From Bacteroidales bacterium (GTDB taxonomy: Bacteria > Bacteroidota > Bacteroidia > Bacteroidales > Prolixibacteraceae), in contig JAAYJR010000109.1 in the NCBI GenBank assembly GCA_012522835.1, forward strand, positions 1 through 49,585: a stretch of 49,585 nucleotides of DNA, written 5' to 3'. The position numbers and the translations under genes were made by a program. Below the pieces are notes generated by a model. The model was not told the origin of the DNA, did no database searches, and saw nothing but the letters and a program-made list of their open reading frames with translations. How positions within the stretch are numbered: position 1 is the stretch's first letter; every line of letters starts with the position of its first letter. This document shows positions 1 through 49,585 of this stretch, piece after piece.

Positions 1-4
1 CTGT

Positions 5-2224
5 ATGGAAAACGCAATTAAAAAATTCGGTACAGCTCCGGTTTTTTTTACTGCAATATCAACAATTTTAGGTGCCATACTGTTTCTGCGATTTGGATAT
101 GCCGTTGGAACACTGGGTTTTTGGGGTGTAATCCTTATAATTCTTCTCGGCCACCTGGTTACAATACCAACAGCATTGGCAATTTCTGAAATAGCTACAA
201 ATAAGCGTGTTGAAGGAGGCGGAGAATATTTCATTATTTCCCGCTCATTCGGTTTGAATATAGGAGCAACGATCGGAGTGGCACTTTACTTTTCACAGGC
301 TATAAGCGTGGCCTTTTATGTTATAGCTTTTACTGAATCTTTTGAATTTATTTTTAACCTCTTGCTCGAAAAGTTTAATTTCACTTTACCCCGCCAGGCA
401 ATAAGCCTTCCTGTAATGCTGGGATTAGCTGCGCTGATTGTTAAAAAAGGAGCTAACCTGGGGGTAAAAGCTCTTTATATTGTAGTAGGAATATTGTTCA
501 TATCTATCATAATGTTTTTCCTGGGTAAAACCGGACATGCCGATACATCTACATTTAACCTGGCTAATGCCCAGCTTCGTAATCCCCAGGATTTTTTTGT
601 GGTATTTGCAATTGTCTTCCCTGCATTTACTGGAATGACTGCAGGTGTAGGCCTTTCAGGCGATCTGGCAAAACCCTCAAAATCAATCCCTCTGGGAACC
701 ACCCTTGCCACTTTTTCAGGTATGATAATATATTTTTTTGTAGTATATAAGTTGGCAAAATCTGTTCCGGTAGAGGAACTCCTTGAACACCAGCTCATAA
801 TGACAAAAATAGCCTTAGGAGGTTTAATAATTGTACCCCTCGGCCTTGCCGCTTCAACCATATCCTCAGCATTAGGGTCAGTAATGGTGGCTCCCCGTAC
901 TTTGCAGGCCCTGGCAATCGACAAGGCATTCCCGTCAAACAGAATGAACAACTGGCTGGCAAAATCCAGGCAAAATGACAATGAACCGGTCAACGCATCT
1001 CTTGTTACTTCGCTGATTGCACTGGTATTTGTCGCCCTGGGTGATGTAAATGCGGTGGCATCCATAATTTCAATGTTCTTTATGGTAACGTATGGTTCCC
1101 TCTGCCTGATATCATTCCTGAACCATTTTGGATCATCACCCTCATACAGGCCGTCATTTAAATCAAAATGGTATATTTCACTGACAGGATTTATTGTTGC
1201 TGTCTGGGTAATGTTTAAAATCAGTACCTTTTATGCAGTTCTGGCTTTTACACTGATTATACTGATTTACCTTTACATTGATCACTATCATAAGAACCGG
1301 AAAGGATTTGCTTCAATATTTGTAAATGCAATTTTTCAGCTTAACCGCAACCTGCAGGTGTTAATACAAAAGAAACAGAGCAGAAAGGCAGATAAAGAGT
1401 GGAGACCAAGTGCCATCTGTATTTCAAAGGATTCTTTTAAGAGGGATAAAGCATTCCGCCTATTAAATTGGATATCCTTTAAATACGGATTCGGCACCTA
1501 TCTTCACCAAATCGAAGGATACTATTCGAGCAACACAGTTAAGCAGGCAAGAAAAGAGCTGCGCAAACTACTGGAACAGGTCAGCAGTATTGAAAACCAT
1601 GTCTATATTGACACTCTTATTTCACCATCCAATACTTCTGCTATAGCTCAGGCAATACAAATTCCGGGAATTGCAGGGATGGAAAATAATATGGTGCTTT
1701 TTGAATATGATAAAGAAAACCCGGGTAACCTTGATGAGATAATTGACAACTTTGGTTTGGTGAATTCGGGTGATTTTGATATATGCATCCTGGCCAGCAG
1801 TGCGCGTAATATTCAGTGCAGAAACGGAATACACGTTTGGATCAATTCCTTTGATACGGAAAATTCAAACCTCATGATCCTGCTAAGTTTTATTATTATG
1901 GTGCATCCCGACTGGAAAAAGGGACAGATACAAATCTTCAATATTTGCAGGCCTGAGGAGCTGGAAAAAACAAAAGAGGCTATGCGGGATCTGGTAATGG
2001 CAGGCAGGTTGCCAATTCATCCCAAAAATATAAGGCTGATTATTCAGAAACCGGATATTTCAGCAAAAACAATAATTAACAACCATTCAGTAAATGCAGG
2101 TCTAACTTTGATCGGTATCCGGGAGGAATTAATAAAGAAAGATAAAACAAAGCTGTTTGAAGGTTATGACGAACTGGGCACCATACTGTTTGTTCATTCA
2201 AGAGACCAGAAAATTATAGATTAG
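5..2224 (+). CDS. APC/SLC12-like amino acid or cation-chloride transporter
   Basis: A 739-residue inner-membrane secondary transporter. The first ~420 residues are a run of about 12 hydrophobic helices typical of the APC superfamily. They begin with an unwound-helix-like ISTILGAILFLRFGYAVG segment (residues ~19-36) and contain VEGGGEYF (~69-76), resembling the start of SLC12 cation-chloride cotransporters. The last ~300 residues are soluble and cytosolic, as in SLC12 proteins and unlike ordinary amino acid permeases of about 450-500 residues. The ATG lies 4 bases into the window, so its promoter and any upstream partner are not visible. It converges with the importer operon that ends 67 bases downstream. 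The family call is fairly secure; the substrate (amino acid versus K+/Cl-) is not determined. Confidence 0.8.
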   Translation: MENAIKKFGTAPVFFTAISTILGAILFLRFGYAVGTLGFWGVILIILLGHLVTIPTALAISEIATNKRVEGGGEYFIISRSFGLNIGATIGVALYFSQAISVAFYVIAFTESFEFIFNLLLEKFNFTLPRQAISLPVMLGLAALIVKKGANLGVKALYIVVGILFISIIMFFLGKTGHADTSTFNLANAQLRNPQDFFVVFAIVFPAFTGMTAGVGLSGDLAKPSKSIPLGTTLATFSGMIIYFFVVYKLAKSVPVEELLEHQLIMTKIALGGLIIVPLGLAASTISSALGSVMVAPRTLQALAIDKAFPSNRMNNWLAKSRQNDNEPVNASLVTSLIALVFVALGDVNAVASIISMFFMVTYGSLCLISFLNHFGSSPSYRPSFKSKWYISLTGFIVAVWVMFKISTFYAVLAFTLIILIYLYIDHYHKNRKGFASIFVNAIFQLNRNLQVLIQKKQSRKADKEWRPSAICISKDSFKRDKAFRLLNWISFKYGFGTYLHQIEGYYSSNTVKQARKELRKLLEQVSSIENHVYIDTLISPSNTSAIAQAIQIPGIAGMENNMVLFEYDKENPGNLDEIIDNFGLVNSGDFDICILASSARNIQCRNGIHVWINSFDTENSNLMILLSFIIMVHPDWKKGQIQIFNICRPEELEKTKEAMRDLVMAGRLPIHPKNIRLIIQKPDISAKTIINNHSVNAGLTLIGIREELIKKDKTKLFEGYDELGTILFVHSRDQKIID

Positions 2225-2291
2225 CAGCTCCCTGCTACCTCCCGGAATTTCATTTTCGTTACAACTATATTGCATTGATTGTGATGGCTAT

Positions 2292-3311
2292 TTAAAGGTT
2301 ATAGCCAAATTGCTTATCGAGGAATGAAATAAGCTGATAAATATTTTCAAACTTCTTATTATCCAGCCCTGACGAATATTCCCATAAGTTATCTTTAACA
2401 TGCACAGTAAAATCAGGCTCAGCCTCAATCACGATCTGATAACCTTTCCTGTTAAGTGCTTTTAATGTCCACATCATTGAAACACCATCACCAATAACCT
2501 TAACTTTTGCCCTGAATTTCTTTTTGAAAAAAAATCCACCCTCAACTGTGTCAAACCCGATATGCTCATTTTGAAAAAGCTGATCAAGCCAGCCTTTCAG
2601 GGCTGCATCCTCCGGAGCTCCCTGACTGGAAAAGTTTTCAGTAATCATCCATAATTTGTCTACTTCCCTAAAGGCAATATTCAGGTCATGGGTAGAAAGA
2701 ATAATAGTTTTATTCCTGTCTGCTGCCATAACCTGAAGAAGGTGAAAAATTTCATACTTATTGCTTACATCCAGGTATGCCGTTGGTTCATCGAGAATTA
2801 TGACAGGTGTATCCTGTGCCAGTGCCCTAGCTATCATTGCCCTTTGCCTCTCCCCGTCACTGATATGTAAAACCGAACGGTGCGCCAGCTTTTTAATACC
2901 TACCATCCCGATAGCACTGTTAATGACCGCCCTGTCATCCTCAGTCAGTGAACCCATCCAGTTTGTGTAAGGAAACCTTCCATAAGCGACCAGGTCAAAA
3001 ACTGTCATATTAGGAACCCTGATATTTTCGGTCGATACAAAACTGATTATTTGGGCCATCTCTTTAATGCCCATTGACCTGATACTTTTTCCACCTACCC
3101 TTACATCGCCTGCCAACCATGGCTGAAAGCCGGCAATTGTCCTAAGTAATGTGCTCTTACCTGTTCCGTTACTTCCTATGAGTGCAACCATTTCGCCGTG
3201 AGCAGCAGAAAAATTGAGTCGATTCAATACTTCAACAGGGACTCCCCGTTGCTGTTTATAGCCAACTGACAGGTCAAAAAGTTCAATATCAAAAAAATTT
3301 TCCTGTCTCAT
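2292..3311 (-). CDS. ABC transporter ATP-binding protein, FecE/BtuD-like
   Basis: ATPase of a type II importer for iron siderophore, heme or cobalamin. It energises the permease encoded just upstream from the cytoplasmic face. Visible motifs: Walker A GSNGTGKST (46-54), signature ISDGE (150-154, a variant of LSGGQ), Walker B VIILDE (170-175) and H-loop His208. At 339 residues it is about 80 longer than the usual ~260. The extra C-terminal part (from ~255) is not a second ATPase domain and may be regulatory. The start codon overlaps the permease stop by 4 bases, so the two are translationally coupled. It is the last gene of the minus-strand operon that starts at the secreted protease. The substrate cannot be read from sequence. 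Confidence 0.9.
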   Translation of the reverse strand: MRQENFFDIELFDLSVGYKQQRGVPVEVLNRLNFSAAHGEMVALIGSNGTGKSTLLRTIAGFQPWLAGDVRVGGKSIRSMGIKEMAQIISFVSTENIRVPNMTVFDLVAYGRFPYTNWMGSLTEDDRAVINSAIGMVGIKKLAHRSVLHISDGERQRAMIARALAQDTPVIILDEPTAYLDVSNKYEIFHLLQVMAADRNKTIILSTHDLNIAFREVDKLWMITENFSSQGAPEDAALKGWLDQLFQNEHIGFDTVEGGFFFKKKFRAKVKVIGDGVSMMWTLKALNRKGYQIVIEAEPDFTVHVKDNLWEYSSGLDNKKFENIYQLISFLDKQFGYNL

Positions 3312-4354
3312 TGCACTGATACAAATTTTTTATTCTTAACTATCATCCATATTATTATGGGTATACCTATCAATGCTGTAACAGAATTTACCGGTAAAGT
3401 AGCCTGATATCCGGGAAGCTGTGAAACTATATCACTGAAAAGCATCACAATGCCTCCGGTTAGCAGTACTGCCGGGACTAATACCAGGTGGTCGGCTGTT
3501 TTAAAAAGCACACGACAGATATGTGGAACGGCAATGCCAATAAATCCTATAGGTCCGCAAAAGGCGGTTATTGTCCCGGCAAGCAGGCTTGTGCTTAAAA
3601 AAATAATCATCCTGCTGCTGATTACTGACACTCCAAGTGAACGGGCATAATTCTCTCCCAGCAAAAAGGCATTTAAATCCTTAATTTTAATGAATGCCAG
3701 AAATATCCCCGCAATAACAGCAGGAATTAAAACTGCCAGCTGTGACCAGGTTACACTGCCTAAACTTCCCATCGTCCATATAATAAATGCCTTTAAAAGC
3801 GACTCATTACTGAAATACTGCAATATACTAACTATTGCTGTCACTGCACTGGTAAACAAAATTCCTAAAATAAGGATGGTCATTATATCTTTTACCCTGA
3901 CAGAAACATAGAGAACAAGCATTAATACCAAAAATGATCCTGCCCAGGCGACAAGAGCCATGGACCAGGATCCGGATGTGCTTATAAAGGCGGTCGACAA
4001 TATCGTGGAAAAACCCATCACAAACAGAGCCACACCAAGGCTTGCCCCTGCACTTATTCCCAACACATAGGGTCCGGCCAGTGGATTCCGGAAAACAGTC
4101 TGCATCTGGAGTCCGCTTAATGAAAGAGCCGCTCCTGTAAGAACAGCTGTCAATGCTTTGGGCAAACGGAAATCCATTATAATTATATGAAATGTCTCTC
4201 CTGCCCCTGCTGAAGAAAATAATGAGCTGACAACCTGTCCTGCCGGTATTATGATTGAACCAAGCAACAAATCAGCAATAAAGAACAGTATAAATACACT
4301 TCCCAGTATAAAAAACCGGGAAAAGTAAGATCCTCTATTATTCCTGGTAATCAT
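3308..4354 (-). CDS. FecCD-family ABC transporter permease
   Basis: Inner-membrane permease of 348 residues with about 10 transmembrane segments, the expected size for BtuC/FhuB/FecCD half-permeases that work as homodimers. Family-typical stretches are GAALSLSGLQMQTVFRNPLAGPYVLGISAGASLG (positions ~74-107; key residues G, Q, N-P-L-A and G-I-S-G/A) and the C-terminal GPIGFIGIAVPHICR segment that contacts the ATPase. Its ATG overlaps the stop of the substrate-binding protein gene by 4 bases, and its stop overlaps the ATPase start by 4 bases. Function as chelate importer permease is confident; iron, heme and cobalamin are all possible cargos. Confidence 0.92.
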   Translation of the reverse strand: MITRNNRGSYFSRFFILGSVFILFFIADLLLGSIIIPAGQVVSSLFSSAGAGETFHIIIMDFRLPKALTAVLTGAALSLSGLQMQTVFRNPLAGPYVLGISAGASLGVALFVMGFSTILSTAFISTSGSWSMALVAWAGSFLVLMLVLYVSVRVKDIMTILILGILFTSAVTAIVSILQYFSNESLLKAFIIWTMGSLGSVTWSQLAVLIPAVIAGIFLAFIKIKDLNAFLLGENYARSLGVSVISSRMIIFLSTSLLAGTITAFCGPIGFIGIAVPHICRVLFKTADHLVLVPAVLLTGGIVMLFSDIVSQLPGYQATLPVNSVTALIGIPIIIWMIVKNKKFVSVQ

Positions 4355-5478
4355 CTGATCTCTTTATAATAGGTCATTTCACCATCAAGAAGCTCTGGAT
4401 GGAGTACTAATATCAAATCCTCTAATACCAAATGGGGATTAACGGTTCCGCTCTCCCAAAAATCATTTCCCCCGTGAGGGCTTAGCTTATTTATATTATT
4501 AAAAACCCTGCCCTCCTGAAGTACTCTAAAAGATGATAATCTTTCGTCAGAGGCAACTATTTCCTCTTTTGATGACATATTACCCATATTGATCCAGACA
4601 TCTGCTTCATTACCCCACACCAGGGCGTTTTCAAAAGAGATAACATAACTTTCACGCGAACTATTATCTTTCCCCAGATAATGTCCGCCGGCATCCGCAA
4701 TTATATTAGCCATATATGAATTTCCTCCCGGCACCCACCATGACCCGTTATAGGAAGAGCCTACCAGTACTTTTGGTTTACCTGCCGTATTTGCTGTCTG
4801 TTCTTTTAGTTTAAGATATTCTTCTTCAATATGGAGAAAAAGATCACCAGCAAGATCCTCCTTCTCAAACAAGCTTCCCAGGAATTTAATCCATTCTGCT
4901 TTGCCCAGTGGTGACTCTTCAAGATACTCTGCAACAATAATGACAGGTACACCCAATTCCTTCAGCTTATGAACATAAGCTGTAATTTCACTGCCAATAC
5001 CATATACGATTACCAGATCTGGCTGCTGACTGACAAGCAGTTCATAATTCAGATTCTGTCCATAGCCAACATCATGAATATACCCTGTTTCAAATCTTTT
5101 CCTGATATCCGGATTATTGATATACCGGCCACCTGAAATACCCACAACTGACCCTGACTCATTTAATGCATCCAAATAGGCAAGATGAGTAGTAGAAAGG
5201 CAGATTACCCTGCGTACAGGTGTCCTGATAATATTCTTTCCGTCAGCAAACCCGGGTATATTTGTTTTTTCATTGAAGAGAAAATACTCAAATACGATGT
5301 TGTCAGCTCTTTCCCACGGATTCAGTACTGTCAGTTTTGTATAGTTCCCAAACTTCTCAATTCTGAAACCGTTTGCATAACTGTTTGTTCCGGTTTCCCC
5401 TTTTTTTTGTCCCACAGGAGATGAGCAACTAATATTAATCCAGATCAGGATAACAGCTATTAAAAAATTGTTTCTCAT
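4351..5478 (-). CDS. ABC transporter substrate-binding lipoprotein, FecB/BtuF-like
   Basis: Periplasmic chelate-binding protein of 375 residues, delivering substrate to the adjacent permease. The N-terminus is a short hydrophobic signal ending in NISC, so Cys18 is a plausible lipid anchor although the lipobox is imperfect (Asn at -3). The body has the helical-backbone binding-protein pattern: VRRVICLSTTHLAYLDAL near residue 90, then the QPDLVIVYG strand, and a C-terminal lobe with VLVGSSYNGSWWVPGG. The start codon lies 4 bases after the stop of the T9SS protease gene, a spacing that indicates co-transcription. No TonB-dependent receptor is encoded nearby. The ligand is unknown. Confidence 0.88.
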   Translation of the reverse strand: MRNNFLIAVILIWINISCSSPVGQKKGETGTNSYANGFRIEKFGNYTKLTVLNPWERADNIVFEYFLFNEKTNIPGFADGKNIIRTPVRRVICLSTTHLAYLDALNESGSVVGISGGRYINNPDIRKRFETGYIHDVGYGQNLNYELLVSQQPDLVIVYGIGSEITAYVHKLKELGVPVIIVAEYLEESPLGKAEWIKFLGSLFEKEDLAGDLFLHIEEEYLKLKEQTANTAGKPKVLVGSSYNGSWWVPGGNSYMANIIADAGGHYLGKDNSSRESYVISFENALVWGNEADVWINMGNMSSKEEIVASDERLSSFRVLQEGRVFNNINKLSPHGGNDFWESGTVNPHLVLEDLILVLHPELLDGEMTYYKEIR

Positions 5479-5482
5479 ATTT

Positions 5483-7663
5483 TTAATACCACGGAATATA
5501 TGATACTTTTTTAACTATCGTCCCGGTACCTGTTTTAAATCTTACAAAGTATACACCCGGCAAATTTCCCGATAAATCGATTCTCACTCTCCTTCCCTGC
5601 ATATTTGAAAACTTCGCCTGAACTGCCTGTCCGATAATATTGAAAACACTCAGGTCATTCACATCTATATCCCTGCCAGCTTCAAATGTAAAGATATTTC
5701 CGGTCGGATTCGGGTAGACCAGGGCATCTTCAGGATTGTTAACCAAAGGGGTATCATTAACCATCACATCCACATTACAGGCAACCAGCTCCATAACATT
5801 GGTCATTGAATAATTGCCTGTATTCTCCTCCTTGAAGTCATACCATAAGCCGTCTTCGCGAAAGCAGAAGAAATTTTCCTTCCCCGGCAACCTTACTGAT
5901 TGAAATAATACGAAAGTATCCAGGGGTTGAATGCCTGTCAGTTCAATACCCACAAAAAAAGTATCTGCGGGTTCAACAGTCTGGCTGAATTCAATAAAAT
6001 TCATTGCTCCCTGATGAAGAGTACTGATCTTTACTTTTTCTGAGTGAATGAGCACTTCCGGTAATACTCCTCCGTTATATATGTTAACAGAGATTTCGCT
6101 GCCAGACCTGCTGTCATTAAGCACGATTTTGCCAATCCCCAGTGAAACCCCGGATAGTTGTTCATTCCCTCTGACCGAGAAACGTTCGGCAATAGTTGTT
6201 ATACCTGCACTGTTAGTACCGCCCCAGTAACCTGCAAACTGGTCTGCATCAATTAAAGTTACATTCTCGTGATGATCCCCGTCATTCAGGTTTGTGAATG
6301 CCAGACACAGATCTTCGGCAACATTAAACCTCCTGCCGTCTATTTGTTTTACTCCCGAATTTAAAGGATCAAGCCAGTATTTTAACTGCCTGGAAGAATC
6401 ATTCCGGAAATCCCATGCCAGGTCAAACCGTGCAAAATAATCATTGTATGGATAACCGCAATAAGCATCACCACCGGTAAGGGTGCCAATCACATTCTGA
6501 GAAGGGTCTAACAGTGGCCCCCCGGAAGAACCATCTTCTGTAACCCCCATATCCCACTCAATTACTTTCAAAAACCCGTTTTTTATGTAAGGACTACTTC
6601 CAACATCATAGATAACAGGCCTGTCTCTGTCAAATGAAATTTTTTTCAGGTGCCCTTCAGGCTGGTGTATGCTGACTGTTGAATCGGGAATATTGCCTGA
6701 GCTGTTCCAGCCGGAAAAATACGGTCTGAACGTGGGAGGAGGAGGCAGGGTAAGCTCAACAAGTGCAAAATCGAGACTGTCACTGTAAGCACGCACATAA
6801 GCCCCGGAGATCGAATTGGAAGGATCACCCTCTAAAACAGCACAATAAGGACTTTCATAATTAAATGTAAAAACAGCTGCCTCTGAATCCTGTGGTTTCG
6901 TGAAACAGTGTGCTGCAGTAATTATATACGGCCTTTCATCTTCAGATGTGTTGTTAACCAGGGTACCGGTGCAGATATCGCTTCCTACAATAAATCTGCA
7001 GACTGCATCTTTCACATCATTCCAATCTTCAGCAATCTCACAGTTAACATCAACATGGCATTCACCCGGTAATTGTCCTGATGGCCGGTATTCATCATAT
7101 TTTAATATCCCTGTAAAATCGTGATTAACCTGGCTGATAACAAAGTTGTATCTTTCAGCCAATCCTGCAGGGACTTCATACTGGATAGTAATTTCATCAC
7201 CGGGAACAGGAGACACGGCAAATTTTCTGAACTTTTTATTATTGCCAGAAGTATAGGCACCCAGATAGTACTCCTCCTTTTCGTTAAAAAGAAACAGCCG
7301 TGTGCCGTCAGGAAGATGGAATTCTTCAAAAATAACATTGACAGATAAAGCGCCTTCAGACCGCAATTTCAGAATCCATACATCATATCCCTTTACATCT
7401 GAAACCCATAAACCTTCGGTTTCGGGTGAAATATTAACATCAAAACTATGCGCAAAACGAAAAGGTTTCAGAAATGGCTCTGCTTTTCTCTCTTCCTCTG
7501 CCAACCTTATCAGATCTGAATTGATTACACGCGGCATCTCCTTTACCGGAACGCCCCTGCTCTTCAGTACGGGTACCTGTAAAGGCATACCTCCCCGGGA
7601 GATCTGTCCTTTAACAATAAAAACAGAAAATGTAAAAATGGTTGCTAAAAAAAACCAACGCAT
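5483..7663 (-). CDS. T9SS-secreted trypsin-like serine endopeptidase
   Basis: A 726-residue exported protease. Order: signal peptide (1-19), a ~200-residue propeptide/N-terminal region, a chymotrypsin-fold domain resembling lysyl endopeptidases, a beta-rich domain, and a C-terminal type A sorting tail. The catalytic triad is visible: His252 in ITAAHCF, Asp298 in SLDFALVEL, Ser380 in DGSSGGPL. The tail (from ~645) contains YPNPTGN and later GVYFVRFKTG...KKVSY, the hallmark of Por/T9SS secretion to the cell surface or medium. A TAACTTTG -7 box lies 17 bases before the start. The gene is first in an operon with a FecB/C/D importer (4-base gap). Residue preference is not established. Confidence 0.9.
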   Translation of the reverse strand: MRWFFLATIFTFSVFIVKGQISRGGMPLQVPVLKSRGVPVKEMPRVINSDLIRLAEEERKAEPFLKPFRFAHSFDVNISPETEGLWVSDVKGYDVWILKLRSEGALSVNVIFEEFHLPDGTRLFLFNEKEEYYLGAYTSGNNKKFRKFAVSPVPGDEITIQYEVPAGLAERYNFVISQVNHDFTGILKYDEYRPSGQLPGECHVDVNCEIAEDWNDVKDAVCRFIVGSDICTGTLVNNTSEDERPYIITAAHCFTKPQDSEAAVFTFNYESPYCAVLEGDPSNSISGAYVRAYSDSLDFALVELTLPPPPTFRPYFSGWNSSGNIPDSTVSIHQPEGHLKKISFDRDRPVIYDVGSSPYIKNGFLKVIEWDMGVTEDGSSGGPLLDPSQNVIGTLTGGDAYCGYPYNDYFARFDLAWDFRNDSSRQLKYWLDPLNSGVKQIDGRRFNVAEDLCLAFTNLNDGDHHENVTLIDADQFAGYWGGTNSAGITTIAERFSVRGNEQLSGVSLGIGKIVLNDSRSGSEISVNIYNGGVLPEVLIHSEKVKISTLHQGAMNFIEFSQTVEPADTFFVGIELTGIQPLDTFVLFQSVRLPGKENFFCFREDGLWYDFKEENTGNYSMTNVMELVACNVDVMVNDTPLVNNPEDALVYPNPTGNIFTFEAGRDIDVNDLSVFNIIGQAVQAKFSNMQGRRVRIDLSGNLPGVYFVRFKTGTGTIVKKVSYIPWY

Positions 7664-7679
7664 AATTATACTTTTTTGC

Positions 7680-7687
7680 CAAAGTTA
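7680..7687 (-). promoter_or_regulatory. -7 element of the protease-importer operon
   Basis: Reading the minus strand, TAACTTTG matches the Bacteroidota -7 consensus TAnnTTTG. It predicts a transcript start near 7674 and a leader of about 11 bases. A TTTG on the same strand (plus-strand CAAA at 7703-7706) sits 15 bases upstream, shorter than the preferred 19-21, so the -33 element is doubtful. Confidence 0.5.
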
Positions 7688-7781
7688 ATATTTAATGTTA
7701 ATCAAACAGTTTAAATTTAAAATCTGAATTTTAATATTTTTTTGATTATTTTGTTGGAAATAACGATAACACTGAGGTATT

Positions 7782-8195
7782 ATGAAGGTATTGGTAATGT
7801 ATGTTGATGAATTTAGTTATTCGCCTGCCGTGAAAAATCTTGAGACAGCAGATGAAGTGACCTCGGGTGAAAAATTCACTGACTCTATCCTGGCATTTAT
7901 CCAGGTAGAAAAGAGTGATGAAGAGTTTGACATAAAAAGCAGGGAGAAAAAATTAGTAAACCACTTAAAATGGACTGCCCGTAAAAATGACTGTCAAAAG
8001 ATCATCCTGCACTCTTTTGCCCATCTTTCTGAATCCAAGGCTTCTGCAGAGTACACAAAAGAACTCTTCACCCTTGCTGAAGCAAGGCTTCAAAATGGCG
8101 GGTTCACAACTGCCCAGACACCTTTTGGTTATTTTCTTGACCTTAGTCTGAAGGCTCCAGGCCATTCACTTGCAAGGATTTGGGCATCCCTGTAA
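7782..8195 (+). CDS. Free-standing archaeal-type ThrRS editing-domain protein
   Basis: A 137-residue protein that aligns over its full length with the N-terminal editing domain of archaeal threonyl-tRNA synthetases (tRNA-Thr_ED, D-Tyr-tRNA deacylase fold), which hydrolyses mischarged Ser-tRNA(Thr). Conserved blocks are MKVLVMYVDEF at the N-terminus, HSFAHLS (77-83), TPFGYF (113-118) and GHSLAR (127-132). No synthetase domain follows, so any editing would act in trans. Against the Pyrococcus abyssi domain, His83 is kept (His81 here), but Lys121 is replaced by Leu119 and Glu134 by Arg132. Nearby genes do not suggest a pathway. Fold assignment is strong; activity and substrate are open. Confidence 0.82.
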   Translation: MKVLVMYVDEFSYSPAVKNLETADEVTSGEKFTDSILAFIQVEKSDEEFDIKSREKKLVNHLKWTARKNDCQKIILHSFAHLSESKASAEYTKELFTLAEARLQNGGFTTAQTPFGYFLDLSLKAPGHSLARIWASL

Positions 8196-8231
8196 ATAAC
8201 CGGTATGGCAAATGAATTTTTTGGGTTATTT
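8194..8231 (+). terminator. Weak candidate terminator after the editing-domain gene
   Basis: AAATAACC (8194-8201) can pair with GGTTATTT (8224-8231), an 8-base stem around a 22-base loop, followed by two further T and a C. The stem overlaps the stop codon. The loop is large and the stem AT-rich, so termination is only a possibility. Confidence 0.25.
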
Positions 8232-8275
8232 TTCGGCAGAAGAAAAGCAGTGCGGTAATACAACAGTACAATTTC

Positions 8276-8719
8276 TCATCTTATCCTGTTTATGCTGCGC
8301 ACCAGGGCCTCATCCTTACCAATTGCGCGGATAGCAAGATAGTCTAGAATAACTGCCACTAAAGGTATGACGGTAGGGATTTTAAAAACAACATTTACTT
8401 TATCAAAGCCGGCATATAAAAAGTATATTATTAAACCTGTCAATCCAATGAGCAATACAATAGTGAATGCAAGCAATCTTATCTGGAGAATCCGTTTTTT
8501 ATATAAAAAAATTATTATTAAGTGCAGAACAGTTATCAATCCTATAAAAATCGTGATAGGCAATCCGTTGAAAATCACATCTTCACCACTGGTGATACCT
8601 TTTGCGCTAAAAATATAATAATCTCCTCCGGATGCAATCTCTGCAAATTCCGTTTTAAACATCAAAGCTGTTAATAAAGCTGCAATAAAAATAAATATAG
8701 TCTGTATTCTCTGAATCAT
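8276..8719 (-). CDS. DUF4293-family membrane protein
   Basis: A 147-residue integral membrane protein with four hydrophobic helices (about 5-22, 53-72, 80-104, 116-131) starting with MIQRIQTIFIFIAALLTALM, the pattern of DUF4293 proteins that are widespread in Bacteroidota and have no assigned role. The C-terminal YLAIRAIGKDEALVRSINRIR is basic and probably cytoplasmic. A minus-strand TAATTTTG box precedes the start. It lies downstream of the AddA-like gene on the same strand with 65 bases between, but its own promoter suggests separate transcription. Family call fairly sure, function unknown. Confidence 0.8.
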   Translation of the reverse strand: MIQRIQTIFIFIAALLTALMFKTEFAEIASGGDYYIFSAKGITSGEDVIFNGLPITIFIGLITVLHLIIIFLYKKRILQIRLLAFTIVLLIGLTGLIIYFLYAGFDKVNVVFKIPTVIPLVAVILDYLAIRAIGKDEALVRSINRIR

Positions 8720-8741
8720 GTTCTGATAAATAAAGGTGATG

Positions 8742-8749
8742 CAAAATTA
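8742..8749 (-). promoter_or_regulatory. -7 element of the DUF4293 gene
   Basis: TAATTTTG on the minus strand fits TAnnTTTG and predicts a leader of about 17 bases. I see no TTTG at the expected -33 position. Confidence 0.45.
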
Positions 8750-8784
8750 AAAAATATTTGCTAAGTGCAGCGGTTTAACAGACT

Positions 8785-11700
8785 TTACCATTCCCCTACT
8801 TTCTCTGCTTCATTAAGATTAAGATACCAAATATATCCTTCCACAACATCAAAGCCACATTTTTTAAGAGTGCCGGCATATCGTTTTATCTGCCTGTGAT
8901 ACCTTTCAGTCATTTTATCCCCCCATTTATAATCCACAATCAATGCTTTTCTTCCCTTAATCATAATTCGGTCAGGCCTTAATATCTTATCTTTTGTAAG
9001 TAAATTTCGTTCATTTAATATCTGATATTTACCGTTGAACCATTCACCAACCAAAGGATTCTTCAATCCTTCCTCAAATTTCTTAATAATGCCGGCCTGT
9101 TCACTTTCACTTATCTTACCTTCTGCAAACGCCTTATTGCAGGATTTACGGAAATCGTCAGCCACTTCAACATTTTCCAGGATTTCATGAACCAGCTTAC
9201 CAGCATTTTTTACCGGTTTATTCTTTTCCCCGTTAATAAGAAAATCCTCACTTTTCAATCGCAGGCGGATCCTGTCGCGATAATCATAAAAATGATAACT
9301 GCCGGGCCAGTCAGGCTCTATAATCTCCTTTTGGCCCTCCACCGGCGGAAGATGTCCGAAACGAAATTCAGTTTTATCATCATTCCAACTGTCAGCAAAC
9401 TTACTGTCCAGTGCCATTCTGTCCAGTGAATTAACCAAAAGGGAGTTAAAGGCAACCGGAGGCTTAGGCATTTCATTACGGTCACTTTTTTCAAACGGAT
9501 CTTTACAATTAACGAATAGTACAGACCTGGCACGGGTGAAAGCCACATATACAAGGTTAAAACTATCAATATAGCTATTTACTTTTTCCTCAATATAGTC
9601 ATCCCTGAAAACTGTTTTCAAAAGCTTTTTACCGGCTTTTACAGGCACCAGGGGAAAACGGTTGAACGGGTCAATATCTGCCCGGCACCATAATATCGGT
9701 GCTCTATTGGAAGGCCAGGAAGTTTCCCAGTTAAAAAAGGGAAGTATAACGGCCTCAAATTCAAGTCCTTTAGCTTTATGCACAGTGAGCAACCTGACAG
9801 CATCCACGTCCTGGTTGACACTGACAGAAACCTTATATCCTTCTTCATTCCACCATAACAACAGGTTTGTCAGGTCATTTGAAAATGTTGCTTTCTCTTC
9901 AGCAGCTTTATCCAAAAGTGTTTGCAAAAATGGTATTTCTGATTTTATAGAAAAAAGTCCGAAGAGGTTACATATCTCAGATACTGTTTCTTCAGGGGAT
10001 AACAGCAACAACTTCTCCTTAAGTTCTTTCAATATCGGACCAAGTTCAGCTTCAAAAACTGTATCAGTATCATTAACAATCCTGCTCTCACCTGGATTGT
10101 TTTGAGTACGGCTCGCATCTGCCGGAAAAATTCCGGATTGATTCAGGCGTGGTTTCAACCATGACAACCAAAAATGCAAAAGAGCAGTTTTACTGATCAT
10201 GTTTTCCGGTTCTGTAAGGAGGCTGACAGTTAGCATAACCATATTAACTCCCTTAGAAACAGAGAGAAACAGCGATTCACCAGAGATAACCGACAAATTA
10301 TATCTCTCATTACCGGGTAGATTAGAGGCGGCTAGAAATTTTTCTATAATCCTGGGGCCCTCTTTATTCTTCCTTATAAGTATAGCTGTGTCAGAAGCCT
10401 TAATGCCCTTATCCTGCAAATATTTAACCTGTTCAAGTAAAAGATCAACCGAATTATTATCAAAATCTTCTGAAGGTAACAACTTTATCCCGGCAAGGCC
10501 GGTGGTCCCAGCCTGGCTGTTACCCGGCTGTTGCAGAAAATGTTCATATATCTGTGCAAATCGTTTTATATATTTTTCATCTTCTATCTCAGTGAGTATA
10601 AATTCCTCAAACAGGCACTTAATGTGGCCGGTTACCTCATTGTTAAATCTTATAATATTTTTACTGCTGCGCCAGTTTTTCTCCAGGGGAATCTCAAAAG
10701 GAGGATAATGGGGAAAATCGGTATTTATTTTAAATGCCAGTATATTCCAGTCACTGTTACGCCAACGGTAAATTGACTGTTTAACATCACCTGCAACCAA
10801 TGCAGAGTATCCTTCCGACAAGGCATTCGCTATCAGTGGTTTGAAGTTATTCCATTGGAGTGCAGATGTATCCTGGAATTCATCGATAATATAATATTTA
10901 AACCAGTTACCTGTTTTTTCATAAATAAACGGAGTATCGGTTTCGCCAATAATTTTACTCAACAGCAGATTAGAATCTGAAATTTGCAATATCCCCTTTT
11001 CATGCAGCAGGTTTTTGATCTCTTCCCTGAGGTCAGTTAAAATTCCGAGAACCCTGATCCTACTCAGTACCTCTTTAGCAGCAAGATATTTTGGTTCATT
11101 ATCATTGCGAAATCTTATTATTTCTATCAGCAGGGGCCTTAACTGCGTTTCAACTATACTGAATATCTTCTCTTTTTGTTTGCTACTTTTGGCATACCAC
11201 TTTTCAGAATCCTCTGCACATGATGTAACTGTATTTGTTATCTCAGGCAGATCTCCTGAGGCCAGCCTGGAAAATACATTTCCTATTCCCCTGCTTTTAC
11301 CGGAAAAATCATCAATTGTCAATCCACCTGCAAAAATAATCTCAACACCCTTTTCCCCTCTGTCCTTAAGTGCATTGTCAAAATAAGATATATATCTTTT
11401 AAGTTCTTTACGCACGGTTTCAAGGTTATCCCGCGTATACTCCGAATCTTTATCATGAGGAAAAAAAACCTGAAATTTTTCTTTGAAAAGCTCGTTGCCA
11501 AGAGCTCTTATGTCATCTTCTATCTTATGGCTGAAATTATCCATAATTTTTTCTTTACTGAATTCAACCAGCCATTTACGAAGATTCCGGTCAGTATCAA
11601 TACCTGACAGCATTCTGTCTGTTGCCTCATTCAGTATCATTTCATCTTCCATCCCCAGGGTAAATTGGGGAGATATCCCTGTTTCACGGTTAAAAGCCCT

Positions 11701-12039
11701 GATTATACGTTGTGTAAATGAATCAATGGTATTAACTGCAAACCTGCCGTAGTCATGAAGAATATTTTTCAAGGCTTTCGATGCTCTCAGTCTGATTTTA
11801 TCCTCATCAAAGATCAAAGACTCTTTCAGCATTTCCAGATAGTCAGAATCCTTATTGCCAGAAAGCAAAAAAAGTTGACGAAGGATCCGTATTTTCATTT
11901 CATTGGCTGCTTTATTGGTAAAGGTTACAGCCAAAATGTGCCTGTAGTTGTAAGGATTAGAAATAATCAGCTTCAGATATTCATAAACAAGATGAAATGT
12001 TTTACCCGACCCTGCTGAGGCTTTATAAACAGTTAACAT
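8785..12039 (-). CDS. AddA/RecB-like UvrD-type helicase-nuclease
   Basis: A 1084-residue superfamily 1A helicase with a C-terminal nuclease, of the type that resects double-strand breaks for RecA loading. Motif I is ASAGSGKT (7-14); VNTIDSFTQRI is motif Ia/Ib; IIDEFQDTSA (~386) is Walker B; VAGDVKQSIYRWR is motif III; VNLVYVAFTRAR is motif VI. The C-terminus carries a PD-(D/E)XK nuclease: RPD (Asp1023), VDYK (Asp1036, Lys1038) and QIKRYAG. The usual partner (an AddB-like nuclease/helicase) is not adjacent: the upstream gene is a small exported protein, and downstream is DUF4293. It may act with a partner encoded elsewhere. Confidence in the class is high; in AddA versus RecB naming, moderate. 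Confidence 0.9.
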   Translation of the reverse strand: MLTVYKASAGSGKTFHLVYEYLKLIISNPYNYRHILAVTFTNKAANEMKIRILRQLFLLSGNKDSDYLEMLKESLIFDEDKIRLRASKALKNILHDYGRFAVNTIDSFTQRIIRAFNRETGISPQFTLGMEDEMILNEATDRMLSGIDTDRNLRKWLVEFSKEKIMDNFSHKIEDDIRALGNELFKEKFQVFFPHDKDSEYTRDNLETVRKELKRYISYFDNALKDRGEKGVEIIFAGGLTIDDFSGKSRGIGNVFSRLASGDLPEITNTVTSCAEDSEKWYAKSSKQKEKIFSIVETQLRPLLIEIIRFRNDNEPKYLAAKEVLSRIRVLGILTDLREEIKNLLHEKGILQISDSNLLLSKIIGETDTPFIYEKTGNWFKYYIIDEFQDTSALQWNNFKPLIANALSEGYSALVAGDVKQSIYRWRNSDWNILAFKINTDFPHYPPFEIPLEKNWRSSKNIIRFNNEVTGHIKCLFEEFILTEIEDEKYIKRFAQIYEHFLQQPGNSQAGTTGLAGIKLLPSEDFDNNSVDLLLEQVKYLQDKGIKASDTAILIRKNKEGPRIIEKFLAASNLPGNERYNLSVISGESLFLSVSKGVNMVMLTVSLLTEPENMISKTALLHFWLSWLKPRLNQSGIFPADASRTQNNPGESRIVNDTDTVFEAELGPILKELKEKLLLLSPEETVSEICNLFGLFSIKSEIPFLQTLLDKAAEEKATFSNDLTNLLLWWNEEGYKVSVSVNQDVDAVRLLTVHKAKGLEFEAVILPFFNWETSWPSNRAPILWCRADIDPFNRFPLVPVKAGKKLLKTVFRDDYIEEKVNSYIDSFNLVYVAFTRARSVLFVNCKDPFEKSDRNEMPKPPVAFNSLLVNSLDRMALDSKFADSWNDDKTEFRFGHLPPVEGQKEIIEPDWPGSYHFYDYRDRIRLRLKSEDFLINGEKNKPVKNAGKLVHEILENVEVADDFRKSCNKAFAEGKISESEQAGIIKKFEEGLKNPLVGEWFNGKYQILNERNLLTKDKILRPDRIMIKGRKALIVDYKWGDKMTERYHRQIKRYAGTLKKCGFDVVEGYIWYLNLNEAEKVGEW

Positions 12040-12079
12040 GACTATAATTGAATTCAGTAATTAACAACCTTAATAAATG

Positions 12080-12613
12080 CTAAAATCCGGGACTCCTGGT
12101 GACACTGACACTGGTTCCGATCTTAAAATTCCTGGAAACATTATATTCCATAAAAAATGTGGAACCACGAAAATCATAATTGCCAATACCCCTGTTTGGT
12201 AATGGGGCGCTAAAAATAGAATTTCCTCCGTAACTGAAGCCTCCAAGCGATATCCGATCGTTTATTTTATAATTTGCACCACTAAAAACAGTTCCGTTTC
12301 TGATAAATGGGGAAAAAGCCAAACCCGGTGAAAATGGGAAAAAACTACCTGTGAAAAACTGATTATAATTAAATTCCGAAATAAAATAATTTCGTCTTCT
12401 GGCAAGTTCTGAGTCAAAGTTAAAATCAGGTAACTGAACAGGGTTTAAATGATTGTATAATAAAAGTTCTGCCGGTAGCGGATTGTTATACATGTAATTC
12501 CGGGATGTATCTGAAATTAAGGAATCATTTTCAGAAACTTCAGGCATCAGCAGCTCCTGAGCTGTAGATCCGCAATATACAATTATTAACAACAACAATA
12601 TCCGTAATTTCAC
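12080..12613 (-). CDS. Small exported protein of unknown function
   Basis: 177 residues beginning with a clear signal peptide (KLRILLLLIIVYCGSTAQ, cleavage after residue ~18). The mature part is rich in aromatic, Asn and Gly residues, with alternating patterns near the C-terminus (GTVFSGANYKINDRISLGGFSYGG; FMEYNVSRNFKIGTSVSVTRSPGF) that look like beta strands of a small outer-membrane protein. It ends in Phe, as outer-membrane barrels often do. The start is GTG and has a strong GGAGG sequence 6 bases before it. It precedes the AddA-like gene by 40 bases on the same strand and may be co-transcribed with it. I do not recognise the family. Confidence 0.65.
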   Translation of the reverse strand: MKLRILLLLIIVYCGSTAQELLMPEVSENDSLISDTSRNYMYNNPLPAELLLYNHLNPVQLPDFNFDSELARRRNYFISEFNYNQFFTGSFFPFSPGLAFSPFIRNGTVFSGANYKINDRISLGGFSYGGNSIFSAPLPNRGIGNYDFRGSTFFMEYNVSRNFKIGTSVSVTRSPGF

Positions 12614-12617
12614 GGCA

Positions 12618-12624
12618 CTCCTCC
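12618..12624 (-). promoter_or_regulatory. Strong Shine-Dalgarno before a GTG start
   Basis: Minus-strand GGAGGAG ends 4 bases before the GTG at 12613-12611. The GGAGG core is 6 bases away, an optimal spacing. Such sites are rare in Bacteroidota, and here it decides the GTG start. Confidence 0.55.
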
Positions 12625-12640
12625 ATTATAATTAATACTT

Positions 12641-12648
12641 CAAAATTA
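12641..12648 (-). promoter_or_regulatory. -7 element of the exported-protein gene
   Basis: TAATTTTG on the minus strand matches TAnnTTTG and gives a leader of about 22 bases that would contain the Shine-Dalgarno site. No -33 TTTG is evident. Confidence 0.4.
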
Positions 12649-13025
12649 ATATAATTGATTAGAAAAAATAATCTTCTGAAAATCCTGTTTCGCAAAATTA
12701 TAATTCCTCAAATAAGGGACCTCCTGTTTTGATAAATCTTTTCAATTGCATCAACTATATCACTCATATGATTTCAGCTTTTTATTAATTAACAAATTCC
12801 CTACTCTAATACCAAAGTACAAAAACCAGCTTAAAAAACAGTTATATTTTATGTGAATTTATTTGGATAAGTCTTTATTCCAAAATACTTTTGATACAAA
12901 ACTGCAAACCTTTAAAACCAATAAATCTAAACCCTTATAACTTTATAATATTAATCCTATGTTAATATCTCTCATTTGAAACCGGATTGCTGATGCTATA
13001 AATATTTTTTGGCTGTAAAGTACTT
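12649..13025. other. AT-rich intergenic region without a convincing gene
   Basis: The 452-base gap 12614-13065 separates two divergent genes. Apart from the two -7 boxes at its edges, the only coding-like trace is a 19-codon minus-strand ORF (12708-12767, beginning MSDIVDAIEK) that has an in-frame stop just upstream and no recognised family. It may be chance or a gene remnant. Confidence 0.4.
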
Positions 13026-13033
13026 TAATTTTG
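13026..13033 (+). promoter_or_regulatory. -7 element of the histidine kinase gene
   Basis: TAATTTTG matches TAnnTTTG, with a predicted leader of about 26 bases. The nearest TTTG upstream (13008-13011) is only 14 bases away, so the -33 element is unclear. Confidence 0.45.
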
Positions 13034-13065
13034 TTAAAAAAAACTAACTTCACATTCTGAAACCC

Positions 13066-14862
13066 ATGGTAGTTATATTTAACTATATATTGTTTGAGGA
13101 TTTACCCAGGACAAGTATCATTCATTTTTTTACTGTAATTGCTGCAATTGTCACAATTGTAATAATTTATAAATACAGAATAGTCCCTGAGGTAAAATAT
13201 CTCATATGTATTTTGGCCAGTGCGGCGATCTGGGCATTTACCTATGGTATGGAATTTTTGTCATCAGAATTTGAAGAAAAGGTGCTATGGTCAAAACTTT
13301 CATATTTTGGAATAACTTTCATCCCGGTGTCATATTTTTTGTTCACTAAAGCATTCAGTCAAAGAACAGATTTAATTAAGTCAGGTGAGAAAATTCTTAT
13401 CTCAATTATCCCATTAATCACACTAGTCCTTATAATTACAAATGATTACCACAAACTTATCTGGGCAGAGGTTATCCCTGATAATGAAAAAAATATGATC
13501 CTTTATAAATACGGAATCTGGTTTTGGCTGTTCTGGCTCTATTCGTTGCTGATAATTTTATTAGGAATTTATAATCTTTCCCGTTCTTTTAATAAATATA
13601 CAGGATACTATAATGCACAAGTGATAATTTTACTGCTTGCCACATTGATTCCGCTCATTGGAAATACGATGTATGTGACCGGACTGACTCCGGTTCCAGG
13701 ATTTGACCTTACACCGGTATTGTTTATATTCTCAGGGATAATTATCACAACAGGTATAATAAGTTATGGGATGTTTGAGCTGGTACCCCTGGCAAGGAAT
13801 AAACTCATTGACACCATGGAGGACGGAGTTTTAGTGGTAAACACAAAAGGAATTATTGAAGACCACAATCCGGCATTATTAAGTATTTTAAGGATAGAAG
13901 GCAGACAGATAATAAAAAAGCCGTTGAAAGAGGTCTTTGCCGGTTATAACGAACTGATTAATGCTACAAAAAATAACGAAGTTGAACAACTGAACATCGA
14001 AATTAACTTAGAAGATAAAAATAATTATTATCAGGTACGTATTTCACCGTTACTGAACCAGAAAAATATAGTAGCAGGCCACCTTGTTCAAATACACGAT
14101 ATTACTACCCTAAAGCAGGGAGAGGAAAAAATGATCGAAACTAACAGGCATTTACATGAAGAAATTAAACAGCGGGGCAAACTGATTGATGATCTGGATG
14201 CATTTGCACACACTATTGCTCATGAACTTCGCAATTCACTCGGTTCTATATACTCATCCAGTGAAGTCATAAAAGAGAGCCTTTCAGCTATTGCAGATGC
14301 AGATTTTCTGATAGAATTATCTGATCTTATGCGAAATTCTGCACAAAAGGCAATGCACATTACGGAAGAATTACTTATACTTGCCACAGTCAGGAATGAA
14401 AAGATTGACAGAAAGCCGCTTGACATGAAATCAATTTTTCATGAAGCTGAAAATCAACTTAGTGGAATGATAAAGGAATATGAAGCCCGGATCAATTCAC
14501 CCGGTACATGGCCTGAAGCATTGGGACATGCTCCATGGATTGAAGAAGTTTGGGTAAATTATATCAGTAATGCCATAAAATACGGGGGGACCCCTCCCGT
14601 AATTGAGGTAGGGGCTGACCAGCCATCAAACAATTTTGTTAAATTCTGGATAAAAGACAACGGCAATGGCATTACTGAAGATGAACAGACAAAACTTTTT
14701 AAGGAATATGCCAGGCTTGCCCCGGAAAAAGCCTACGGATACGGGCTTGGTCTTTCAATTGTCAAACGAATAGTGGATAAACTTGGAGGCAGGGTAGGTA
14801 TGGAAAGCACCGGCCAACCCGGTGAGGGGGCCAGATTCTGGTTTGAACTACCTGTTAACTGA
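13066..14862 (+). CDS. 7TM-sensor hybrid-less histidine kinase with PAS domain
   Basis: A 598-residue sensor kinase. Residues 15-235 form seven hydrophobic helices of the HisKA_7TM-type N-terminal sensor. Residues ~245-350 are a PAS domain (DTMEDGVLVVNTKGIIEDHNPA). A short coiled linker leads to the dimerisation/phosphoacceptor helix with FAHTIAHELRNSLG (His386), then the HATPase domain with N-box WVNYISNAIKYG, G1 DNGNGI and G2 GYGLGLSIVKRIV. The last residues form the end of the ATP lid domain, and there is no receiver. No response regulator gene is adjacent, so it is an orphan kinase. It stops 16 bases before fabD, which may be a read-through arrangement. The signal is unknown. Confidence 0.9.
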   Translation: MVVIFNYILFEDLPRTSIIHFFTVIAAIVTIVIIYKYRIVPEVKYLICILASAAIWAFTYGMEFLSSEFEEKVLWSKLSYFGITFIPVSYFLFTKAFSQRTDLIKSGEKILISIIPLITLVLIITNDYHKLIWAEVIPDNEKNMILYKYGIWFWLFWLYSLLIILLGIYNLSRSFNKYTGYYNAQVIILLLATLIPLIGNTMYVTGLTPVPGFDLTPVLFIFSGIIITTGIISYGMFELVPLARNKLIDTMEDGVLVVNTKGIIEDHNPALLSILRIEGRQIIKKPLKEVFAGYNELINATKNNEVEQLNIEINLEDKNNYYQVRISPLLNQKNIVAGHLVQIHDITTLKQGEEKMIETNRHLHEEIKQRGKLIDDLDAFAHTIAHELRNSLGSIYSSSEVIKESLSAIADADFLIELSDLMRNSAQKAMHITEELLILATVRNEKIDRKPLDMKSIFHEAENQLSGMIKEYEARINSPGTWPEALGHAPWIEEVWVNYISNAIKYGGTPPVIEVGADQPSNNFVKFWIKDNGNGITEDEQTKLFKEYARLAPEKAYGYGLGLSIVKRIVDKLGGRVGMESTGQPGEGARFWFELPVN

Positions 14863-14878
14863 AAAATAAATTATTGTT

Positions 14879-15763
14879 ATGCAAGCATATATATTCCCCG
14901 GACAGGGTGCGCAGTACCCGGGTATGGGTAAAGACCTGTATGAAAAATCATATGAAGCAAAATTACTCTTTGAAAAAGCAAATGATATCCTTGGATTCAA
15001 TATTATAAAAATTATGTCCGAAGGAACTGCCGACGAGCTGAAACAAACAAGGGTGACCCAGCCGGCAATATTTTTACATTCTGTGCTTCTTGCCGGAACT
15101 GTTAATGAATTTAATCCCGGAATGGCAGCAGGCCACTCACTGGGAGAATTATCTGCACTTACAGTGAGCGGTGCGCTCTCTTTTGAAGATGGTCTGACAC
15201 TGGTATCAAAACGTGCAGCAGCCATGCAGAAGGCCTGCGAAGCAAAACCTTCTGCTATGGCAGCGATAATAGGACTGGATGATGAAATTGTTGAGGAAGT
15301 ATGTGCTGCAGATGAGGATATTGTAGTAGCAGCAAATTATAACTGTCCGGGTCAACTGGTTATCTCAGGCGCAGTGGAGGGGATAGACCGTGTATGTAAA
15401 ATTCTTGCCGGTAAAGGGGCCCGGCGGGCAATTAAACTTTCTGTAAGCGGCGCATTCCATTCCCCTTATATGGAACCGGCAGGGAAGGAACTGGAAGCTG
15501 CTATCAAGTCAGTAATCTTTAAAAATCCTGACTACCCTGTTTATCAAAATGTTAATGCAGAGCCTGTTACTGACCCGAAAAAAATCAGGACAAACCTTAT
15601 ATCACAATTAACATCTCCGGTGAGATGGACTCAAACTATTCAGAATATGATAAATGATGGCGCTACATCATTTATTGAAATAGGGCCGGGAAATGTACTG
15701 CAGGGACTGGTAAAAAAAATAAACAGGAACGTAGAGGTCAGTGGCATTGATAAACTGCTGTAA
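14879..15763 (+). CDS. fabD: Malonyl-CoA:ACP transacylase FabD
   Basis: Transfers malonyl groups from CoA to acyl carrier protein, the entry step of type II fatty acid elongation in the cytoplasm. At 294 residues it has normal length. Hallmarks are FPGQGAQYPGMG (6-17), nucleophile Ser87 in GHSLGE, the KRAAAMQ arginine (Arg112) that binds the malonyl carboxylate, catalytic His194 in SGAFHSPYM, and the GPGNVLQGLVKK C-terminal block. It is not in a classical fab cluster here, being preceded by a kinase and converging with a CDF exporter 47 bases downstream. The assignment is secure. Confidence 0.95.
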   Translation: MQAYIFPGQGAQYPGMGKDLYEKSYEAKLLFEKANDILGFNIIKIMSEGTADELKQTRVTQPAIFLHSVLLAGTVNEFNPGMAAGHSLGELSALTVSGALSFEDGLTLVSKRAAAMQKACEAKPSAMAAIIGLDDEIVEEVCAADEDIVVAANYNCPGQLVISGAVEGIDRVCKILAGKGARRAIKLSVSGAFHSPYMEPAGKELEAAIKSVIFKNPDYPVYQNVNAEPVTDPKKIRTNLISQLTSPVRWTQTIQNMINDGATSFIEIGPGNVLQGLVKKINRNVEVSGIDKLL

Positions 15764-15810
15764 AAGCTAACCCGAAAATCCCTTGACGATTTATGGCCTC
15801 TTCCTGGTTG

Positions 15811-16698
15811 TCAGCAGTTATTTCCGCACTCTTTTTCAAGGTTCCGCCTCTCTATCTGAAATGTGGTATGCCCGATATTAAAACGCTCCTTCAGTTCTGA
15901 CTTCAATTCTGATATAAATTTATCGTCATTACCAGCCGGCATTACCAGATGAGCAGTCAGAGCTGCCTGGGTAGTGCTCATTGCCCATATATGCAGGTCA
16001 TGCAAATTTTCCACACCGGCTTGTGATTCAATGAACTGACGGACTTTATCTATGTCAATATTTTTGGGTACAGCATCTAATGCAAGGTTGACAGAATCAG
16101 AAAAAAGTCCCCATGTACCATATAAAATGACCGCGATAATAATAAAACTCATCAGGGAATCAATCCAAAACAAACCAGTTACGTTGATCAGGAAACCTGC
16201 CAGAACAACCCCCAGCGATACGGCTGCATCTGCTGCCATATGAAGAAATGCTCCTCTTATATTCAGATCATGCTTCTGTCCTTTAAAAAAAAGCAGTGCA
16301 GTCAGGGTATTTATTACAACACCGATTCCGGCAACAATCATTACCTGCTCACCTGCTACCGCCTGTGGATCCTTTATCTTGTTATATGAATCCCAGCCTA
16401 TTGCTATAACTGCGGCAAATAATAGAAAAGCATTCAGTATTGCCACAAGAACTGTGGTTTTTCGCAAACCATAAGTATATTTCCCCCGGGGCCTGATGGT
16501 AGCAAGCCAGGAGGCAGTCCAGGCAAATACAAGTCCCAGGACATCACTGGCATTATGGCCGGCATCTGCAAGAAGGGCCGAAGAATTGGAAATAAGCCCA
16601 TAGATGATCTCAACTGCGACAAAAACTATGTTCAGTATGATCCCTATAGCAAAAGCCCTGTTATAGGATGTATGATTCTGACTGTGCAAATGTGCCAT
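15811..16698 (-). CDS. Cation diffusion facilitator metal exporter (CzcD/ZitB-like)
   Basis: A 295-residue inner-membrane antiporter that exports Zn2+ or related divalent metals in exchange for protons. There are six transmembrane helices; the transport-site signatures are HNASD (His48, Asp52) in helix 2 and HMAAD (His153, Asp157) in helix 5. The HxxxD pairs fit Zn/Co/Cd-type CDF proteins. The C-terminal cytosolic metallochaperone-like domain starts near 215 and contains LHDLHIWAMSTTQAALTAHL. Histidines at the N-terminus (HLHSQNH) may bind metal. It is a single gene, convergent with fabD. Metal specificity within the zinc-type group is inferred. Confidence 0.92.
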   Translation of the reverse strand: MAHLHSQNHTSYNRAFAIGIILNIVFVAVEIIYGLISNSSALLADAGHNASDVLGLVFAWTASWLATIRPRGKYTYGLRKTTVLVAILNAFLLFAAVIAIGWDSYNKIKDPQAVAGEQVMIVAGIGVVINTLTALLFFKGQKHDLNIRGAFLHMAADAAVSLGVVLAGFLINVTGLFWIDSLMSFIIIAVILYGTWGLFSDSVNLALDAVPKNIDIDKVRQFIESQAGVENLHDLHIWAMSTTQAALTAHLVMPAGNDDKFISELKSELKERFNIGHTTFQIERRNLEKECGNNC

Positions 16699-16873
16699 AC
16701 TTATATAAATTCAATCACAAGTTACCTATTTTATATGCCAATTATTACAAAGCTTCTATTAAATAATCTAACAATCTACTAACAATCAGGTTCAAATTGT
16801 CATTTATTATTATATTTTACCACACTTTGATTTTTTTTGCGATTTTTACATAAAATTAGTATAAAAACCGGTC

Positions 16874-17992
16874 TTGGAGTCAGTTGTAAAAAAAAGAATA
16901 TTAGTGTCAGTTACCAGCGACCTTGTATCAGACAACAGGGTGCATAAAGTATGTACAGCACTGCATGAATCGGGATTTGATGTTTTGCTGACAGGCCGCA
17001 AAATACCAGGAGGGCCAGACCTGTCACCCCGTAAGTACAAAACAAAACGGTTCAAACTGCCCTTTAATAAAGGATTTTTCTTTTATGCATGTTTCAATCT
17101 CAGGCTCCTGGGGCTTCTGTTAGTTAATAAATTTGATGTTCTGCTTGCAAATGATCTTGATACTCTGCCCGCCAATTTTTTGATAGCCAAAATTAAAAAT
17201 AAACCTCTGGTGTATGACAGCCATGAATATTTTACTGAAGTACCTGAACTTGTAAACAGAAAATTTGTAAAACATATATGGGAGTTTATGGAACGCATTA
17301 TGCTGCCTCATATAAAATATGCATATACTGTCTGCGATTCAATTGCAGATATTTATTCCGCCAGATATAGAACCAGCTTCAGGGTTGTAAGGAATATTTC
17401 CTCCTACAAATATGCACCCCCGGAAGATGTGGAGACGGTTTCAGGATCTGAAAAAATAATATTATATCAGGGAGCTTTAAATGAAGGGCGGGGACTTAAA
17501 CAGGCTGTCATGGCCATGAAATTCATTGAAGGTGCCAGACTGATTATTGCCGGCGACGGCACTATTAAAAATGAATTAATAAAACTTATTGACAATCATA
17601 ACCTTCAACAAAAAGTACAATTGACAGGCAGATTGTCTATTGAGGAACTGGCCAGACTCACTCCCAGGGCTTCGGCAGGATTATCCATTGAAGAAGACCT
17701 GGCTATGAATTACCACTTTGCCCTGCCTAATAAACTTTTCGACTATATACAGGCCCACGTGCCTGTGATTGTTACTAATCTGCCAGAAATGGCTGCAGTT
17801 GTGAAACATTATCAGATTGGACTGGTGATATCTTCACATGAACCGACTGAGCTTGCAGAAGCAATCAGAACAGCGTTGTTTAACACAAAACTGAGAGAAG
17901 AATGGAGAAAGAACCTGAAAACAGCAACAGAAGAACTTACCTGGGAAAATGAAAAAAAAGTTCTTTATGACATATTTAAAGCTTTTTTGTGA
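16874..17992 (+). CDS. GT4-family glycosyltransferase (TTG start)
   Basis: A 372-residue GT-B glycosyltransferase, probably acting on cell-envelope glycans at the inner membrane. The N-terminal Rossmann half starts KRILVSVTSDLVSDNRVHKV, and the C-terminal half has IILYQGALNEGRGLKQAV and the acidic EEDLAMNYHFALPNKLFDY donor-binding region (EX7E-like). The start is TTG at 16874: an in-frame stop at 16862-16864 and the lack of ATG or GTG before the first beta strand leave no better choice. It stands alone between the CDF exporter (divergent) and the TPR gene 225 bases downstream. Sugar and acceptor are unknown. Confidence 0.83.
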   Translation: MESVVKKRILVSVTSDLVSDNRVHKVCTALHESGFDVLLTGRKIPGGPDLSPRKYKTKRFKLPFNKGFFFYACFNLRLLGLLLVNKFDVLLANDLDTLPANFLIAKIKNKPLVYDSHEYFTEVPELVNRKFVKHIWEFMERIMLPHIKYAYTVCDSIADIYSARYRTSFRVVRNISSYKYAPPEDVETVSGSEKIILYQGALNEGRGLKQAVMAMKFIEGARLIIAGDGTIKNELIKLIDNHNLQQKVQLTGRLSIEELARLTPRASAGLSIEEDLAMNYHFALPNKLFDYIQAHVPVIVTNLPEMAAVVKHYQIGLVISSHEPTELAEAIRTALFNTKLREEWRKNLKTATEELTWENEKKVLYDIFKAFL

Positions 17993-18216
17993 CTTAATTT
18001 TTTAATATTTAAATACTAAACAAGGGAAATGAACAGTTATTCTGTAAGAAACTTCAAAAACCTGATATGAGCATTCCGATAAAAACCGGGACACAAGAAT
18101 ATGATTAAACCATATGAATAAACTCAAACGCGGGTTCCATGTTGCTGAGGTGTTAATATAAAGTAGTAACAATAATACGCAATTAGTAATCGATAACATA
18201 AGAATGATTTATACAC

Positions 18217-21200
18217 ATGAAAACGACACATCTTATTTTTTTTATACTGTCATTCATAATTCAAACACAGTTTCAACTCTATGCACAAAAAACAGAATAC
18301 TACGGTACAGTTGAGCAGGAGGTAAAACTGGGAAGGGAGTTGTTCATGCAAGGCAAATACAATTCAGCTTTCAGACAGTTTGAAAAGGTTCAGAAAAAAG
18401 CAGATCCAAAGTCTGAAATATATTCTGAGGCAATATTCTATAAATCAGTATCAGCACTTAAATCTGGAAATTCAGCAGGTTATAAATTACTTGGCAGGTT
18501 TATCGAGGACTATCCGGAAAGTCCTTATATAGACAGGGCTTGGCTGAACCTCGGCGATTACCAGTTTGAACACAAACATTATCAGGCTGTTTTGCAAAGT
18601 TACAGCAAAGTTGACCGTACCTCATTAAATCCAAATGACCGGATTCAGTTTCAATACAGAAACGGGTACTCCCACCTTATGATGGAGAATAATGAGCAGG
18701 CACTCAGGGAATTTACAGAGATTAAAGATGCAAATAACCTGTATAGCAGGCCTGCAACATACTACTATGCCCACATTATGTATCTTAATGAAAATTATCA
18801 GTCAGCCCTGGAAGGTTTTACAAAGTTAAATGACGATCCGGTATATTCAAGGGTTATCCCGATCTATGTAAGCCATATATTTTACAAACAACAGAAATAT
18901 AATGAAATAGTTAACTATACAGTCAATATTATAGATGACGTTGAGGAGGAGCATAAAAGTGAATTATCCAAGATAACAGGTGATTCATACTTTCACCTGC
19001 GCGAATACGACAAAGCATTACCTTACCTGGAATATTACTATAACACACCCTCCCTGAAAACAAGGGAAGATAATTATATCCTGGGGTACTGTTATTATCA
19101 TTCTGAACAATTCCAAAAAGCAGTTCCTCTGTTGGAGAATGCCTCACAAGGTAAGGATGAAATGGCACAAAATGCTTATTATCACCTTGCTGATTCATAT
19201 ATCAAATTAAATGATAAAGAGAAAGCCAGAGTTGCATTTGAAGCTGCCTCTGAATTTGATTTCAATGAAAGGATTAAGGAAGATGCGCTTTTCAGCTATG
19301 CTAAACTTACTTATGAACTGTCATATTCTCCATTTAATGAAACTATAAAAGCATTCGACCGCTATATTACACTTTATCCCAATTCTCAAAGAAATACTGA
19401 AGCCTACCGTTATCTTACCGAAGTTTTTATGGTAACGAGAAATAACAGGGATGCAATAAGTTCAATTGAGAAAATTGAGATAAAAACATCAGAAATATTA
19501 AAAGCTTATCAACGGGTTACATTCTACCACGGAATGGAACTGTTTAATAACCTGGCATATAACGAAGCTATAGACTATTTTGACCTATCGCTCCAAAATG
19601 GCAGTCACAGCCGGGAGTTAAATGCAAAAGCGCTTTATTGGAAAGCTGAAGCATTATACAGGGTAGGAAACTATGGGGAGTCAGCAGAGGTATACTCTGA
19701 ATTTCTGCGCACTGCCGGGTCCTTTTCACTACCTGAATATTCAGAAGCTGAATATAACCTGGGTTATTCCCGGTTTAAATTAGGTGACTATAGCGCAGCA
19801 GCTTCACATTTCAGGAATTATATAAACTCTGAGAATAGCAACCGTACCGGTAAACTGGCTGATGCCTATAACCGCCTGGGAGATTACCATTTTCTCAATT
19901 CAAATTACAGTCTTGCCAGACAAAATTATCAGCAGGCCTACGATATGAACCTTTATGAACCAGACTATTCCCTGTATCAGATTGCTTTCTGCATGGGACT
20001 GGAACATAACCAGCAGGCAAAAATCAACAGCCTGGAAAGGCTGTTATCGGGATTCCCTGATTCAGATTACTCAGATGATGCATACTTCGAACTGGGACGT
20101 GCCCATGAGAGGCTGGGACAAATTTCGCAGGCTACAAAATATTACAGTGAAATTATATCGTCATATAAACAAAGTATTTATTACCCTAAGGCGCTGCTTC
20201 AAATGGGACTTATCAGTTTTAACAGCGGAGATTTCAACCAGGCTCTTACCAACTATAAACAGGTAGCGGAAAATTTTTCCGGCACACCTGATGCACAGGC
20301 AGCTTTACTGGGAATCAAAAACTGCTATGTGGAAATGAATAACGTTGATGCCTACTTCGCATATACACGTACCCTTGGGGGAGGAGCAGGAGTAGTAACA
20401 ACCTCTGAACAGGACTCACTTATATATATGTCTGCAGAACGTTTGTATATGTCTGGTGATCCTAAGGCATCTGAACAGCTACAGAGATATCTCAGGGAAT
20501 TTCCTGATGGCAGCTTCGTAATTAACACAAAATTCTACCTTGCCGAACTCTATTATAAAGAAGGAAGTTACTCTCTGGCAAATGACAATTATACCTTTGT
20601 AGCCGGGCAACCCAACAATATATTCAGCGAACAGGCCTTGTCGAGAGCTTCAGAGCTCACATACAATGCAGGAAAATACGAAGAGGCACTTGATCTGTTT
20701 AACAGACTGGAATCATTAGCCGGCTCAAAATGGAATACATTAAAAGCATACACCGGACAGATGAGGTGTAATTTTGAACTGAAGCGTTACAGTGAGGCAG
20801 TCCTTGCAGCCGGCAAAGTTAAAAATTCGGATGCAGTGAATGAAGCATGGATCAGAGAGGCTGATTTTATAGAAGGAAAATCTGAATACCTTACCGGACA
20901 ATTTGCATCAGCCCTCGAACCACTTAAAAAAGTAGCTTCAGATACCAAGCTTGCACAGGGAGCTGAATCTAAATATCTTATAGCTGATATATATTATAAA
21001 CAGAATCAAAAGAAACAGGCTGAAGATGAAATTATGGAATTTGTTTCAGAAGGTACCCCTTTCCAGTTTTGGCTGGGCAAATCCTTCCTGCTGCTGTCTG
21101 ATATCTATATTGACCGTAATGATGAATTTCAGGCTAAACATACCCTTCGAAGTGTTGTTGAAAACTATGGTAATGACGAAGACGGAATAAAAGAAGAAGC

Positions 21201-21288
21201 AGCACGCAAACTGGCACAAATCGAAACCAGGGAGCAACAAGATCAGCAAAGAGCAAAAGATAGTTCATTCCAGCTGAAACTTAATTAA
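18217..21288 (+). CDS. Large exported tetratricopeptide-repeat protein
   Basis: A 1023-residue protein with a signal peptide (1-24, ending LYAQ) followed by TPR units across nearly the whole length. Typical A-x-x-x-L/Y-x-x-G/A helices are seen, e.g. LGRELFMQGKYNSAFRQFEK near 40-60 and FNSGDFNQALTNYKQVAENF in the second half. The C-terminal ~20 residues are charged and Gln-rich (REQQDQQRAK). It is probably a periplasmic or outer-membrane-associated scaffold. It is followed after 102 bases by an outer-membrane barrel gene on the same strand and then gyrB. The TPR assignment is certain, but the partner is inferred from context only. Confidence 0.85.
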   Translation: MKTTHLIFFILSFIIQTQFQLYAQKTEYYGTVEQEVKLGRELFMQGKYNSAFRQFEKVQKKADPKSEIYSEAIFYKSVSALKSGNSAGYKLLGRFIEDYPESPYIDRAWLNLGDYQFEHKHYQAVLQSYSKVDRTSLNPNDRIQFQYRNGYSHLMMENNEQALREFTEIKDANNLYSRPATYYYAHIMYLNENYQSALEGFTKLNDDPVYSRVIPIYVSHIFYKQQKYNEIVNYTVNIIDDVEEEHKSELSKITGDSYFHLREYDKALPYLEYYYNTPSLKTREDNYILGYCYYHSEQFQKAVPLLENASQGKDEMAQNAYYHLADSYIKLNDKEKARVAFEAASEFDFNERIKEDALFSYAKLTYELSYSPFNETIKAFDRYITLYPNSQRNTEAYRYLTEVFMVTRNNRDAISSIEKIEIKTSEILKAYQRVTFYHGMELFNNLAYNEAIDYFDLSLQNGSHSRELNAKALYWKAEALYRVGNYGESAEVYSEFLRTAGSFSLPEYSEAEYNLGYSRFKLGDYSAAASHFRNYINSENSNRTGKLADAYNRLGDYHFLNSNYSLARQNYQQAYDMNLYEPDYSLYQIAFCMGLEHNQQAKINSLERLLSGFPDSDYSDDAYFELGRAHERLGQISQATKYYSEIISSYKQSIYYPKALLQMGLISFNSGDFNQALTNYKQVAENFSGTPDAQAALLGIKNCYVEMNNVDAYFAYTRTLGGGAGVVTTSEQDSLIYMSAERLYMSGDPKASEQLQRYLREFPDGSFVINTKFYLAELYYKEGSYSLANDNYTFVAGQPNNIFSEQALSRASELTYNAGKYEEALDLFNRLESLAGSKWNTLKAYTGQMRCNFELKRYSEAVLAAGKVKNSDAVNEAWIREADFIEGKSEYLTGQFASALEPLKKVASDTKLAQGAESKYLIADIYYKQNQKKQAEDEIMEFVSEGTPFQFWLGKSFLLLSDIYIDRNDEFQAKHTLRSVVENYGNDEDGIKEEAARKLAQIETREQQDQQRAKDSSFQLKLN

Positions 21289-21390
21289 TGAAATAAGCAT
21301 CCCTGTTAAAACCAGGATAAGTATCATTTAAGCGAGTTACATGAATTACAGCCGAAAATAATAATATAAACAAATAAAATATCACTGACT

Positions 21391-23190
21391 ATGTTTCGAA
21401 AATTAATTATATTGTTTCTGAGTATTCTTTCTGTGACTGCACCAATAAGGTCTTATGCACAAAAAGATACTACCCTTACAAGAGAGGTGGAAGTCATAAA
21501 ACCTTATAACCCTGCTATCTCCGATGCAAACAAGATCAGCAGCATGCCAGAAGCCGAAGAGCCAAAGCATGAAAAACCAAGCTTTACATATAGTATATTC
21601 AGCCAGCCGGTCTTTAATACATTTTCTGTAAATACACTAAAAGCAGCTGCTTTTGCCTCACAACCAAAAGAGGATACCGGATTTGGACTTATCAGGGCAG
21701 GTGCGGGAAATTATAACAGACCTTACGGAGAATTATTCTTTAACAGCAGGAATATGAAAAATACAATATTCGGGCTGCACGGGAAACACCTCTCCTCACA
21801 TGGGAAACTGAATCTGGAAGGTGGAGATAAGGTAGATGCCCCTTTTTCAGATAATGAAGCTGAAATGTATATCAAGCACTTCTTTAATAGATCCCTGCTC
21901 ACTGTTAATATTGATTTCAGCCATAATGGATTTAATTATTACGGATATCCAAAAGATTCAATACCCTCTTTACTAAAAGATGAAGATCAGGAGATAAATT
22001 ACCTCGGACAAAGACAGACATTTACCAGGGGGGGCTTTAATCTCAGCCTTGAAAATGCTTCAGCCGGAAAAAATGATTTCACATTTGACTTTGATTTTGA
22101 TTACGACTATTTTAAATCAAAAACAGGGCAAACAGAACATTACGGAAAGTTTTTAGCCGATATAAAAAAACCATATTATAAGGGGGCAGGATTGCTGACT
22201 GCAGGAGTAAATGTTATCCATACAGACAACATTTTTAACCCTTATCTGATGGGGATGGGAAAAAACAGACAAATATGGATTACTGCACAACCTTCCTTTA
22301 TGATCGGTGGAGATGTTGCAAATTTACAGATTGGGGCAAAAGGATGGTTTGTTCTGGACAGCAGTACTGATGCACTTGCAAAACTGGCACCGGTTGTTAA
22401 GGTCAATTTTATGCCGGTAGAGGAGATAATAAATATTTTTGCCGGCATAGACGGTAACTACTCGGCAAATAATTATTCGAAAATAGCATATGAGAATCCA
22501 TATATTGACCCCAGACACCATGTACATAAAAATACATTTGAAAGATTCCGGTTCTATGGAGGTTTTGACGGCAAGCTAGCCCCTAAGACAAATTTCAAGA
22601 TATCGGCAGACTATTCTATGTTCAAAAATAAACCGCTCTATTATCTTTTTAAATATATGAATAACGCTTCTATGCCGTCTTCATATATTGTTGATAATGA
22701 TTTCGATGTTATTTATGACAACCTTGATCTTTTAAAATTTAACCTCGAAATATTTCATGCGTCATTTGAAAAAATGAATTTACTCATTTCAGGAAATTAC
22801 TACGTTTATAAAATGGAATCAATGCAGGAAGCCTGGAACCTGCCCGACTGGGATGCAAAACTTTCTTTGGAATATAAAGCATCGGAACAGTTAAGTGTTG
22901 GGACCAGCCTCTTTTTTACCGGCAGCAGAAACGCTCTTATCTATTCATATCCCGGTGAAGATCCAAGGCCTCTGTCAAACGCAGACCTGCTACAGCTTGA
23001 AAATTTACAAACTGAAAAATATACTCTTGAACCAATATTTGACCTTAATTTTAATGCTGATTATAAAGTAACTGATAAATTTTCGGTTTTTGTTCATCTG
23101 AACAATTTTGCCTTCAATAAGTATCAGCACTGGTTAGGATATCCGGTACAAAGTTTCAATGTACTGGGTGGTTTGGGTTATGCATTTTAA
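21391..23190 (+). CDS. TonB-dependent-receptor-like outer-membrane beta-barrel protein
   Basis: 599 residues with a signal peptide (1-23, ending SYAQ). The mature start contains TLTREVEVIKPYNPAISDANKI, then a long barrel of amphipathic strands with many aromatic residues (e.g. FDFDFDYDYFKSKTG, PIFDLNFNADYKVTDKFSVFVHL) and a final aromatic (GGLGYAF). It lacks an obvious full plug domain, so it is either a TonB-receptor-like barrel with a reduced N-terminus or another class of outer-membrane channel. It is expected to work with the preceding TPR protein because of order and spacing. Substrate unknown. Confidence 0.72.
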   Translation: MFRKLIILFLSILSVTAPIRSYAQKDTTLTREVEVIKPYNPAISDANKISSMPEAEEPKHEKPSFTYSIFSQPVFNTFSVNTLKAAAFASQPKEDTGFGLIRAGAGNYNRPYGELFFNSRNMKNTIFGLHGKHLSSHGKLNLEGGDKVDAPFSDNEAEMYIKHFFNRSLLTVNIDFSHNGFNYYGYPKDSIPSLLKDEDQEINYLGQRQTFTRGGFNLSLENASAGKNDFTFDFDFDYDYFKSKTGQTEHYGKFLADIKKPYYKGAGLLTAGVNVIHTDNIFNPYLMGMGKNRQIWITAQPSFMIGGDVANLQIGAKGWFVLDSSTDALAKLAPVVKVNFMPVEEIINIFAGIDGNYSANNYSKIAYENPYIDPRHHVHKNTFERFRFYGGFDGKLAPKTNFKISADYSMFKNKPLYYLFKYMNNASMPSSYIVDNDFDVIYDNLDLLKFNLEIFHASFEKMNLLISGNYYVYKMESMQEAWNLPDWDAKLSLEYKASEQLSVGTSLFFTGSRNALIYSYPGEDPRPLSNADLLQLENLQTEKYTLEPIFDLNFNADYKVTDKFSVFVHLNNFAFNKYQHWLGYPVQSFNVLGGLGYAF

Positions 23191-23320
23191 GTGTATGTTA
23201 AAACTTAAAAATCAGTCCTTGCAAAGAGTGCAATCCCAGGCTCTTTTAAAATAGTCTTATTCTCTCATTTTCAGGTTAATATCTTGTTGAAAAATAAGCG
23301 TTAAAAAGCCGGAAAAAGGT

Positions 23321-23332
23321 CCGTTGCAACGG
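23321..23332. promoter_or_regulatory. Perfect 12-base palindrome upstream of gyrB
   Basis: CCGTTGCAACGG is fully self-complementary. It covers the place of the -33 element of the putative gyrB promoter (its TTG is 16 bases from the -7 box), which suits an operator, though hairpin/terminator use is possible. Confidence 0.45.
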
Positions 23333-23342
23333 TTATTTTTAG

Positions 23343-23350
23343 TATATTTG
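23343..23350 (+). promoter_or_regulatory. -7 element of gyrB
   Basis: TATATTTG matches TAnnTTTG exactly. The predicted start near 23356 gives a leader of about 135 bases. Confidence 0.5.
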
Positions 23351-23462
23351 CATTAATGGAATCAGTACTTCGTTTTTTTAAATATAATCCTGAATGCCAA
23401 TGTTTTAACCTAAATGCAAAAATAATTATATAAAACTAGCGGACGGGTACTGAGCCTTTTAA

Positions 23463-25463
<2,001 letters not shown>

Positions 25464-25482
25464 CAGCAATATTATTAGTTGA

Positions 25483-26082
25483 ATGAATAATAAACATATA
25501 AAGGTCTGTGTCTTCTCCTCTTCAAGTAATGCGATTCCTGATATTTATTTTAATGAAGCTGTAAAACTTGGAAAAATTATAGGTGAAAGAGGATACACTC
25601 TGATTAATGGAGGAGCAAATGTTGGGTTAATGGAAACCGTGACTGTTGCAGCATCACAGTCAGGCGCCCGGACAGTGGGAATAATACCTGAAAAATTTAT
25701 TAAAAAATCACTTACATCAGAAAATTCCCATCAGGTTATCAAAGCTAAGAATATGCAGGAACGAAAGGCAAAAATGCGCGAATTATCTGATGCATTCATT
25801 GCACTGCCGGGAGGATTCGGAACACTCGAAGAAATTATGGAGGTTTTAACACTCAGACAGCTGTCATACCATAAAAAACCTGTCGTTTTTATAAATGTGA
25901 ACAATTTTTTCGATTTTTTGTTTAAACAATTTGAAAAGTCGTTCCATGAAAAGTTCATAAAAGAAGAATACCGTCAACTCTATTATATTGCAGAAAATGC
26001 TGAGCAGGCAATTGATTATATTTCTGCTTATGAACCTTTTGAACCGGGTTCAAAATGGTTTAAAGTGCCTGACGCACGCTAA
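25483..26082 (+). CDS. LOG-family nucleotide phosphoribohydrolase-like protein
   Basis: A 199-residue Rossmann-fold protein of the TIGR00730/LOG family, whose characterised members release cytokinin bases from nucleoside 5'-monophosphates and whose bacterial role is mostly unknown. Diagnostic motif PGGFGTLEE is at 109-117, with the preceding Arg/Lys helix QERKAKM. The first glycine-rich loop is NGGANVGLM, an Asn replacing the first Gly of the common GGG. It follows gyrB by 19 bases and likely belongs to the same operon. The family is secure; a physiological substrate cannot be assigned. Confidence 0.88.
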   Translation: MNNKHIKVCVFSSSSNAIPDIYFNEAVKLGKIIGERGYTLINGGANVGLMETVTVAASQSGARTVGIIPEKFIKKSLTSENSHQVIKAKNMQERKAKMRELSDAFIALPGGFGTLEEIMEVLTLRQLSYHKKPVVFINVNNFFDFLFKQFEKSFHEKFIKEEYRQLYYIAENAEQAIDYISAYEPFEPGSKWFKVPDAR

Positions 26083-26135
26083 GACATGGCTTTATATGAC
26101 AAAATTTACATAACAGTGGTGTAAAGTTTGTATTT

Positions 26136-26166
26136 TTTTAACAAAATCATTTTTAGGTTGTTAAAA
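26136..26166. promoter_or_regulatory. Inverted repeat upstream of htrA
   Basis: TTTTAACAA (26136-26144) and TTGTTAAAA (26158-26166) are exact 9-base complements around 13 bases. The site lies 54 bases after the LOG stop and 89 before the HtrA start. No T-run follows, so an operator or leader hairpin is as likely as a terminator. A second, shorter repeat is AAATAAT/ATTATTT at 26202-26220. Confidence 0.3.
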
Positions 26167-26254
26167 TATGTAAAACTGGCCGTAATGTTTCGTTGATTAT
26201 GAAATAATGGCAAATTATTTGTTTACCTTATCATACAAATAAAATTTTAAAAAT

Positions 26255-27688
26255 ATGAAGAATATTAAAAAATATACTCTGATGCTGCTTGTGATAGTAG
26301 CAAGCGCCTTTTTTGCAGTCTGGATATTCAGCAACTATTTTCAAAAATCCGAGGTGATCACTATTGCCGAGCAACGGCCGGTTAACTTCGTTAACCTGCC
26401 CGCCAACAGTCAGCAACAGCTTCCCGATCTGACATTTGCAGCAGAAAATTCAGTTCATGCCGTTGTTCATATTGCAACCCAGTCGGTGAGAGGTGATGGC
26501 TGGTCCAGCGGAAATCCGTTTTTCGATGAATTCTTCGGACTACGGAGGCAGGAGCCTCAGTTAGCTACTGGTTACGGCTCAGGTGTAATTCTTTCTGAAG
26601 ACGGGGTTATTGTTACCAATAATCATGTAATAGAAAGGGCACAAAAAATAAAAGTCATATTAAACGATAAGCAGGAGTATGATGCCCGCCTCATCGGTGC
26701 CGATCCCTCTACCGACCTGGCTCTGGTAAAGATAGAAGCTGAAAATCTGCCATATCTTACCTATGGCGACTCAGATAACCTGAAGCTGGGAGAATGGGTG
26801 CTTGCAGTTGGTAATCCGTTTAACCTTACCTCTACAGTTACCGCAGGGATAGTGAGCGCCAGGGCAAGAAACCTTGGCATTAACCCTGAAGAATACTCTA
26901 TTGAGTCATTTATCCAGACTGATGCCGCCGTCAATCCCGGAAACAGCGGGGGAGCGCTTGTAAATCAGCAGGGAAACCTTGTGGGAATTAATACTGCAAT
27001 AGCATCACGTACGGGTTCATATGCCGGTTACTCATTTGCTGTTCCGGTTTCTATCGTAAAAAAAGTGGTTGAAGACCTGAAAGAGTACGGACAGGTACAG
27101 AGGGCATTACTGGGAGTAAGCATTGCAGATGTTACAGCATCCCTTGCTGAAGAAAGAGGACTTGAAAAAGTTGAAGGTGTTTTTGTTACTGCTGTTATTG
27201 AAAACGGAGCGGCAAATGAGGCTGGAATAAGAGAGGGGGATGTAATATTAAATGTTGCCGGTGAACCGGTGAACTCAGCTGCAGAGTTACAGGAAAAAGT
27301 AAGCCGGTTCCGTCCGGGAGAAGATATTAAAATTGTTATCAAAAGAAAAAACGACAAGAAACAATTTACTGTTACATTACGTAATAAACATGGAGATACA
27401 GAAATTGTGAGAGACAATGATACCTTTTTGGGAGCCCGTTTCGAACCGGTAACAAATGAAGATAAAAATTATCTGAAGATAGAGAGCGGAATAAAGATAA
27501 CAGAACTGAAGAACGGTAAACTTAAAGATGCGGGCCTGAGTAATGGGTTTATTATTACGCATGTTAATAAAAAACCTGTTTATGAGGTAAATGATTTTAG
27601 AAGAGAGACAGAGAACGCCAGAGGTGGAATCCTTGTAGAAGGGATTTACCCCAATGGAGAGTTGGCATATTTTGTTTTTGGTGTTTGA
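26255..27688 (+). CDS. HtrA/DegP-family periplasmic serine protease
   Basis: Envelope quality-control protease of 477 residues. It has an N-terminal signal anchor (6-28), a trypsin-like domain with His124 (TNNHVIE), Asp154 (TDLALVKI) and Ser231 (NPGNSGGALV), then PDZ1 (~275-375) with LLGVSIADVT and EAGIREGDVIL, and a shorter PDZ2 (~395-477) with DAGLSNGFIITHVN. The C-terminal part is compact compared with E. coli DegP, as usual in this phylum. It stands alone between LOG and rpoD. An inverted repeat in its 172-base upstream region may mediate stress control (inference). The DegP/DegQ distinction is not possible. Confidence 0.93.
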   Translation: MKNIKKYTLMLLVIVASAFFAVWIFSNYFQKSEVITIAEQRPVNFVNLPANSQQQLPDLTFAAENSVHAVVHIATQSVRGDGWSSGNPFFDEFFGLRRQEPQLATGYGSGVILSEDGVIVTNNHVIERAQKIKVILNDKQEYDARLIGADPSTDLALVKIEAENLPYLTYGDSDNLKLGEWVLAVGNPFNLTSTVTAGIVSARARNLGINPEEYSIESFIQTDAAVNPGNSGGALVNQQGNLVGINTAIASRTGSYAGYSFAVPVSIVKKVVEDLKEYGQVQRALLGVSIADVTASLAEERGLEKVEGVFVTAVIENGAANEAGIREGDVILNVAGEPVNSAAELQEKVSRFRPGEDIKIVIKRKNDKKQFTVTLRNKHGDTEIVRDNDTFLGARFEPVTNEDKNYLKIESGIKITELKNGKLKDAGLSNGFIITHVNKKPVYEVNDFRRETENARGGILVEGIYPNGELAYFVFGV

Positions 27689-27772
27689 AATAATTGAAGC
27701 TAAATACCTTTAACATACCATTAAAATTGACGAATTAGATGCCTTCTTCATCGATAGTAATTATTAATATTC

Positions 27773-27780
27773 TATATTTG
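27773..27780 (+). promoter_or_regulatory. -7 element of rpoD
   Basis: TATATTTG, an exact TAnnTTTG match. The predicted start near 27787 leaves a leader of about 25 bases that consists mainly of the two Shine-Dalgarno copies. No -33 TTTG is visible. Confidence 0.5.
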
Positions 27781-27791
27781 CACACTTTTTT

Positions 27792-27806
27792 AAGGAGATA
27801 AGGAGA
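27792..27806 (+). promoter_or_regulatory. Duplicated Shine-Dalgarno sequence of rpoD
   Basis: AAGGAGA occurs twice in tandem (27792-27798 and 27800-27806). The GGAG of the second copy ends 5 bases before the ATG, correct spacing for anti-Shine-Dalgarno pairing. Other genes in this window almost never show such a site. Confidence 0.65.
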
Positions 27807-27810
27807 TTAT

Positions 27811-28671
27811 ATGAGACAGCTAAAGATCACAAAGTCTATAACAAATCGTGAAAGTGCCTCTTTAGACAAATACCTGCAGGAAATTGGTAAGGAGGAACTT
27901 ATTACTGTGGAGGAAGAAGTAGAATTAGCCCAAAGAATTAAAAAGGGTGATCAGGCTGCTTTGGAAAAGTTGACAAGAGCTAACCTCAGGTTTGTAGTAT
28001 CTGTTGCAAAACAGTATCAGAATCAAGGACTTAGCCTTCCTGATTTAATTAATGAGGGTAACCTTGGATTAATTAAGGCCGCAGAAAAATTTGATGAAAC
28101 CAGAGGTTTTAAATTCATCTCTTATGCTGTCTGGTGGATCCGGCAATCTATTCTTCAGGCACTTGCCGAACAATCGAGGATTGTGCGCCTTCCCCTTAAC
28201 CAGGTTGGTTCGTTAAATAAAATAAATAAAGCTTTTTCAAAATTCGAACAGGAACACGAACGTAAACCATCTCCTGAAGAACTTGCAAATTCACTTGAGT
28301 TGTCTGCCGAAAAAGTATCAGATACATTAAGAGTCTCGGGAAGACATGTTTCTGTGGATGCACCATTTGTTGACGGTGAAGATAACAGTTTGCTGGATGT
28401 ACTGGTGAATAATGATTCTCCAAACGCAGACCGTACACTGATACAGGAATCCCTCTCCAAGGAAATTCACCGTGCTCTTGCTACGCTGACAGAAAGAGAA
28501 GCTGATATAATTCGCCTATTCTTTGGCATAGGGTGCCAGGAGATGACCCTGGAAGAAATTGGTGAAAGATTCGGCCTTACACGTGAAAGAGTGCGTCAGA
28601 TAAAAGAGAAAGCTATCAGAAGGCTAAGACATACATCAAGGAGCAAACTATTGAAAACTTATCTTGGATAA
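27811..28671 (+). CDS. rpoD: Primary RNA polymerase sigma factor
   Basis: Directs RNA polymerase to housekeeping promoters (TAnnTTTG type in Bacteroidota). 286 residues: it lacks region 1.1 and the long non-conserved insert of E. coli RpoD, the usual form in this phylum. Region 1.2 begins [14 protein letters not shown]; region 2 contains [18 protein letters not shown] and [15 protein letters not shown]; region 3 follows (RKPSPEELA); region 4.2 is the helix-turn-helix [19 protein letters not shown]. It has a canonical, duplicated Shine-Dalgarno and its own -7 box, and ends at a strong hairpin terminator. The call is secure. Confidence 0.95.
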
Positions 28672-28694
28672 AAAATTAATTGGTATATAATATT

Positions 28695-28726
28695 AAAACC
28701 CGGTGAATGACCATTCACCGGGTTTT
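28695..28726. terminator. Bidirectional intrinsic terminator
   Basis: AAAACCCGGTGAATG (28695-28709) and CATTCACCGGGTTTT (28712-28726) are perfect complements, giving a GC-cored stem of 14-15 pairs with T-runs on both strands. It lies between convergent rpoD and the PD40-OmpA gene and can stop transcription from both. Confidence 0.92.
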
Positions 28727-28759
28727 TGATTTTAGAAAATTTATCTTCTATTAGAATAT

Positions 28760-30304
28760 TTACATTTCTAAAATTGTAAACTCTGTCCTTCTGTTCATCC
28801 TGTGCTGCTCTTCAGTGCAGTTTACTCCGTCAGAACAATGGTTAACTAATTGTGACTCACCATAACCCTTAGCAATAATCCGGCTTTGGGCAATCCCTTT
28901 TGATACAATATATCTGACTGCAGAATCAGAACGTTTCTGACTCAGATCCTCATTGTAGGCATTTGTTCCGCGACTGTCTGTATGCGATCCTAATTCAACC
29001 TTCCATGAAGGATTATCTTTCATCACCTTTACAAGTTTGTCAAGTTCTATTTCTGATTCCGGTAGAATATCCCATTTGTCAAATTCATAATATATATTTT
29101 TCATCTCGAATTTTTGGCCAATCTCCACTTTTTCAATCTCTATTACCTCTTTTAAAATGCCAAATGGTTTTCCTTTGGTAGTGAATGATATTGATTCGTT
29201 CATATATCCGTCAAGCGCTGAGGCAGCAGTGTAGTCAAAATCCTTTTCCAGATCTCTTCTGATTATTCCGTCATTTCCGGTATAACGGGTCATGTTGTCG
29301 TTAAAATTAACTCTTGCGTTTGAGACGGGATTGCCGGTTTTCCTGTCCCTTACCAGTAATTCCAACTCGTATTTACCCTGGGGTTCAAAAAGAACTTTAT
29401 AAATATCATCATCACCTGTGCCTCCGTCTCTTTTCGACACAAAATAACCACTTGATTCATCATCATGAATTACTAGTCCGAAATCATCAGCAGAAGAATT
29501 CAAATCACCCAGGTTTTGTGGGGTGCCAAAATCAGAACCTGAAATCATTGTATAAAAAAGATCAAGTCCTCCTTTCCCTCCTGACTTGCCATTTGATGCA
29601 TATACTAAATATTTTCCTTTATGGAGAAACGGGAACATCTCATCTCCGTTTGAATTTATTTTATCTCCCAGGTTGATCATATCTCCCCACCTGCCGTTTC
29701 TGCGAACAGACATATAAATATCAGTACCTCCCTTACCCTTGTCCGGAATATCGGATACAAAAATCAAAGTATCGCCGGTAACTGATACAGAAGGATGTCC
29801 AACAGAATAAAAAGAATTGTTGAAAGGCATCTCTCCGGCTTCTGCCCAGCCACTACCGGACTTCCTGAGAATAATGATCTTTAGCGGTATACTGGCTTTT
29901 CTGAAAACAACCCTTTCTATCTCCGGATCTTCAAAGTTACTCAGGGTGACAAACAGCTCTTCTGTCTTTTCGCAAAATGAAACCGGACCGGCATGATAAC
30001 CCGAACTGACATCTTCAAGCCTGATCACTTTACCTCCCCTTATATTACCTTTCCCGTCAATTGGCACAGAGTAAAGGTTGTAAAACACCTCCCTGACCTT
30101 ACCCTGCCTGATCTTATTAATCTCATCGTCTGTAAATGCAGAAAACCAAAGTTCATTACCCACATATGAAGGGCCAAAATCACTTGCAGTACTGTTAATA
30201 TTAGTCTTTTCAATTTTTACTACTGCATTATCTAAAAAATCTCTGTTTTGGGAATATCCCAAATAGCTAAAAAATACTAATAAAATAAGTAATGTTCTTT
30301 TCAT
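28760..30304 (-). CDS. PD40 propeller-OmpA-family outer-membrane protein
   Basis: A 514-residue exported protein. After the signal peptide (1-18, ending GYSQ) come several PD40/WD40-like beta-propeller repeats, e.g. PSVSVTGDTLIFVSDIPDKGKGGTDIYM and KGKYLVYASNGKSGGKGGLDLFY. A carboxypeptidase-regulatory-like fold follows near 315-375. The OmpA domain from ~395 has YEFDKWDILPESEIELDKL and the peptidoglycan-binding core GSHTDSRGTNAYNEDLSQKRSDSAVRY. It probably ties the outer membrane to peptidoglycan. Such proteins in Bacteroidota are often linked to T9SS or gliding genes (PorE-like), but nothing here proves that role. Confidence 0.86.
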   Translation of the reverse strand: MKRTLLILLVFFSYLGYSQNRDFLDNAVVKIEKTNINSTASDFGPSYVGNELWFSAFTDDEINKIRQGKVREVFYNLYSVPIDGKGNIRGGKVIRLEDVSSGYHAGPVSFCEKTEELFVTLSNFEDPEIERVVFRKASIPLKIIILRKSGSGWAEAGEMPFNNSFYSVGHPSVSVTGDTLIFVSDIPDKGKGGTDIYMSVRRNGRWGDMINLGDKINSNGDEMFPFLHKGKYLVYASNGKSGGKGGLDLFYTMISGSDFGTPQNLGDLNSSADDFGLVIHDDESSGYFVSKRDGGTGDDDIYKVLFEPQGKYELELLVRDRKTGNPVSNARVNFNDNMTRYTGNDGIIRRDLEKDFDYTAASALDGYMNESISFTTKGKPFGILKEVIEIEKVEIGQKFEMKNIYYEFDKWDILPESEIELDKLVKVMKDNPSWKVELGSHTDSRGTNAYNEDLSQKRSDSAVRYIVSKGIAQSRIIAKGYGESQLVNHCSDGVNCTEEQHRMNRRTEFTILEM

Positions 30305-30510
30305 CTTTCCCGATATTTTTAATTTATACTTATGAAACCAGCATTCTTCGATTCATGCATGTTTCATCTGACTCCTTTTATAAATAATGTATGAATTTAA
30401 CACAATTATTGCAATTTATCATTGAGAATTGATAATATTTTGTCCCCATGACATAAATCGCAACTTAACTGTATAACATCTGTAAAAAAAATACTATCCC
30501 TGATAAGGTC

Positions 30511-31926
30511 CTATTGCTCAATTACTCGCTCAAGCAAAACTACATTTTCCACATGTTGGGTATGTGGAAACATATCAACAGGCTGCACTTTTATCACTGT
30601 GTAGTGACTGCTCAACAGATTTATATCACGTGCCTGTGTTGCGGGGTTACAACTGACGTAGACAATCTTCTCCGGCAATATCTCAAGCAAACTTTCAATT
30701 ACATCTTTATGCATGCCTGCTCTTGGGGGGTCTGTAATAATGACATCCGGTTTCCCGTGTTCCTTTGTAAAATTCAGTTTCAACAGTTCTTTTATGTCGC
30801 CTGTAAAAAAGAAGACATTATCAATTTGATTGAGGGATGCACTTATAACAGCATCATTTATGGCTGAAGGAACGTAATCGATACCAACTACTTTTTGGGC
30901 ATTTCCTGCAATAAACTGAGCAATCGTTCCGGTCCCGGTATAAAGGTCATAAACAATTTCCCGTCCTGTAAGCGCGGCAAATTCACGAACCACCTTATAT
31001 AAATTATATGCCTGCGCCGAATTTGTCTGAAAAAAACTTTTGGGCCCAATCCTGAATTTAAGATTTTCCATCTCTTCAAGTATGTAATCCCTCCCGTAAT
31101 ACAGCATAATATCAAGATCTGAAATTGTATCATTCCCTTTAGAATTGATTACATACATTAGTGAAGTGACGGACGGAAAATTTTCTTTTACCGAATTCAG
31201 CAGTCCGGAAAGGGCTTCCCTGTCATCCCTGAACACCGACAACACAACCATTACTTCATTTCTTGCAGAAGTCCTGATCATAAGGGTTCGCAAAAATCCT
31301 TTTTGATTGCGAATATCAAAAAATTCGAGGCCATTATCTATGGCATATTGATAAACATAAGTCCGTATAGCATTGGAAGGATCAGGCTGAAGCCAACATT
31401 TTTCAATATTGATTACTTTATCAAACTGGCCGCTGGCATTAAAACCCAGAGAATCAGAATCGAAAAAATTATTCCCCGAATCTAACTCTGCCCGTGTCAG
31501 CGAACTTCTGGTTGAAAAGGTGTACTCAAGTTTATTACGATAGAATATTTTATTTTCTGAAGCTAATATAGGAGATATTACAGGCAATTTAACTTTTCCA
31601 ATTCTCGTTAACTGGTCCACAACCTGCTTCTGTTTATAGAATAGTTGTTTTTCGTAGGGTAAAAATTGCCAGACACAGCCTCCGCAGTCTCCAAAATGAG
31701 AACAAAAAGGTTTAACTCTCTCTTTCGAAAATTCATAAATCCTGGTGATAACAGCTTCCTGGTAATTTTTTCTCTTCCTTATTACCTGAAGATCCACAAT
31801 GTCGCCTGGTATGGCGTGACGTGTAAAAACTACCATGTCGTTGATCTTCACCAATGCTTTTCCTTCAGATCCGATATCTTCTATACTGACCCTTTCATAA
31901 AATGGTTTTTTCCTCTTCCTGGTCAT
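30511..31926 (-). CDS. rlmD: RlmD/RumA-type 23S rRNA uracil-C5 methyltransferase
   Basis: SAM-dependent enzyme making 5-methyluridine in 23S rRNA (U1939 in E. coli). 471 residues from the ATG at 31926. A TTG four codons earlier is possible in frame, but it overlaps the -7 box. An N-terminal TRAM RNA-binding domain (~8-65) is followed by the [4Fe-4S] ligands Cys75, Cys81, Cys84 and probably Cys177. The methyltransferase domain has YDLYTGTGTIAQF, DPPRAGMH and the catalytic Cys426 in VSCNPATQARD. E. coli-like RlmD and Gram-positive RlmCD are both possible by sequence. It stands alone with a very short predicted leader. Confidence 0.88.
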   Translation of the reverse strand: MTRKRKKPFYERVSIEDIGSEGKALVKINDMVVFTRHAIPGDIVDLQVIRKRKNYQEAVITRIYEFSKERVKPFCSHFGDCGGCVWQFLPYEKQLFYKQKQVVDQLTRIGKVKLPVISPILASENKIFYRNKLEYTFSTRSSLTRAELDSGNNFFDSDSLGFNASGQFDKVINIEKCWLQPDPSNAIRTYVYQYAIDNGLEFFDIRNQKGFLRTLMIRTSARNEVMVVLSVFRDDREALSGLLNSVKENFPSVTSLMYVINSKGNDTISDLDIMLYYGRDYILEEMENLKFRIGPKSFFQTNSAQAYNLYKVVREFAALTGREIVYDLYTGTGTIAQFIAGNAQKVVGIDYVPSAINDAVISASLNQIDNVFFFTGDIKELLKLNFTKEHGKPDVIITDPPRAGMHKDVIESLLEILPEKIVYVSCNPATQARDINLLSSHYTVIKVQPVDMFPHTQHVENVVLLERVIEQ

Positions 31927-31935
31927 TTTTTTGTG

Positions 31936-31943
31936 CAAATATA
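31936..31943 (-). promoter_or_regulatory. -7 element of rlmD
   Basis: TATATTTG on the minus strand matches TAnnTTTG. The predicted transcript start near 31931 is only about 5 bases before the ATG at 31926, so the mRNA would be nearly leaderless and the TTG at 31938 would not be transcribed. Confidence 0.5.
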
Positions 31944-31985
31944 GTGTTTATGCATGATACCGAAAGTTTTACTTAAAAAAAGTGA

Positions 31986-32020
31986 TTCCCAAATAGATAT
32001 TTGTTGTCCCATTTTGGGAA
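31986..32020. promoter_or_regulatory. Inverted repeat upstream of rlmD
   Basis: TTCCCAAA (31986-31993) and TTTGGGAA (32013-32020) are exact complements with 19 bases between. Inside is a second, tighter dyad CAAATA-GA-TATTTG (31990-32003). The site is operator-like and lies ~45-75 bases behind the rlmD -7 box. Confidence 0.35.
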
Positions 32021-32090
32021 AACTAACACAAAAACAGACATAAAAAGTAATTTTTATTGACACATTTTTAAATATATAAGTTAATATAGT

Positions 32091-32098
32091 TACATTTG
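32091..32098 (+). promoter_or_regulatory. -7 element before the candidate RNA
   Basis: TACATTTG is an exact TAnnTTTG match, predicting transcription from about 32104 into the stem-loop. No TTTG stands at the -33 distance. Confidence 0.4.
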
Positions 32099-32135
32099 GT
32101 ATGATTTAATGGTTGGTTTTATTTTCACAAATAAA

Positions 32136-32255
32136 ATTATTAAGGGGAAAGCATCTTCTGTATTTATGATTGGTTTTGTGTTTAGGGGTTTGTAAATCAT
32201 CAATCATCTTCAAAAGCGTCCATAAGCTTTCCCCTTTCTTCTTTAATAATTTTTC
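32136..32255 (+). ncRNA. Candidate structured small RNA (6S-like shape)
   Basis: The 5' arm AAGGGGAAAGC (32142-32152) pairs perfectly with GCTTTCCCCTT (32226-32236). The stem can be extended by ATTATT (32136-32141) with AATAAT (32245-32250) across a small bulge. An inner stem ATGATTG (32166-32172) with CAATCAT (32201-32207) leaves open internal loops, and the 3' arm runs into five T. A -7 box stands 38 bases before the structure. A long closing stem, central open region and apical stem is the overall layout of 6S RNA, but no sequence match could be tested. Plus-strand orientation is preferred because of the -7 box and T-run. Confidence 0.4.
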
Positions 32256-32339
32256 ATCATCGTGATATTATTTTCTTAAAAAAAGTGAATAAACTGTTTC
32301 GCACTAAAAAATAATCAATACCCATACATTTGGGATGTA

Positions 32340-32370
32340 TTTGTTTGATGCCTCTTTATAACTATCTTTG
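32340..32370 (+). promoter_or_regulatory. Complete -33/-7 promoter of the ABC-F gene
   Basis: TTTG (32340-32343), a 19-base spacer and TATCTTTG (32363-32370) match the full Bacteroidota consensus TTTG-N19-21-TAnnTTTG. The predicted start near 32377 gives a leader of about 14 bases. Confidence 0.72.
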
Positions 32371-32390
32371 GCCTCATCGAAATTTCATCT

Positions 32391-34343
32391 ATGATTTCAG
32401 TAAATAAAATAAGTGTCAGTTTCGGAGGATTTGACCTGCTTAAGGATATTAACTTCATAATAAATAAGGGGGACAGAATAGGGTTAACGGGAAAAAACGG
32501 AGCCGGCAAAACAACATTATTAAAGTTGCTGGCCGGGATTTCGGACCCATCATCGGGCGAAGTAACCAGACAAAAGGATACATCTGTGGGCTATTTGGCG
32601 CAACAGATAGAAATAAAAGATACCAGCACACTTATGGGAGAAACAATGCTGGCGTTTGGTGAACTCATAAATCTGGAAAAAAATATTTCAAAACTGAATA
32701 AGGAATTACCCTCAACAACAGATTTTCATTCTGAAAATTATCTTAAAAAACTGGACAGTCTGACTGAAATGAACGAAAGGTATTCAATCCTCGGAGGAGA
32801 TACCTATCAGGCAGATCTGGAACAGACTTTGCTGGGACTGGGCTTTGAAAGAAATGATTTTAACAGGCCGACGTCAGAATTCAGCGGTGGCTGGCGTATG
32901 CGAATTGAACTGGCTAAGCTGCTTTTGAAAAAGCCCGATATAATATTACTTGACGAACCAACAAATCACCTCGATATAGAGTCAATACAGTGGCTCGAAA
33001 ACTTTCTGAAAAACTACAGAGGGGCTGTGATGCTGGTTTCGCACGATAAAGCTTTTCTTGATGCTGTATGTAACAGAATAATGGAAATTTCTCTTGGAAG
33101 AATTAACGATCAGAAAATGATCTATTCCGATTTTGTCAAATGGAAAAAGGAACAGAGGGAGATCAATCTGGCAGCATACAGGAACCAACAAAAAATGATT
33201 GAGGATACTGAAAAATTTATTGAAAGATTCCGGTATAAGGCAACAAAAGCAATACAGGTTCAGTCAAGGATCAAGCAACTTGAAAAAATTGAACGTATTG
33301 AAATAGAGGAGAAAGACAAAGCTGAACTAAAGATTTATTTTCCACCTGTTCCATCTTCAGGGAAAGTTGTAATCGAGGGAAAAAATATTTCTAAAAGCTA
33401 TGGCCTCCACGTGGTGTTAAATAATGTCAACCTTACTGTGGAAAGGGGCGAGAAAGTAGCATTTGTCGGCAGAAACGGAGAAGGGAAAACCACTTTGGTT
33501 AAAATCATACTCCAACAACTGGAACATGAAGGGAGCATGAAAACAGGCCACAATGTTAAGACAGGGTATTTTGCACAGAACCAGTCAGATATGCTGGATG
33601 GGGAACTTACTGTACTGGAGACTATCGATGAAATCGCAACAGGAGAGATCAGAACAAAGATCAGGGATATACTTGGAGCATTTCTTTTCTCAGGTGATGA
33701 TGTCGACAAAAAAGTTAAAGTACTCAGCGGAGGAGAAAAAACAAGACTGGCTATGATACGGCTGATGTTGAAACCTGTTAACCTGCTGGTTCTTGATGAA
33801 CCGACAAACCACTTCGACATGCAGTCGAAAGAGATATTAAAAGAGGCCCTGATTCATTTTAAAGGCACGGTTATATTAGTGTCTCATGACAGGGATTTTC
33901 TGGACGGAATTGTCAACTGTGTTTATGAATTCAGAAACAGAGCGGTAAAGCAACATCTTGGTGGCATATACGACTTCCTGAGAAAAAAAAGGCTCGAATC
34001 TATGCAGGATTATGAAAAAGCAGGGATACAAAACAAGTCTGATAAAAAAGCTACAGAGAAACCACGCAACGGAGAGGGACAGAAGTATTTTGAGGAGCGC
34101 AAAGAGATCAACAGAAATATATCACGTCTGGAAAAAAAGATATCTGAAACAGAACTAAGCATTGAAAAACTTGAAGAGGAGATGTCTGCCGTAAACCTTA
34201 AATTATCTGCAACCGGTGTACTTAACAATACATCCATCTTCGAATCGTATGATTCTTTGCAGGAGGAACTGAACAAAACTCTTTCAATATGGGAAGAGTT
34301 ACATACAGAATTAGAAAACTGGAAATCTAAAAAAACCTGGTAG
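32391..34343 (+). CDS. ABC-F family ribosome-associated ATPase
   Basis: A 650-residue soluble twin ATPase with no membrane segment. Domain 1 has Walker A GKNGAGKTT (34-42), signature SGGWRMR and Walker B IILLDEPTNHLD. Domain 2 has Walker A GRNGEGKTT, signature SGGEKTR and LLVLDEPTNHFD. A basic interdomain linker (~240-310) and a C-terminal coiled coil (~570-650) follow the Uup/YdiF pattern. ABC-F proteins act at the ribosomal E site or confer drug protection; the coiled-coil C-terminus favours a housekeeping Uup-like role. It is coupled to the RlmB-type gene, whose start overlaps the stop by one base. Confidence 0.9.
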   Translation: MISVNKISVSFGGFDLLKDINFIINKGDRIGLTGKNGAGKTTLLKLLAGISDPSSGEVTRQKDTSVGYLAQQIEIKDTSTLMGETMLAFGELINLEKNISKLNKELPSTTDFHSENYLKKLDSLTEMNERYSILGGDTYQADLEQTLLGLGFERNDFNRPTSEFSGGWRMRIELAKLLLKKPDIILLDEPTNHLDIESIQWLENFLKNYRGAVMLVSHDKAFLDAVCNRIMEISLGRINDQKMIYSDFVKWKKEQREINLAAYRNQQKMIEDTEKFIERFRYKATKAIQVQSRIKQLEKIERIEIEEKDKAELKIYFPPVPSSGKVVIEGKNISKSYGLHVVLNNVNLTVERGEKVAFVGRNGEGKTTLVKIILQQLEHEGSMKTGHNVKTGYFAQNQSDMLDGELTVLETIDEIATGEIRTKIRDILGAFLFSGDDVDKKVKVLSGGEKTRLAMIRLMLKPVNLLVLDEPTNHFDMQSKEILKEALIHFKGTVILVSHDRDFLDGIVNCVYEFRNRAVKQHLGGIYDFLRKKRLESMQDYEKAGIQNKSDKKATEKPRNGEGQKYFEERKEINRNISRLEKKISETELSIEKLEEEMSAVNLKLSATGVLNNTSIFESYDSLQEELNKTLSIWEELHTELENWKSKKTW

Positions 34344-35089
34344 TGGATAAAGAAGATTATATATTTGGAACCAGAGCAGTCATTGAGGCTATCAGAAACG
34401 GCCGTTCAATAGATAAGATTTTGATAAAAAAAGGGATTGACAATGAATTGTTTAATACACTTTTCCCCTTAATTAAAGAAAATAATGTCAACTTCCAGTT
34501 TGTCCCGGCCGAAAAGATCAGCCGCATTACCAGGAAAAACCACCAGGGAGTACTGGCTTTTTTATCTCCGGTCGACTTTGCTGATATTGAAATTGTATTG
34601 CCGGGACTCTTTGAGGAGGCAGTAAATCCTTTAATACTTATGCTTGACAGGATTACCGATGTCAGAAACTTCGGAGCTATTGTAAGGAGTGCTGAATGTG
34701 GTGGCGTAAATGCTGTAATTGTCCCTGAAAAAGGCATGGCAAGAATTGGAGCTGATGCAGTGAAAACTTCGGCAGGAGCTCTTAATTACCTGCCTGTGTG
34801 CAAATCACCAAATCTGAAACAAACTTTACAGTTCCTGAAAAACTCCGGAATAAGAATTGTGGCTGCATCCGAAAAGGCAGATACTTTGTTTACTGATGCG
34901 AAAATGAATGTACCACTCTGCATAATAGTGGGAGCTGAAGACAAGGGAATATCTCCTGCAATTTTACAAATGGCTGATGAACAAGTCAGAATCCCTCTTT
35001 CCGGAAAAATTGACTCCCTGAATGTGTCTGTTGCTGCCGGATTGATGATCTTTGAGGCAGTAAGGCAAAGAAACCTTCCGGACCTATAA
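34343..35089 (+). CDS. rlmB: TrmH/SpoU-family 23S rRNA 2'-O-methyltransferase, RlmB-like
   Basis: A 248-residue SPOUT methyltransferase, probably forming 2'-O-methylguanosine at position 2251 of 23S rRNA. The N-terminal L30e-like substrate-binding domain (FGTRAVIEAIRNGRSIDKILI) is followed by the knot domain with motif 1 LDRITDVRNFGAIVRSAECGG, motif 2 IIVGAEDKGIS and motif 3 IPLSGKIDSLNVSVAAGL. The start is GTG at 34343, overlapping the TAG of the ABC-F gene by one base, so translation is likely coupled. It converges with the Lrp pair, with only 2 bases between stops. RlmB is the best fit, though related tRNA methylases share these motifs. Confidence 0.88.
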   Translation: MDKEDYIFGTRAVIEAIRNGRSIDKILIKKGIDNELFNTLFPLIKENNVNFQFVPAEKISRITRKNHQGVLAFLSPVDFADIEIVLPGLFEEAVNPLILMLDRITDVRNFGAIVRSAECGGVNAVIVPEKGMARIGADAVKTSAGALNYLPVCKSPNLKQTLQFLKNSGIRIVAASEKADTLFTDAKMNVPLCIIVGAEDKGISPAILQMADEQVRIPLSGKIDSLNVSVAAGLMIFEAVRQRNLPDL

Positions 35090-35091
35090 AA

Positions 35092-35559
35092 TCAGAGGCT
35101 TACAGGAATGGTTCTCTTAATTGACTCCTCCAGGGATATAAAAGTTTCTGTACTGGCAATACCATTGATCTTTTGTATTCTCCCACTCAAAATACTTTTC
35201 AGGTGCTCATTATTTTTTGCGTATACTTTTATAAAAATGGCATATTGCCCTGTTGTATAATGACATTCAACAATCTCCGGAATAAGTTCCAATTTTTCAA
35301 CCACCTCTGAGTAGAGGCTACCCTTTTCCAGAAAAATACCCATATAGCTGCATGTCCCGTATTCTACCTTTTTAGGATCGATATTATAGCCCGAGCCGGT
35401 AATGACCTCTTCGTCAATCATCCTGTTAACCCGCTGATGAACAGCGGCTCTGGATACTCCTACCTTATTCGCAACATCTTTAAAAGGTATCCGTGCATTT
35501 TGGGTGATAATATCCAAAATCTTCAAGTCAATATCGTCTAAATGATTCCTTACAGTCAT
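35092..35559 (-). CDS. Lrp/AsnC-family transcriptional regulator (downstream copy)
   Basis: 155 residues: a winged helix-turn-helix (LDIITQNARIPFKDVANKVGVSRAAVHQRVNRMID, ~15-48) and a RAM/AsnC ligand domain (~75-150) with VECHYTTGQYAIFIKV. Proteins of this family bind amino acids and regulate metabolic genes as dimers or octamers. It is a paralogue of the gene starting 31 bases upstream on the same strand, with several identical blocks, and both are probably read from one promoter. The effector is unknown. Confidence 0.9.
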   Translation of the reverse strand: MTVRNHLDDIDLKILDIITQNARIPFKDVANKVGVSRAAVHQRVNRMIDEEVITGSGYNIDPKKVEYGTCSYMGIFLEKGSLYSEVVEKLELIPEIVECHYTTGQYAIFIKVYAKNNEHLKSILSGRIQKINGIASTETFISLEESIKRTIPVSL

Positions 35560-35590
35560 CTCTAATCTATTTTCTGTATTTCGTTTTTAG

Positions 35591-36073
35591 TTATTTTATT
35601 GGCACCTGTCTTTTAAAATCCATCTCGAGGGACATGAATGTCTCTGTCCGCAAAACTCCGTCAATTTGTTGTAGTTCATTGTCAATTAAATCCTTAAGAT
35701 GCTTATTTGTTTTAGTCTGAATTTTTATAAATATGGCATATTGCCCTGTTGTATAATGGCATTCAACTATTTCGGGAATTTTGCGCAGGGCCTTTACCAC
35801 CTGAATATGATATTTTGCTTTTTCGAGGTATATCCCCATGTATGCACAGGTATTATATCCTATCTTCTCAGGATCCACAATAAATTCACTGCCTGAAACT
35901 ACCCCTATATTTAATAAACGCTGTACCCTTTGATGTATTGCAGCACCTGAAACCCCACACTCTCTTGCTACTTCAAGAAAAGGAATCCGGGCATTTTTTG
36001 TGATCAGTTTCAGGATTTTTTCATCCAATTCATCTATATCAGGAGGGCGTTCAATATATTCAGATCTCTCCAT
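35591..36073 (-). CDS. Lrp/AsnC-family transcriptional regulator (upstream copy)
   Basis: 160 residues with the same plan as its neighbour: helix-turn-helix (LITKNARIPFLEVARECGVSGAAIHQRVQRLL) followed by the AsnC ligand domain with VECHYTTGQYAIFIKI. The tandem arrangement and shared blocks (CAYMGIYLEKA against CSYMGIFLEKG) point to a local duplication followed by divergence. A TACATTTG box on the minus strand precedes it with a leader of about 28 bases. Mixed oligomers of the two products are possible (inference). Confidence 0.9.
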   Translation of the reverse strand: MERSEYIERPPDIDELDEKILKLITKNARIPFLEVARECGVSGAAIHQRVQRLLNIGVVSGSEFIVDPEKIGYNTCAYMGIYLEKAKYHIQVVKALRKIPEIVECHYTTGQYAIFIKIQTKTNKHLKDLIDNELQQIDGVLRTETFMSLEMDFKRQVPIK

Positions 36074-36106
36074 TTTTTACTATTGTTTGAATAACACATT
36101 AATTAG

Positions 36107-36114
36107 CAAATGTA
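36107..36114 (-). promoter_or_regulatory. -7 element of the Lrp pair
   Basis: TACATTTG on the minus strand is an exact TAnnTTTG match. No -33 partner is evident at the expected spacing. Confidence 0.45.
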
Positions 36115-36163
36115 TGGAAAAAATATAATTGAAAGCCAGAAATGTTTTATAATATTGCTTTTA

Positions 36164-37480
36164 TTACGATGTGACGAGTTTTGAAAAATCAGCTCCTGAA
36201 GGTTCCTGGAAAACCCGCAGGTCAAATCTTGGGATAACAGCCAGAATGTGATCAAAAATATCTGCCTGTATTGACTCATAGCTTGCCCATGACTTCTCTT
36301 TACAAAAAACATAGATCTCTATCGGCAGGCCTTTCCCTAAAGGCTGAAGGTGCCGTATCAGAAAGGTCATGTCATTATTGATCATTGGATGCTGTTTAAG
36401 ATAAACCTCCAGATACTTCCTGAAAATTCCAATGTTGGTTTGTCTGCGGCCGCTTACAACATCATCGTCAGAAATATTATTCAGTGCGTTGTATTCGGCA
36501 ATCTCCTTCTCCTTCCCAATTATATAGTCTTTTATAATTAAAAAGTTCTGAAGGCGGTGCAACAACTCTGAATCACATAACTTTATGCTGGTCATATCTA
36601 TATAAACTGCCCTTTTTATTCTTCTTCCCCCCGATTCCTGCATGCCTTTCCAGTTTATAAATGACTCAGTTACCATTGCATAAGTGGGAATGGTCGAAAT
36701 GGTCTTGTCCCAATTCTGGACCTTTACAGTATTCAGGGTAATATCAAAAACAGTACCATCAGCTCCTCTGCTCCTCATCTCAATCCAGTCGCCAATCTTA
36801 ACCATGTTATTACCTGACAGCTGTATTGAAGCTACAAATCCTAAAATTGAATCCTTAAAAACCAGCAACAGGACAGCGCCCATCGCTCCCAGTCCGGCAA
36901 GTAAGACCGTAGGGTCCTTTCCCAGCAGGACAGCGATTATCAAAATACCTGAAAGAAAGAAAATGAGGATCTTAAAAAGCTGAACATATCCTTTTACAGG
37001 CCTGTGTATCGCGTAGTCTGTGGTGTTGTAGATATCAAGTCCGGTGTTAAGCACCGCATTGAACAGAAAAATAAAAATGAATATGAAATATACTTGTGCA
37101 AACTTTGTTAATATTCTCCCCATATTCAAATAATAATCATTTGAAAGCATACTAACAGCTGCATCACTAAGTTCAGCCAATTCCTGCTTAAGTACCGGTG
37201 AGGCAAAATCAGCCGAATAATAGATAATAAATGCCGGGATAAAATGGGCTACATACCTGAAAACCTTCCTTTTTACCAGAATATCATCCCATGTTGTTTT
37301 GGTTCTGTCTGCAATTTTGACTGCAATTCCGATAAGTATTTTTCTTGTCAGGTAATGGCTTACCCATGCTATAAGTATAAGGATCAACAGGGTAACCATT
37401 AGTGCTCCGGGCCTGGCAAAACTGTCAAATTTATCTATCTCCCTTATATTATCAAGTAAAAATTTATAAAGTTCCCTCAT
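36164..37480 (-). CDS. MscS-family mechanosensitive channel (YbdG-like)
   Basis: A 438-residue inner-membrane channel protecting against osmotic downshock. About five transmembrane helices occupy residues 20-190. The pore-lining helix and beta domain follow, with VLLAGLGAMGAVLLLVFKDSILGFVASIQLSGNNMVKIGDWIEM (from ~192; key residues the Gly/Ala repeats, FKD and the final GDWIEM), the MscS signature. The C-terminal cytosolic vestibule contains an insertion with IKRAVYIDMTSIKLCD, as in the YbdG/MscM-type group. The 50-base gap to the divergent M64 peptidase gene carries overlapping promoters for both. Confidence 0.88.
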   Translation of the reverse strand: MRELYKFLLDNIREIDKFDSFARPGALMVTLLILILIAWVSHYLTRKILIGIAVKIADRTKTTWDDILVKRKVFRYVAHFIPAFIIYYSADFASPVLKQELAELSDAAVSMLSNDYYLNMGRILTKFAQVYFIFIFIFLFNAVLNTGLDIYNTTDYAIHRPVKGYVQLFKILIFFLSGILIIAVLLGKDPTVLLAGLGAMGAVLLLVFKDSILGFVASIQLSGNNMVKIGDWIEMRSRGADGTVFDITLNTVKVQNWDKTISTIPTYAMVTESFINWKGMQESGGRRIKRAVYIDMTSIKLCDSELLHRLQNFLIIKDYIIGKEKEIAEYNALNNISDDDVVSGRRQTNIGIFRKYLEVYLKQHPMINNDMTFLIRHLQPLGKGLPIEIYVFCKEKSWASYESIQADIFDHILAVIPRFDLRVFQEPSGADFSKLVTS

Positions 37481-37498
37481 TTTATCTAAATGATATTA

Positions 37499-37515
37499 TA
37501 TTTTTGTCAAAAGTA
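37499..37515. promoter_or_regulatory. Face-to-face -7 elements of mscS and the M64 gene
   Basis: TATTTTTG on the plus strand (37499-37506) is followed after one base by the reverse of TACTTTTG (37508-37515, minus strand). Both match TAnnTTTG and form a near-dyad. Predicted starts fall around 37512 (plus) and 37502 (minus), inside each other's box, so only one promoter could be occupied at a time. Confidence 0.5.
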
Positions 37516-37530
37516 ATAAATGCTCAGAAA

Positions 37531-38808
37531 ATGATCAGGCAGTTCGTTGTATTTCTTTTGCTTCTGCCCATAATCGCAGAAGGACAGACAATATTTGAAA
37601 ACTTTTTCAGTGACTACTCTATGCGTTTTGATTTCCTTCTTGGAGGCAATTCAAATGAGGTAATGGTCTATCCCGGACAAATAAAAAAAGAGCCCCACTG
37701 GGCCGGATCACACACAAATTTAACAGATACTTTTAATTACGGTACATACAGGTTTCGGATATTTAATCTCAGTTCAGGGGCTCTGCTGTTTTCAAAAGGA
37801 TTTTGTACCCTTTTTCAGGAATGGCAGACAACTGCTGAGGCAAAGAATATAAATAAAACCTTCTACCAGGCAGCTGTTTTTCCCTATCCTAAAAATAAGG
37901 TCAGGCTGGAGATTGATGCCCGGCAATGGAAAGGTAACTTTAAAACAATTTATAAAACAGAAATAGATCCGGATAATTATTTCATAATCAGTGAAAAACC
38001 TTTTCCTTATGAAACAGCAACTATCCTCGAAAACGGCAAACCGGAAAAAAAAGTGGATCTGGTGCTCCTGTCTGAAGGTTATACTGAAACAGAAAAGGAT
38101 AAATTTCTGAATGATGCCAGCCGTATTACCGGATATTTATTTGATGAAGAACCATTTAAATCAAATAAAATGAATTTCAATATTAGGGCAGTATTTGCCC
38201 CCTCTGAAGAGACAGGCACTGATGTCCCCGGAGAAAAGATATATAACAATACTTTACTGAACTCCACCTTTTATACTTTTGATATACCCAGGTACCTGAC
38301 AACCAGCGACATGAAGACTATATATGATATTGCAGCCTGTGTACCTTATGACCACATATATGTACTGGTAAATACAGAACGTTACGGAGGAGGGGGATTC
38401 TATAATTTCCTGAGTGTTTGTTCCTCCGATCATCAACTTACCCGGGAGGTTTTTGTTCATGAATTTGGACACGGATTTGCAGGACTGGGTGATGAATATT
38501 ATACATCGGAAGTCGCTTATGAGAACTTCTACAATATTAAGGAAGAACCATGGGAGCCAAACCTGACTACACTGGTTAATTTTAATAAAAAATGGAAGTC
38601 AATGGTTTCAGAAAATACACCAGTACCAACTCCACGGACCGAAGGATTCAGTAATACAGTGGGAGTTTTTGAAGGAGGGGGATATATGACTGAAGGTATA
38701 TACAGCCCTTACATGGATTGCAGAATGAAAAGCAATAATGCTAAAAATTTCTGCCCGGTATGTTCTGGAGTCATTCAAAAAATCATTGACCTTCATTGTG
38801 ATAATTAA
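37531..38808 (+). CDS. Exported M64-family (IgA-protease-like) metallopeptidase
   Basis: 425 residues from the ATG at 37531, chosen because it begins a signal peptide (MIRQFVVFLLLLPIIAEGQ). Earlier in-frame starts would run back through the promoter and the divergent mscS gene. An N-terminal beta domain (~25-155) resembles the M64 N-domain. The catalytic domain has HEFGH (His310, Glu311, His314) followed by GLGDEYY, the zinc site of peptidase family M64. Cys residues in the C-terminal CRMKSN...FCPVCSGV may form disulfides. There is no T9SS tail, so a periplasmic location or other anchoring is likely. The substrate is unknown. Confidence 0.87.
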   Translation: MIRQFVVFLLLLPIIAEGQTIFENFFSDYSMRFDFLLGGNSNEVMVYPGQIKKEPHWAGSHTNLTDTFNYGTYRFRIFNLSSGALLFSKGFCTLFQEWQTTAEAKNINKTFYQAAVFPYPKNKVRLEIDARQWKGNFKTIYKTEIDPDNYFIISEKPFPYETATILENGKPEKKVDLVLLSEGYTETEKDKFLNDASRITGYLFDEEPFKSNKMNFNIRAVFAPSEETGTDVPGEKIYNNTLLNSTFYTFDIPRYLTTSDMKTIYDIAACVPYDHIYVLVNTERYGGGGFYNFLSVCSSDHQLTREVFVHEFGHGFAGLGDEYYTSEVAYENFYNIKEEPWEPNLTTLVNFNKKWKSMVSENTPVPTPRTEGFSNTVGVFEGGGYMTEGIYSPYMDCRMKSNNAKNFCPVCSGVIQKIIDLHCDN

Positions 38809-38815
38809 TACAATA

Positions 38816-39139
38816 CTACTCCTTTTGAGATAATTTTTTTATTATCAGATAGGCTGTAATTAAACCAACTCCTCCAAACAGAAATATCATAGCAAAATAT
38901 GCCACAACTTCGTTTATTACAAGTGACAGGATATATCCGGCAATGACGCCAACAGCTGCCCCCATTAAAAATATACCCCACTTCAGCAAGGCATATTTTG
39001 AAGGAGTTGATTTGAAAATTCCTGCATCAATACCCTTCTCTATTAATGCCAGTCGTTCTTTGGTACGGTTTGACCAGTAAACATATAATATTGCAAACAA
39101 AGCCAGGAAAAATCCAATTGGCACAAAAATTTCTTCCAT
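38816..39139 (-). CDS. DUF6249-type small membrane protein
   Basis: 107 residues from the ATG at 39139. A longer frame to 39307 exists but would run through the ECF sigma promoter and start. Three hydrophobic helices (about 5-20, 49-69, 75-95) and the NRTKERLALIEKGIDAGIF stretch are typical of DUF6249 proteins, which in Bacteroidota often sit divergent to an ECF sigma factor. It probably belongs to the sigma factor's regulon (inference). Its stop lies 7 bases from the convergent M64 gene stop. Function unknown. Confidence 0.75.
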   Translation of the reverse strand: MEEIFVPIGFFLALFAILYVYWSNRTKERLALIEKGIDAGIFKSTPSKYALLKWGIFLMGAAVGVIAGYILSLVINEVVAYFAMIFLFGGVGLITAYLIIKKLSQKE

Positions 39140-39200
39140 AACATTTAATTTTTTATCATTAATAACTGTTTTGACTATTTGACGCATACTTTTAATCATG

Positions 39201-39227
39201 GTTACAAATTTTAATAATTTTGTAACC
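39201..39227. promoter_or_regulatory. Palindrome overlapping the ECF sigma promoter
   Basis: GTTACAAA (39201-39208) and TTTGTAAC (39220-39227) are exact complements around 11 bases. The right half overlaps TAATTTTG (39215-39222), a TAnnTTTG -7 box for the ECF sigma gene. The mirror box on the minus strand has one base too many (TA-N3-TTTG). Confidence 0.5.
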
Positions 39228-39256
39228 GCCGGACTTTTTTTTCGTCCAAGATAAAA

Positions 39257-39823
39257 ATGGTAAAAAGAGACGATATCTATTATATTAAAAAAGTAATTAA
39301 CGGCCATACAAATTACTTTTCGTATCTTGTTGAAAGATATAAGGATATTGTTTTTTCAATTGCACTAAAAGTTCTTAAAAATCGTGAGGAGGCAGAGGAG
39401 GCAGCCCAGGAAACCTTCATCAAGGCATTCAAATCTTTGCATACTTACAGGGCGAAGGCAAAATTCTCAACCTGGTTATTCAGGATCGCATATAATACCT
39501 GCATCTCGGAAATCAGGAAGAAAAAACCGGAAAGTATCCCTTTGTACGATATTCAGGTCAGGGATGAAACTGAGGAGATTGATTTTGACGAATTCCCGGA
39601 AAAGGATCGTGAAAAATATGTAAAAACTGCTTTGAAACAACTTGCAGACGATGAATATACCCTCGTCTTATTATATTATTATGAAGATGAATCTATTGAA
39701 GGCATAAGTAAAATAACCGGACTGACAGTTAGTAATGTAAAGGTAAAATTGCACCGGGCCCGTAAAAAACTCTATGCAATTCTGTCTGAAATGTTAAATG
39801 ATAAATTATATACAATATTATGA
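39257..39823 (+). CDS. ECF-family RNA polymerase sigma factor
   Basis: A 188-residue alternative sigma factor. Region 2 covers ~15-85, with YKDIVFSIALKVLKNREEAEEAAQETFIKAF and the FSTWLFRIAYN core-binding/-10 recognition helix. After an acidic linker (DETEEIDFDEFPEKD), region 4 (~125-180) ends in the helix-turn-helix ISKITGLTVSNVKVKLHRARKKL. Its stop overlaps the start of the next gene by 4 bases (ATGA), the usual coupling of a sigma with its anti-sigma. A palindrome over its -7 box suggests repression or feedback control. Confidence 0.93.
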   Translation: MVKRDDIYYIKKVINGHTNYFSYLVERYKDIVFSIALKVLKNREEAEEAAQETFIKAFKSLHTYRAKAKFSTWLFRIAYNTCISEIRKKKPESIPLYDIQVRDETEEIDFDEFPEKDREKYVKTALKQLADDEYTLVLLYYYEDESIEGISKITGLTVSNVKVKLHRARKKLYAILSEMLNDKLYTIL

Positions 39824-40221
39824 ATCACTTTGAAAAAGATATAAAATTAAGACAATTACTTAAAACTATTACTCCGGAATCACCGGGTCCTGATTTTTCA
39901 AACAGGGTTATGAAAAGTATATTTGAAGAGCAGTTCTCACTGGAACAATTGAAAAAATACCCTGTTTTGAAGAAAAGTTTCTGGGTATTTTTATCGCTCT
40001 TTGCTATATTAATTGCAATTGCAGTTGTATTATCAATAATATCCGGAACTTATCCGGACCAATCAACTTTACAAAATTTTGGCATGGATAAAATTTTAAC
40101 CGGTTATCAGTCATTCCTGACACAATTAGGAACCCTGCCTGTGAGTATTGCAAGTATTTTAACAGCTACATCACTCCTGGTCTTAATGGAATTACTGTTT
40201 GATAAAAAATTTGGAGGTTAG
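39820..40221 (+). CDS. Probable membrane anti-sigma factor
   Basis: 133 residues. The cytoplasmic N-terminus (1-48) with IKLRQLLKTITPESPGPDFSNRVM resembles the sigma-binding end of short Bacteroidota anti-sigma proteins. Two transmembrane helices follow (about 50-72 and 105-125). There is no zinc-binding HxxxCxxC motif. Translational overlap (ATGA) with the ECF sigma gene is the main argument for the role. The stop overlaps the mqnD stop by four bases on the opposite strand. Confidence 0.7.
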   Translation: MNHFEKDIKLRQLLKTITPESPGPDFSNRVMKSIFEEQFSLEQLKKYPVLKKSFWVFLSLFAILIAIAVVLSIISGTYPDQSTLQNFGMDKILTGYQSFLTQLGTLPVSIASILTATSLLVLMELLFDKKFGG

Positions 40222-41045
40222 ATAAAAATATCATCGGAAATTAATTTTATAACTCCTCTCTCAAAGGCTATTTTGTATAAGTATCTGATTGCCTCCTTTG
40301 CCTCATCATTCATCTCTATTGTATAATTATTAACATATAACTGAATATGTTGTAATATCACATGATCATCCAGCTCCTGTGCATATTTCTTAACAAAATC
40401 ATAAGCTGTATTGGGATTTTCAAGCGCGTACAGAACACTTCTTTTTAAAACCCGATTTACTTTAATCCTTATATCTTCATCAATTGCCCTCCTTATTGCT
40501 ATTCCGCCCAACGGGACAGGATACCCTGATTTTTTTTCCCAACTCTCACCCAGGTCGACAATTTTTCGTAATCCTTTTTGCTCATATGTAAACCTGCTTT
40601 CATGAATAATAACACCTGCATCGACCTCACCACCCAAAACTGCCTCTTCAATATCCGAAAAGAGATATACTTTCTTATCTCTGGCATCAGGGTATTCAAT
40701 GCTAAAAAGCATATTGGCGGTGGTATTAATACCGGGAACAGCAACTTTAATGCTGTTAACTTCGTCGGGGTATATTTTTTGCCTGGATATTAATAGCGGG
40801 CCGTTTTTTCTTCCCAGGGCTGAGCCTGAAGTAAGCAGGATATAATTTTGTGTTGCATGAGCATAGGCATGAAAACTCAATTTTGAAATATCGATACAAC
40901 TATCCGTTACTCTTTTATTCAGTTGCTCTACATCTTCCATTACAATATCAAATGACAAACCTTCCGTATCTACTTTGCCATGAATCATTGCGTCAAAAAT
41001 AAATGTGTCGTTCGGACACGTTGAAAATCCTAATGTAAGTTTCAT
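40218..41045 (-). CDS. mqnD: 1,4-dihydroxy-6-naphthoate synthase MqnD
   Basis: Converts cyclic dehypoxanthinyl futalosine to 1,4-dihydroxy-6-naphthoate, a late step of the futalosine route to menaquinone. 275 residues with the periplasmic-binding-protein-like fold of the MqnA/MqnD family. STCPNDTFIFDAMIHG at the N-terminus is diagnostic of MqnD (threonine/asparagine active-site cleft), and LISRQKI, PGINTTANML and EAVLGGEVDAGVIIHESRFTYEQKGL are further family blocks. It follows mqnB by 33 bases on the same strand. Secure by motif and context. Confidence 0.93.
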   Translation of the reverse strand: MKLTLGFSTCPNDTFIFDAMIHGKVDTEGLSFDIVMEDVEQLNKRVTDSCIDISKLSFHAYAHATQNYILLTSGSALGRKNGPLLISRQKIYPDEVNSIKVAVPGINTTANMLFSIEYPDARDKKVYLFSDIEEAVLGGEVDAGVIIHESRFTYEQKGLRKIVDLGESWEKKSGYPVPLGGIAIRRAIDEDIRIKVNRVLKRSVLYALENPNTAYDFVKKYAQELDDHVILQHIQLYVNNYTIEMNDEAKEAIRYLYKIAFERGVIKLISDDIFI

Positions 41046-41078
41046 TGAAGTCTTTTTTCTGAGGTATAAACAGATATT

Positions 41079-41756
41079 TTACATCAAATTATTAAAAGCA
41101 CACATCAGCCTCTCCTTCAGGTTCTCAATGGATAAAGGGATGTCCCAGTTTGTTGTATCATGAGGTTCCACATAGTTTGATATTGCCCTTATTTCACAGC
41201 ATGGTATCCCAGTATTAATGCATACATAAAAAACAGCAGCTCCCTCCATTGACTCAATATCTGCTTTAAATTTATTTCTGATTTTTTTTATACTTGTATT
41301 ATTACTATGACTGATATTGGAGGTAATCCCCCTCACCTTTTGCAGGGTACTAAAGGCCTTATTATCAAAAGTGGCATTCAGAAGACCCCCGCTGAAGGGA
41401 AATTCATCCAAATTTACAAAACCCGATTCAAACAGGGTAAGGAATTCCCCCTTTTTTTCAACTCCAAGGTCTGCAAACTCTTCAATTACCACATTTACAA
41501 CATCCCCAATCCCAAGGTCACTGTTCAGGCTTCCTGCGATTCCGGTATTTATAATCATGTCATACCTGTTATCATTAAGTAACTGTGTAAGGCTGAAGGT
41601 TGTGAACACAGTTCCTATACCAGTGATCAAAATATCAATGTTATGTCCTTTAATTTTTCCTGACTTCCAAAAATTCTGCTTCTCATAAACCAGGTTCAAT
41701 TCATCGGCCAGCAATTTTATTTCCATCCATGTTGCTGATGTTATCAAAATCTTCAT
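41079..41756 (-). CDS. mqnB: Futalosine hydrolase MqnB
   Basis: Cleaves futalosine to dehypoxanthine futalosine and hypoxanthine. 225 residues of the nucleoside phosphorylase/MTA-SAH nucleosidase fold, with GIGTVFTTFSLTQLL, INTGIAGSLN, and the ribose-binding IESMEGAAVFYVC near 170. The final AISNYVEPHDTTNWDI segment is typical of MqnB rather than MtnN. Being next to mqnD settles the choice. The two genes form a short operon, and the upstream 104-base gap is shared with divergent folE. Confidence 0.9.
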   Translation of the reverse strand: MKILITSATWMEIKLLADELNLVYEKQNFWKSGKIKGHNIDILITGIGTVFTTFSLTQLLNDNRYDMIINTGIAGSLNSDLGIGDVVNVVIEEFADLGVEKKGEFLTLFESGFVNLDEFPFSGGLLNATFDNKAFSTLQKVRGITSNISHSNNTSIKKIRNKFKADIESMEGAAVFYVCINTGIPCCEIRAISNYVEPHDTTNWDIPLSIENLKERLMCAFNNLM

Positions 41757-41860
41757 CTTACAAAATTTAGTTAAATTCTTAATTTTTTAAAACCTTACAA
41801 GTTTAAATACTCATTTTATAAAAAAAAGTTAATCTTTGTATCAATTAAATTTACACTAAA

Positions 41861-42484
41861 ATGGGATCACCAAAATTAATCGATTCAAACGGATACGAAA
41901 AATTAGAGATATATAATGAAAAAATGACCAGGGAACTTTCTGATAGTTACCGGAATATCTTAAAATTAATAGGAGAGGATATTTCAAGGGAAGGGCTGGA
42001 CAAAACCCCTGAACGTGTAGCCAAAGCAATGCAATTTTTATTGCAGGGATATAAGACCGACCCTGTTAAAATATTACAGTCAGCAATGTTCAGGGAAAAT
42101 TACAGGCAAATGGTAATTGTCAAGGATATTGAGATTTACTCACTTTGCGAACACCACTTGTTGCCATTCTTTGGTAAAGCCCATGTAGCATATATTCCAA
42201 ACGGATATATTACCGGATTAAGTAAAATAGCCCGTGTTGTTGATGTATTTTCCCGACGTTTGCAGGTTCAGGAGAGGTTAACTTCACAAATCAAAAATTG
42301 CATTCAAAATACCTTAAACCCACTTGGAGTTGCAGTTGTTATTGAAGCTCAGCACCTGTGCATGCAGATGCGCGGAATACAAAAACAACATTCAATAACC
42401 ACAACATCGGATTTTACTGGTGCTTTTCAAAAAAATGCAACCCGTGATGAATTCATTAAGCTTATAGGGTCAAAACTGAGCTGA
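41861..42484 (+). CDS. folE: GTP cyclohydrolase I
   Basis: Opens GTP to 7,8-dihydroneopterin triphosphate, first step of folate/pterin (and, in some bacteria, queuosine) synthesis. 207 residues, normal for the decameric enzyme. Zinc ligands Cys96 and His99 lie in [20 protein letters not shown] and Cys167 in QHLCMQMRG; catalytic His165 is also present. The ~25-residue N-terminal extension is variable in the family. It is divergent from mqnB and convergent with the lactonase-like gene 11 bases downstream. The assignment is secure. Confidence 0.95.
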
Positions 42485-42495
42485 TCAGACTGGCA

Positions 42496-43614
42496 CTACA
42501 GAAATTCAATGCATACTGCAGAAGGAACATCTATTTCATTGCCGGTAAACTCTGGCATTCCGTTTGCCTTATTTATCCTGTAAACAACAATATTGCCACT
42601 TTTCTGGTTAGCTACAAGTATAAACTGTTGATCAGGACTGAATGCAAAATTCCTGGGCCAGTCACCCTTACTGGAGATATATCCTTTCCATATTAATTTT
42701 TTCGAAGCAGGATTAATATCATAAACGGCAAGTGAATTATGCCCCCTGTTTGATCCATAAAGGAATTTTCCATCGGCAGAGACATGTATGTCAGCGGGAT
42801 AGTTCACATCAGTGAATCCTTCCGGAACTGTGGAAATTGTCTCAAGCAAATTCCATCTCTTATTCTCCTTTTTATAGGAGGTAATTGTAGAATTCAGTTC
42901 ATTTATAACATAAATCACATCCCCGTCCGGATGAAAATCAAAATGACGAGGTCCCGAGCCTGCAGGCAGTTCCAGGTATTTCTGGGATGCCCGCTTCTGT
43001 TTTAAATTTTTAATCTGAAAAATATCAACCTTATCGGTCCCAAGGTCTGCACTAAAGACTTCGTCTCCATGCGGTGAGAACCTTATTGAATGAGCATGGG
43101 GGGCTGACTGCCTTGAGGGGTCAGGCCCGGATCCTTTGTTTATAACAGTTGAAGAAGCGGGACGAAGAGATCCGTCTTCATTTACCGGGTACAGTGAGGT
43201 TGTCCCTCCTCCGTAAGTAGCTATTCCGACAATTTTCCCGTCAGACGAAATATCAACATGACAGGGATGAGAGCCGTGAGAATCCTGACGGTTTATAAAC
43301 TTCAGGCTGCCTCCGGGACTAATGCGGTAGGCCTCAACAAAACCGTCCGCTTTCCCGTCATCTGATGCAAGTCTGGTTACTGCGTACAATGTTTTTCTGT
43401 CAGGTGATATTTTCAAAAAATTTGGATTGTCCATTCCTTTGAAAACCTGATTTAATGAAACCTCTCCTGTTTTATTGTTGAAATTACAGAGGTAAATACC
43501 TTCTGAGCCCTCGGCTGTATAAGTTCCAACATAAAATTTTTCGTCCTCCCGGCTTTGTGTAAAACCGGCTAATGAAAAAAAGGAAATTAGAAAAAAACCA
43601 AGAATTATCTTCAT
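42496..43614 (-). CDS. Exported lactonase-family (YbhE/Pgl-like) beta-propeller protein
   Basis: 372 residues from the ATG at 43614, preferred over a start 9 codons earlier because it begins directly with a signal peptide (KIILGFFLISFFSLAGFTQ). Seven-bladed propeller of the lactonase family: FYVGTYTAEGSEGIYLC first blade, SHPCHVDISSDGKIVGIATYGGG, SAPHAHSIRFSPHGDEVFSADLGTDKV, and GSGPRHFDFHPDGDVIYVINE. Cytoplasmic relatives are 6-phosphogluconolactonases, but a signal peptide argues against a pentose-phosphate role here, so the substrate is unknown. It is transcribed alone. Confidence 0.85.
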   Translation of the reverse strand: MKIILGFFLISFFSLAGFTQSREDEKFYVGTYTAEGSEGIYLCNFNNKTGEVSLNQVFKGMDNPNFLKISPDRKTLYAVTRLASDDGKADGFVEAYRISPGGSLKFINRQDSHGSHPCHVDISSDGKIVGIATYGGGTTSLYPVNEDGSLRPASSTVINKGSGPDPSRQSAPHAHSIRFSPHGDEVFSADLGTDKVDIFQIKNLKQKRASQKYLELPAGSGPRHFDFHPDGDVIYVINELNSTITSYKKENKRWNLLETISTVPEGFTDVNYPADIHVSADGKFLYGSNRGHNSLAVYDINPASKKLIWKGYISSKGDWPRNFAFSPDQQFILVANQKSGNIVVYRINKANGMPEFTGNEIDVPSAVCIEFL

Positions 43615-43720
43615 TTTTATTTTTACTTTTGATTTCTGCAAAATAGCAGTTACGAAGTTGAAAAAAATTTTTAATTAATTTGCCAGATAAAGTGCATTTT
43701 TATAAAAACAAATATTGAAC

Positions 43721-43957
43721 ATGGAAAATCCAAAGATTGCAGCCAAATTTCCTAAAATGGTATCTCTTGAACCTGGCACATACTATTGGTGCGCGTGTGG
43801 CAGAAGTAAAAACCAGCCATTTTGTGACGGCTCACATCAGGGAGGTGAATTTACACCACTGTCCTTTAAAATTGAAGAAAAAAAAGATGTCTGGCTATGC
43901 CAGTGTAAACACTCCCGGAATAAACCATATTGTGACGGCACTCACCATAAACTTTAA
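43721..43957 (+). CDS. Dual CDGSH iron-sulfur domain protein
   Basis: 78 residues from the ATG at 43721 (a TTG two codons earlier is less likely). Two CDGSH motifs, each with three Cys and one His for a [2Fe-2S] cluster: Cys24, Cys26, Cys35, His39 (CACGRSKNQPFCDGSH) and Cys60, Cys62, Cys71, His75 (CQCKHSRNKPYCDGTHH). Small tandem-CDGSH proteins are soluble redox or cluster-transfer proteins of uncertain role. It converges with a flavin reductase-rubredoxin fusion 58 bases downstream, another redox protein. Confidence 0.93.
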   Translation: MENPKIAAKFPKMVSLEPGTYYWCACGRSKNQPFCDGSHQGGEFTPLSFKIEEKKDVWLCQCKHSRNKPYCDGTHHKL

Positions 43958-44015
43958 ACTGTTAATGGTGTTGTCCGATTTGCCTGCAGGTATTTACTTA
44001 ACCCGGTTAACGAAT

Positions 44016-44756
44016 TCAGCTTTTCTTAAAATACTCTTTTTCTGCATTGCAAACCGGACATCTGTAATCTTCAGGCAATTCACTGAAGGGTGTGCCCGGA
44101 GGTATGTTTGATGAAGGGTCGCCCTCTGCAGGGTCATAACGGTAACCGCATATCGAACAGGTATAAGTATCCATGTCGTCTTTGTCTGCAGATTCTTCAC
44201 CCTCTTCGGCCTCCTTATCTTTTCCCTGCAATCCCTCTTCTTCTAATTTGGTCTTTTCAATATAGGTCGGGGCATTTTTAGGAGCAAGCATTTTATATTT
44301 TTCCCGGTAATAAGCGTAAGTCAGTGGCTCTTCATCTGAAAGCAGATCACTCTCTTTTATCAGGCCGACAATTATCAAATGACTTCCTGCATCTGTTACC
44401 GAAACAACTTCACAATCAAACCATGCAACTGTATCATCTACAACAACAGGGGCACCTGTTACTGCCGTTATTGTACTAATGTCTGAAAATTTATCGATGC
44501 TGTCACCCGACATAAAGCCAAATCGTCCGATCAGCGAAGTATCTGTCTCTTTTTGCAATACAGAAACAGAAAAAACTTTGCTCTTTAAAATTTTTGAAGC
44601 CGACACATTATCTTTGTGACAACTAATGGCTAACTGCGGAGGTGAAGATGTAACCTGAAAAACAGTATTGCCTATATATCCGTAGGACCTTCCACTGTAA
44701 GAAGTAGAAATTATGTATAATCCATATGACAATTTGTGTAGTGCTTTATATTTCAT
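44016..44756 (-). CDS. Flavin reductase-rubredoxin fusion (high-molecular-weight rubredoxin)
   Basis: 246 residues with two redox modules. Residues 1-160 are a flavin-reductase-like FMN-binding domain ([44 protein letters not shown]). A charged, flexible linker (~165-196) leads to rubredoxin with iron ligands Cys200, Cys203, Cys233 and Cys236. Such Hrb proteins pass electrons from NAD(P)H to flavodiiron proteins or rubrerythrins that reduce oxygen or NO in anaerobes. No such partner is in the window. It supports a low-oxygen lifestyle. Confidence 0.9.
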
Positions 44757-45074
44757 GCTTTAATTTTTACTGTTAAATTCTGCCGGCTAAATATTTGATT
44801 CTTAAACCCTGCTAACTTAACCAGATTTATTTAAACAGAGAGGTAAAAATAATAAATCAAATTTAGTCTGCTAATTATTAATTTGTGCATAATTTAATCA
44901 GACAATTTTAATCATAAATACAATTAAATTATCGACGCTCATGTACAATTAATCCAAAAACATATAAAAATGCCCCTAAAAAGTATAAATTTGTACCAAA
45001 TTTGGAATTTTTTGCATTTTTTTTCCTATTTTGGTACAAAATTTACAAACTTAGGACGATTAAATCACGTGAAG
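44757..45074. other. Intergenic region before the NtrC-type regulator
   Basis: 318 bases, very AT-rich, without a convincing gene. Its right third carries a paired operator-like repeat (44986-45044). A longer in-frame start at 44970 would place part of this region in the coding sequence, but its translation has no receiver-domain similarity. Confidence 0.5.
44986..45044 (+). promoter_or_regulatory. Twin operator with -7 box before the NtrC-type regulator
   Basis: TTTGTACCAAA (44990-45000) and its exact complement TTTGGTACAAA (45030-45040) lie 40 bases apart centre to centre, and each is itself a near-dyad around GTAC. Flanks are also similar (TAAATTT before the left, ATTTA after the right). 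TAAATTTG (44986-44993) matches TAnnTTTG and overlaps the left copy. Confidence 0.5.
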
Positions 45075-46445
45075 ATGACTAACCAAAAGAGAAATGTAAA
45101 ATACGAAATTTTTATCTTAGAAGACAATACCCTTTATGCCCAGGTGCTTAAGAAACAGCTTACAGATAATAATTATCAGGTAAGAGTATTTTACAATGCC
45201 CGTGATTGCATGAATGCATTGGATGATCACCAGCCAGACGTACTTACTCTTGACTATACACTCCCCGACATGTCAGGACACGAAGCTCTGAAGGAGATCC
45301 AAAAAAAATCACCTCAAACAAATATTATAATAATATCTGCCCAGGAGAGTATTGATACTGCTATTGAACTAATGAAAAACGGAGCTTATGATTATATCAT
45401 GAAGGCTTCGGATACAAGGGAAAAACTGACTAATATTATTAAGAACATTTATGATTCTGACCAGCTGAAACAGGAAAACCAGCGACTGAAGGGGGCTATA
45501 AAGGATCGTTACAATTTCAGGAAACTAATAAAAGGCAACAGCAGGGAGATAGACCAGGTATTTTCATTAATGGAGAAAGCATCGCAAACCAATATCTCTG
45601 TATCTATCAGCGGTGAGACTGGAACGGGCAAAGAACTGGTCGCAAAAGGTATACACTATAACTCAACCCGCAGCAGCAAACCATTTATTCCTGTTAATGT
45701 ATCTGCAATCCCCGACACTCTCATTGAAAGCGAGCTATTCGGACATGAAAAAGGGGCTTTCACCAACGCTGAATTCCGGAAGATAGGTAAATTTGAACAG
45801 GCAAACACAGGAACACTTTTTCTTGATGAAATTGCTGACCTGACCCTAAACCTTCAGGCCAAACTGCTCAGGGTTATACAGGAGAGAGAACTCACGCGGC
45901 TTGGAGGTAATGAGATCATACCACTTGATGTGAGAATCCTTACAGCTACACATAAAAATCTTGCCAATCTGGTTGCCAATGGAAAATTCAGACAGGATCT
46001 CTATTACCGGCTTCTGGGACTGCCAATTGAGGTACCAGCGTTACGGCACCGGGGAAAAGATATCATTTTACTCGCCAAACATTTTGTAAATGAATTTTGC
46101 AGGGAGAATGACATGCCGGTAAAAACTATATCCGAAGATACAAAGAAGGTGCTCTTTTCGTATCACTTTCCCGGCAATATCAGGGAGTTAAAAACAATGA
46201 TGGAACTGGCCTGCGTAATGACTAACAGCGACATAATAAAACCGGTGCATCTGAATATTAATGTTGAAGAAAATGTGAACCACCTGCTGGCTGACGAAAG
46301 GACCCTGGAAGAGTATAACCATGAAATTGTTAAACATTTTCTGAATAAATATAATCATAACGTGCGGCTGGTTGCTTCAAAACTTGATATAGGAAAATCT
46401 ACAATATACAGGATGCTGCAAAATAAAGAGTTGTCGTTTAACTGA
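45075..46445 (+). CDS. NtrC-family sigma-54-dependent response regulator
   Basis: 456 residues from the ATG at 45075. Receiver domain (8-125): acidic pocket Glu16/Asp17, phospho-acceptor Asp60 (LTLDYTLPD), Lys110. AAA+ domain (~150-390): Walker A GETGTGKE (180-187), loop GAFTNA (227-232; Asn replaces the second Gly of GAFTGA, Thr kept), Walker B TLFLDEI. The C-terminal Fis-type helix-turn-helix ends KLDIGKSTIYRMLQNKEL. It activates sigma-54 promoters when phosphorylated. No kinase gene is adjacent. A paired palindrome upstream suggests self-regulation. RpoN is not in the window. Confidence 0.92.
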   Translation: MTNQKRNVKYEIFILEDNTLYAQVLKKQLTDNNYQVRVFYNARDCMNALDDHQPDVLTLDYTLPDMSGHEALKEIQKKSPQTNIIIISAQESIDTAIELMKNGAYDYIMKASDTREKLTNIIKNIYDSDQLKQENQRLKGAIKDRYNFRKLIKGNSREIDQVFSLMEKASQTNISVSISGETGTGKELVAKGIHYNSTRSSKPFIPVNVSAIPDTLIESELFGHEKGAFTNAEFRKIGKFEQANTGTLFLDEIADLTLNLQAKLLRVIQERELTRLGGNEIIPLDVRILTATHKNLANLVANGKFRQDLYYRLLGLPIEVPALRHRGKDIILLAKHFVNEFCRENDMPVKTISEDTKKVLFSYHFPGNIRELKTMMELACVMTNSDIIKPVHLNINVEENVNHLLADERTLEEYNHEIVKHFLNKYNHNVRLVASKLDIGKSTIYRMLQNKELSFN

Positions 46446-46453
46446 TTGCAGGC

Positions 46454-47482
46454 TTACTCGTTTAACAACTCTTCCAGTGCATATTCTGTTAACATCTCGT
46501 GGTTGCCCGTAAAGATGTTTAACTTAATATTATTGCTCTCTTTTATCAGGCAAATCTCTCGTCCGGAGATAGTACCAAAGGAGCCGAAAGGCCTCCTGAA
46601 CTCAAGAAGATCCAGTTTCTCCTTATCTGTAACATATTCAGACGAATCCTCTACATTCAGGTCGGCCAGCAACTTGTTGTAAAAGTTAATTGAATGAGTA
46701 ATCGGTACGCTTCCCTGGATCCCGTCATAAATACCTGCATAAATAAAAAGTTTTGATTTTAAAAGCTTTTCAGCAGGGGTTTCCCAATATATTGGAGATT
46801 TATTTTTGGCTATCGATTCATTCAGCCCTCCAACTGACTCTGTACAATTCAAAATATTTTCCGAATACCTGTTCTGTCTGATCAGGCTCTCATTATACCA
46901 TGCAATCAGATCTGAAATAGATGCCCATGCAGAAAATTTACTGATGTCATGCTTCGACTTCATAAATGTACTCAGTGTTGCATAGCCTCCTCCGCTAACC
47001 CCGATAACAAATATCTTTGACCTGTCAACCGAACTGTTAGACAGTGCATAACTGATTGCATCATCAATATCGCTAAGTGCAAGCTCACTACAACAGGCAT
47101 CTTTAGTATTATTGATCCCTCTGAAATCAGGATGTATATAATTAATATCCTTTTGCCTGCACAATCCTGCCAACTCATCCTTCTGTCTGTAATCCCCACT
47201 CCAGGTATGGAGGCTCACTACAAGAGGCTTCGGGCCATCTGACTTTGCCGGATAAAAGTATGCTTTCTGAATCTGGTTGTCAACTGAAGAGTTAATGCTG
47301 ACAAGTTTAAAATCACCCTCCCACTCAATTTTACTGGTATCGTCAAATCGTATATGTTCCGTGCCTTTTCCCTTATCCTTTTTCAAATGGGATAAAATAT
47401 CATCTTTACAATAAAGACCAATAAAGATACCTGAAAGTACAAGCAATAAATAAATTATAATTTGAAATACAGATTTTCTCAT
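46454..47482 (-). CDS. Membrane-anchored or exported alpha/beta hydrolase (S9-like)
   Basis: 342 residues. An N-terminal hydrophobic segment (6-24) is a signal anchor or uncleaved signal. The hydrolase domain has the nucleophile elbow GVSGGG (Ser163), a probable acid Asp253 (YAGIYDGIQG) and His328 (GNHEML), with the oxyanion-side LHTWSGDYRQ. The layout resembles prolyl-oligopeptidase-type (S9) catalytic domains without the propeller, so esterase or peptidase action on envelope or extracellular substrates is plausible. It converges with the NtrC-type gene, with 8 bases between stops. The substrate is unknown. Confidence 0.8.
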   Translation of the reverse strand: MRKSVFQIIIYLLLVLSGIFIGLYCKDDILSHLKKDKGKGTEHIRFDDTSKIEWEGDFKLVSINSSVDNQIQKAYFYPAKSDGPKPLVVSLHTWSGDYRQKDELAGLCRQKDINYIHPDFRGINNTKDACCSELALSDIDDAISYALSNSSVDRSKIFVIGVSGGGYATLSTFMKSKHDISKFSAWASISDLIAWYNESLIRQNRYSENILNCTESVGGLNESIAKNKSPIYWETPAEKLLKSKLFIYAGIYDGIQGSVPITHSINFYNKLLADLNVEDSSEYVTDKEKLDLLEFRRPFGSFGTISGREICLIKESNNIKLNIFTGNHEMLTEYALEELLNE

Positions 47483-47623
47483 GCGACATAACTTAATAAA
47501 ACACTAAACTATAATAAAATAGGATCATCCTGCCTGGAATAAAACATATCTTTTAAAATTTGTAAATTTATTCCTTTTTACTAATTTAGCAATAACATCA
47601 AAACTGAAATAACCTTTGAAACC

Positions 47624-48388
47624 ATGTCAAAAAAATTATTTGCGCTGGCATTATTCCTATTCCCCCTGGTCACAAATGCCCAATTTTTCAAGATATATCC
47701 TTACATGACTCCCGAAGCGGGTGAAAAAGAGTTGGTTTACTGGTTCAGCGCCATAGGATCAGACCATCAGTATTCTTTCTTCGGAGAGGCAGTCGACAGG
47801 CAGGGATTACTTGCCCATTCCCTGGAATTAGAATATGGGTTAAGCAATAAATGGACCGCAGGACTATATCTGGATTTTGAACAGCCTGAGGGACACGACC
47901 TGAAACACGTTGCAACCAAAGCGCTGATGTTCCATGGCCGATTCTGGGAAAAAGGCGAACGGCCGGTAGATCTGGGTTTATATGTAGAATATATACTCCC
48001 CGGGAAAAATTACAAAAGTGGGGAACAACTTGAAATAAAATGTATACTTGAAAAGGATTTTGGTTTTAGTTCATTCGTATTGAACCCTACTTTTGAAAAA
48101 GTTATCAGCGGACCGGATGTAGGTGAAGGTGTCGAATTTGCCATGAATGGTGGTTGGTACTGCAGAAAAAGCCTGAAATTTCAACCGGGAATTGAGTTTT
48201 ATTCAAAATGGGGAGAACTAAAAGAGTTATCACCTCCGGACGAATCAAAAACCTATATATTCCCTGCTATCGATATTATCTTCGGAACCCATGGCCGTAT
48301 TAAATGGCATACAGGTGCAGGATTTGGATTATCAGATCCTGCAGATAATTTTGTTTTCAAATCTATCCTTTCAATAGGATTCTTTTAA
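47624..48388 (+). CDS. Outer-membrane beta-barrel protein, unknown function
   Basis: 254 residues with signal peptide (1-19, ending TNAQ) and a series of amphipathic strands with aromatic girdles (e.g. HSLELEYGLSNKWTAGLYLDFE, VDLGLYVEYILPG, RIKWHTGAGFGLSDPADNFVFKSILSIGFF), ending in Phe like barrels recognised by BamA. It resembles small porin-like proteins of the phenol-degradation MetA group in general pattern only. A multiheme cytochrome gene starts 24 bases after its stop, so the two are probably co-transcribed and the barrel may help place or serve the cytochrome (inference). Confidence 0.7.
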   Translation: MSKKLFALALFLFPLVTNAQFFKIYPYMTPEAGEKELVYWFSAIGSDHQYSFFGEAVDRQGLLAHSLELEYGLSNKWTAGLYLDFEQPEGHDLKHVATKALMFHGRFWEKGERPVDLGLYVEYILPGKNYKSGEQLEIKCILEKDFGFSSFVLNPTFEKVISGPDVGEGVEFAMNGGWYCRKSLKFQPGIEFYSKWGELKELSPPDESKTYIFPAIDIIFGTHGRIKWHTGAGFGLSDPADNFVFKSILSIGFF

Positions 48389-48412
48389 TTAACAAACTAT
48401 AAAATTCAAGCG

Positions 48413-49585
48413 ATGCAAAAAATATTTATATGCTGTATACTGATGCTTCTGTCTGGAACACTGTCATCCCAGGAAACGGCAATACTGAAAGCGCAGGCAA
48501 AAAACCAGAATAAACCTTATCACTACTTTGAGAACCCGCAGGTATGTGCAGGTTGTCACTGGGATAAATTTGACAGGTGGAATGTTTCACAGCATTCAAA
48601 GGCTTTCACTGGTGATTTTTTCCAAAAACAGTTTTATGAACTTGTATTACCTTCTGAATCATTAAGCCCCGAACTTAAAGATGTAAAGGATGGCTGTATA
48701 GGCTGTCACTCTCCAAGTGCATTCCTTGCCGGAGAAATGGTGCCGGAAAAGTCATATGAAACAGATAATTACTGGAAAAAAACTGACGGATACAAAACAA
48801 GAGCCGACAGAGGTATTTTTTGCGATTTTTGCCATACAATAAGCCATTTCCGGAATGAACCCCCTTTTAATCACGATTACGTTTCTGCTGCAACCGAAGC
48901 GGTTGACACCAAGTTCGGAGACCTTGAATTCCCATGGTCTCCTCACCATGAAACTGCTACATCAGAAATCTTCGAGGATCCGATGATGTGTTCATCATGC
49001 CATAATGAACTTAATCCTTATGATGTATGGGTGAAGGCTACTTTTACTGAATATGAAGAGAGCCCTTATCCTTTCAAGGCAATAGTCTGTCAGACCTGTC
49101 ATATGCCTACAATGGGAGGAAAGCCGGCAAAAATGGGCATAACCCGGCCCCATAACTCTGATCATTGGCTTGGAGGAGGATTTTCTGAATTTGTAGAAGG
49201 AGCTGCAACGGTAACAATTAACCTTGACAGGTCAGAATTCAAAAAAGGTGAAGAAGTAAATTTTACTGTTGATGTACAGGCTGTGGCTACGGGACATAAA
49301 TTCCCAACAGGCTCAACTGAAGAACGCGATGTCTGGTTGCGCCTATCCTTAGTTGACAAAAGCGGACGAGAACTGCTCCACATTCCCATACCTCAAAATC
49401 CGGGAGACCCATATGATAAATATTTTATCACAAGCAATGAAGTGGTTGCGTATCCTTCTCACAGCAAGCTTTCACAACCAATTCCACGCGATGCCCTTCC
49501 TGAAGGGGACAGGTTATACCACAGCGCATTCCTGGACAGTGAAGGGGAATTTACTTATGCACAATGGTTATGCACTAAAGAGATC
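48413..49585 (+). CDS. Multiheme c-type cytochrome, c554-like (3' end outside window)
   Basis: 391 codons run open to the window edge, so the protein is incomplete. After a signal peptide (1-19) there are five CXXCH heme sites so far: Cys45 (CAGCH), Cys95 (CIGCH), Cys137 (CDFCH), Cys193 (CSSCH) and Cys226 (CQTCH). Spacing and extra His/Trp residues (WDKFDRWNVSQHSKAF) fit the cytochrome c554-type fold. From ~240 a beta-rich domain follows with GHKFPTGSTEERDVWLRL, seen after the hemes in related exported cytochromes. It likely carries electrons in the periplasm or at the outer membrane. Partner: the barrel protein just upstream. Confidence 0.85.
   Translation, partial: MQKIFICCILMLLSGTLSSQETAILKAQAKNQNKPYHYFENPQVCAGCHWDKFDRWNVSQHSKAFTGDFFQKQFYELVLPSESLSPELKDVKDGCIGCHSPSAFLAGEMVPEKSYETDNYWKKTDGYKTRADRGIFCDFCHTISHFRNEPPFNHDYVSAATEAVDTKFGDLEFPWSPHHETATSEIFEDPMMCSSCHNELNPYDVWVKATFTEYEESPYPFKAIVCQTCHMPTMGGKPAKMGITRPHNSDHWLGGGFSEFVEGAATVTINLDRSEFKKGEEVNFTVDVQAVATGHKFPTGSTEERDVWLRLSLVDKSGRELLHIPIPQNPGDPYDKYFITSNEVVAYPSHSKLSQPIPRDALPEGDRLYHSAFLDSEGEFTYAQWLCTKEI

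Follow-up and report, generated by a model that had tools for sequence, protein, structure and literature searches.

The archaeal ThrRS editing domain is well known as an enzyme described as working through its backbone and through RNA instead of through side chains. A catalytic role in this domain falls to the 2'-OH of A76 of the tRNA, and the pocket takes its shape from the backbone at residues 117-120 (Ahmad et al. 2015, PMC4491819). In Pyrococcus abyssi, the side chains within 6 Å of the scissile bond are those of Pro80, Phe81, Ala82, His83, Tyr120, Lys121 and, from the other subunit, Glu134 (PMC4491819). Double mutants Y120A/E134A of the P. abyssi and A. pernix domains keep their rate within about 1.7-fold and discriminate fully between Ser and Thr, whereas E135A inactivates the M. 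jannaschii domain, and a Lys-to-Met change at the Lys121 position displaces the catalytic water and leaves each of the three archaeal enzymes tested severely compromised in editing Ser-tRNA(Thr) (PMC4491819). U73 has been suggested as the determinant used by the archaeal editing domain (PMC11295145). In addition, tRNA-Thr-ED genes lie near SepCysS in methanogens, and SepRS-ED fusions occur in a few bacteria (PMC5424206, PMC8762117).

A free-standing editing domain and its distribution in Bacteroidota

The window, i.e. the whole stretch of 49,585 nucleotides that was analysed, harbors a complete, single-domain open reading frame of 137 aa with an ATG start at 7782-8195 (+ strand). The gene and its upstream region are as follows.

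7664-7781, no strand: intergenic region of 118 bp between the divergent protease gene and the PF08915 gene (ORF list, gene order across related loci)
7782-8195, + strand: stand-alone PF08915 protein (tRNA-Thr_ED, DTD-like fold), 137 aa (Pfam, PDB alignment, AlphaFold2, Foldseek)

An earlier note had read the product as a stand-alone archaeal-type ThrRS editing domain in a bacterium, and this identification held. The PF08915 match spans residues 1-135 on model positions 1-135 (E 8.6e-34; 117 bits, for a curated cut-off of 30.2 bits), the PDB entries matched best, 4rrq and 1y2q, are editing domains of archaeal ThrRS (E about 1e-11 to 1e-12), and neither a ThrRS nor an anticodon-binding domain is attached to the 137-aa frame. 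Besides PF08915, the Pfam scan of the protein gave only a sub-threshold match to DUF1798, and PF02580 (DTD) was unmatched. The AlphaFold2 model, built as a monomer, has a mean pLDDT of 90.8 and a pTM of 0.86. In the structural comparison that the note had proposed, the best Foldseek match of the predicted fold was the P. abyssi ThrRS editing domain (TM 0.88), with a TM of 0.77-0.86 to the M. jannaschii and A. pernix editing domains and about 0.6-0.7 to DTD and ATD. A conserved extension was sought in 166 homologous frames and none was found. The protein is thus an archaeal ThrRS editing domain that is free-standing in environmental Bacteroidota. A search of one literature library returned no paper on the stand-alone family of Bacteroidota, which does not prove that none exists.

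The stand-alone gene is common in Prolixibacteraceae, the family including Prolixibacter and Mariniphaga (38 of 60 genomes), and patchy elsewhere: it was found in 4 of 40 genomes sampled from other families of the same order, in 53 of 295 genomes in a wider draw of the order, and also in one family of another class, while only 2 of 297 genomes drawn from the whole phylum were above the cut-off. A scan of the GTDB species set gave 463 encoding loci, of which the best 80 were read. One weak match below the cut-off (L032) was missed by the subfamily profile and was treated as chance. Archaeal contamination of the assembly was rejected given the bacterial neighbours and the same gene order in isolates, for example Mariniphaga anaerophila. 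A mobile or phage origin was likewise set aside, as plasmids, phages and viral contigs gave no match to the stand-alone gene. The P. abyssi domain, used as query against plasmids, returned nothing.

The gene appears to be transcribed alone; the divergent trypsin-like protease gene lies at 5483-7663 (- strand). A secreted protease of this type adjoins the stand-alone gene in most Prolixibacteraceae loci, the other neighbours depending on the lineage; across the related loci, no gene for translation or amino-acid activation is kept throughout, and the neighbours give no consistent functional hint. Elsewhere in the window, the gene at 8785-12039 (- strand) codes for a helicase of the UvrD family whose C-terminal part gives a Cas4/DUF83-like match and which is probably a recombination protein of the AddA type, and two adjacent similar genes at 35092-35559 and 35591-36073 (both - strand) resemble, by eye, AsnC/Lrp-type regulators in tandem. 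Mariniphaga sediminis has two copies of the stand-alone gene on two contigs, L011 (G007:C4:81074-81478) and L045 (G007:C12:71279-71683), which correspond to the named records L056 and L057. Their proteins are identical and their flanking genes in the same order, as might result from a segmental duplication of recent date or from a repeat in the assembly.

The predicted pocket and its conservation

His81, Leu119 and Arg132 align with P. abyssi His83, Lys121 and Glu134 in the PDB-match alignment, and MAFFT agrees, as the earlier note had stated. Two further pocket differences from P. abyssi are present, Tyr120 to Phe118 and Pro80 to Ser78. The positions concerned are listed below (all from the alignment).

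8013-8024, + strand: motif Ser78-Phe79-Ala80-His81, corresponding to P. abyssi Pro80-Phe81-Ala82-His83; His kept, Pro replaced by Ser
8127-8138, + strand: motif Gly116-Tyr117-Phe118-Leu119, corresponding to P. abyssi Gly118-Tyr119-Tyr120-Lys121; Tyr120 replaced by Phe, Lys121 by Leu
8175-8177, + strand: codon of Arg132; P. abyssi Glu134, at this position, reaches the active site of the partner subunit

The seven side chains published as lying within 6 Å of the scissile bond thus correspond here to Ser78, Phe79, Ala80, His81, Phe118, Leu119 and Arg132, of which four are altered with respect to P. abyssi, including the equivalents of Tyr120 and Glu134, which line the amino-acid pocket, and of the water-placing Lys121. 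Of the residues that mark the archaeal Ser-editing domain, the His83 equivalent is present and those of Tyr120, Lys121 and Glu134 are absent.

Conservation was assessed in 136 distinct homologous sequences from Bacteroidota, all unfused. Ser78, Phe79, His81, Gly116, Phe118 and Arg132 are each found in 136/136, Phe115 in 135/136, Leu119 in 133/136 (Met in the other three) and Ala80 in 130 (Asn in 6). The Leu and Arg that the note had singled out are therefore common to the bacterial stand-alone copies, and all four changed pocket positions (Ser78, Phe118, Leu/Met119 and Arg132) are fixed in the clade. As read from these alignments, the change is larger than the note had stated, with four fixed positions of which it had missed two, and the altered predicted active site is a fixed trait of the subfamily. 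L137, L141 and L148 combine Met119, the residue that DTD, too, has at that position, with QTAFGYF instead of QTPFGYF. Differences by codon position from orthologues, at 0.13/0.09/0.63 for that of Mariniphaga anaerophila, show that the stand-alone gene is under purifying selection. Together with the residues that are invariant or fixed in the 136 homologues, this rules out decay of the pocket.

These residues bear on two readings of the protein. It could be a plain trans-editor of Ser-tRNA(Thr), like crenarchaeal ThrRS-ed, in which the side-chain changes would make no difference, the backbone and the tRNA providing both specificity and catalysis. The behaviour of the Y120A/E134A mutants of two archaeal domains agrees with this reading; drift would be expected at neutral positions, whereas none of the 136 sequences departs from Phe118 or Arg132, and the effects of Lys-to-Met in three archaeal enzymes and of E135A in M. 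jannaschii also speak against it, so that overall we find it possible but rather unlikely. At the other extreme, the protein may not be an aminoacyl-tRNA deacylase at all, but may bind adenosine ligands or the 3' ends of tRNAs, or deacylate small molecules. The loss of the Lys required for water placement in archaea would fit, but His81 and the motif segments around the ester position are invariant, and we regard this reading as improbable. The suggestion in the note that substrate or catalysis has changed is plausible in view of the severe effect of Lys121-to-Met, and not forced, Tyr120 and Glu134 being removable in two archaea.

Other proofreading in the host and the proposed function

The host ThrRS is a complete bacterial enzyme which, as the earlier note had supposed, has an unrelated editing domain: the N2 editing domain is present with intact HxxxH and CxxxH motifs, and its HSSAH and CRGPH align with E. 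coli His73, His77, Cys182 and His186 (numbering from PMC4041444). Relatives show no difference in their N2 motifs whether or not they carry the stand-alone gene, and all 30 ThrRS genes read retain HxxxH and CxxxH, including two that escaped the search pattern and were read as HSSAHI. Compensation for a broken ThrRS N2 site was rejected on these grounds. A standard DTD is present in 96 of 100 relatives, the host genome included, so the protein is not a stand-in for a missing DTD either. The stand-alone gene replaces no lost host function.

The ordinary DTD also weighs on the D-aminoacyl-tRNA option that the note had listed. A role as a D-aminoacyl-tRNA deacylase would be consistent with the DTD-like fold and with Met standing in DTD where the protein has Leu119 (Met in three homologues). 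However, no Gly-cisPro was seen: the window protein has Gly127-His128 at this position, and in the 130 sequences itemised the residue following the conserved Gly127 is Phe, Tyr, His, Asn, Ser, Ala or Val, mostly one of the first four. The option is weakened to the point of being very improbable.

The four tRNA-Thr genes recovered from the host genome (GGT twice, CGT and TGT) all have T73, whereas the single tRNA-Ser recovered has G73. Since U73 is the suggested archaeal determinant, the host tRNA-Thr is compatible with recognition by the domain, but not uniquely, because tRNA-Gly and tRNA-Cys likewise have T73 and U73 does not single out tRNA-Thr. The U73 of tRNA-Thr is in keeping with a plain Ser-tRNA(Thr) editor, as is the oxidant sensitivity of N2 editing relying on Cys182 in E. 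coli (PMC4041444), given which a cysteine-free backup could be useful.

Conversely, with the N2 domain of the host ThrRS intact, there is no obvious need for another deacylase of Ser-tRNA(Thr), and together with the fixed changes this leaves substantial room for another client. The protein might be a deacylase whose substrate is new: a tRNA carrying a different mischarged amino acid or a non-protein one, or an aminoacyl-tRNA that is N-blocked. Arg132' would then touch an acidic or blocked group at the place where Glu134' bound the free amino group. The aminoacyl-contacting side chains of P. abyssi, His83 excepted, are replaced and the replacements are fixed, and the host already owns an N2-competent ThrRS and a DTD; but no neighbour indicates a particular substrate and the neighbours vary between lineages, so this reading, too, is a somewhat doubtful one.

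We consider it fairly likely that the protein deacylates aminoacyl-tRNA in trans by means of a re-arranged pocket, with Ser-tRNA(Thr) as the leading candidate substrate. The segments forming the archaeal A76 and ester site are kept (F79, H81 and G116 in 136/136, F115 in 135/136). A homodimer would bind the 3'-aminoacylated A76 against the conserved backbone of the FGY(F) and SFAH segments, and the ester would be hydrolysed by the A76 2'-OH and a bound water. The positive charge placing this water may have moved from the archaeal Lys121 to the facing cross-subunit Arg132', and Glu134, the holder of the substrate amino group, would have been dropped. The likeliest clients would be small mischarged L-amino acids on U73 tRNAs, Ser-tRNA(Thr) foremost; the N2 domain of ThrRS would be the first line and the deacylase the second, perhaps as a backup when the N2 cysteine is oxidised. 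By analogy with the three archaeal domains, in which Lys-to-Met at the Leu119 position nearly kills editing, a Ser-tRNA(Thr) role may be questioned, and the fixed change from Lys to Leu119 needs explaining. A stronger proposal, which we hold only tentatively, is that of a bacterial trans-editing factor not described before. In it, an Arg reaching across from the other subunit would have taken over from the cis Lys as the cation for the catalytic water, the anchor for the amino group would have been lost, and the substrate would be unlike that of the archaeal ancestor.

The protein belongs to a known fold and kind of enzyme, and is probably a real tRNA-proofreading enzyme with an altered pocket. 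In this natural clade, every polar side chain in contact with the aminoacyl part, save one, was replaced and then frozen, which provides an evolutionary test of the claim that side chains are dispensable. If the Bacteroidota protein still edits Ser-tRNA(Thr), the side chains are truly spare; if it acts on another substrate, a large group of bacteria from the environment possesses a quality-control enzyme that is new.

Comparison with known systems

With the N-terminal editing domain of archaeal ThrRS (P. abyssi, M. jannaschii; 1y2q, 2hl1, 4rrf), the window protein shares whole-length homology, the fold, His83 and the FGY backbone. It differs in being unfused and bacterial, and in having Ser, Phe, Leu and Arg in place of Pro80, Tyr120, Lys121 and Glu134. 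The relation to DTD and ATD is a distant one of fold, with a hydrophobic residue at the Lys121 position (Met in DTD); no Gly-cisPro or Gly-transPro was seen, His81 stands where DTD has Leu, and the TM is only about 0.6-0.7.

The SepCysS-linked and SepRS-ED genes also carry a PF08915-type domain outside ThrRS, those of the SepRS-ED type in bacteria. However, the genes of both types are tied to the Sep-tRNA(Cys) pathway, and the SepRS fusions are reported to keep the serine-recognition motif completely (PMC5424206, PMC8762117); the neighbourhoods read here showed no linkage to that pathway. Finally, crenarchaeal ThrRS-ed (A. pernix ThrRS-2; 4rr6) is the same domain, likewise separate from the aminoacylating enzyme. 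ThrRS-ed keeps an anticodon-binding domain and the Tyr, Lys and Glu residues, whereas the window protein is a bare domain in a host whose ThrRS bears an editing site of its own.
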